A DNA stretch of 27,944 bases. Source: a virus. Position numbers and translations under genes: made by a program. Numbering within the stretch: position 1 is the first letter of the stretch; the number at the start of each line of letters is the position of its first letter. The stretch covers positions 1 through 27,944 of the IMG/VR virus record IMGVR_UViG_3300024999_001287; one strand, 5' to 3'. Below are positions 1 to 27,944 of this stretch, piece by piece. Under the pieces are notes generated by a model, which saw nothing but the letters and a program-made list of their open reading frames with translations, was not told the DNA's origin and did not search any database.

Positions 1-240
1 AAACCCTTCAGTATGTTTTAGCTTTTCAACTATTTCCATGGCTGCGGATATCTCGGTTGAGTAATAATCAACCGCCATTATATATGCCTCATTGTTCGGG
101 TTAACCACCTTGGGATACGAATTCATGAACAGTTCGGACATCGTTAATCCCATTACCTTTTTAGCCACCCAAGCATCGCGCTCTCTAGATGTAGACGCAT
201 CCCATCTAGCCATAATCTCATCCCTAGTTAACTTACTCAT
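1..240 (-). CDS. Phage ABA-sandwich (BC1872-like) protein, partial
   Basis: The gene runs off the left edge, so its C-terminus is missing; 80 codons are visible. The ATG overlaps the stop of the upstream gene by four bases (ATGA), implying translational coupling. The protein opens MSKLTRDEIMARWDAS, continues with 'WVAKKVMGL' and, near the edge, has 'YYSTEISAAMEIVEKLK'. That order (an acidic N-terminal helix, a VA-KVMG segment, then 'YST-I-AA-E-VEKL') is what I recall for BC1872-type phage ABA-sandwich proteins. These are small proteins of unknown function, usually in early or accessory parts of Bacillota phage genomes. The assignment rests on motif resemblance only. Confidence 0.6.
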   Translation of the reverse strand, partial: MSKLTRDEIMARWDASTSRERDAWVAKKVMGLTMSELFMNSYPKVVNPNNEAYIMAVDYYSTEISAAMEIVEKLKHTEGF

Positions 241-614
241 CTCGCCACCATCCCCATCTTCTCTCTCCGTCTTTCCTCTGACCACATCTTAGTCCTGCCA
301 GAGTAAACCTCCATGAATCCCATAACATCAGGTTTAACCCCTGCTCTCACAGCTTGCTTTCCGGCCTTGAGCAAGTGGATAAGAAACGTGCTCATATCGT
401 CCACCTGTCCTGGTTCCAACACATCGCGATAATTCACCCCGGTCAGGTATGTTCCGTCTGCTATGTTTCCAATGTTGACAGGTAACTTCCTCCTGTGCCT
501 CCATTGTGCAATAGTATTAGACCTCTTACCGACAACTTCACCTATTTGAGTATCGTTTTTGCCGGAGTTGTAGAGCTGTAGGGCTATTTTTTCATTGAAG
601 GTTGGTACTCGCAT
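237..614 (-). CDS. Small HTH (homeodomain-like) protein
   Basis: 125 aa. The N-terminal 40 residues (FNEKIALQLYNSGKND-TQIGEVVGKRSNTIAQWRHRRKLP) read as a helix-turn-helix of the type that scans for 'N/SG.ND.QIA...G.S...I..WR...LP' in phage small terminases and phage regulators. The remainder is charged and ends in a basic stretch (SEERRREKMGM). The start is supported by AAGGAGG seven bases upstream of the ATG. It overlaps the next gene by ATGA and follows the repeat protein upstream by 12 bases, so it sits at the tail of the early operon. It may be a DNA-binding regulator. A terminase-small-subunit relative is possible, but the protein is short and has no other supporting domain. Confidence 0.65.
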   Translation of the reverse strand: MRVPTFNEKIALQLYNSGKNDTQIGEVVGKRSNTIAQWRHRRKLPVNIGNIADGTYLTGVNYRDVLEPGQVDDMSTFLIHLLKAGKQAVRAGVKPDVMGFMEVYSGRTKMWSEERRREKMGMVAR

Positions 615-626
615 TCAGGTTCCTCC

Positions 627-1049
627 TTATCTCTTAACAGGCGTAGTTGCAGCCTCTAACGGATTCCACTTTCTGAACATCCTGCTAACAAAAGTTTTCT
701 TCCCTATCCCGTTAGCTGTAGCCATGTCCTCGTATTCCTTGGGGTATTTCCTTTTTGATATCGCTATGTTGTCTATTAATGTTCTCTTATCCATCACGGG
801 CATGGTTGACGCTTGTTCCGGACTCGTTCCCTTGCTAACCCTTTCGTAAAAAACACTAGGGGGTATGTTATTTTTCATCGCAATGTCTATCCACTCTTTT
901 CTGTTACTTTGTTTTTTCGGCGGAATTGTCATTGCTTTTTTGATGTTCCAACCAAGTACCCTTATCCTGTCGGTGAGTAACCTTTGACTGATTCCGTTTT
1001 GCTTAGCTGTCTCATATTCGGTTGGGGAAATGTAGAAGTTATACCTCAT
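627..1049 (-). CDS. Three-repeat 'NGI..R..W..A.T.P' protein, copy 1
   Basis: 140 aa from the ATG at 1047-1049. An upstream in-frame start (1082) would lengthen it by 11 residues. I prefer 1049 because MRYNFYISP then lines up with the start of the paralogue at 3534-3998 (MDYQYYITP). The protein is three tandem units of about 40-48 residues, each with an NGI or NNI turn, a Phe/Leu, an Arg and a closing 'W..A.T.P' (residues ~15-45, 60-90 and 110-140). The units look like helix-turn-helix modules related to those attached to phage homing nucleases, so DNA binding is likely; no function is established. It overlaps the stop of the helicase-loader gene by 11 bases. Confidence 0.7.
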   Translation of the reverse strand: MRYNFYISPTEYETAKQNGISQRLLTDRIRVLGWNIKKAMTIPPKKQSNRKEWIDIAMKNNIPPSVFYERVSKGTSPEQASTMPVMDKRTLIDNIAISKRKYPKEYEDMATANGIGKKTFVSRMFRKWNPLEAATTPVKR

Positions 1050-1908
1050 CCTTTCTTGTCCTGTGATCATAGTCCTTAGCAAAAAGTAAGTAATCTACCG
1101 TCATGCCCAAAATTCTCGAAACTGTTGCCTCTCCGAAATCACCCAATCTTTCTTCGAGGGCTTTAGGGTAATAATTTGTCGTGAATCCGGTAAGAAGGTT
1201 GTTTCTGTACCTTAGGTCAATCAGACGGTAATACATGCTCTGCACCCACTCGGTAGGCTTCTCCTTTCCCACATCATCAAGGATTAAAGCTTGCGCCTTG
1301 GCCAGTGTCTCAATCTTTGCTTCTACGCCGCCTTCGTCCTTTCGGAATTGAGCGTCCCTTAATTCGGCTAGTAAATCAGCAGATGATACGAACACCACTT
1401 GTAATCCTTTGTCGAGCATGTCCCTTGCGATAATACTTGCCAACATCGTCTTTCCAATACCTGCATTACCGAGCAATAGGAATCCTTTAGCATCCGAAGG
1501 GCTTTTAATTAAGTCGGGCCAAATCTTTAAATAATTGACTACCCCTTGGAACATTTTCCTGTTTCCGTCGTTAACTTTATAATCAGCAATGTTGTGTTTG
1601 AGTTGCCGGGATGTCAATCCTGATGATTTAAGTTTTCTCGCTGCGTTCTTTTTGACCTTACAAATACAATCAGCATAGAGAGTTAATCCGTATGGGTCTA
1701 AGCCAATGGCAACAATCTCACGGTCTTCGCACTCTTTACAAACAAATACTTTCTCAATCGGCTTTATGTTGTATCCAGTTCCTGTATTGAAAAGATTAAG
1801 TCTCTTTCTCGTTTCTTCCGAGGATGTCAGCGAGGTATGGGTCAGTTTCCCAAGGTTTAGAATTTCCCTGATTGATTGCATTGGATTTGCTTCCGTTATT
1901 TCCACCAC
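1039..1908 (-). CDS. DnaC/DnaI-like replicative helicase loader (AAA+)
   Basis: 289 aa from GTG at 1906-1908, which has GGGGGG five bases upstream. It is an AAA+ ATPase of the IstB/DnaC class that would load the host replicative helicase at the origin. Visible motifs are a Cys pair near residue 57 (CKEC) with a later C-IC, suggesting an N-terminal Zn-binding region as in DnaI-type loaders; Walker A 'LLLGNAGIGKTML' near residue 150; Walker B 'ALILDDVGKE' near 210; and a sensor region 'GFTTNYYP' near 247. The first ~38 codons overlap the 3' end of the upstream initiator gene in another frame (113 bases). An internal ATG (MQSIREIL) is an alternative start and would shorten the overlap by 27 bases. 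Neighbouring initiator and loader form the standard phage primosome pair. Confidence 0.88.
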   Translation of the reverse strand: MVEITEANPMQSIREILNLGKLTHTSLTSSEETRKRLNLFNTGTGYNIKPIEKVFVCKECEDREIVAIGLDPYGLTLYADCICKVKKNAARKLKSSGLTSRQLKHNIADYKVNDGNRKMFQGVVNYLKIWPDLIKSPSDAKGFLLLGNAGIGKTMLASIIARDMLDKGLQVVFVSSADLLAELRDAQFRKDEGGVEAKIETLAKAQALILDDVGKEKPTEWVQSMYYRLIDLRYRNNLLTGFTTNYYPKALEERLGDFGEATVSRILGMTVDYLLFAKDYDHRTRKDEV

Positions 1909-2620
1909 TTAACCCCCCGTCCTGATAATTTATATCCAAGTAATCTACATATCCACTATTAAAGAAGGTGCTTCCCATTTGCAGGTACTTCTTGTCTTCT
2001 CCCACTTTTGCTTTGATGTACCTGCTAATAGCTCTCGTCATTTCCTCGATACCGATCTTGTGTAGTTTTTCCTTTTGAGTTTTACTAACCCCGCCTTTAC
2101 CCTCTCTTCTTGGGTACAACTTCCAGATTGATTCAAAGAAATCGACAAGAGATATATTAATTGTTTTATTAATTGTTTTATTAAGAAGAGTTGTATTATT
2201 ATCCTCGTTGTTTTCGCCTATACCCCTATGGATGTTTTCGCCTATACCCTCTAGTTGATTTCGCATATAGGCTATAGTTGTAATTACCCTTTTTTCAATC
2301 TGCTTAGTTCCAGGTTTATAAGTAAGTTTTGATTCTATATAGTGTTTTTTTATCAAAGAAGATATTACCTTGGAAATCCTGTCTTTTGATAAATTGAAAA
2401 ATTCACCGAAGTATTCATTGGTAGCAAAGCACTCACCTAGCTTGGACAAGCTATCAATTTCAACAAGTAACATTTTTTCAGTCCATCCCAATTCTTTATC
2501 TAGCCAAATTTCTCTAGGAATCCATACACCTTTAAAATCCCTCTCCAATCTATCCCACTTCCTTTTGGTTCCTGCGGTAATCGGGACATAACTCAAGATT
2601 TGGCATCCTTGAATCAACAT
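1796..2620 (-). CDS. Winged-helix phage replication initiator (DnaD-like)
   Basis: 274 aa if read from the ATG at 2618-2620, but that ATG lacks a ribosome site. TTG at 2594-2596 (AAGGA nine bases before) and TTG at 2546-2548 (AGGAAGTGG upstream, one base after the stop of a leader ORF) are better supported. The N-terminal region (WIPREIWLDKELGWTEK, then ATNEYFGEFFNLSKDRIS and VISSLIKKHYI) is a winged helix typical of phage replisome organisers. The middle (GIGEN repeated, then NKTINKTINI) is encoded by iterons and an AT-rich tract. The C-terminal part (IWKLYPRREGKGG, then STFFNSGYVDYLD) matches the conserved C-terminal domain of such initiators. It should open the origin inside its own gene and recruit the loader encoded next. 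It is driven by the promoter at 2669-2697. Confidence 0.85.
   Translation of the reverse strand: MLIQGCQILSYVPITAGTKRKWDRLERDFKGVWIPREIWLDKELGWTEKMLLVEIDSLSKLGECFATNEYFGEFFNLSKDRISKVISSLIKKHYIESKLTYKPGTKQIEKRVITTIAYMRNQLEGIGENIHRGIGENNEDNNTTLLNKTINKTINISLVDFFESIWKLYPRREGKGGVSKTQKEKLHKIGIEEMTRAISRYIKAKVGEDKKYLQMGSTFFNSGYVDYLDINYQDGGLSGGNNGSKSNAINQGNSKPWETDPYLADILGRNEKET
2145..2269. other. Candidate phage replication origin inside initiator gene
   Basis: On the plus strand TGTTTTCGCCTATA occurs at 2209-2222 and 2233-2246 (24-base period). A diverged copy, TGATTTCGCATATA, lies at 2256-2269, 23 bases further on. Immediately beside them (2145-2200) is a strongly AT-rich stretch with a duplicated TTAATTGTTTTA. 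Iterons next to an AT-rich unwinding region inside the initiator coding sequence is the lambda-O type of origin. The coding effect is the repeated GIGEN and NKTI peptides. Function is inferred. Confidence 0.65.
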
Positions 2621-2651
2621 CTACTAAGCAGATTTTCAACTTTAGCAACAC
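2550..2651 (-). other. 33-codon leader ORF, possible radical-SAM gene remnant
   Basis: An open frame from GTG at 2649-2651 (or TTG at 2637-2639) to TAG at 2550-2552, directly downstream of AGGAAGGAAG. It overlaps the 5' end of the initiator gene in another frame and ends one base before a candidate TTG start of the initiator. The peptide begins with a segment reading KICLVDVDSRMPNLEL, strikingly like the first strand of phage radical-SAM proteins as I recall them ('K..LVDVDS..PNLALMK'). The rest of such a gene is absent. It could be a truncated remnant marking a recombination join, or a leader peptide that couples translation to the initiator. Confidence 0.4.
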
Positions 2652-2668
2652 TTCCTTCCTATATTAAT

Positions 2669-2697
2669 AGTATAACACAAACTAACACAAGTAACAA
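2669..2697 (-). promoter_or_regulatory. Promoter of initiator/loader operon with operator repeats
   Basis: On the minus strand there is a -35 TTGTTA (2692-2697), a 17-base spacer and a -10 TATACT (2669-2674). The spacer and -10 region carry TTGTGTTA twice at exactly ten-base spacing (2683-2690, 2673-2680), as expected of a ribbon-helix-helix repressor site. The divergent RHH gene beside it is the obvious candidate regulator (inference). Confidence 0.7.
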
Positions 2698-2711
2698 TCC
2701 ATAAGCATAAG

Positions 2712-2740
2712 TTGCTATTAATTTGTGTAGATTGTATAAT
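2712..2740 (+). promoter_or_regulatory. Promoter of RHH regulator gene
   Basis: -35 TTGCTA (2712-2717), a 17-base spacer and a perfect -10 TATAAT (2735-2740). TTGTGTA in the spacer (2723-2729) matches the repeats in the divergent promoter, so one repressor could control both directions. Confidence 0.75.
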
Positions 2741-2762
2741 ACTAATAAACGAGGTGATTGTT

Positions 2763-2939
2763 ATGGCTGGAGAATTAAAGAATAGGGAACGATTTGGCGC
2801 TGCTTACGATAGGGTTCTATTAACTGAATTGCGGGAATTAGCGAAGGAAACTAGGATACCAATTAGTCGCTTACTTGATGAAGCTATAGAGGATTTAGTC
2901 AAAAAACATAAGAATAAGGAGAAGGAAAGCCAGAGATAA
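2763..2939 (+). CDS. Ribbon-helix-helix DNA-binding regulator
   Basis: 58 aa from the ATG at 2763, preceded by GAGGTGA. It is the only plus-strand gene in the left 14 kb. The protein has a short N-terminal strand region (ERFGAAYDRVLLTELRELA), then 'KETRIPISRLLDEAIEDLV', the two helices of an Arc/CopG-type fold, and a basic tail. Family members bind DNA as dimers on short repeated sites. Ten-base-spaced TTGTGTTA repeats lie in the shared divergent promoter region, so autoregulation plus control of the replication operon is likely. Its stop codon lies in the loop of its own terminator. Confidence 0.85.
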   Translation: MAGELKNRERFGAAYDRVLLTELRELAKETRIPISRLLDEAIEDLVKKHKNKEKESQR

Positions 2940-2955
2940 TCTGGCTTATTTTTTT
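2927..2955 (+). terminator. Rho-independent terminator of RHH gene
   Basis: AAGCCAGA, loop GATAA, TCTGGCTT, then ATTTTTTT. The 8-bp stem is perfect and the TAA stop codon of the RHH gene forms the end of the loop. Confidence 0.85.
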
Positions 2956-2956
2956 A

Positions 2957-3274
2957 CTACTCGACTAGCCATCTGCCGTTTATCCTATCAATGTTTAACG
3001 ACCAGTAACCTAATTCATTAAAGCCGTGAATTTTTGCTGGCTCATCATCCGGACGTATCCTCTTCCCACTATTCACTGCGGTCATAAAATCGACTGGTTG
3101 TCGGACTAATTCCCATGTGTGACTGAGGAATTTATCGGTTAATTTAACTGTTATATTGTTTATTGCCCACACTATATTACAAGCAAACCTCCTTATCCTA
3201 CCTCCTTCCTCATTCACAAAAACACACTCGCTATTCGCTTGGTTAAGAATATCTATTACTTCACCTGTCTTCAT
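2957..3274 (-). CDS. Conserved phage protein, unknown function
   Basis: 105 aa. The start overlaps the stop of the AbrB-like gene (ATGA), with AAAGGAGGG upstream. The C-terminal half reads 'WELVRQPVDFMTAVNSGKRI' and ends in 'WSLNIDRINGRWLVE'. I recognise this 'VDFMTAVNSGK-I...W.L..I.GRW' pattern from small Bacillota phage proteins, but no function is known to me. No catalytic motif, membrane segment or Zn site is seen. It is the last gene of the block before the divergent RHH gene. Confidence 0.65.
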   Translation of the reverse strand: MKTGEVIDILNQANSECVFVNEEGGRIRRFACNIVWAINNITVKLTDKFLSHTWELVRQPVDFMTAVNSGKRIRPDDEPAKIHGFNELGYWSLNIDRINGRWLVE

Positions 3275-3537
3275 CCCTCGACACCCTCCTTTACACTCTT
3301 CGCTAAAATATCACTCGCGCATGCCCTACAAACCCTGTCCCCTCGCCAAGCCACAACCTTATCGTCTGACCCGCAAAACATGCATCCGGTAAAATGCTTG
3401 CGAATACGCAATTCTTTTCCGTCCGATAACATTTCTAAGGGTGTGGTCGGTTCATATCCCATCGAAATCCTTAGTGATTTTGGTATTGTAATTCTTCCGA
3501 AGCTGTCCATTGTTACTGAGATTCCTGGTGTTTTCAT
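3271..3537 (-). CDS. AbrB/SpoVT-type DNA-binding protein with Zn-ribbon tail
   Basis: 88 aa. Residues 1-48 (KTPGISVTMDSFGRITIPKS, then a hydrophobic turn LRISMGYEPTTPLEM and ELRIRK) match the swapped-hairpin AbrB/MazE/SpoVT DNA-binding fold, whose signature is 'GRI.IPK.LR..LG...G..'. The C-terminal part carries two CxxC pairs (CMFCG and CRACA) about 17 residues apart, a small zinc ribbon. Such proteins are transition-state-type regulators in Bacillota. It sits between the second three-repeat protein and the conserved gene 2957-3274, with four-base overlaps on both sides, so all three are translationally linked. Target unknown. Confidence 0.8.
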   Translation of the reverse strand: MKTPGISVTMDSFGRITIPKSLRISMGYEPTTPLEMLSDGKELRIRKHFTGCMFCGSDDKVVAWRGDRVCRACASDILAKSVKEGVEG

Positions 3538-3998
3538 TTCCTTGCCATCTCCTTCTTTTCCTTACCCCATCGGCTTGTATCTATCGGCCTTGTTGCTGCA
3601 TCTAATGGTTTCCACCCTCTACTCATTCTTTCGACAAATGCATAGCGAGATATTCCATTAGTAATCGCCATGTCTGCATATTTCTTAGGATATATCCGCG
3701 TCTTTTCGGCCATCTTTTGACTAATTACATGTTGCGGTGTAATCGGGGTTGTGGCCGCTTTTTCGGGTGACATCTCATCCCTGTTTATCCGCGTGTAAAA
3801 AGTAGAATGGCTTATACCGTTTTGTTTAGCTACCTCAAGCCATCCATTCCACTTGCTATGGCTTTGTGGTGGCGTTGTTGTCGCCCTCTCTATGCCCCAT
3901 GCGTAGTCTCTGACGCGTTTGGTAAGTAGATTGTAGCTAATACCATTAGAGAGGGCTTTAGCGTAGTCTGAGGGGGTTATATAGTATTGGTAATCCAA
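3534..3998 (-). CDS. Three-repeat 'NGI..R..W..A.T.P' protein, copy 2
   Basis: 154 aa from TTG at 3996-3998, with AGAGGTGAT four to six bases upstream. The ATG at 4002-4004 sits directly on that ribosome site and is too close. Starting at TTG gives MDYQYYITP, matching MRYNFYISP of copy 1. It has three tandem units: 'ALSNGISYNLLTKRV', 'AKQNGISHSTFYTRI' and 'AITNGISRYAFVERM', each closing on a Trp or Glu-Ala followed by 'AxTxP'. It is a paralogue of 627-1049; the two flank the loader, initiator, RHH and AbrB genes. It is probably DNA-binding; function unknown. Confidence 0.72.
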   Translation of the reverse strand: MDYQYYITPSDYAKALSNGISYNLLTKRVRDYAWGIERATTTPPQSHSKWNGWLEVAKQNGISHSTFYTRINRDEMSPEKAATTPITPQHVISQKMAEKTRIYPKKYADMAITNGISRYAFVERMSRGWKPLDAATRPIDTSRWGKEKKEMARK

Positions 3999-4018
3999 TT
4001 GCATCACCTCTGAGGATT

Positions 4019-4047
4019 GGGGTAGTTGTGGCTACCCCTTTATTTTT
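4019..4047 (+). terminator. Terminator-like hairpin antisense to operon
   Basis: GGGGTAG, six-base loop, CTACCCC, then TTTATTTTT on the plus strand. No plus-strand gene ends here, so it may stop antisense transcription or protect the 3' end of the MBL/RecT message as a minus-strand stem. Confidence 0.35.
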
Positions 4048-4789
4048 AAAATGGATAGAGTTCCAATGGTATATTTTTACCAGCTTCCGCAACGATGACA
4101 ATCTTTCCTGTTAGTGCTTCAATCTCTTGTACCATCCTTTTTGTATCCGAATTGACTGAGGATAAATGCAATAGGATTATCTTCCTAACTTGTGATAAAT
4201 CATTAGCAGATAAGAATTCTTTGACATGTTCCAGTGAAAAATGACTCTCTAATAATCTGTTTTTCATACTAGATTGAATGTATCCCGCTTCAATATTTGC
4301 ATCTAGTGTGTCTTTGCAGTAGTTACATTCTATTAATACATAATTTAATCCGTTGAAACGATTTCTTATAAAGTACGTGTCAGTTGCAAAAAGTATTTTT
4401 TCGCCAGTTGGTTTGTGCTGGATTAGATAACCCACCGCGCCTGGGCAGTCATGCTCGGTGGGGAATGGGAGGACAATAAAGTCCCCCACCTCAAACTGTT
4501 TTCCCGCCTCGATAATATTTACACGATGCCCTATAGCCCCTGTTGTATCTGCCGTTTCCTGCGTCATATAGATATCAATACCATTTCTGCAGACATAGTA
4601 TATAGATGCTGAATGATCCGAATGTGAGTGTGTAAGTAGACATCCTTGTACACTTTTTAAGTCGTAATTCAATGCCTCTTTGATGATTCTAAAGTTAGAG
4701 AATCCACACTCTAGGAGAAGTTTTCCGGTTGGTGTTTCCAGAATATAGGCATTTCCTTTACTAGAACTTCCGATAACCTTCAGATTCAT
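4046..4789 (-). CDS. MBL-fold hydrolase, probable recombination exonuclease
   Basis: 247 aa metallo-beta-lactamase fold protein of the WalJ/YycJ type. The metal ligands are visible in order: 'LLTHSHSDHSAS' (HxHxDH, near residue 53), 'TEHDCPGAVGYL' (~111), 'LFATDTYFI' (~134), 'ESHFSLEHV' (~182) and 'LLHLSSVNSD' (~207). In Bacillota phages this family is regularly encoded directly next to RecT and is thought to supply the 5'-3' exonuclease that exposes single strands for annealing. Here it starts one base after the recT stop, so the two are translated from one message. The nuclease role is inferred from this pairing; hydrolase chemistry is supported by the motifs. Confidence 0.82.
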   Translation of the reverse strand: MNLKVIGSSSKGNAYILETPTGKLLLECGFSNFRIIKEALNYDLKSVQGCLLTHSHSDHSASIYYVCRNGIDIYMTQETADTTGAIGHRVNIIEAGKQFEVGDFIVLPFPTEHDCPGAVGYLIQHKPTGEKILFATDTYFIRNRFNGLNYVLIECNYCKDTLDANIEAGYIQSSMKNRLLESHFSLEHVKEFLSANDLSQVRKIILLHLSSVNSDTKRMVQEIEALTGKIVIVAEAGKNIPLELYPF

Positions 4790-4790
4790 C

Positions 4791-5798
4791 CTAAAAACCT
4801 GGGCCCGTGTGTGGATTATTCAACTCTTCAGCCAGCTTGTCCATCTCAACTATCTCAGCATCGGTAATGCCTTCTTCTGGTTCGTGGTCATTAGGAACGT
4901 CCTCGGATACGATATCGATAACATCACCCTTGTTGGAATTTTCGGCAATCGTTTGCTCAACCTCAGCTTCCTTGAATTCGTTTTCGAGTTGATTAAGTCT
5001 GAGATAATCGTCATCAATCTTCTGGCTATCGATAGTGATGTCTTTGTAGGCGGCCCGGTAAATAGTCTTATAGCACATCTTGTCGTGCCATCCTTCTACA
5101 GTTTCCTTGCCGACCTTTTTACCATTATCCCAAACATCCTTTTCCCCACCCCAAAACTCAACCGATGCATACTTGGGTTTTCTTTTCTCAATGTCCTTTA
5201 TTGATAAGACAACCAGCTTGTTTTTCTCTGGATTATCAGCGAACGAGTGGTAATAGAAGCCACCCACTAACTGTCCACGATCAAAGTCATTAGTAATCTC
5301 AAACTCATAAAACTCAACTTTGTTGGTATGACTCTTTTTGATAGATTTGAATTTGTCGGTAGAATAAACGAGTTCAACAATAACAGTCGGAACATCCAGA
5401 CCATACTTGACTGCCTTCAGCTCAATTCCTCGATATCCAGGCATGAAGGTTAATCCGTATTTAGTCACGCCATTCTTCTTGAAGGGGATAAGGCTAACAT
5501 GGTTGTCTTGTTGTGGGTCCCAACCAATCCTCGCGGCTGCTACGACACTTTGAGAAAGTTCCTCCATGTCGATATTCGCCCAAACAACAGGTAAGGGGTC
5601 TTGATTCTTGGTTTTCTTTTTCCGCTTCTCTTCGGCTGTTTTCAAGGTCATGTCCGCGACGATGAAATAGTTTTGGACTAGACGTTTTTGGAAATTAGTT
5701 AGGACAATTTCGCCCACACTACCTTGGAATAATGCTGTTACCTTGCTTGTAAACCGTTCGGCCATGGGTTGTTCTTTTACTGCGATATCTGTTGTCAT
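4791..5798 (-). CDS. recT: RecT single-strand annealing recombinase
   Basis: 335 aa. The ATG overlaps the stop of the upstream gene (TAATG) and has GGAGG ten bases before it. The body follows RecT: 'LTNFQKRLVQNYFIVADM', 'PVVWANIDMEELSQSVVAAA', 'IGWDPQQDNHVSLIPFKK', 'LTFMPGYRGIELKA', a central beta region, and 'KMCYKTIYRAAYKDITID'. The C-terminal ~70 residues are acidic and low in complexity (EEGITDAEIVEMDKLAEELN). RecT pairs complementary single strands in phage recombination and repair. Its partners here are the MBL-fold nuclease downstream and the SbcC-like ATPase upstream. The length is typical for the larger Bacillota members. Confidence 0.93.
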   Translation of the reverse strand: MTTDIAVKEQPMAERFTSKVTALFQGSVGEIVLTNFQKRLVQNYFIVADMTLKTAEEKRKKKTKNQDPLPVVWANIDMEELSQSVVAAARIGWDPQQDNHVSLIPFKKNGVTKYGLTFMPGYRGIELKAVKYGLDVPTVIVELVYSTDKFKSIKKSHTNKVEFYEFEITNDFDRGQLVGGFYYHSFADNPEKNKLVVLSIKDIEKRKPKYASVEFWGGEKDVWDNGKKVGKETVEGWHDKMCYKTIYRAAYKDITIDSQKIDDDYLRLNQLENEFKEAEVEQTIAENSNKGDVIDIVSEDVPNDHEPEEGITDAEIVEMDKLAEELNNPHTGPGF

Positions 5799-6085
5799 TA
5801 CGCTTGAACCTCCACTTTCTTTAAATACTCTTCAATATCAAATTCTTCTAAGTAGTCTACCTTTTCCGAATTAATTACTAACTCGAATCCTTCTCTCGCA
5901 AACATTGCACCCATCTTGATATACTTGGCAATATCGCCACAGTCCACTAGGTCTCTGCCAATAATTGCGTCCTCGGGGCATTCGGATAAGTCGTAAACCC
6001 CTAACTGTTCATCGTTGTCAATATAAAGAACCTGTTTGGTTCCGTAATCATTCCGTTGCGTTACAACCGTTAAATGCTTTTTCAT
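5798..6085 (-). CDS. Small protein between SbcC-like ATPase and RecT
   Basis: 95 aa, ATG at 6083-6085 immediately beside the ATPase stop; its TAA overlaps the recT ATG by one base. The sequence starts MKKHLTVVTQRNDYGTKQVL, with 'LYIDNDEQLGVYDLSECPED' and an acidic C-terminus (EEFDIEEYLKKVEV). There is one Cys near residue 37 and one near 49; no motif I can name. Its fixed place between ATPase and RecT suggests a role in the recombination complex, but this is context only. Confidence 0.7.
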   Translation of the reverse strand: MKKHLTVVTQRNDYGTKQVLYIDNDEQLGVYDLSECPEDAIIGRDLVDCGDIAKYIKMGAMFAREGFELVINSEKVDYLEEFDIEEYLKKVEVQA

Positions 6086-8080
6086 TCAAGCAACCTCCAC
6101 TCTCAAAATAGGATCTGACTCGCTAACAATTAGCTTGATAACCTGCGAATTTGTACCAACGAAGCTAGTCAAGGATTCCGCGTTGTCGATAAACAACGGC
6201 AACGACACTCCGTAAAACTCTGACAGAAGATTGATAATATCGATCCCAGCATTGATCTTTCCGCCATTATTCGCCCCATCAAATTCCACCCAAACGCCAT
6301 TCGTATTAACCAGCGTCCGGCAAACTTCTTTTTCTGTGCCGTCATTCAGGGTATCAAATAGCTTAAACTTCACGGTCTTGAATCGGTTGTTAATCGAATC
6401 CTCAAGCATCTTTACCTTGGCGGTCGTGAACTGCTTAATCAGATAGTCCTGGCGTTCGTAGCTGTTTAATTCGGCAGCTAATTTGCTTTCTTCTGCCTTC
6501 AGTTCCTCGATGCGGAGTTTAGCCTTTTCGGAAACTTCCTTTTGATTGAGAGTTTTATTTAGGGATTCGATTTGGTTAGTGACATCGTTCTTTTGGTATA
6601 GAAGTAAAGATGCTGTATCATCAACGGGCTTGTCCAGTTCTAATTTAAGCTCATTAAGTCGATCAAAAAGGACTCCGTATTGTTCGTCTAAGTAGTAATT
6701 TGGTTCCTCAGAAGGTTTTTGCTCGACTTCAATTTGCTTTTCTAGCTCTGAAAGACGACTATTGATTATCGTTAATGATTCTTCCGCAGCAGTAAGGATA
6801 ACCGAATCAGCTTCCTTTTCCTCGTTAAGAATCTCAGCCCTATCCGCCTTATCCCTGCCCTGCTTACGAATTCCTTCAAGGATAAATGCTTTATTCTTGT
6901 CAAAGTTTTCCTTGAGCTTCCCAATCTTTTCCTGTGTTTTACCTTCTGGTAATGCCTGTTCGCAAGTTGGACAATTGAATCCATCAGGAGGAACAAATTG
7001 CTTAGCATTTTCCTCCGCCCATGCTTTGCGAAATTCAACTATATTTTTGGCAATCGTATCCAGCTCTGATATTCTCGAAAGAGATTTAGAACCTAGCCTT
7101 GCGATATCGTTGGAAATGGAATACCTTTCGTTTTCGAGACTTGCTTTTTCGTCAACCAACTTCTTTAATACAGCCCCACCCATGGCATCAAGTTCTCGCT
7201 GCCTAATATCCAATTCTCCCTGCAGCTTATACGCCTGTTGCTGTTTCTGGCGATACAAACTTGCCCCCTGTGCGTTTGTAGCCAGTTCTAGCTCAATAGC
7301 CTCTAAAGTGGCTTTCTGTTCCTGTAGTGAGGTTTCTGTAGCCACGTAATCAGTAACATCCTCAGTGATATTTCGTTGTTGCTCATTGATCCGTGATGGT
7401 ATCCCATCCATTTGAGATTCGATCCCCTTAATCTTCTCAGCAACAACCAACCTGTGCTGTTCAATTGTTCTTCCGGAATTGATGACCATTTGCAAGTCAA
7501 GCATACTTTTGTCGCCGATGGTAACTAACGAGTCAATAACATCAGAATCAGATATGTTTCCGCATATTTCAAATAGTATTTTGCGCCGTTCTTGCCATCC
7601 AAAACCTTTCTCATTCGTATTGAAAAAGAGAGGATTCGTCAGGAGCTTGAAAATGTTTTCTTTTATGAGAAGATTGATTTCGAGGTTGTAGTCTTTGGCC
7701 TTTACTGGGACATCATTGACCCAATAGCTAGTCTCGTTGCCTGTGAACTCTTTAATCTGCGTGCCTTGTTTTTTTACCCATTTTTCAGAGAGTTGACGCT
7801 TGAGTTTTAATGGCTTGTCGTCTACGGTTAAGATCCCCTCGACAATGCTTTGCAGATTGTGCCGCTCATTACCGTTCTCGTCCTGCGGTTTAATTTGGTA
7901 GTCCGACTTGTTTTCGGCATCCTTCCCAAATAAGAGCCACAAAAAGGATGAGTATAGAGTAGTTTTGGATGTCGCATTCTTGCCGAAAACATTTGCATTT
8001 GCTCCACCTAGCTCAAGGGTAAAATCCTCTACTCCTTTGAAGTTCTTAAGGGATAACGATTGGAGTTTAATATCTTTCAA
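6086..8080 (-). CDS. SbcC/Rad50-like AAA ATPase with zinc-hook motif
   Basis: 664 aa from TTG at 8078-8080 with AGGAGG eight bases upstream. The order is that of Rad50/SMC-type proteins: an N-terminal nucleotide-binding half (LKNFKGVEDFTLEL, then a P-loop-like 'NVFGKNATSKTTLYSSF'), a long coiled coil (residues ~190-330), a zinc-hook-like 'FNCPTCEQALPEG' near 370, a second coiled coil (~400-560) and a C-terminal half ending 'GVSLPLFIDNAESLTSF'. The P-loop is unusual: the invariant Gly before Lys is Ser. The Walker B Glu position appears as 'DNAES', as I recall for other phage members. It probably processes DNA ends for RecT. Whether ATPase activity survives the Gly-to-Ser change is open. Confidence 0.85.
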   Translation of the reverse strand: MKDIKLQSLSLKNFKGVEDFTLELGGANANVFGKNATSKTTLYSSFLWLLFGKDAENKSDYQIKPQDENGNERHNLQSIVEGILTVDDKPLKLKRQLSEKWVKKQGTQIKEFTGNETSYWVNDVPVKAKDYNLEINLLIKENIFKLLTNPLFFNTNEKGFGWQERRKILFEICGNISDSDVIDSLVTIGDKSMLDLQMVINSGRTIEQHRLVVAEKIKGIESQMDGIPSRINEQQRNITEDVTDYVATETSLQEQKATLEAIELELATNAQGASLYRQKQQQAYKLQGELDIRQRELDAMGGAVLKKLVDEKASLENERYSISNDIARLGSKSLSRISELDTIAKNIVEFRKAWAEENAKQFVPPDGFNCPTCEQALPEGKTQEKIGKLKENFDKNKAFILEGIRKQGRDKADRAEILNEEKEADSVILTAAEESLTIINSRLSELEKQIEVEQKPSEEPNYYLDEQYGVLFDRLNELKLELDKPVDDTASLLLYQKNDVTNQIESLNKTLNQKEVSEKAKLRIEELKAEESKLAAELNSYERQDYLIKQFTTAKVKMLEDSINNRFKTVKFKLFDTLNDGTEKEVCRTLVNTNGVWVEFDGANNGGKINAGIDIINLLSEFYGVSLPLFIDNAESLTSFVGTNSQVIKLIVSESDPILRVEVA

Positions 8081-8092
8081 TTTCTCTTCCTC

Positions 8093-8347
8093 CTAAATTT
8101 TCGTTAATCGTTTGCATTGGAACTGAGGGCAATTATTTGGATTAATAAAAATCTTCCCATTGGTGGAAAACATGGTAAAGAATTCGCATTCATCCGAACC
8201 GTTTATGTCATGTCCCTGAGAAATCAGCTCATTCATAAGCTTGTTAGCCAAAAACTCAATCTTTTCATTGTCTGGCAACTTAGCGACCTTAATCGTGATT
8301 CTTTTGGTAAATAGGCTGAACGTCCATTCTCGGATTGCCTTTTTCAC
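8093..8347 (-). CDS. Small phage protein, unknown
   Basis: 84 aa from GTG at 8345-8347, overlapping the previous stop (GTGA) with GGAGG upstream. It begins MKKAIREWTFSLFTKRITIK and ends with a Cys-rich tail (DECEFF, then NCPQFQCKRL), so a small metal site is possible. The stop lies 12 bases before the ATPase start and inside the same translational chain. No family recognised. Confidence 0.65.
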   Translation of the reverse strand: MKKAIREWTFSLFTKRITIKVAKLPDNEKIEFLANKLMNELISQGHDINGSDECEFFTMFSTNGKIFINPNNCPQFQCKRLTKI

Positions 8348-8466
8348 TCATCTTCCTCCTCGGATTCCCCTTCGCTATCGACTTCATCCAATATTTCGCT
8401 GTGCTCGTGATCCTGCTCGTGAAATTCCCTGTACCATTCCCGACCATGGAAGATGCTCTTAGTCAT
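8344..8466 (-). CDS. Very small acidic protein (40 aa)
   Basis: 40 aa: MTKSIFHGREWYREFHEQ, then a run of D/E/S ending SEEEDE. The start overlaps the stop of 8463-8675 (ATGA) and its stop overlaps the GTG of 8093-8347 (GTGA), so it is locked into the operon by four-base overlaps on both sides. The acidic tail (11 D/E in the last 15 residues) resembles DNA-mimic or adaptor peptides, but no function can be assigned. Confidence 0.6.
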   Translation of the reverse strand: MTKSIFHGREWYREFHEQDHEHSEILDEVDSEGESEEEDE

Positions 8467-8675
8467 ATCTTGAACACTTCCGCACCAGTCAACCCCTCGC
8501 AATTATCTCCCTGCGCTACCATTTCTCCCCTATCCACCTTTGCATTTAATACACTTCTTAACTCTGTGTGTTTGGCGCATCGAAATCCTAATGGACTTAG
8601 GGTGAGATAACGGCAGCATTCATTTCTTTTACCGATTTTACAGACTTCTTTGGCCTGAACTTCTGATATGTTCAA
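8463..8675 (-). CDS. Small Cys-rich phage protein
   Basis: 70 aa from TTG at 8673-8675, AGGAGGGG seven bases upstream. Cys residues at 'EVCKIGKRNECCRYL', 'FRCAKH' and 'DNCEGL' could build one zinc or disulfide site. The pattern 'C..G....CCRYLTLSPLGFRCAKHT' looks like a conserved small phage protein I have seen without known function. It follows 8679-9083 by three bases. Confidence 0.65.
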   Translation of the reverse strand: MNISEVQAKEVCKIGKRNECCRYLTLSPLGFRCAKHTELRSVLNAKVDRGEMVAQGDNCEGLTGAEVFKI

Positions 8676-8678
8676 TTA

Positions 8679-9083
8679 TTACCCCTCCTGCTTAATTATT
8701 TGTTCAATACTGCACGGCCCGACCGGTTCCAAAACCTCATCATTTCTGATAAACTGTTTCTGAGTAGTTTCCTTTTCGACTCTCGCGCCAACGAGAGTCT
8801 TTTTCATGCACAGATTTATAAGGGTTTCGTTATCAACGTCGATGGAATAATACTCCGACATAATGCCATCCTTAACCTCAACTCCGGCCTTTCCGCGGTA
8901 TTCCATTTCAGGAAATATCTCATTCAGCAGGGCATCTACGCCATTCCAATCGGCATCTAGGGATGATATGACCGTGACGCGCATCAGGGTGTTAGAATGA
9001 CGATCTATGCTCGCCTGTTCGATAAGTGGGCTGTCAGTTAAGTCCTGAATTGCAGAGAGTTGATCTTTTGTTAACTTTTTCAT
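8679..9083 (-). CDS. Hypothetical early protein
   Basis: 134 aa; ATG with AAAGGAGG six bases before. The opening MKKLTKDQLSAIQDL and the middle 'LDADWNGVDALLNEIFPEM' suggest an alpha/beta protein. Only one Cys near residue 92 and one near 123; no catalytic motif or membrane segment. Position between the cytosine methyltransferase and the Cys-rich protein puts it in the same operon. Not recognised. Confidence 0.65.
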   Translation of the reverse strand: MKKLTKDQLSAIQDLTDSPLIEQASIDRHSNTLMRVTVISSLDADWNGVDALLNEIFPEMEYRGKAGVEVKDGIMSEYYSIDVDNETLINLCMKKTLVGARVEKETTQKQFIRNDEVLEPVGPCSIEQIIKQEG

Positions 9084-9097
9084 TTGCTTCCTCCTTT

Positions 9098-9713
9098 TTA
9101 TTGATTAGCCTTGAAAAATGCTTGAGCAAAGCCCGGTGGAGTTATTGCTCTGAACTCTGCATCTGTCTTAGGGTGGTATCCATCTAATTGGGGTATAAGT
9201 GTTACTGCTGATTTGTGCAGATAAGCATAGTTTGGCTTTTTTCTGTTAGGCCTTGTGTATAAATTCAGCTTGGGAACATCCTCCCAATTGGTATATATCT
9301 TTTGGGGAATATTAAAATTGCCCCATATGCAGGTTTTCTTTGTCCAAGCATCTCCGAATTCCCATGGTTGGAATTTAAACCGTGGTTCCCCTAGGTAATT
9401 TTTAAGGTATCCAATTGGATTTTCTATAGCATAGAACTTAGGATTGCATTTTTTAATTATCTCCAAGCAAGCGTTAACTACTTTCATTCCTTCATCTAGG
9501 TTTCTTTCTCGTTGCTCCGCGATGCAGTTTAAAAGCGAAAACTCTGTGCAAGGTGGCGCGGCTAAGATGCCATGGACATTATCGGGTGGCTCGTAGGTTA
9601 GCACATCATACTCAGGTAGTGTGATTACCCGAACATCGTATTCCCCTGAATCCCTGTAGGGCTTTGACCAACTGCCGGTTCCCCCCACATAAATCCAGAA
9701 TTATCTTGGACAT
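9098..9713 (-). pseudogene. Phage cytosine methyltransferase-like gene, frame broken in a G6 run
   Basis: The intact frame should start at ATG 9711-9713, which has AAGGAGG five bases upstream and overlaps the previous gene by 13 bases. It reads MSKIILDLCGG, then a run of six G (plus-strand C6, 9681-9686) throws it out of frame. With five G it would continue TGSWSKPYRDSGEYDVRV, the SAM-binding motif I of this phage family. The rest is open to 9098: 'ILAAPPCTEFSLLN' (catalytic PC motif), 'FYAIENPIGYLKNYLG' (ENP) and 'WTKKTCIWGNF'. The residual ORF can start only at a GTG inside motif I (9688), giving 196 aa without a complete SAM site. The cause may be real phase variation, decay or a base-calling error in the homopolymer. 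Confidence 0.8.
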
Positions 9714-10051
9714 AACTCCTCCTTATCTGCCACCTTAATCGTTACCGCCCGATACAATGTCGCTAGGAACTCAATCGTGCAAAGCTCCCTATTCGTGCCT
9801 AAAACATCGAATTGCACATGAAAATCAGACTTGGCACATTGCAGAGCATTACGGATATTTCCCTCTACACATCGCGGAGAAGCTTTGTGAAGTTCGCCAG
9901 TTTTGGTGTAGAGCTTGACTATGCTTTGAATATAGGATGGCTTAGAGTTGATAAGATTCATCGCGGTCGTGATCATGGCGTAACCCTTCATGTGAGTAGG
10001 TATTTGGAGGGTTTGGAGGGATGAGGATAGTTCTTGGTTAAATGCGGTCAT
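9701..10051 (-). CDS. Spo0A C-terminal-domain-like protein, no receiver
   Basis: 116 aa from ATG with AAAGGAG eight bases upstream. Residues 9-100 follow the DNA-binding domain of Spo0A: 'LQTLQIPTHMKGYAMITTAM' corresponds to '[20 protein letters not shown]', and 'ASPRCVEGNIRNALQCAKS' to the recognition-helix segment 'TASRVERAIRHAIEVAWS'. Spo0A is the master regulator of entry into sporulation in Bacillota. This protein has no phosphoacceptor receiver domain, so it would act constitutively or compete with the host protein on 0A boxes. One recognition-helix Arg seems replaced by Gly, so specificity may differ. It lies between two cytosine methyltransferase genes. Homology is read by eye but is convincing over the whole length. 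Confidence 0.75.
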   Translation of the reverse strand: MTAFNQELSSSLQTLQIPTHMKGYAMITTAMNLINSKPSYIQSIVKLYTKTGELHKASPRCVEGNIRNALQCAKSDFHVQFDVLGTNRELCTIEFLATLYRAVTIKVADKEELCPR

Positions 10052-10821
10052 TGTGTTTACTCCTTTCTATATCTGCTATTGCTTGGAGTATTGGATAAAC
10101 TTGTTGGGGAACCACAGCGTTTCCTAGACATTTAACTGAGTCCACCCCTCCGGGAATCCCATGAAGAGTTCGGCATAATCTCGATTCAAATGTGTCATAT
10201 CTTCTTTCCGCTTCCTGAAACGGCTCGCTAATTTGTCGCTTTTGTATGTCGGACTTCCAAAGAATCTGTTTTTCGCAACCCCTTTCCATTCGCTCGCCAC
10301 TAAGGTTGGCCACAATAAACGTCCTGTTTCTTGGATGAAAAGCTCCAACGGTGCAAGCTCTATAAGTTGCCCATCCAACAGAGTACCCCAGCTCGGAAAA
10401 ATCTCCGAGAATTCCTCTAAGGAACCGTCCATAGTCACTTGTGAGTAACCCTGAGACGTTTTCTCCCAAAACCCATTTGGGTGCAACTTCGCCAATAACT
10501 CTCCTGAATTCTGGCCATAAATCACGCTCGTCATCAGCCGCTTGACGTTTTCCTGCAAGGCTATGAGGTTGACACGGGAACCCCCCAGACATGAGGGTGA
10601 TTTTACTGCCACCGATTCGTTCTCGAATAGACTCGTTTGTGACATCTCGAATATCCCTCCACCTAGGCACATTAGGCCAATGCTTTTCTAATACTTTGGT
10701 TGGATAATCGGCAAATTCGCACTGACCAACCGAAACGAATCCTGCCCATTCAGCCGCCAAATCAATACCCCCGTTAAATGCCAGAGAATAACGAAAAATG
10801 CGTTAATCTCTTATTAGGCAT
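10038..10821 (-). pseudogene. Dcm-type C5 cytosine methyltransferase, disrupted after motif I
   Basis: The ATG at 10819-10821 opens MPNKRLTHFSLFSGI and then hits TAA. Four extra bases (GTTA on the plus strand, 10773-10776) separate it from the frame that continues GGIDLAAEWAGFVSVGQ. Without them the N-terminus is a textbook C5-methyltransferase motif I. The remaining frame (to 10038) has 'LMSGGFPCQPHSLAGKRQ' (motif IV with catalytic Cys), 'PKWVLGENVSGLL' (motif VI ENV), 'RNRTFIVAN' (motif VIII) and 'KCLGNAVVPQQVYPIL' (motif X); the target-recognition region is short. As it stands, translation could start only at an internal TTG (10760), lacking motif I. A second open frame with its own ribosome site overlaps it (10124-10645). 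Confidence 0.85.
10124..10645 (-). CDS. Overprinted ORF within the methyltransferase gene
   Basis: 173 aa, +1 frame relative to the methyltransferase, from ATG 10643-10645 with GGAGGG nine bases upstream. Segments resemble C-terminal regions of many phage cytosine methyltransferases as I remember them: 'KSPSCLGGSRVNLIALQENV', 'GFWEKTSQGYSQVTMDGSLE', 'FPSWGTLLDGQLIEL', 'GRLLWPTLVASEWKG' and 'LNRDYAELFMGFPEGWTQLN'. It ends exactly over motif X of the other frame. A translated ORF is plausible because of the ribosome site and the recognisable peptide. Alternatively the resemblance exists because frame-shifted copies of this gene recur in databases. Confidence 0.45.
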   Translation of the reverse strand: MSQTSLFENESVAVKSPSCLGGSRVNLIALQENVKRLMTSVIYGQNSGELLAKLHPNGFWEKTSQGYSQVTMDGSLEEFSEIFPSWGTLLDGQLIELAPLELFIQETGRLLWPTLVASEWKGVAKNRFFGSPTYKSDKLASRFRKRKEDMTHLNRDYAELFMGFPEGWTQLNV

Positions 10822-11295
10822 TTAAACCACCCCCTTTTTATGTTCTAGATAATACCTTCGCATATACTCTCTTTTTCTTTCCGCATAGTCCGTCTTGCAC
10901 TTTTCGTTGATATTACGGTTGTGGCATTCCCTACAAAGAGCGGAGTGTTTTCCACTTTTGGTTTTATGAAATATGTTTAATGGTAATGTTTGATTGCACC
11001 CGTTACATGGTTTATGTGTCCATTCATTTTCCACCCTTACCCATGCTGCGTGAATTCTTTGATGGTCGCTCGTGGTTACTAATTCAAGGTTGCCTATATC
11101 AAAGTTCGATTTATTAAAATCTTTATGATGTATATCGTGGCCTTTTGGTTTTGCTCCATAGTGGCTCTCCCATACTAATAGGTGCACCTTTTGATTTTTC
11201 CCATTAATCCAAACTATCGAATAACCCTTTTTGTCGTAATAAACTTTTCTGCCCAAGAATAAACTAAAATGTGTTAGATTTTTCTCATTTGACAT
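10822..11295 (-). CDS. HNH homing-type endonuclease with Zn-ribbon tail
   Basis: 157 aa. The core is an HNH nuclease: 'HLLVWESHYGAKPKGHDIHH', 'DIHHKDFNKSNFDIGNLELV' and 'TTSDHQRIHAAW' supply the His-Asn-His set. The C-terminal part has 'CNGCNQTLPLNIF' and 'ALCRECHNRN', a CxxC-CxxC ribbon. The first 15 residues (MSNEKNLTHFSLFLG) do not belong to the HNH fold; they copy the N-terminus of the methyltransferase next to it (MPNKRLTHFSLFSG). Its ATG overlaps the end of the upstream gene by 22 bases, with GGTGGTGAT upstream, and its stop abuts the methyltransferase ATG. This looks like a free-standing homing nuclease that inserted at the methyltransferase start. Confidence 0.88.
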   Translation of the reverse strand: MSNEKNLTHFSLFLGRKVYYDKKGYSIVWINGKNQKVHLLVWESHYGAKPKGHDIHHKDFNKSNFDIGNLELVTTSDHQRIHAAWVRVENEWTHKPCNGCNQTLPLNIFHKTKSGKHSALCRECHNRNINEKCKTDYAERKREYMRRYYLEHKKGVV

Positions 11296-11594
11296 ATGGC
11301 ATCACCACCGTTCTTTATGCCCCAATTTACACAGTCAGTTCTACTAAACACTGGGTTAAACGGCTCCCCAACTCTCCCCAGGCCAACATAATCAACCACT
11401 ACAGCCTTCATTCTGCCATCGTCCTTATCCTCACTCCGAACCGTATTGCCACACCGCATTAACTCGGTAAAATCAGCCCTGTTGCGCTTGATACGCTCAT
11501 TAATAACCTTCTTCTCCTGCTCGATTTTATATGCTTGGACTTCGCGATTGAACCACTTGAATTTAAGGAGTTGGTTCCAGATTCTTTTTAGCAT
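11274..11594 (-). CDS. Hypothetical early protein
   Basis: 106 aa; AAGGAAGG precedes the ATG. The N-terminal third is basic and helical (MLKRIWNQLLKFKWFNREV, then KKVINERIKRNRADF). The C-terminal part has 'AVVVDYVGLGRVGEPFNPVF' and two Cys. The last eight codons overlap the 5' end of the HNH gene in another frame. No family recognised; operon position is the only clue. Confidence 0.6.
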   Translation of the reverse strand: MLKRIWNQLLKFKWFNREVQAYKIEQEKKVINERIKRNRADFTELMRCGNTVRSEDKDDGRMKAVVVDYVGLGRVGEPFNPVFSRTDCVNWGIKNGGDAICQMRKI

Positions 11595-11607
11595 TTCATC
11601 GCCTTCC

Positions 11608-12060
11608 TTACTTCATAAAAACTAACCAATGGGTCTTGCTTCTCCTATTTCCAAAAAGAGGATTTTCGTTTAAGCACTTCATTACGTCTTTTAAAGGAAT
11701 TTGGTCTTCATTCCACTTGAATATAAGTGTCCCATTTGGCTTCAATACTCGCATACACTCTCTAAAACCTTGCGCTATATCACTTCTCCAATCTCGGCCA
11801 AGTATTCCATATTTTTTACCAAGCCATGAATTTTCCCCAGCCTTTAGCAAATGTGGCGGATCAAAAACAACTAAGTAAAACGAGTTATCGTCAAATGGCA
11901 TATTTCTGAAATCAGCTACTATATCAGGATTAACTTCCAACTTTCTACCATCGCACAACGTGTCACTTACTTGGCGATTATCCATGTAAAGCACATCATT
12001 GTTGTGTTTGTTAAACCAAAACATTCTACTGCCACAACAAGCATCTAGTATGCGTCTCAA
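11608..12060 (-). CDS. Class I SAM-dependent methyltransferase (phage type)
   Basis: 150 aa from TTG at 12058-12060, GGAGGTGA eight bases upstream. 'RILDACCGSRMFWFNKHNND' is a motif I variant found in short phage methyltransferases, followed by an acidic residue ending strand 2 ('VLYMDNR'). 'ADFRNMPFDDNSFYLVVFDP' with 'DPPHLL' is the catalytic DPPY-like motif IV, and 'RECMRVLKPNGTLIFKWNE' is motif VI. The DPPH signature suggests an amino-methyltransferase acting on DNA adenine or cytosine, but the protein lacks a target-recognition domain and the substrate is uncertain. Unlike the two cytosine methyltransferases nearby, the frame is intact. Confidence 0.8.
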   Translation of the reverse strand: MRRILDACCGSRMFWFNKHNNDVLYMDNRQVSDTLCDGRKLEVNPDIVADFRNMPFDDNSFYLVVFDPPHLLKAGENSWLGKKYGILGRDWRSDIAQGFRECMRVLKPNGTLIFKWNEDQIPLKDVMKCLNENPLFGNRRSKTHWLVFMK

Positions 12061-12068
12061 TCGTTAAA

Positions 12069-12314
12069 TCACCTCCCGTCCATCGCCTTCCCCTTCCGCT
12101 TATTTCTAACTCGCTCAACCTTTGCCACAATAGGCACATTCGTCTGCACGGAACATTCTCCCTGACAAAATGGGAACATCAAATTAGTGAACCATATTCC
12201 CTCTGTGCTGATTTCCCAGACGCGATTGCATTGGCAGACGGTCTTAATTTCTCCGTCTGGAAAGTTCATCGTGCGACCACACAAGCACTGTTGGGTTGGT
12301 TGTGGTTTTACCAT
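12069..12314 (-). CDS. Small Zn-ribbon-like protein
   Basis: 81 aa; AGGAGGG seven bases before ATG. Cys at 'QCLCGRTMNF', 'TVCQCNRVW' and 'PFCQGECSV' suggest one or two metal sites (CxC, CxC and CxxxC). The C-terminus is basic (RVRNKRKGKAMDGR). It is probably a small nucleic-acid or adaptor protein; no function recognised. It is followed by the methyltransferase after eight bases. Confidence 0.65.
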   Translation of the reverse strand: MVKPQPTQQCLCGRTMNFPDGEIKTVCQCNRVWEISTEGIWFTNLMFPFCQGECSVQTNVPIVAKVERVRNKRKGKAMDGR

Positions 12315-12326
12315 TTAGCATCCCTC

Positions 12327-12563
12327 CTAACGATATGTGCAACTCCTCATGTGCGAGAATCCTTTACAGGTTATGGATACTGTTCTCTTGGAGTTAGTGA
12401 ATGGTTTATACGGACGAATCCAACTCTCAGGTTCAAAGCATGAGTTATTTTCTAAAATAACTTGGTCGCGATTCGCTTTAGCAATAGCTTTTACCGAAGA
12501 ACATATTTCACATATACTAGGCATTGGTTTACCTTTTTGAATAGTAGCCTTAAAATTTAACAT
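12327..12563 (-). CDS. Small Cys-containing protein
   Basis: 78 aa; AGGAGGG seven bases before ATG. 'SICEICSSVKAIAKANRDQV' holds a CxxC pair, with three further Cys later (NNSCFEPE, ITCKGF and SCTYR), consistent with a zinc-binding fold. Not recognised. Part of the closely packed run of small genes at 12.07-13.8 kb. Confidence 0.6.
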   Translation of the reverse strand: MLNFKATIQKGKPMPSICEICSSVKAIAKANRDQVILENNSCFEPESWIRPYKPFTNSKRTVSITCKGFSHMRSCTYR

Positions 12564-12575
12564 TTGAATACCCTC

Positions 12576-12836
12576 CTAAATCCTTATGGAATCATCCAGC
12601 TCCTTCTCTATTCTTCCAACTTCCTCCATTAGCTCTTTGAACCCCGATGCCTTGGACTCCCTGATTTGACGATGTAGTAGAAACTTGTAGCACTCGTTCA
12701 GGGTTCTCATATAGCCAACGCCACGAAGAACTTCCTCGCCTGATGTTTTCTCGCCTTTGGAAATGCTCTTTTCGTTGACGACTATTTGGTTAACATCTGA
12801 AGTGATACAGTACTTTTCGTTAATATCAATCCTGAT
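12576..12836 (-). CDS. DUF5405-like protein without a standard start codon
   Basis: An open frame of 86 codons upstream of TAG 12576-12578 reads IRIDINEKYCITSDVNQIVV, 'NEKSISKGEKTSGEEVL', 'VGYMRTLNECYKFLLHRQI' and 'GFKELMEEVGRIEKELD'. It resembles the DUF5405 family of small phage proteins as I remember it. AGGAGG stands at the right distance upstream, but the first codons are CAT-ATC-AGG-ATT with an upstream in-frame TAA, so no ATG/GTG/TTG exists. Either ATC or ATT is used, or one G was lost from ATG-ATC ('GCATATC' for 'GCATGATC'). The coding signal over 86 codons is strong even though a start-codon search would miss it. Confidence 0.65.
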   Translation of the reverse strand: MRIDINEKYCITSDVNQIVVNEKSISKGEKTSGEEVLRGVGYMRTLNECYKFLLHRQIRESKASGFKELMEEVGRIEKELDDSIRI

Positions 12837-12859
12837 ATGCTTGTCCTCCTCTTATTTAA

Positions 12860-12994
12860 TTAACCGATTACACGAAGTTCGGTTATTTCGCTGTTCAGCC
12901 CAAAAGTTTGGTTGATGTAAGAAACGATATTCTTATCGGTAATGCAAACCTTTCTTAATTCCTTGTAAAAAGTTTGGTTCATGGCATAAATCAA
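12860..12994 (-). CDS. Small conserved phage protein (44 aa)
   Basis: 44 aa from TTG at 12992-12994, with AAGGAGG eight bases upstream: MIYAMNQTFYKELRKVC, then 'ITDKNIVSYINQTFGLNSE' and 'ITELRVIG'. The phrase 'YKELRKVCIT-KNIV-YINQTFGL' is familiar from small unannotated phage proteins. An independent start at Met5 is possible. No function known. It lies 23 bases upstream of the DUF5405-like gene. Confidence 0.65.
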   Translation of the reverse strand: MIYAMNQTFYKELRKVCITDKNIVSYINQTFGLNSEITELRVIG

Positions 12995-13008
12995 TTTTCT
13001 TCCTCCTT

Positions 13009-13194
13009 TTATTTAATAAGTTTCGATGTAAAAACTTTCAGCTGTCCTTCGGATAATTTAGGCAACCAACCTTTAGATACATTGTCCTTGAGTGCCGACA
13101 CGCTACCCCCTCGTATCTTCTGTGCCTCCTGATATTTCAGTCTACGCTTTTGATCCTTACGCAATAGACTTGCCCCTTTCGTATGGTGCAACAA
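13009..13194 (-). CDS. Small basic hypothetical protein
   Basis: 61 aa from TTG at 13192-13194, AAAGGAGTGA just upstream, starting two bases after the preceding TGA. Highly basic (15 Lys/Arg in 61), e.g. 'LLRKDQKRRLKYQEAQKIRG' and 'KVFTSKLIK'. A nucleic-acid-binding role is possible. Not recognised. Confidence 0.6.
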   Translation of the reverse strand: MLHHTKGASLLRKDQKRRLKYQEAQKIRGGSVSALKDNVSKGWLPKLSEGQLKVFTSKLIK

Positions 13195-13197
13195 GAA

Positions 13198-13533
13198 TCA
13201 CTCCTTTGGCATGAAATAGCTCGTTCCAGTGTCTGAATAACCTACCTCAAAGCACTTTTTGCAAGGAAATTCATATAGGTTCCAGGTATTGGCACAATCG
13301 CCGCAAGCCCTAACGTCGCCATTTCCGAGAACTAAATTAAATCTAGGGATACACAATGTTAGTTTGGCGGATTTTACTCGCTTTGTTTGATTCGCATTTC
13401 CCTTCATTCTTCGCATTTGCCTAGCCAACTTGCGGTTCTTCTTGCGGTTTGGTTTCACTGGAACTAGAACCGGTCTACTCGATGTCCATGTTGCTCCGAA
13501 CTTTCCCCATGAGTCAGACGGAAACATCATCAA
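13198..13533 (-). CDS. Hypothetical protein with C-terminal Zn-binding segment
   Basis: 111 aa from TTG at 13531-13533 (followed by two ATG codons), AAGGAG six bases upstream, overlapping the preceding stop (TTGA). A basic middle (NRKKNRKLARQMRRMKG) precedes 'RACGDCANTWNLYEFPCKKC', a CxxC-CxxC pair 12 residues apart that looks like a zinc ribbon, and an aromatic tail. Possibly RNA- or DNA-binding; family unknown. Confidence 0.65.
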   Translation of the reverse strand: MMMFPSDSWGKFGATWTSSRPVLVPVKPNRKKNRKLARQMRRMKGNANQTKRVKSAKLTLCIPRFNLVLGNGDVRACGDCANTWNLYEFPCKKCFEVGYSDTGTSYFMPKE

Positions 13534-13781
13534 TAAGCACTCCTTTTCCCAATTAAACTCCGCATTTGAGCGAACAACCTCGCCATTGGATTACCTGAGC
13601 TACCAAGATGGGAGATAACCTTGTCCATTGCCTCGCGCTTCTCCTTGCGCGTTTCCTTCTTGCCACCCCAAACGAACTTTTGCACATGATGGGGTTGAGT
13701 TGATTCGATGTACTCCCAATAGGATAGGCCACGGGATTTGGCTGCTTGGCTGATTTGATTGGATGGATTGTTAGATTTCAA
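13530..13781 (-). CDS. Small hypothetical protein
   Basis: 83 aa from TTG with GAGGAATC upstream. The N-terminal half (NQISQAAKSRGLSYWEYIES) looks like a short helical segment. The C-terminal half is basic (GGKKETRKEKREAMDKVISH) and amphipathic. Its stop overlaps the next start. No family recognised. Confidence 0.6.
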   Translation of the reverse strand: MKSNNPSNQISQAAKSRGLSYWEYIESTQPHHVQKFVWGGKKETRKEKREAMDKVISHLGSSGNPMARLFAQMRSLIGKRSAY

Positions 13782-13845
13782 TTTGATTCCTCGCTTTCTT
13801 TTAGTTAACCATTTGCAGATACCCCCTAAAACGAGAGTAACTGAA

Positions 13846-14490
13846 TTAAACTGGCGTTAAATATTTTTTGTTCAACTCTTCCTTGATGCCGTGGTAATCA
13901 TGCCCTAATTCAACCAATACGCTAACTTGCTGTTCCAACTTATCAACCCTTTCCAACTCGAAGGACGTGAAACGATTTCGTAAGTCTGCATTCCTTGGTA
14001 AGCCGAATTGGCCCCTAAGCTGCTTTGCATTTTTACTAAACACAATTTTATAAATCATGTCGGTGTATTGACCGTACTTTCTGAACTTATGAGGGCTTTC
14101 CGGTAATCCTTGGATGGAATTAGTTAATGCTTCCCGAGCTTGCTTTCCGACTTGGCGCGTTACCTTTCGGGACATGAGTTCTTTCTGCATAATAAAGAAT
14201 TGCATTACAAGATTTTTCTTGAATTCCACAACAGGTTTAGTGTTTTTCATAAATGTGATTAGCAATGTTGATTGTTGCTCGTTTAGTTCGTATATCTTTT
14301 CGGACTGACCGCTTGGCAAAGCTTCGTTTTTAAAACGAACCTTACCAAAGATACTTAACGAACTTTCGTGTTGCTGAATTAATCTTGTTACTGCATGGTG
14401 GCTAACCTTTCCGTGTTCAGCAATGATCTTTGAAGTGGTAAATGGAGTCTCGCTTAAATCATTCGGTTCTAAGAAAACTAATTTACTCAT
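13846..14490 (-). CDS. rha: Rha family phage regulatory protein
   Basis: 214 aa. The start is ATG 14488-14490 (MSKLVFLEPND), with GGGGAGGG five bases upstream; a longer frame from 14505 lacks a ribosome site. The Rha N-terminal domain is evident: 'TTSKIIAEHGKVSHHAVTRL', 'SIFGKVRFKNEALPSGQSEK' and 'LNEQQSTLLITFMKNTKPVV', followed by 'FKKNLVMQFFIMQKELMS'. The second half (KFRKYGQYTDMIYKIVFSKN, with a helix 'LERVDKLEQQVSVLVELG') is a typical appended domain of larger Rha proteins. Rha proteins are phage-encoded regulators found near early control genes. It overlaps the upstream HTH gene by eight bases. Confidence 0.87.
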   Translation of the reverse strand: MSKLVFLEPNDLSETPFTTSKIIAEHGKVSHHAVTRLIQQHESSLSIFGKVRFKNEALPSGQSEKIYELNEQQSTLLITFMKNTKPVVEFKKNLVMQFFIMQKELMSRKVTRQVGKQAREALTNSIQGLPESPHKFRKYGQYTDMIYKIVFSKNAKQLRGQFGLPRNADLRNRFTSFELERVDKLEQQVSVLVELGHDYHGIKEELNKKYLTPV

Positions 14491-14782
14491 GCTTGCCCTC
14501 CCCATTCATTACGCTTTCCCCAATACTGACCTGTAAAAACTCTAAGTCCTGCACCTGCTTCTTCAGTGACGAAATCTTTTCGCCGATCATTGAGTTAAGG
14601 AAGAAAGCTGAACTCGCCTTATGCGTCAACGAGTGATTATTGAGCACTTGATGGACGAACTGCCTACTAACTCCATACTTTTCGGCAATGTCGCCACCAT
14701 TTAACCCTGTCAGTCTCTTGAATTCTTCTACTAGTGCCTTTTCGATCTCTTTCTCCTCCTTGACGAAACGATTCCAAAACAT
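14483..14782 (-). CDS. HTH protein heading the early operon
   Basis: I take ATG 14780-14782 (MFWNRFVKEEKEIEKAL). A longer frame begins at 14815. Neither start has a good ribosome site, while AAGGAGG lies just inside the gene eight bases before an in-frame ATC. 'FKRLTGLNGGDIAEKYGVSR' and 'SRQFVHQVLNNHSLTHKASS' form a helix-turn-helix like that of XRE-type phage proteins, followed by a helix (SLKKQVQDLEFLQVSIGESV). It precedes Rha and is the first gene of the leftward operon, so an early regulatory role is likely. Confidence 0.7.
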   Translation of the reverse strand: MFWNRFVKEEKEIEKALVEEFKRLTGLNGGDIAEKYGVSRQFVHQVLNNHSLTHKASSAFFLNSMIGEKISSLKKQVQDLEFLQVSIGESVMNGEGKHE

Positions 14783-14834
14783 ACATTTTCTAATACTTTT
14801 TTGCAAAAATGTCATAAATTAATTGAAAAACCTC

Positions 14835-14863
14835 TTGTAAAGCTAGTCCAAATGATGTATATT
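14835..14863 (+). promoter_or_regulatory. Promoter driving candidate structured RNA
   Basis: TTGTAA (14835-14840), a 17-base spacer, TATATT (14858-14863) on the plus strand; expected start near 14870. No protein gene follows on this strand before 15551, only the folded segment 14888-15118. Confidence 0.6.
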
Positions 14864-14869
14864 AAACAC

Positions 14870-15120
14870 AGTTAAACAAGAGCGTAGCAAACAAGCCCCT
14901 TGAGTTACGGTAGTGTTTGATCTAGCCACTGGAAATGGCTAATCGTTCTGTGGTGGGACGAGAAATTACTCAGAGCAATGTTGCTCAATCGGTGTGCTTT
15001 CGAATATTTGATTGCTGGTAACAATCGAATAATTGGAAGTGCACCAAATTCATAATCGTTTGAGATACCATTAAATCCCTTCTGCTTGCGTGGTAAGTGC
15101 AATCGGAAGGTTTGTTTGAG
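14870..15120 (+). ncRNA. Candidate structured non-coding RNA
   Basis: A 330-base interval without a credible gene folds into a closed, multi-branched structure on the plus strand. The ends pair over ten bases (CAAACAAGCC 14888-14897 with GGTTTGTTTG 15109-15118). Inside are TAGCCA/TGGCTA (14923-14928/14936-14941), TCGTTC/GGACGA (14943-14948/14956-14961), GAGCA/TGCTC (14973-14977/14982-14986), a 24-position hairpin 14991-15014 with 15022-15045 (23 paired, five of them G-U, loop CTGGTAA) and TACCA/TGGTA (15066-15070/15091-15095). All wobble pairs are G-U on the plus strand and would be A-C mismatches on the minus strand, so the plus-strand RNA is the functional form. A promoter sits just upstream; no clear terminator follows. 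I do not recognise the class. Confidence 0.6.
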
Positions 15121-15146
15121 GTTAAAGAACTTTTAAAAGAAAAAGA

Positions 15147-15344
15147 TTACTCCGCCTGAAATAGATACCCGACTTCGACTCCAAGGGCTTCGGCAACCCT
15201 TTTAAGTGATTTCATACTCGGGCCGTGCTTACCGTTCTCTATTTCACTCAGAGTACTTTCTCTCAGCTTTGCGCGTTCTCCAAGCTGACTCAATGTCCAT
15301 TTCTTTGTGTTCCTACATCTTCGGATCTGGCTGCCGATTGTCAA
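15147..15344 (-). CDS. XRE/Cro-type HTH regulator (65 aa)
   Basis: Start at TTG 15342-15344 with a perfect AAGGAGGTGA five bases upstream; a longer frame to 15452 has no ribosome site and crosses the promoter. The protein (TIGSQIRRCRNTKKWTLSQL, 'GERAKLRESTLSEIENGKHG', 'PSMKSLKRVAEALGVEVGYL') is one complete HTH_3 domain and nothing more, as in Cro-like phage repressors. It is transcribed leftwards toward the early operon from the promoter at 15412-15440. With the divergent 128-residue regulator it forms the likely lysis/lysogeny switch. Confidence 0.88.
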   Translation of the reverse strand: MTIGSQIRRCRNTKKWTLSQLGERAKLRESTLSEIENGKHGPSMKSLKRVAEALGVEVGYLFQAE

Positions 15345-15370
15345 TATTTTCACCTCCTTGTAAAAATACT

Positions 15371-15402
15371 TTATAGAGTAGTTCTGGTAAGCTACTCTAT
15401 AA
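15371..15402. repeat. 11-bp inverted repeat in leader of XRE gene
   Basis: TTATAGAGTAG and CTACTCTATAA separated by ten bases. It lies between the promoter (15412-15440) and the ribosome site of the leftward XRE gene, so it could be an operator or an mRNA hairpin in the 5' leader. There is no following U-run on the minus strand, so it is not a terminator. Confidence 0.6.
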
Positions 15403-15411
15403 CATATATAT

Positions 15412-15440
15412 AGTATACTTCGAACATCTCGAATAATCAA
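15412..15440 (-). promoter_or_regulatory. Leftward early promoter with palindromic operators
   Basis: -35 TTGATT (15435-15440), a 17-base spacer, -10 TATACT (15412-15417) on the minus strand. The spacer is occupied by TTCGA-N5-TCGAA (15419-15433). A related palindrome, ATTCG-N7-CGAAT (15480-15496), lies toward the divergent gene just upstream of a TATAAA box. Paired operators between divergent XRE genes fit a phage repressor switch. Confidence 0.7.
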
Positions 15441-15550
15441 GCTTTGTTTCATAAATATTAGTTATTATGTAATATGTTTATTCGAGAATAACGAATGTAT
15501 AAAAGGAGAAACTACAATCTTACAACTTATTTTAGATAGGATGATGATTG

Positions 15551-15934
15551 ATGGACTACGGCCACAAGATAAAGTATGTTAGAGAAAAGATAAGGGATAT
15601 ATCCTTGACTGAGCTGCACAAAAGAACAGGCCTTTCTTTGTCTTATCTATCAGACACGGAAAACGGTAAATGTAACATGTCAATCAGGGCATTAGAGAAG
15701 GTGGCCAAGGCACTGGGCGTTGACTCTGCATATCTCCTGGACAATAATATTATGTCTCTTCGTAAGTTGGTCGAGCTTAACAATGTTGACCTTCCAGATG
15801 ATCTGGTTGAGTTTTTTGCTAAACAAGAGAGTCTACCTTACGCTATGTTAGCCCGACAGCTTTACAACGAAAAAATAGACCCCGAATTTCTTCGTGATCT
15901 CCTGGAGTCGATCAAAAAAATGAAATCTAAGTAA
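15551..15934 (+). CDS. XRE-family repressor (phage/SinR-like)
   Basis: 127 aa from ATG 15551; AGGATGAT precedes it, and TTG at 15548 is an alternative. Residues 5-65 are an HTH_3 domain: 'HKIKYVREKIRDISLTELHK', 'TGLSLSYLSDTENGKCNMSI', 'RALEKVAKALGVDSAYLLDN'. The C-terminal half ('LPDDLVEFFAKQESLPYAML' and 'FLRDLLESIKKMKSK') is helical and probably mediates multimerisation. The architecture matches SinR-like and phage CI-like repressors without an autoprotease domain, so release would not go through RecA cleavage. It is divergent from the small XRE gene and ends at a strong terminator. Confidence 0.88.
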   Translation: MDYGHKIKYVREKIRDISLTELHKRTGLSLSYLSDTENGKCNMSIRALEKVAKALGVDSAYLLDNNIMSLRKLVELNNVDLPDDLVEFFAKQESLPYAMLARQLYNEKIDPEFLRDLLESIKKMKSK

Positions 15935-15942
15935 ATATTTTT

Positions 15943-15984
15943 GTGAGCATCCAATCGCAATACATCGGATGCTCACTTTTTTTT
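15943..15984 (+). terminator. Rho-independent terminator after repressor
   Basis: GTGAGCATCC (15943-15952), 14-base loop, GGATGCTCAC (15967-15976), then eight T. Perfect 10-bp stem. Confidence 0.88.
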
Positions 15985-16091
15985 GCACATTTATGAATAT
16001 AAGTGAATATATAGTCGCAATTATGGTTTTAGTTACCCCCTTAATCCAAGGGAGAGATATTGTATCATGAATGTGAAAGGAAGGTTTGCGA

Positions 16092-16205
16092 ATGATTATT
16101 GAAAGGGATTTGCAAGGATTTTTTAAGTGGATAGTAGTGGATGATGAACTAACCATACTCGACCCGCTTTATCTCTATGAGTTTGTTACTTATTTTTTCG
16201 GGTAA
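16092..16205 (+). CDS. Possible 37-aa peptide ORF
   Basis: ATG 16092-16094 with GGAAGG upstream; MIIERDLQGFFKWIVVDDE, then 'LTILDPLYLYEFVTYFFG'. It overlaps an 11-codon ORF (ATG 16069, MNVKGRFANDY) preceded by GGGAGAG. The segment between the repressor terminator and the rep leader otherwise lacks genes. The composition (aromatic and acidic) is compatible with a real small protein, but there is no homology I can recall. Confidence 0.35.
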   Translation: MIIERDLQGFFKWIVVDDELTILDPLYLYEFVTYFFG

Positions 16206-16252
16206 GATTTTGAAGGATAATGAATTGAACCTGTCGAATTAGAGGGAAAAGG

Positions 16253-16336
16253 AAAAACCTCTCCGAACTACCCACCGCCAAAGTGATGTTCGAAGAGGCC
16301 CGCCAGACAGGAATTATCCTGTGTTTTGTGCTGTTT
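16253..16336 (-). ncRNA. Countertranscript RNA controlling rep expression
   Basis: A minus-strand transcript of about 84 bases, predicted from the promoter at 16343-16371 (start near 16336) and a terminator made of CCTCTTCGAAC (16298-16288), a 19-base loop, GTTCGGAGAGG (16268-16258) and TTTTT (16257-16253). The one wobble pair is G-U only on the minus strand. It also contains an ACAGG/CCTGT hairpin (16307-16322), a natural kissing loop. It is fully complementary to the leader of the initiator gene. This is the arrangement of copy-control RNAs in pT181 and Inc18-type plasmids. Confidence 0.65.
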
Positions 16337-16342
16337 AATTTA

Positions 16343-16371
16343 AGTATAAGACATTTGATAACTCCTGTCTA
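16343..16371 (-). promoter_or_regulatory. Antisense promoter for countertranscript RNA
   Basis: On the minus strand: -35 TAGACA (16366-16371), 17 bases, -10 TATACT (16343-16348); five of six matches in each box. It is embedded in the leader of the plus-strand initiator gene. Confidence 0.72.
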
Positions 16372-16402
16372 GTTTCCTAATTGAAATTGACAGGGGTTTT
16401 TT
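16361..16402 (+). promoter_or_regulatory. Transcription attenuator in rep leader
   Basis: ACTCCTGTC (16361-16369) pairs with GACAGGGGT (16389-16397), followed by TTTTTT ending three bases before the initiator ATG. The 3' arm includes the AGGGG ribosome site. An alternative pairing, AGACAGGA (16305-16312) with TCCTGTCT (16363-16370), eight perfect pairs, would act as antiterminator. The antisense RNA covers 16305-16312 and would block it, favouring termination. Confidence 0.68.
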
Positions 16403-16405
16403 ATT

Positions 16406-16792
16406 ATGTTCAGATTGCCGCGCCCTAAGAAAAACTATACAGAAGTACCCAACGTAGTATTCGACCAACTCATGCCAGATATTACGAATTTTGCTGCTCT
16501 TAAATGCTACTTTACCCTTATAAGAAAGTGCTGGGGATGGGAGAAGGTTGGGGATTACTTGGCTATGCCTCAACTCCTAAAACTAACTAAATTATCAAGA
16601 CCAAGTATTACGGCCGGCATGAGGTGGCTAGAGGAGCGAGGTTACATATGGATAGTCAAGGCCGGGATACCGGGTGACGAGAAGGTTATGTATTTCCTTT
16701 GCTCTGAGGACACAGAACACCTTGAGAGATCCGTAAAAGAAGGATTAATAAGCCCTAATACGCTCTACGAAATGATGATGAAAGAGAGGTAA
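16406..16792 (+). CDS. Replication initiator, phage O N-terminal-like
   Basis: 128 aa; AGGGG nine bases before the ATG. 'NYTEVPNVVFDQLMPDITNF', 'ALKCYFTLIRKCWGWEKVGD', 'AMPQLLKLTKLSRPSITAGM' and 'WLEERGYIWIVKAG' match the winged-helix N-terminal domain of phage/plasmid O-type initiators ('F..VPN..FD.LM......E..V....IRKT.GW.K..D.IS...L...TGLSR'). The C-terminal half of lambda-O-type proteins is absent. The stop overlaps an ATG that opens a 57-codon frame over the adjoining iterons (PRKNLTGTPKESFP), perhaps a relic of a longer protein. Its leader has an attenuator and antisense RNA; iterons and DnaA boxes follow. Confidence 0.75.
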   Translation: MFRLPRPKKNYTEVPNVVFDQLMPDITNFAALKCYFTLIRKCWGWEKVGDYLAMPQLLKLTKLSRPSITAGMRWLEERGYIWIVKAGIPGDEKVMYFLCSEDTEHLERSVKEGLISPNTLYEMMMKER

Positions 16793-16795
16793 TGG

Positions 16796-16929
16796 TTATC
16801 CACAACCCAGTAAGAATCTTTCCCCCTCCCCGAAAGAATCTTACTGGGACCCCGAAAGAATCTTTCCCCACAAGAAATACTCTTACAAGAGTGATCTTAT
16901 TATTAATACGCGCGAGGATATTATCCACA
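16796..16929. other. Candidate plasmid-type replication origin
   Basis: Two perfect DnaA boxes, TTATCCACA, at 16796-16804 and 16921-16929 bracket three copies of AAGAATCTT at 16812-16820, 16834-16842 and 16856-16864, exactly 22 bases apart (two helical turns), flanked by CCCC/GGG runs. An AT-rich stretch (16890-16910) lies between the iterons and the second box. It is directly downstream of the initiator gene. Iterons, DnaA boxes and an AT-rich region together are the hallmark of a theta origin. Confidence 0.75.
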
Positions 16930-16948
16930 GAAAGGATGTGCATAAGTC

Positions 16949-17491
16949 GTGTATCTCACGCTTAAACAATGCTCCGAACTTACAGATATAAATATAAGCA
17001 CCTGTCGATATTACAAGGATGTTTACCTCCAATATTTTCGCACCCAGGGAGAAGGGAAAACGACTAAGTTTGAGAAATCCTCCACCGTGGAGATATTGAA
17101 TGTTATTAAGGCATCATATGTTAAGAAATTAGACCACGACCAAATAGTAGAGCTATTAGATAAAATGTATGGGGTTAATATAACAACAGATATTGTTACG
17201 CAAGAACCGGACAATAACACCGAGGCAACGCAACAAGAGGATTTAATGCATAGTCTAAGAGTTATGTTTCAGCAGGAGTTGAGCAGGAGAGACGAGCTAA
17301 TCCTTGAATTACAAGAGGAAATGGAGTGTATAAAACAAACCCTAACAGAGCATGATAAGAGGGCAGAGGATAGGTCTAGGAGCGTAGAGGAAAGAGATAA
17401 GGACATAATGCAAGCGATAAGGGAACTACAGGCAGAGGTGCAACAACAACGCAATAAGCCGCTATGGAAGAGGATATTCAACCGGACATGA
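16949..17491 (+). CDS. MerR-type HTH plus coiled coil, plasmid segregation-like
   Basis: 180 aa from GTG 16949 (AAAGGATG upstream). The N-terminal 70 residues have a MerR-like HTH (LTLKQCSELTDINISTCRYY, then 'GKTTKFEKSSTVEILNVIKA'). Residues 95-165 are strongly heptad-like ('MFQQELSRRDELILELQEEM', 'RAEDRSRSVEERDKDIMQAI'). The C-terminus ends in a basic-aromatic motif 'NKPLWKRIFNRT', as in Bacillus plasmid/phage proteins of the DUF3967 type and reminiscent of RacA. A DNA-binding head and a rod with a possible membrane- or partner-binding tail suggest a role in replicon partition, directly next to the origin. Inference from architecture only. Confidence 0.7.
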   Translation: MYLTLKQCSELTDINISTCRYYKDVYLQYFRTQGEGKTTKFEKSSTVEILNVIKASYVKKLDHDQIVELLDKMYGVNITTDIVTQEPDNNTEATQQEDLMHSLRVMFQQELSRRDELILELQEEMECIKQTLTEHDKRAEDRSRSVEERDKDIMQAIRELQAEVQQQRNKPLWKRIFNRT

Positions 17492-17510
17492 TGTGTCCGG
17501 TTCTTTTTTT
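17480..17510 (+). terminator. Rho-independent terminator
   Basis: AACCGGACA, loop TGATG (containing the TGA stop of the preceding gene), TGTCCGGTT, then CTTTTTTT. Confidence 0.9.
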
Positions 17511-17531
17511 GCCTAAAAGTTGGCAGGAATA

Positions 17532-17600
17532 ATGGACAAACAGCATGGAGTATTCTCTATCATCACTCAAACGTTGATTAAGACGTTGAAAGGATGGTGA
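17532..17600 (+). CDS. Possible 22-aa leader peptide upstream of ftsK-like gene
   Basis: ATG preceded by AGGA: MDKQHGVFSIITQTLIKTLK plus GW. It ends ten bases before the FtsK-like ATG, and AAAGGATGG at its 3' end is the nearest ribosome-site-like sequence for that gene, so coupling is conceivable. Little else supports it. Confidence 0.3.
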   Translation: MDKQHGVFSIITQTLIKTLKGW

Positions 17601-17609
17601 ATAGTTTGG

Positions 17610-18968
17610 ATGAAAAGCAACGATGATTTCGCTACCACCTTAAAAGAAAGTGCTATGCGGTCTATTTATCGTGGCCCATCGGAGGAGATCCCTTCACTGG
17701 TTTGGGATTGCATCGACATTCTCTATAAGAAAGCTCCTATGAAACCATTCATATTCAAGCGCACCCTACTTTCTCCAAGAGAAAAACAAAGCATGAAGCC
17801 AAGTCTTCCTAAGAAACTCAATCCTCAAGAAATAATCCATTGGATCAAAGTAAAACCAAAACTAAAACAAACCTGGCATTTAGTTGTCCACTTACCCCCT
17901 GGCATTGACTATTCAGAATTCAAAAGCAGAGAAAAGTTTTTCGCCACAGCAGTCGGTGGTTCCTGTGAGATAGATCATAACAGTGAGGCTACCTACATGA
18001 TAATCTCAAACATTGCCATTGAAAAATCATTCCCTTATTGCTTCGACCCAATCCCGCACCTAAAGAAAATGAACTTACCTATTCTTCTTGGTAAAAACGC
18101 AAACGGCCCCATCACTATCGACCTCGCAGAACTCGTCACAATCCTCACTGGCGGCCTCCGTGGTTCTGGTAAGTCAGTTCTATTCCACGGAGCTATCTAC
18201 GGCCTTCTACGGCTTAATACAGACCTTCTCAACCCGCGCGTTATTGTTTGCATCATTGATCCTAAGATTAAGGAATTCAAATATTTTGAGGACTACGGAG
18301 CGATATGGGTTCATGACATGGATGAAATATTCCAACTACTCGTAATACTCGATGAGGAAAACGAAAGGCGACAGGATCTAATCGGCGGCAAAGCTAACAA
18401 CATTATAGAATACCGAGCGTTGGGGTATCAACTCCCCTTCATCGTTGTGGTGGCAGACGAAGTGACCGACCTTGGGGAGGATAAGTATTGCAGAAAGCTC
18501 ATGATAAAGGCGGTTCGTAAGTATCGTTCCCAGGGCATCTATGTATGGGCAGCCACCCAAAGGCCAAGCGCAAAAGCGTGGGGCTCTGCTAACGAATTCA
18601 GCGAATTCAAGAGCCAATTTGAAACAAGGATATGCTTCAGGACAGCCGATCCGGTTAACTCACACATTATTTTGGATTCCGACAAAGCGGCATACCTCCC
18701 AAAGATACCCGGTCGCGCCATCTATAAGTTTGATCAAGAGACTGAAATTCAGGTTCCATATTTCCCGTCGAAAGCCAAGAGCCCCAAGCTATTCCACGAA
18801 CTAATGTCCCAACTACCGCAAATACCCTTACCCTATCACGACATAGAAGGAGAGGTATACGAACATGAACCCAACTACCCACGCCAACGGCAGACGAAGA
18901 GATCAACGAGTCATGGCTCATCTCGAAGCTTGCAGCGTCTTATCTCAGGAACAAATCCATTTGCTTGA
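17610..18968 (+). CDS. FtsK/SpoIIIE-like DNA-translocase ATPase
   Basis: 452 aa soluble ATPase of the FtsK/HerA class. 'LTGGLRGSGKSVLFHGAIYG' is Walker A near residue 186, 'RVIVCIIDPKIKEF' the following strand, and 'LPFIVVVADEVTDLGEDKYC' Walker B near 280. 'RKYRSQGIYVWAATQRPSAK' (Gln-Arg motif) and 'FETRICFRTADPVNSHIILD' are typical of the translocase motor. There is no N-terminal membrane domain and no gamma domain. Members of this type in plasmids and integrative elements move DNA during conjugation or partition (TcpA/TraB-like). It is followed, with a 104-base overlap in another frame, by a replication-relaxation protein, then by membrane proteins. Substrate and process cannot be decided from sequence. 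Confidence 0.85.
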   Translation: MKSNDDFATTLKESAMRSIYRGPSEEIPSLVWDCIDILYKKAPMKPFIFKRTLLSPREKQSMKPSLPKKLNPQEIIHWIKVKPKLKQTWHLVVHLPPGIDYSEFKSREKFFATAVGGSCEIDHNSEATYMIISNIAIEKSFPYCFDPIPHLKKMNLPILLGKNANGPITIDLAELVTILTGGLRGSGKSVLFHGAIYGLLRLNTDLLNPRVIVCIIDPKIKEFKYFEDYGAIWVHDMDEIFQLLVILDEENERRQDLIGGKANNIIEYRALGYQLPFIVVVADEVTDLGEDKYCRKLMIKAVRKYRSQGIYVWAATQRPSAKAWGSANEFSEFKSQFETRICFRTADPVNSHIILDSDKAAYLPKIPGRAIYKFDQETEIQVPYFPSKAKSPKLFHELMSQLPQIPLPYHDIEGEVYEHEPNYPRQRQTKRSTSHGSSRSLQRLISGTNPFA

Positions 18969-19563
18969 GTTTTGGAATGTCAGCCGGGAAATGAGCCATC
19001 GCTGCACGCAAAGGCTGGAAAAGGATAAATTAATCAGGCGGGTCAAGATGTCATGGTCAGATATGCCAGACTGGTTTTATCTCTATGACGAGAAAAGGCC
19101 AGACCAAATTCAGCACAGATTGGGAAAGTCTTGGATTTATGTTGCATGGCACATGAAAGTATTAGATTCTTATGGCGTCCAATCTCTCAACTATTTTAAG
19201 CCAGAGAACAGGAAGTTTTACGAGCAAGACAAATCTTTCCCTATTCCGGATTGCTATGGAGTCATCGGCCACAAGGTGTATGGCGACATCTTTAGTTTTG
19301 GCGAGTTCCAGGTAAATGAGTCGAGCAACGCATGGAACAAGAATTATCGAGCATTATTCAACACCTTCGCCTCGGATCAATATCTTTCCCTAATGGTAGT
19401 CACAACCGGGCCGTATGACGCGATCAAAGAGCAGGTATATAAAGAGTTTTCAGGCATGAAGAATGTTCGACTAGAATTCTACCAGCTCGACAAACTAAGG
19501 GATCTTTGTTGGAGGATAGCAATCATTAAGAGGGATGAGGCGAGGAGGAAGGAGCTGAAGTAA
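18865..19563 (+). CDS. Replication-relaxation family protein
   Basis: 232 aa; GGAGAGG precedes ATG 18865. The N-terminal 60 residues form a winged helix ('RVMAHLEACSVLSQEQIHLL' and 'RCTQRLEKDKLIRRVKMSWS'). The core 'YLYDEKRPDQIQHRLGKSWI', 'PIPDCYGVIGHKVYGDIFSF' and 'GEFQVNESSNAWNKNYRALF' has the PD-(D/E)xK-like 'PD....E.....N....K' spacing of the Replic_Relax family, found on plasmids and mobile elements beside FtsK-like ATPases. It could be a nicking or relaxation accessory that recognises element DNA for the translocase. The first 35 codons overlap the ATPase gene, so both C-terminal and N-terminal segments are dual-coding. Confidence 0.75.
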   Translation: MNPTTHANGRRRDQRVMAHLEACSVLSQEQIHLLEFWNVSREMSHRCTQRLEKDKLIRRVKMSWSDMPDWFYLYDEKRPDQIQHRLGKSWIYVAWHMKVLDSYGVQSLNYFKPENRKFYEQDKSFPIPDCYGVIGHKVYGDIFSFGEFQVNESSNAWNKNYRALFNTFASDQYLSLMVVTTGPYDAIKEQVYKEFSGMKNVRLEFYQLDKLRDLCWRIAIIKRDEARRKELK

Positions 19564-19785
19564 GTGAGTCCTGCTGAAATTGCAATTAAAAACATGTACC
19601 TAGTCTTGCAAGTTGCAGCTGCATTGTTCGTATTCGGACTTGGACTAGACATTTTTGGCTATAGTCGATTCAAGATATACTTGAACATCTTCGCCATAGC
19701 CTCATTAGCCGTAATGGTTATCAGCTCATTGGTTGGATTCATGGGAGCCGCCGAATCAGTCAGCAAAGGACAGTGGCCGAAATGA
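19564..19785 (+). CDS. Small two-helix membrane protein
   Basis: 73 aa from GTG, immediately after the preceding TAA. Two hydrophobic stretches, ~12-30 (YLVLQVAAALFVFGLGLDIF) and ~42-60 (IFAIASLAVMVISSLVGFMG), are separated by a short polar loop. It is co-translated with the M23 peptidase (13-base overlap). Small bitopic proteins like this accompany conjugation-type channels and also resemble phage coat precursors; no specific assignment. Confidence 0.7.
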   Translation: MSPAEIAIKNMYLVLQVAAALFVFGLGLDIFGYSRFKIYLNIFAIASLAVMVISSLVGFMGAAESVSKGQWPK

Positions 19786-20432
19786 TTGCCGAACTCATTC
19801 GATTATCAGCACTTTATGTACTTGTCCGGGTATTTATAGAAATTGCTATGCCGAAATCAAGGCCCGTCGTTAAATATCTCTTTTGGTCAGGAGTAGCGTT
19901 GACTATAATATCCACTGTAGGCCCAGTAGTAGCCCGTCTGACCGACGATATTCACAGTGTGGCAGTAACATATAGCCAAGGCAAAGAAACGGTTAATAGC
20001 ATCATTAGTGGGGCTGACTCACCGAAACTATCTGTCGGGTATCAGGGTGCGATTGAGAAGTTATTAGGCAATGCGAAGTTTGATTGGCCGATTAAGGGAA
20101 AGGTTACGCAGGAGTATAAGGGAGATGAGCACCACGGAATTGACATCGCCGGCAAGGTTGGAGATAAAATTAAGACAGCCAGACCAGGTAAGGTCAGGAG
20201 CGTAGGTAATGACGACATATATGGGATGTTTGTAATTATTGACCATGGAAACGGATGGGAAAGTTTATATGCTCATTGTTCTAAGATCATGGTCAAAGAA
20301 GGGGACATGATGCTCGGAGGAGATAAGATTGCGGAAGTCGGTAATACCGGAAAATCATCTGGTTTCCACTTGCATTTTGAAATTAGGCAAAACGATGGAA
20401 CGTGCATTGATCCTATTAAGTATTTAAAATAA
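19773..20432 (+). CDS. Membrane-anchored M23 (LytM) peptidoglycan peptidase
   Basis: 219 aa from GTG 19773; ATG 19782 is possible. Two N-terminal hydrophobic segments (~8-25 and ~36-55) precede an extracytoplasmic linker and a C-terminal LytM domain: 'HHGIDIAGKVGDKIKTARPG' (first Zn ligands, H and D), 'GMFVIIDHGNGWESLYAHCS' and 'GFHLHFEIRQNDGTCIDPIK' (HxH). The zinc set looks complete, so an active endopeptidase facing the wall is expected. With the upstream ATPase and small membrane proteins it fits a module that opens peptidoglycan locally, as conjugation machines do. It is unlike the phage lysis amidase at the right end. Confidence 0.85.
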   Translation: MAEMIAELIRLSALYVLVRVFIEIAMPKSRPVVKYLFWSGVALTIISTVGPVVARLTDDIHSVAVTYSQGKETVNSIISGADSPKLSVGYQGAIEKLLGNAKFDWPIKGKVTQEYKGDEHHGIDIAGKVGDKIKTARPGKVRSVGNDDIYGMFVIIDHGNGWESLYAHCSKIMVKEGDMMLGGDKIAEVGNTGKSSGFHLHFEIRQNDGTCIDPIKYLK

Positions 20433-20444
20433 GGAGGAAATCTC

Positions 20445-21107
20445 ATGCGATTAATCATCCTAAAAAAATCCTCAATCCGCCGTACCCTCGCCTTATCCGT
20501 TCTGATGATCCTAATTGGTCTATCCCTCATAAACCCCTTCAAGGCTCAAGCGACAACCCCACAGGACTACCTCAAGCCCTCTACGCTCATCTTCTATCTC
20601 TATCCACATAGTAGCGGAATGTTCTGGCTAGAATCGAATCCAAAGTTAGGATATGCAACCCTAAAAGAGTGGAACGTCCTATTACCCAAGGGTGAAATGT
20701 TCGTTGCGGCTCCCGAGAATATGCAGTTAGCAAGCATGGGTGGATTGGACAGAATCGGAAAGTATGTACAAGGAAAACTAATGGGAAGGTCATACAATGG
20801 CAGGTACGATAAGGATATTTTCAAGTATCGCAGGACAGTAACGGCAGAAGGGGTCACAGATGAGGTTGAGGTTGAAATTGGAAAGCACTTCAAGGATAAT
20901 GACAATCTTGAGAGGTTGATAGGCAGTGTCAGGAAGCACCTAACGACCGATGCAGAGGAAACGCAGGATATAAAGGATATTGTGGTTGCTCCTGAACCTG
21001 TAGCGGATACGAAGGAGAGTCAGGCGGCTAAGATTCAGATACTTGGTGGGGCATCGCTATTAACTGGTTTGTATATGTTCGGCAAAATCCTAATCCTCTG
21101 CCTATGA
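20445..21107 (+). CDS. Exported, C-terminally anchored protein
   Basis: 220 aa; AAGGAGG before ATG. A signal peptide (RRTLALSVLMILIGLSLINP, cleavage likely after 'AQA') and a C-terminal hydrophobic segment (~199-219, 'ILGGASLLTGLYMFGKILIL') bracket a ~160-residue domain with 'SSGMFWLESNPKLGYATLKE' and 'EVEVEIGKHFKDNDNLERLI'. It would sit on the outer membrane face with a stalk. No family recognised. The context suggests a component of the same envelope module as the M23 peptidase. Confidence 0.7.
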   Translation: MRLIILKKSSIRRTLALSVLMILIGLSLINPFKAQATTPQDYLKPSTLIFYLYPHSSGMFWLESNPKLGYATLKEWNVLLPKGEMFVAAPENMQLASMGGLDRIGKYVQGKLMGRSYNGRYDKDIFKYRRTVTAEGVTDEVEVEIGKHFKDNDNLERLIGSVRKHLTTDAEETQDIKDIVVAPEPVADTKESQAAKIQILGGASLLTGLYMFGKILILCL

Positions 21108-21110
21108 AAT

Positions 21111-21144
21111 AAAAACCTCTGTCGTTAATTCGGCGGAGGTTTTT
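21111..21144 (+). terminator. Rho-independent terminator
   Basis: AAAAACCTCTGTCG, loop TTAATT, CGGCGGAGGTTTTT: 14 pairs with two G-U. Ends the ATPase-peptidase operon. Confidence 0.85.
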
Positions 21145-21194
21145 ACATATTAATCTTTAATTCGGACATGATAACTTCAGGAAGGAGAATTGGC

Positions 21195-21452
21195 ATGAAC
21201 AAGCTAATATTTGTAGTTGTTTTGGTTCTACTCGCCAGCACTAATCCTGATAAAAGTAATTACATTAACTACACAAAACAACAAATACTTGGGCATAATC
21301 CTTCTGGAATAGTCTCTATGTTCGCCGATCCGTTGATTGATAGGACAACGACTGAGAATGATTTGGGTATCGCCACTATTTATACCACGTACTATGGCGA
21401 GAGGAAGGTAACTACTTTGGGAATGTTTAATCGATTCATTCCTTTGAAATAG
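21195..21452 (+). CDS. Small secreted protein, DUF4359-like
   Basis: 85 aa from ATG 21195 with GGAAGGAG upstream; an earlier in-frame ATG (21168) lacks a ribosome site. A signal-like N-terminus 'NKLIFVVVLVLLASTNPDKS' leads into 'YINYTKQQIL' and ends 'IATIYTTYYGERKVTTLGMF' followed by NRFIPLK. The order 'TNP....Y..W/Y.K.....S....Y.T.Y......TLG.F..FI' is what I recall for DUF4359, small secreted Bacillota proteins without known function. It is transcribed separately from the preceding operon, between two terminators. Confidence 0.65.
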   Translation: MNKLIFVVVLVLLASTNPDKSNYINYTKQQILGHNPSGIVSMFADPLIDRTTTENDLGIATIYTTYYGERKVTTLGMFNRFIPLK

Positions 21453-21454
21453 AT

Positions 21455-21487
21455 AATGCCATCCGAGCTGGATGGCATTTGTTTTAT
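21455..21487. terminator. Bidirectional terminator between convergent operons
   Basis: AATGCCATCC, loop GAGCT, GGATGGCATT, then TTGTTTT on the plus strand. On the minus strand the stem is followed by ATTATCT. It separates the plus cassette from the leftward operon that ends at 21484. Confidence 0.82.
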
Positions 21488-21900
21488 AACTCTGCGTATA
21501 AAGTATTTAATCCACAAGCAGGACACCTAGTATCCGCTCCACCTTCTCCATCGTATGTGAAATATCCACCCTGCATATTGATCCTAAATACGGCATCCCT
21601 TTGTTCCATAAAACCTGTATCGTAATCACAATTTTCACAGGATATAGATGTCTTAATTCTGCCTTCTTCTGCTATTTCCAAATTAGATATGTTATTAAAT
21701 TCTTTCCTATTATTCCACTCTTCCGCGTCCTTATGATCTTGTACACGCTTATTCCAATCTTCTCCTGCTAATTCTTTATTACTTTTCCAATCTCCGCAAG
21801 ATGCATGAACACCGCAGAAATACTTCATGCTTTGATATTCAGGCTCTTGAGAAACTAAATTTGGCTGATTTCCACATACAGGACATGGTAATAAGCTCAT
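21484..21900 (-). CDS. Lar-like zinc-finger protein
   Basis: 138 aa. The N-terminal 60 residues follow the Lar (restriction alleviation) layout: 'LLPCPVCGNQPNLVSQEPEY', 'YFCGVHASCGDWKSNKELAG' and 'EDWNKRVQ' (CPxCG, C, W...A...WN.R). A second half has 'ISCENCDYDTGF' and 'RCPACGLN', another four-Cys ribbon, so this is longer than single-domain Lar proteins (~60-80 aa). Lar-type proteins counter host type I restriction by modulating the methylase in lambdoid systems; for Gram-positive members the role is untested. Last gene of the leftward operon. Confidence 0.65.
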   Translation of the reverse strand: MSLLPCPVCGNQPNLVSQEPEYQSMKYFCGVHASCGDWKSNKELAGEDWNKRVQDHKDAEEWNNRKEFNNISNLEIAEEGRIKTSISCENCDYDTGFMEQRDAVFRINMQGGYFTYDGEGGADTRCPACGLNTLYAEL

Positions 21901-21914
21901 CCCTCTTCATCTCC

Positions 21915-22256
21915 CTACAATATTGATTTAACTGCTTGCTTAATCTCAAAGTCATTCACATTAATAACATCACCGCATCCAGAACCATTACTATTAAGAT
22001 TAAACTTCGTCATTACATGCCGTTCCTCAAGTTGAAGAATGAACCTATTTTCATCCGTCACAAACTCATATTTGGCTCCGCAAATCGGGCATTCAAGAAA
22101 TATCTCCTGCTCGCAATCGCTATCGTAATACTCAAGTGAGCCATCCGACTTAATATCGAATTTTTGATTGTGCTTTTCCTCCACTATTAACTGGAGTCTG
22201 TTATCGTCAGCCGGATCATGTACACAGTTTTCACATTGGAATTTAAGTTCACTCAT
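21915..22256 (-). CDS. Double Zn-ribbon protein
   Basis: 113 aa overlapping the stop of the DUF1653-like gene (ATGA). 'FQCENCVHDPAD' and 'FLECPICGAKYEFV' give two CxxC pairs ~50 residues apart, with 'DCEQE' between and 'GSGCGDV' after. Two similar blocks ('NRLQLIVEEKHNQKFDIKSD' and 'NRFILQLEERHVMTKFNLNS') form an internal repeat. No function recognised. Confidence 0.62.
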   Translation of the reverse strand: MSELKFQCENCVHDPADDNRLQLIVEEKHNQKFDIKSDGSLEYYDSDCEQEIFLECPICGAKYEFVTDENRFILQLEERHVMTKFNLNSNGSGCGDVINVNDFEIKQAVKSIL

Positions 22257-22558
22257 CCATTATTCCTCCCATACTTTTTCAATAGATTGTTCATGTAGTT
22301 TTCTTGTCTTTTCACGAATTTTTCTGCATCCTTGCCTTTGATTATTGGGTATTCCCTTGGAGCTGAATCTATCTCCTTAAACCTCTGAACCGTCTCCCCA
22401 TCGACTAAAATATACTCAAAGAACATGGCGTGAGGTCTTGCGAATACTTCTCCGCCTTTGTTATGATATATCGCAAGTCGCTCATCCGTCTCTGTGTGGT
22501 ATGCCGATGCCGATATAAGGGTGTAGATGCCACCTTTGTAGTGCTGGTATTTAGTCAT
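22253..22558 (-). CDS. DUF1653-domain protein
   Basis: 101 aa. 'YQHYKGGIYTLISASAYHTE', 'DERLAIYHNKGGEVFARPHA' and 'MFFEYILVDGETVQRFKEID' match DUF1653 ('Y.H.KG..Y.V...A.H.ET.E..VVY......G..W.RP..MF.E.V......V.RF..I'), a small beta-rich domain common in phages and bacteria, function unknown. The C-terminus is a basic helix (KFVKRQENYMNNLLKKYGRN). Confidence 0.8.
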   Translation of the reverse strand: MTKYQHYKGGIYTLISASAYHTETDERLAIYHNKGGEVFARPHAMFFEYILVDGETVQRFKEIDSAPREYPIIKGKDAEKFVKRQENYMNNLLKKYGRNNG

Positions 22559-22564
22559 ATAACA

Positions 22565-22726
22565 TCACCCGGGTAAATCCTCAAGCTTTATGATAATAAA
22601 CCCATCTTTTACGGATTTTTCGTATTGATCCTTATTCTCCGTGCTTAGTTGGCCGTAATCCGTATCAATATAGTAAGTCCCACCCTCTTCCCAGTGACCA
22701 TAAATTTTAAACGCTTCGTCCTTCAT
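22565..22726 (-). CDS. Small hypothetical protein (53 aa)
   Basis: 53 aa; the ATG overlaps the preceding stop (ATGA) and GAGGGGGAG lies upstream. It starts MKDEAFKIYGHWEEGGTYYI, then 'DTDYGQLSTENKDQYEKSVK' and ends 'DGFIIIKLEDLPG'. Likely a small beta protein. Unrecognised; the tight overlap supports translation. Confidence 0.6.
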   Translation of the reverse strand: MKDEAFKIYGHWEEGGTYYIDTDYGQLSTENKDQYEKSVKDGFIIIKLEDLPG

Positions 22727-22896
22727 CCTTGCTCCCCCTCCTCAAAACTCCCAATACCCTCATTGATCTCCTCAAGCCTCAATAAGCAATAGAAGCTTTT
22801 ATGAACAATCACTTCGGGCAAATCATCATGCCATTGAATTATTAGAACTTCATCACCTTCACGTATAGGCATTGAGCATCCAGAGCAGTTAATCAA
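22723..22896 (-). CDS. Small Cys-containing protein (57 aa)
   Basis: 57 aa from TTG 22894-22896 with AGGAGGAAT seven bases upstream: MINCSGCSMPIREGDEVLI, then 'IQWHDDLPEVIVHKSFYCLL' and an acidic tail. CxxC near the start plus a later Cys/His resemble half of a LIM-like or ribbon site ('C..C...I..GDEV......H..C'). Function unknown. Confidence 0.6.
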   Translation of the reverse strand: MINCSGCSMPIREGDEVLIIQWHDDLPEVIVHKSFYCLLRLEEINEGIGSFEEGEQG

Positions 22897-22897
22897 T

Positions 22898-23017
22898 TTA
22901 TTCCTCCTCCTTCTCGATCTCTTCTTTCCTTATCATCCACTGTCTATAGAAACAGAAAGTTCCATAATATAAAACACTGCTAACAATTATAAATATTGCA
23001 AACCAATCTGTTTTCAT
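22898..23017 (-). CDS. Single-span membrane micro-protein (39 aa)
   Basis: 39 aa; GGGGGAGAG precedes the ATG. One hydrophobic segment (residues ~5-24, WFAIFIIVSSVLYYGTFCFY), then a charged tail rich in Glu/Lys (MIRKEEIEKEEE). The coding sequence of the tail doubles as the ribosome site of the next gene. No family assigned. Confidence 0.55.
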   Translation of the reverse strand: MKTDWFAIFIIVSSVLYYGTFCFYRQWMIRKEEIEKEEE

Positions 23018-23071
23018 CCTACTCTCCCCCAATTTCTTTTAACTCCAAAAGTTCCGGCTACATGGGCTGTT

Positions 23072-23809
23072 TCATCTCTGCAATAAACATACCGCGAATT
23101 GTCTTATTTGGCTTTCAAGTGCATTCAATATCTTGACATCGGTAATATAGTTAAAACCTGCTTTTAGTAATGTGTGTTTGTGAATTTTCGTTTCATTATT
23201 TACCTCAAATTTATAGTAACTAATCACGACGATTGGATCCATAGGGCAATTATCTTCCCCTATGGCTAAGTCATCATTATCGTTATGCATCGCATTGAAA
23301 AATTCTTCCCACTTTTTATCACAGTCTCTTAGGTATGGAACAACAATATTTGCAAAGTCCTCTAATGAGGGTTTCATTTTTCCGAATCGATACATATCCT
23401 TTACTTCGTACACATAAATCTCTTCTGCTTTTTTAGTCAAAATTAAGAACTCGCAATTTTGATCCTTTGTAAGGAGACAATCGAAGCTTTCAATATTTTC
23501 ATACCAGGCGTATAAATCTGAATATCCAAGGTCAATCGGATTGTCTCTACTGGTATTATTATCCTTACAATATTCAATAAGATTAAACACATTTGGTATA
23601 ATGTTGGGAAGATAAGTTTCAATAGCATCTTTAATTTGTGATTTAAAATCACTGAACATCATATAGGTTGCGTCAAAAAGATTATTCACCTCATCGCCCC
23701 GTTTGATTACTTGGTCAATACACTTACTGATGTTTTCCTCGGACAATGCGGATGTTTTTGTATTACTGAAATCAACGCCATTGTGGAAATTATTTTCGAA
23801 TAACAACAT
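23072..23809 (-). CDS. Hypothetical accessory protein (245 aa)
   Basis: 245 aa; AAGGAGGAATGTAAA before ATG. Mostly alpha/beta with acidic composition: 'SKCIDQVIKRGDEVNNLFDA', 'IIPNVFNLIEYCKDNNTSRD', 'KEAEEIYVYEVKD'-like strands near 130, and 'IVVISYYKFEVNNETKIHKH' near 205. No signal, membrane segment, nuclease or nucleotide-binding motif is seen. AT-rich with rare-codon use relative to the recombination genes, as usual for recently acquired accessory genes. Not recognised; could be an anti-host or defence-related protein, but nothing shows it. Confidence 0.6.
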   Translation of the reverse strand: MLLFENNFHNGVDFSNTKTSALSEENISKCIDQVIKRGDEVNNLFDATYMMFSDFKSQIKDAIETYLPNIIPNVFNLIEYCKDNNTSRDNPIDLGYSDLYAWYENIESFDCLLTKDQNCEFLILTKKAEEIYVYEVKDMYRFGKMKPSLEDFANIVVPYLRDCDKKWEEFFNAMHNDNDDLAIGEDNCPMDPIVVISYYKFEVNNETKIHKHTLLKAGFNYITDVKILNALESQIRQFAVCLLQR

Positions 23810-23847
23810 TTTACATTCCTCCTTCGCTTTTTCCTTAATGTAATCCG

Positions 23848-24081
23848 CTAATCCAGATATTCCTCCGTGTTCCTTACAAAATCCTTACACATATCCACCG
23901 CATCATCAACAAACATTCCATTCGATGTGCAAAATTTACCGTCACTTTTACTTTCTATAATGACGAGGATATCTTTCAATTCTCCCTTTGAGTATAAATA
24001 TTTTATAGCATCCATTACTTCTAAAAAGTCATCAGATTCCTTAGACGTTTGCCTTGCTTTGAATTCCAAAATGCTACCCAC
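23848..24081 (-). CDS. Small hypothetical protein (77 aa)
   Basis: 77 aa from GTG 24079-24081 with GGAG four bases upstream. 'FKARQTSKESDDFLEVMDAI', 'KYLYSKGELKDILVIIESKS' and 'SNGMFVDDAVDMCKDFVRNT' suggest a helix-strand-helix protein. Similar in feel to small accessory proteins of Bacillota prophages; no family named. Confidence 0.55.
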   Translation of the reverse strand: MGSILEFKARQTSKESDDFLEVMDAIKYLYSKGELKDILVIIESKSDGKFCTSNGMFVDDAVDMCKDFVRNTEEYLD

Positions 24082-24174
24082 GTTTCTCCTCACTCCCCTT
24101 TCTCTCAATCCAACCCCGCATCAAATACCAAATTAGCTAATATGCCCTAATCCAACTCTTCATTGACCATATCC

Positions 24175-24426
24175 TTATGCTACCCTGAACACTATCCATT
24201 GCTCATCATCATCTCTAGTTACGAGCAAGCAATATTCCTTAGTCTCCTTATTTTGAAATAGCTCGCAAATCCATATATTATCAATATCGAACTTTCCAAA
24301 TTCCCCAGCCTCGCATTGACCAATTCTGTTATTTTCAGATTTAAACCTCTCCATTCCTGAGTGATTATTTATCTCGTATGCGTTTAATAGTTCTTTTCTT
24401 CCTCCGAAGTCGACTGTGTTATTCAT
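24175..24426 (-). CDS. Small hypothetical protein (83 aa)
   Basis: I choose ATG 24424-24426, eight bases from AGGTGGAG; the ATG at 24432 would sit only two bases from it. 'RKELLNAYEINNHSGMERFK', 'FGKFDIDNIWICELFQNKET' and 'LLVTRDDDEQWIVFRVA' suggest a small beta protein. It follows 24429-24596 directly. Not recognised. Confidence 0.55.
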   Translation of the reverse strand: MNNTVDFGGRKELLNAYEINNHSGMERFKSENNRIGQCEAGEFGKFDIDNIWICELFQNKETKEYCLLVTRDDDEQWIVFRVA

Positions 24427-24428
24427 CT

Positions 24429-24596
24429 TCATTCTCCACCTTTCTTAATCTCTTCAGCCCAATAAACTATAATATCACCATCTCTCATTTCTCCATTACC
24501 AACTGGGGATAGAGTTCCGTCAGTATGCCTCCATCGCACATTGAATGGTTCTAGTAATTCACCCTTGTAATCATTTGTTACTGGTATCCACGCCAT
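24429..24596 (-). CDS. Small hypothetical protein (55 aa)
   Basis: Start at ATG 24594-24596 (MAWIPVTNDYKGELLEPFN), with AAGGTGGGG nine bases upstream; a longer frame to 24677 overlaps the initiator and has no ribosome site. 'VRWRHTDGTLSPVGNGEMRD' and 'GDIIVYWAEEIKKGGE' follow. Unknown function. Confidence 0.55.
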   Translation of the reverse strand: MAWIPVTNDYKGELLEPFNVRWRHTDGTLSPVGNGEMRDGDIIVYWAEEIKKGGE

Positions 24597-24645
24597 CCTT
24601 ATTCCCCACCTTTCTCGACTATCCTTGTATACTCCTTCAGGCTCA

Positions 24646-25434
24646 TTAGCACCCTCTTTCGTCATACCGTGTTTCATAATAACGATTAATCTTTATCTCT
24701 CCTGATAAAAAATGAATCACACTATGGTCACCTGATGTGTACTTAGTTTTAAAATGAGCATTGATTATATTCTCCATTACATAAATGTCATTATCAACCG
24801 ATGTATTCCTTTGACTATCCCAAAGATAGAACCACGTTTCTATAATATAGGACCACTTTTTACTCGTTAATTTTGGATGATCTTTTTTCTTATACTGTTT
24901 AAATAATTTTAGATAATAGTCAATACTTTCTTCTTCAAAATCACCTACGACATATTTGAGTTTGTATTCAGAAAAAGAGAGAGCCTTCCCCCTTACACTC
25001 GAATTGTCATCGTTAGATGCGATTCCCATGTTAATCTTATTATTACTTACGTTATTATTTGTGGAGTTAGTATTATTAGTAGCGGATTTACCCTTAATGG
25101 TTTTACCATCATTGGATTTTCCGCTCTGGTTATGAATCTCGTAAACACAATAACTGTAGCCCTTTAATTGTCCGGATGAATTTCTTATTCTCTCCCTTTC
25201 TATGTAGCCGTTCGCTATTAATTCTTTAATGGCGCTCTTTAGGCTATCCTTGCCATCTTTAGCATGTTTGACTATTTCATCTTCGTAAATTTGCCAGTTG
25301 TCAGGTAGGCTAAGTAAATACGTAAGCAAGCCTTTCGCCTTCCAACTCAGCTCCGCATTATTCAATAATTGCTTATTTACCATGACATAGGGATTATCCC
25401 TGTCCTTCTGTATCCTGAAAATACTTTGCTCCAT
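24646..25434 (-). CDS. Second wHTH replication initiator (phage type)
   Basis: 262 aa; the ATG directly follows the TGA of the wHTH-HNH gene. 'NPYVMVNKQLLNNAELSWKA', 'GLLTYLLSLPDNWQIYEDEI' and 'SLKSAIKELIANGYIERERI' are the winged-helix domain of a very common Bacillota phage/plasmid initiator ('F..I....L....LS.KAKGLL.Y.LSLPD.W......L.....DG..S...AI.EL...GY'). A low-complexity Asn/Ser/Lys linker (~105-140) encodes GKS/GKT at five-residue steps. The C-terminal part (SFSEYKLKYVVGDFEEESID and KLTSKKWSYIIETWFYLWD) is a DnaD-like or conserved phage C-terminal domain. An iteron origin lies within the linker coding region. Confidence 0.82.
   Translation of the reverse strand: MEQSIFRIQKDRDNPYVMVNKQLLNNAELSWKAKGLLTYLLSLPDNWQIYEDEIVKHAKDGKDSLKSAIKELIANGYIERERIRNSSGQLKGYSYCVYEIHNQSGKSNDGKTIKGKSATNNTNSTNNNVSNNKINMGIASNDDNSSVRGKALSFSEYKLKYVVGDFEEESIDYYLKLFKQYKKKDHPKLTSKKWSYIIETWFYLWDSQRNTSVDNDIYVMENIINAHFKTKYTSGDHSVIHFLSGEIKINRYYETRYDERGC
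25021..25122. other. Candidate iteron origin in second wHTH initiator gene
   Basis: Three nine-base repeats on the plus strand, GGATTTACC (25084-25092), GGTTTTACC (25099-25107) and GGATTTTCC (25114-25122), spaced exactly 15 bases. Next to them (25021-25080) is an AT-rich tract full of TTATTA/TTAGTA. Same arrangement (iterons, then AT-rich DNA inside the initiator gene) as at 2145-2269 but with unrelated repeat sequence and period. Confidence 0.6.
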
Positions 25435-25905
25435 TCATATTTCCTGCCTTAGTTTTATAATATCCACCGCACCTAAGTAGTGGTATTCATAGTGACAGCT
25501 CGGACATAGCGGAATTGTTTCAGTGCCATTGAGATGTCTAGGTATAGGATAGTGGTGGTTATGCAGTGTTAATGTCCTGCAATTACAGCATGGGCAAACA
25601 GAGTTTCCTATCCCCTTCCCTTTTAAATCCTTTAGTTTTAGCATTTCCAACTTCTCCGATGGCCCCAACTTGCTCATTGTTATATACGAAGAATTAACTA
25701 GGTGGTTTAGTAATGTCCTTAAAGCTTTTTCTCCAAAGAATGTTAGTTCATTTCTCAATGCTTCATAGGTTATAAATTTATCATCATTCATCATATCCTT
25801 GATGGTCTGTAGCGTTACGGCTTCCCTCATTCCAATTTTCCTTATCATTTCCCTGTCTACAATAATGTTATCATCCGAATTAAATAGTTCGCACAGCTTG
25901 CTCAC
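25435..25905 (-). CDS. Winged-helix plus HNH-like zinc protein
   Basis: 156 aa from GTG 25903-25905 (GTGA overlap with the RHH gene). The N-terminal ~95 residues look like a winged helix ('REMIRKIGMREAVTLQTIKD', 'FFGEKALRTLLNHLVNSSYI'). The C-terminal 55 residues hold 'CPCCNCRTLTLHNHHYPIPR' and 'IPLCPSCHYEYHYL', i.e. CxxC...HNHH...CxxC..., the zinc-bound HNH fold of small phage nucleases. It stands directly before an initiator gene, so it may nick at the neighbouring origin or act as a mobile nuclease fused to a DNA-binding domain. Catalysis is inferred from the His cluster only. Confidence 0.7.
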   Translation of the reverse strand: MSKLCELFNSDDNIIVDREMIRKIGMREAVTLQTIKDMMNDDKFITYEALRNELTFFGEKALRTLLNHLVNSSYITMSKLGPSEKLEMLKLKDLKGKGIGNSVCPCCNCRTLTLHNHHYPIPRHLNGTETIPLCPSCHYEYHYLGAVDIIKLRQEI

Positions 25906-26030
25906 TTCTTCTTCATCTCCTTGTCTAAAACTCTTCTCACAATCTCAGACTTACTTATTCCTAATTTCTCAGCCATCTTTTCCAACCATTCCCGCTGCGA
26001 ATCTGTAATTGTTAAGTCTATTCTTTTCAC
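25902..26030 (-). CDS. Ribbon-helix-helix regulator (42 aa)
   Basis: 42 aa from GTG 26028-26030 with AAGGAGG upstream: MKRIDLTITDSQREWLEKM, 'AEKLGISKSEIVRRVLDKEM', KKK. A minimal CopG/Arc fold: strand 'RIDLTIT', two helices. First gene of the leftward operon and overlapping the next start. Three TACG(C) repeats about one helical turn apart overlap its promoter, so autorepression is likely. Confidence 0.78.
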   Translation of the reverse strand: MKRIDLTITDSQREWLEKMAEKLGISKSEIVRRVLDKEMKKK

Positions 26031-26056
26031 CAAGCAACCTCCTTTTCTATACGTTA

Positions 26057-26085
26057 ATTATACGCTATTTTACGCACAAGTACAA
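26057..26085 (-). promoter_or_regulatory. Promoter of RHH-wHTH/HNH-initiator operon
   Basis: -35 TTGTAC (26080-26085), 17 bases, -10 TATAAT (26057-26062) on the minus strand. The plus strand shows TACG at 26050, 26061 and 26071 (11 and 10 bases apart), candidate operator repeats for the RHH protein. Confidence 0.7.
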
Positions 26086-26140
26086 ACCCTTTATTCCGAC
26101 ACAAACGCAAAATAAAAGACACATATACAAAATCAGGGCA

Positions 26141-26171
26141 ATAAAAATAACCCCTACCATTACGGCAGGGG
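26141..26171 (-). terminator. Terminator of late (lysis) operon
   Basis: On the minus strand CCCCTGCC (26171-26164), loop GTAAT, GGTAGGGG (26158-26151; one G-U pair), then TTATTTTTAT. It stands between the tRNA-like element and the next promoter. Confidence 0.8.
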
Positions 26172-26234
26172 ATTATTCATGGGTATTAATGATGCTATTT
26201 GACGGTCGGGAAATCCCATCCCTCAACATCTCTT

Positions 26235-26350
26235 TGTGTAGGTAGAGATTTGCACTCTACATGATTGGTATTAGCACACTCGCTAACCAGCGTACTTTCA
26301 TACGCTTTCAGATACTTTCGTATCGCGTTTACCTATTTCGCCACTACACA
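26235..26350 (-). tRNA. tRNA-like element, enlarged and probably degenerate
   Basis: On the minus strand TGTGTAG (26350-26344) pairs fully with CTACACA (26241-26235), as an acceptor stem. Next come TG and a D-arm GCG-AAATAGGTAAA-CGC that is very close to tRNA-Leu/Tyr D-arms. Near the 3' end, GTAGAG-TGCAAAT-CTCTAC forms a T-arm with a seven-base loop, but six pairs instead of five. Between D- and T-arm there are 70+ bases instead of about 45: three tandem ten-base units (CGAAAGTATC, TGAAAGCGTA, TGAAAGTACG at 26320-26291) and a hairpin GGTTAGC...GCTAATACC like a long variable arm. I cannot define an anticodon, and no CCA is encoded. It lies between holin and terminator, inside the late transcript. 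Confidence 0.45.
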
Positions 26351-26371
26351 CTTGATATTGTACCATAATCT

Positions 26372-26560
26372 CTACTGCGTTGCATCCCTATTAATCAAAA
26401 TCCCGACAATAGTAGCGATCGCAGCAACTCCATTGGCAATAGCGTTAATATTATCATCTGTGAGAACCGGAATACCTGATACATCTAAAACAAGCTTAAT
26501 AGCCCCCAAAATAGCTACAACGAGAGTTGGCTTACGAAATTTCTCCAAAATATTAATCAA
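26372..26560 (-). CDS. Phage holin (small, two-span)
   Basis: 62 aa from TTG; AAAGGA lies directly beside it, so the start is not certain. 'PTLVVAILGAIKLVLDVSGI' and 'AIANGVAAIATIVGILINRD' are two membrane segments separated by a short acidic loop (PVLTDDNIN), with 'LVLDVSGIPVL' and the final 'GILINRDATQ' as in Bacillota phage holins ('ILVLLGIV.DPTT'). It follows the amidase gene by 48 bases. It would form the membrane lesion that releases the amidase. Confidence 0.75.
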   Translation of the reverse strand: MINILEKFRKPTLVVAILGAIKLVLDVSGIPVLTDDNINAIANGVAAIATIVGILINRDATQ

Positions 26561-26608
26561 TCCTTTCTATTTGGTATACTAAAGGTCTACGGGTTTACTG
26601 CGGTATAC

Positions 26609-27280
26609 CTATGGCAATGCAATCCTTTTACACGCATACTTCTTCATGGTTTCCTTAACGAACTCATCCGCTAGGCTATCTAGGATTCTAACCAGGACAT
26701 AACCATCTTTGTCTGTAGTTGTACTAGTCTGAGTTGTTGCCACGGTATCCACATCCCTCCACGACACTCCTGTAGCCCCACAGACGCCCTTTGTAGCCCC
26801 TTGGATGTACTTGCGCTTATATTCCTCTGTCGGTATCTTTTGCGAGTCTATATCGCTATCCACAAAGCCACCCTCGATAAGGATTGCTGGCATTGAAGTG
26901 TCCCGGAGAACTTGGAAATTAGCAAACTTCCGGCCACGGTCAGGGGAATCGGTGAAGTTTATTAATTCCCTCTGAACAAAATTAGCAAGTTTTTCTCCTT
27001 GCCCCCCGGCTGAAAATGCAAATGTTTCAATACCAACGCCTCCACCGCTATTGAAATGGACAGAGATAAAATAATCTGCACCCCATGCGTTAGCCATTCG
27101 ACATCGTTCGGATAAGGAAACGTCTGAATCCGTTGTTCGCGAATATGCTATGTCAAAGCCAAGTTCTTTAAGTGCGCGGCCTAGTTCGAGGGCATAGATT
27201 AAGGCGTATTGTGATTCTTTAATTTTTACATCAGCACCGGGGTCTTTTCCGCCATGTCCGGGGTCTATAAATATCTTCAT
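26609..27280 (-). CDS. N-acetylmuramoyl-L-alanine amidase (Amidase_3 endolysin)
   Basis: 223 aa; GGGAGAGG before ATG. The catalytic domain spans residues 1-175: 'KIFIDPGHGGKDPGA' (Zn His), 'IKESQYALIYALELGRAL' (Zn Glu), 'ADYFISVHFNSGGGVG' (Zn His) and 'SMPAILIEGGFVDSD' (catalytic Glu). It cleaves the amide bond between muramic acid and L-alanine. The C-terminal ~50 residues (TSTTTDKDGYVLVRILDSLA and DEFVKETMKKYACKRIA) are probably a short wall-binding segment. There is no signal peptide, so export depends on the neighbouring holins. Zn set complete; a typical Bacillota phage endolysin. Confidence 0.93.
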   Translation of the reverse strand: MKIFIDPGHGGKDPGADVKIKESQYALIYALELGRALKELGFDIAYSRTTDSDVSLSERCRMANAWGADYFISVHFNSGGGVGIETFAFSAGGQGEKLANFVQRELINFTDSPDRGRKFANFQVLRDTSMPAILIEGGFVDSDIDSQKIPTEEYKRKYIQGATKGVCGATGVSWRDVDTVATTQTSTTTDKDGYVLVRILDSLADEFVKETMKKYACKRIALP

Positions 27281-27293
27281 AAAATCCTCTCCC

Positions 27294-27524
27294 TTAATTT
27301 CTGACCTCTAGCTTTCTTTCGATTCTCTCTACAGACGTTTGAACATCCTTGATAACCTCCAGGTTGTCAGACAGTTTTTCGATTGTTGTAATATATCGCC
27401 CTTCTCTCTCATCATTAGTCTGAAGTATCCACTTTATCAGCCACGATAATCCACCTATTGACAATACAAACAGGGATAGGAAGATAATGTTGTTATCAAT
27501 TCCGTACTTTATCAAACTTTCCAA
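27294..27524 (-). CDS. BhlA/UviB-like holin
   Basis: 76 aa from TTG with GGGGG seven bases upstream. One N-terminal membrane segment (IIFLSLFVLSIGGLSWLIKW), then a charged coil 'NDEREGRYITTIEKLSDNLE' and 'VIKDVQTSVERIERKLEV'. The sequence 'NDEREGRYITTIEKL' is close to the 'KEREERY...I.KL' signature of BhlA/UviB holin-like proteins. It overlaps no other gene and lies between the HhH protein and the amidase in a standard lysis cassette. Confidence 0.82.
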   Translation of the reverse strand: MESLIKYGIDNNIIFLSLFVLSIGGLSWLIKWILQTNDEREGRYITTIEKLSDNLEVIKDVQTSVERIERKLEVRN

Positions 27525-27525
27525 A

Positions 27526-27930
27526 TTACAACCCCCTCGATTTAACTTTACCCTCGATTGCCTTTATGGTTTCCGGGCCTATTCCCTTAACCCGATCCAA
27601 TGCCCAAATATCCTCATACGGCCTACTTTCAACAATTCTCCTTGCCAATACTGGCCCAATGTCAGGAAGGGACTCTAATGCTTCAACGCTTGCGGAGTTT
27701 ATATTTATTTTGGAGTATTCGATGTAAAGGGCAAAGAAAGAGAAAGACAAGAGGACTACGGTTAATACGCCAATAATTAGCGGTTTATTTGGCTTAATGT
27801 CTGCTACAAACTCACTTGTCTCTTGAAATGCCTTGCGGTATCCCTTGCTCCATAGTTTAGTGCTTTCGTTGTAGTTGTCCGGTGGAAGTCGTTCTTTTTC
27901 TTTGAGCCAGTTGCATAGCTTAACCCACAT
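27526..27930 (-). CDS. ComEA-like helix-hairpin-helix membrane protein
   Basis: 134 aa; AGGAGGGTG before ATG. A cytoplasmic N-terminal part (WVKLCNWLKEKERLPPDNYN) and one membrane segment (~50-70, PLIIGVLTVVLLSFSFFALY) precede 'ININSASVEALESLPDIGPV' and 'VKGIGPETIKAIEGKVKSRG', two helix-hairpin-helix motifs as in the competence DNA receptor ComEA. ComEA binds double-stranded DNA outside the membrane. Its presence upstream of a lysis cassette is a recurring but unexplained phage feature; it may bind DNA or serve as a structural/morphogenesis accessory. The linker domain of ComEA is missing. Confidence 0.8.
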   Translation of the reverse strand: MWVKLCNWLKEKERLPPDNYNESTKLWSKGYRKAFQETSEFVADIKPNKPLIIGVLTVVLLSFSFFALYIEYSKININSASVEALESLPDIGPVLARRIVESRPYEDIWALDRVKGIGPETIKAIEGKVKSRGL

Positions 27931-27944
27931 AGTTGCACCCTCCT

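Follow-up and report, generated by a model that had tools for sequence, protein, structure and literature searches.

Antisense RNAs which act on their targets have precedents in P22 sar and lambda OOP (PMC12197685). These are small RNAs with their own promoter, opposite early genes of the immunity region and near antirepressor-class genes. The phage RNA described here has the same setting, but it is about 250 nt long with seven helices, compared to 68-77 nt, overlaps neither an antirepressor gene nor the start of the neighbouring HTH gene, and carries conserved loops which antisense pairing does not explain. The HK022 put and EAR RNAs are similar in that a structured RNA is found at the start of a transcript and, in some relatives of the phage studied here, upstream of terminators; unlike these, the RNA here is single-copy, much larger and antisense to a gene. 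GOLLD, ROOL and other large phage RNAs in Rfam are also phage-borne structured non-coding RNAs of unknown function, but they are larger, and the RNA here has no Rfam match. AbiF RNA and the type III toxin-antitoxin RNAs are phage-encoded structured RNAs adjoining a protein gene, whereas the partner here is a small HTH protein instead of an endoribonuclease or Abi_2, again without an Rfam match.

The RNA was studied in the interval 14835-15120 of an IMG/VR virus record of 27.9 kb, which was analyzed as a whole and is referred to as the window. The interval is flanked by a minus-strand HTH gene and Rha on one side and by a convergent minus-strand XRE gene on the other, beyond which a second XRE gene lies on the plus strand. 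The features of the region are:

13846-14505, minus strand: Rha regulatory protein; relatives have Bro-N, ORF6N/ANT or GIY-YIG instead
14483-14782, minus strand: small HTH protein, encoded divergently from the RNA and found beside it in every locus
14799-14817, minus strand: TTATGACAWWTTTGCAAAA, a conserved element located between the promoter of the RNA and the HTH gene; near-invariant in 17 loci
14835-14863, plus strand: predicted σ70 promoter of the RNA; fixed distance to the RNA in 17 of 17 homologues
14870-15118, plus strand: structured non-coding RNA gene of about 250 nt, from fold, homologues and covariation; 3’ end predicted
15147-15452, minus strand: XRE gene in Cro-like position, running towards the RNA; varies among relatives
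15548-15934, plus strand: XRE gene in repressor position, next plus-strand gene after the RNA, from gene annotation

Homologues were searched using the HTH gene, DNA patterns and HTH alignments, which yielded 16 further distinct homologues of the RNA and thus 17 loci including the window. Apart from L095, the loci belong to a few related metagenomes. L095, from another metagenome (3300005326), is far diverged and scores 80 bits (E ~2e-21) against a covariance model of the window type. The HTH gene and the RNA occur together in all 17 distinct loci, while the genes on both sides swap. Next to the 3’ end of the RNA, relatives carry either an XRE gene, of which several different ones occur, or an HNH gene, and an XRE-like gene on the strand of the RNA lies beyond in those loci which extend that far. 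The initial annotation had proposed that the RNA may regulate the convergent XRE gene; as a shared function this does not hold, since that gene is swapped for an unrelated XRE or HNH gene while the RNA stays. A packaging role, likewise considered there, was unsupported, whereas the location of the RNA would suit a function in the early or immunity circuit.

In the 14 phage records searched whole, one full copy of the RNA was present per record, and in two of the 14 an insert divides it. Here, an HNH_3/AP2 endonuclease gene lies on the opposite strand between helices P6 and P7 (L007:2324-2830; L010 ~2333-2857), leaving the promoter and P1-P6 whole. An apparent remnant of the P6 3’ arm is found beyond the HNH gene in both, as in a homing-type insertion into the RNA gene. 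The idea of an intron or ribozyme suggested by this insert was dropped, as the HNH gene is read from the other strand and no exon context surrounds the RNA. One relative (L003) has a serine recombinase and L095 a tyrosine integrase, hence at least these two phages look temperate; a gene of the Phage_integrase family was absent from the 58-66-kb relatives. Elsewhere in the window, an FtsK/SpoIIIE-like gene (17610-18968) forms an operon with a RepO-like protein, which is unusual in a phage early region, and an early gene of two relatives (L012:4424-5146, L014:4461-5153) contains long in-frame tandem repeats, apparently of variable length between phages.

Database searches agreed with the initial view that the RNA is neither a tRNA nor a known class. 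ARAGORN found no tRNA or tmRNA in the window. For the window and 11 homologous loci, Rfam 15 gave no family match at the gathering threshold. Relaxed thresholds yielded nothing either, the best sub-threshold match being mir-315 (22.5 bits, threshold 63). Among 50,697 phage and 72,556 plasmid records, the nucleotide search returned a single chance-like 49-base plasmid match and the HTH protein search none. One truncated, marginal match of the covariance search in 398 Bacillota genomes was judged to be chance. An HTH profile searched against the same 398 and ~760 Clostridia and Bacilli genomes gave weak partial HTH matches, none of which adjoined the RNA. DNA-pattern matches in five genome contigs (L047-L051) and three viral contigs (L035, L103, L104) were also due to chance.

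The promoter consists of a -35 box TTGTAA (14835-14840), a 17-nt spacer and a -10 box TATATT (14858-14863). It is held in 17 of 17 homologues with a constant distance from the end of the -10 box to the RNA start, whereas the spacer sequence has diverged, and the plus-strand promoter of the initial annotation is thereby confirmed. The RNA start was placed near 14870, because in the homologues 13 nt separate the end of the -10 box from the end of CAGTTAAA. On the other side, the HTH ORF is annotated as 14483-14815, and its true start is at or below 14815; the annotated ORF is too long, since codon 11 is a TGA in several homologues. Further into the ORF, a conserved AAGGAGG stands ahead of another start codon, for which some relatives have ATG and the window has ATC. 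The element TTATGACAWWTTTGCAAAA occurs once in the window, compared to 0.09 occurrences expected by chance; from its conservation, it is possibly an operator or part of the HTH promoter.

The plus strand folds with -78.7 kcal/mol, compared to -60.7 ± 3.9 kcal/mol for dinucleotide shuffles (z -4.6; 0 of 200 shuffles as good), and the minus strand with z -3.05. Across all 17 homologues, plus-strand z ranges from -3.1 to -6.1. The structure comprises the following elements:

14871-14921, plus strand: P1, GUUAAAC (14871-14877) with GUUUGAU (14915-14921), enclosing P2; 98% of cells paired
14883-14909, plus strand: P2, CGUAG (14883-14887) with UUACG (14905-14909); 97% paired, double changes in 3 of 5 pairs
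14923-14941, plus strand: P3 hairpin, UAGCCA (14923-14928) with UGGCUA (14936-14941); 100% paired, double changes in 5 of 6 pairs
14943-14961, plus strand: P4 hairpin, UCGUUC (14943-14948) with GGACGA (14956-14961), loop UGUGGUG; from the model-fitted alignment
14973-14986, plus strand: P5 hairpin, GAGC with GCUC; stem invariant in 15 aligned sequences, loop varies
14991-15045, plus strand: P6 long hairpin (14991-15014 with 15022-15045), loop CUGGUAA; double changes in 13 of 21 modelled pairs
15078-15110, plus strand: P7 hairpin, loop with UGGUAA; in 16 of 17, two pairs at E<0.05 in the tree-aware test
15111-15118, plus strand: UUUGUUUG directly 3’ of P7; P7 weakly terminator-like

Covariation was first tested on a plain MAFFT alignment of 14 sequences. 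Here, 91.6% of cells were paired compared to 85.9% in shuffles, with 23 two-sided pairs compared to 12.0, and structures slid along the alignment collapsed. A second, model-fitted alignment of 15 sequences including L095, which leans to the structure, gave 93.1% paired cells compared to 86.5% and 26 two-sided pairs compared to 12.8; 0 of 500 shuffles reached either value. In an R-scape-like, tree-aware null, the substitutions of each branch were scattered over columns. Eight pairs of the structure, located in P3, P6 and P7, were significant in this test (E<0.05), including two in P3 at E 4e-5 and four in P6. When all pairs were tested, only four remained at E<0.05, two of them within the structure; one more closes the loop of P6. 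Over the whole structure, 138 G-U cells compared to 25 A-C cells were counted, which indicates selection on a plus-strand RNA, as the orientation of the wobbles had suggested. There is covariation beyond phylogeny and no conserved reading frame; a shared ORF was absent from the RNA homologues on either strand. Homologues, covariation and promoter conservation agree with the promoter-linked, multi-helix RNA of uncatalogued class proposed initially, and it is almost certainly a real new RNA family.

P6, recognized in the initial annotation as a 24-position hairpin, is exactly as described there and is the best supported helix; its U.G/C-G/G.U triplet is invariant in 15 aligned sequences. In contrast, the 10-bp end-to-end stem which had been thought to enclose the RNA (14888-14897 with 15109-15118) is not supported: the complementarity is present, but covariation and paired cells are at shuffle level. 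Individual pairs are broken in up to 8 of 15 sequences, the stem is absent from the minimum free energy structure, and forcing it costs ~9.5 kcal/mol. As its left arm falls within the loop of P2, it could at most form a pseudoknot, and the near-invariance of CAAACAAGCCC in this loop has another reason. The 5’ domain actually consists of P1 enclosing P2. Changes in P1 are one-sided only (G-U/G-C, U-G/U-A); P2 is fully replaced in L095 and re-formed as CAGGC/GCCUG (by eye). Unpaired segments and loops are nearly fixed where the stems vary. Since L095 lacks P7 and has another P6 loop (GGACCAG), these fixed features are not all universal. As a separate observation made by eye, ACGGACCAGGU at the apex of P6 in L095 and ACCUGGUCCGU in L003 are exact reverse complements, which looks like an inversion of the loop.

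At the 3’ end, a tract rather rich in U comes after P7, with 4-6 U in a tail of 8, and judged from the sequence, P7 and this tail could form a weak terminator of the RNA. In some relatives, a terminator-like hairpin of the form GCTAGG...CCTAGC is visible by eye ~50 nt after the RNA.

Our leading interpretation, held at slightly under even confidence, is that temperate phages carry a discrete gene for a structured non-coding RNA, which forms a constant two-gene module with the divergent HTH gene in the immunity and early-control region. Transcription from ~14870 would give a stable RNA of ~250 nt that stops at P7 or shortly beyond it, and the HTH protein would control the shared promoter region via TTATGACAWWTTTGCAAAA, as the conservation of this element suggests. 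The RNA may offer its fixed features, i.e. CAAACAAGCCC in the P2 loop, an AAUUA joint, the P5 stem, the UGGUAA loops and the P6 wobble triplet, to a partner that would show no co-variation with the phage. The likeliest candidate is a protein or an RNA of the host, and the phage RNA would in this way tune the lysis-lysogeny decision or early infection. That it acts in trans is possible, and we hold this tentatively. Loops of P2, P4, P6 and P7 have no complementarity of ≥ 10 bases to phage mRNAs within the window, the longest match of the P2 loop being 9, so that a phage mRNA target is not indicated; a few 10-11-base matches of linkers and tail to phage mRNAs in the window were judged to be at chance level. 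Taken further, HTH gene and RNA might be a new two-part control or counter-defence module with the RNA as effector on a conserved host factor, exchanged as a unit and independently of the surrounding repressor and antirepressor genes, which we regard as speculative and rather doubtful.

An unlikely but serious rival is that the promoter is lambda-PRE-like, placed between the Cro-like gene and the next early gene, and that the RNA forms the leader at the 5’ end of a transcript running antisense through the minus-strand XRE gene into the plus-strand XRE repressor, acting as an antiterminator of the put or EAR kind which lets polymerase pass the convergent gene and terminators. Gene order speaks for it: in lambda, cII, PRE, cro and cI follow each other, and HTH gene, RNA promoter, minus-strand XRE and plus-strand XRE are arranged alike. 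A rule-based scan of the window found no strong terminator after the RNA, and the hairpin seen in several relatives is one which an antiterminator would have to pass; against this, P7 and its U-rich tract could themselves end the RNA, and an HNH gene separates P6 from P7 in two relatives. The HTH protein has the size of CII and lambda CII is among its weak fold matches, which mean little at a pLDDT of 62 for the AlphaFold model and E ~2; direct repeats of the CII type were seen by eye in some relatives only and inconsistently across loci. Pairing of the RNA with a leftward early mRNA (minus-strand XRE, HTH, antirepressor), which would be destabilized or attenuated, is quite unlikely. The RNA does lie on the opposite strand between early genes and near antirepressor-class genes (Rha, Bro-N, ORF6N/ANT), but at 14870-15118 it sits between the XRE gene at 15147-15452 and the HTH gene, overlapping neither coding region nor the HTH start. 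Read-through is doubtful in those several relatives where the hairpin separates it from the convergent gene. Moreover, its near-invariant loops and unpaired segments argue against a purely cis-acting antisense RNA, whose target, being its own complement, would simply co-vary.

Conserved loops across phages are also consistent with an early, strongly expressed decoy or counter-defence RNA which titrates a host defence or RNA-processing factor. The arrangement resembles acr-aca layouts, in which a short locus with a promoter adjoins the gene of a small HTH regulator; no CRISPR-repeat or ToxI-like repeat was noticed, and we consider the decoy improbable. Least probable by far is structured DNA or chance folding, e.g. 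a recombination or homing site. The HNH insertion into the RNA region of two phages and the inverted P6 loop of L095 relative to L003 would suit it, but it is disfavoured by the wobble bias, the tree-aware covariation and the conservation of the promoter.

Structured RNAs which are supported by covariation and belong to no known family are uncommon. The alignment and covariance model make this RNA family searchable. In temperate phages, this RNA occupies the decision point and is retained while its neighbours swap. For the favoured reading of a discrete RNA gene paired with the HTH gene, identifying the partner would uncover either a new RNA-based level at which the lysis-lysogeny decision is controlled or a new means by which phages act against a host factor.
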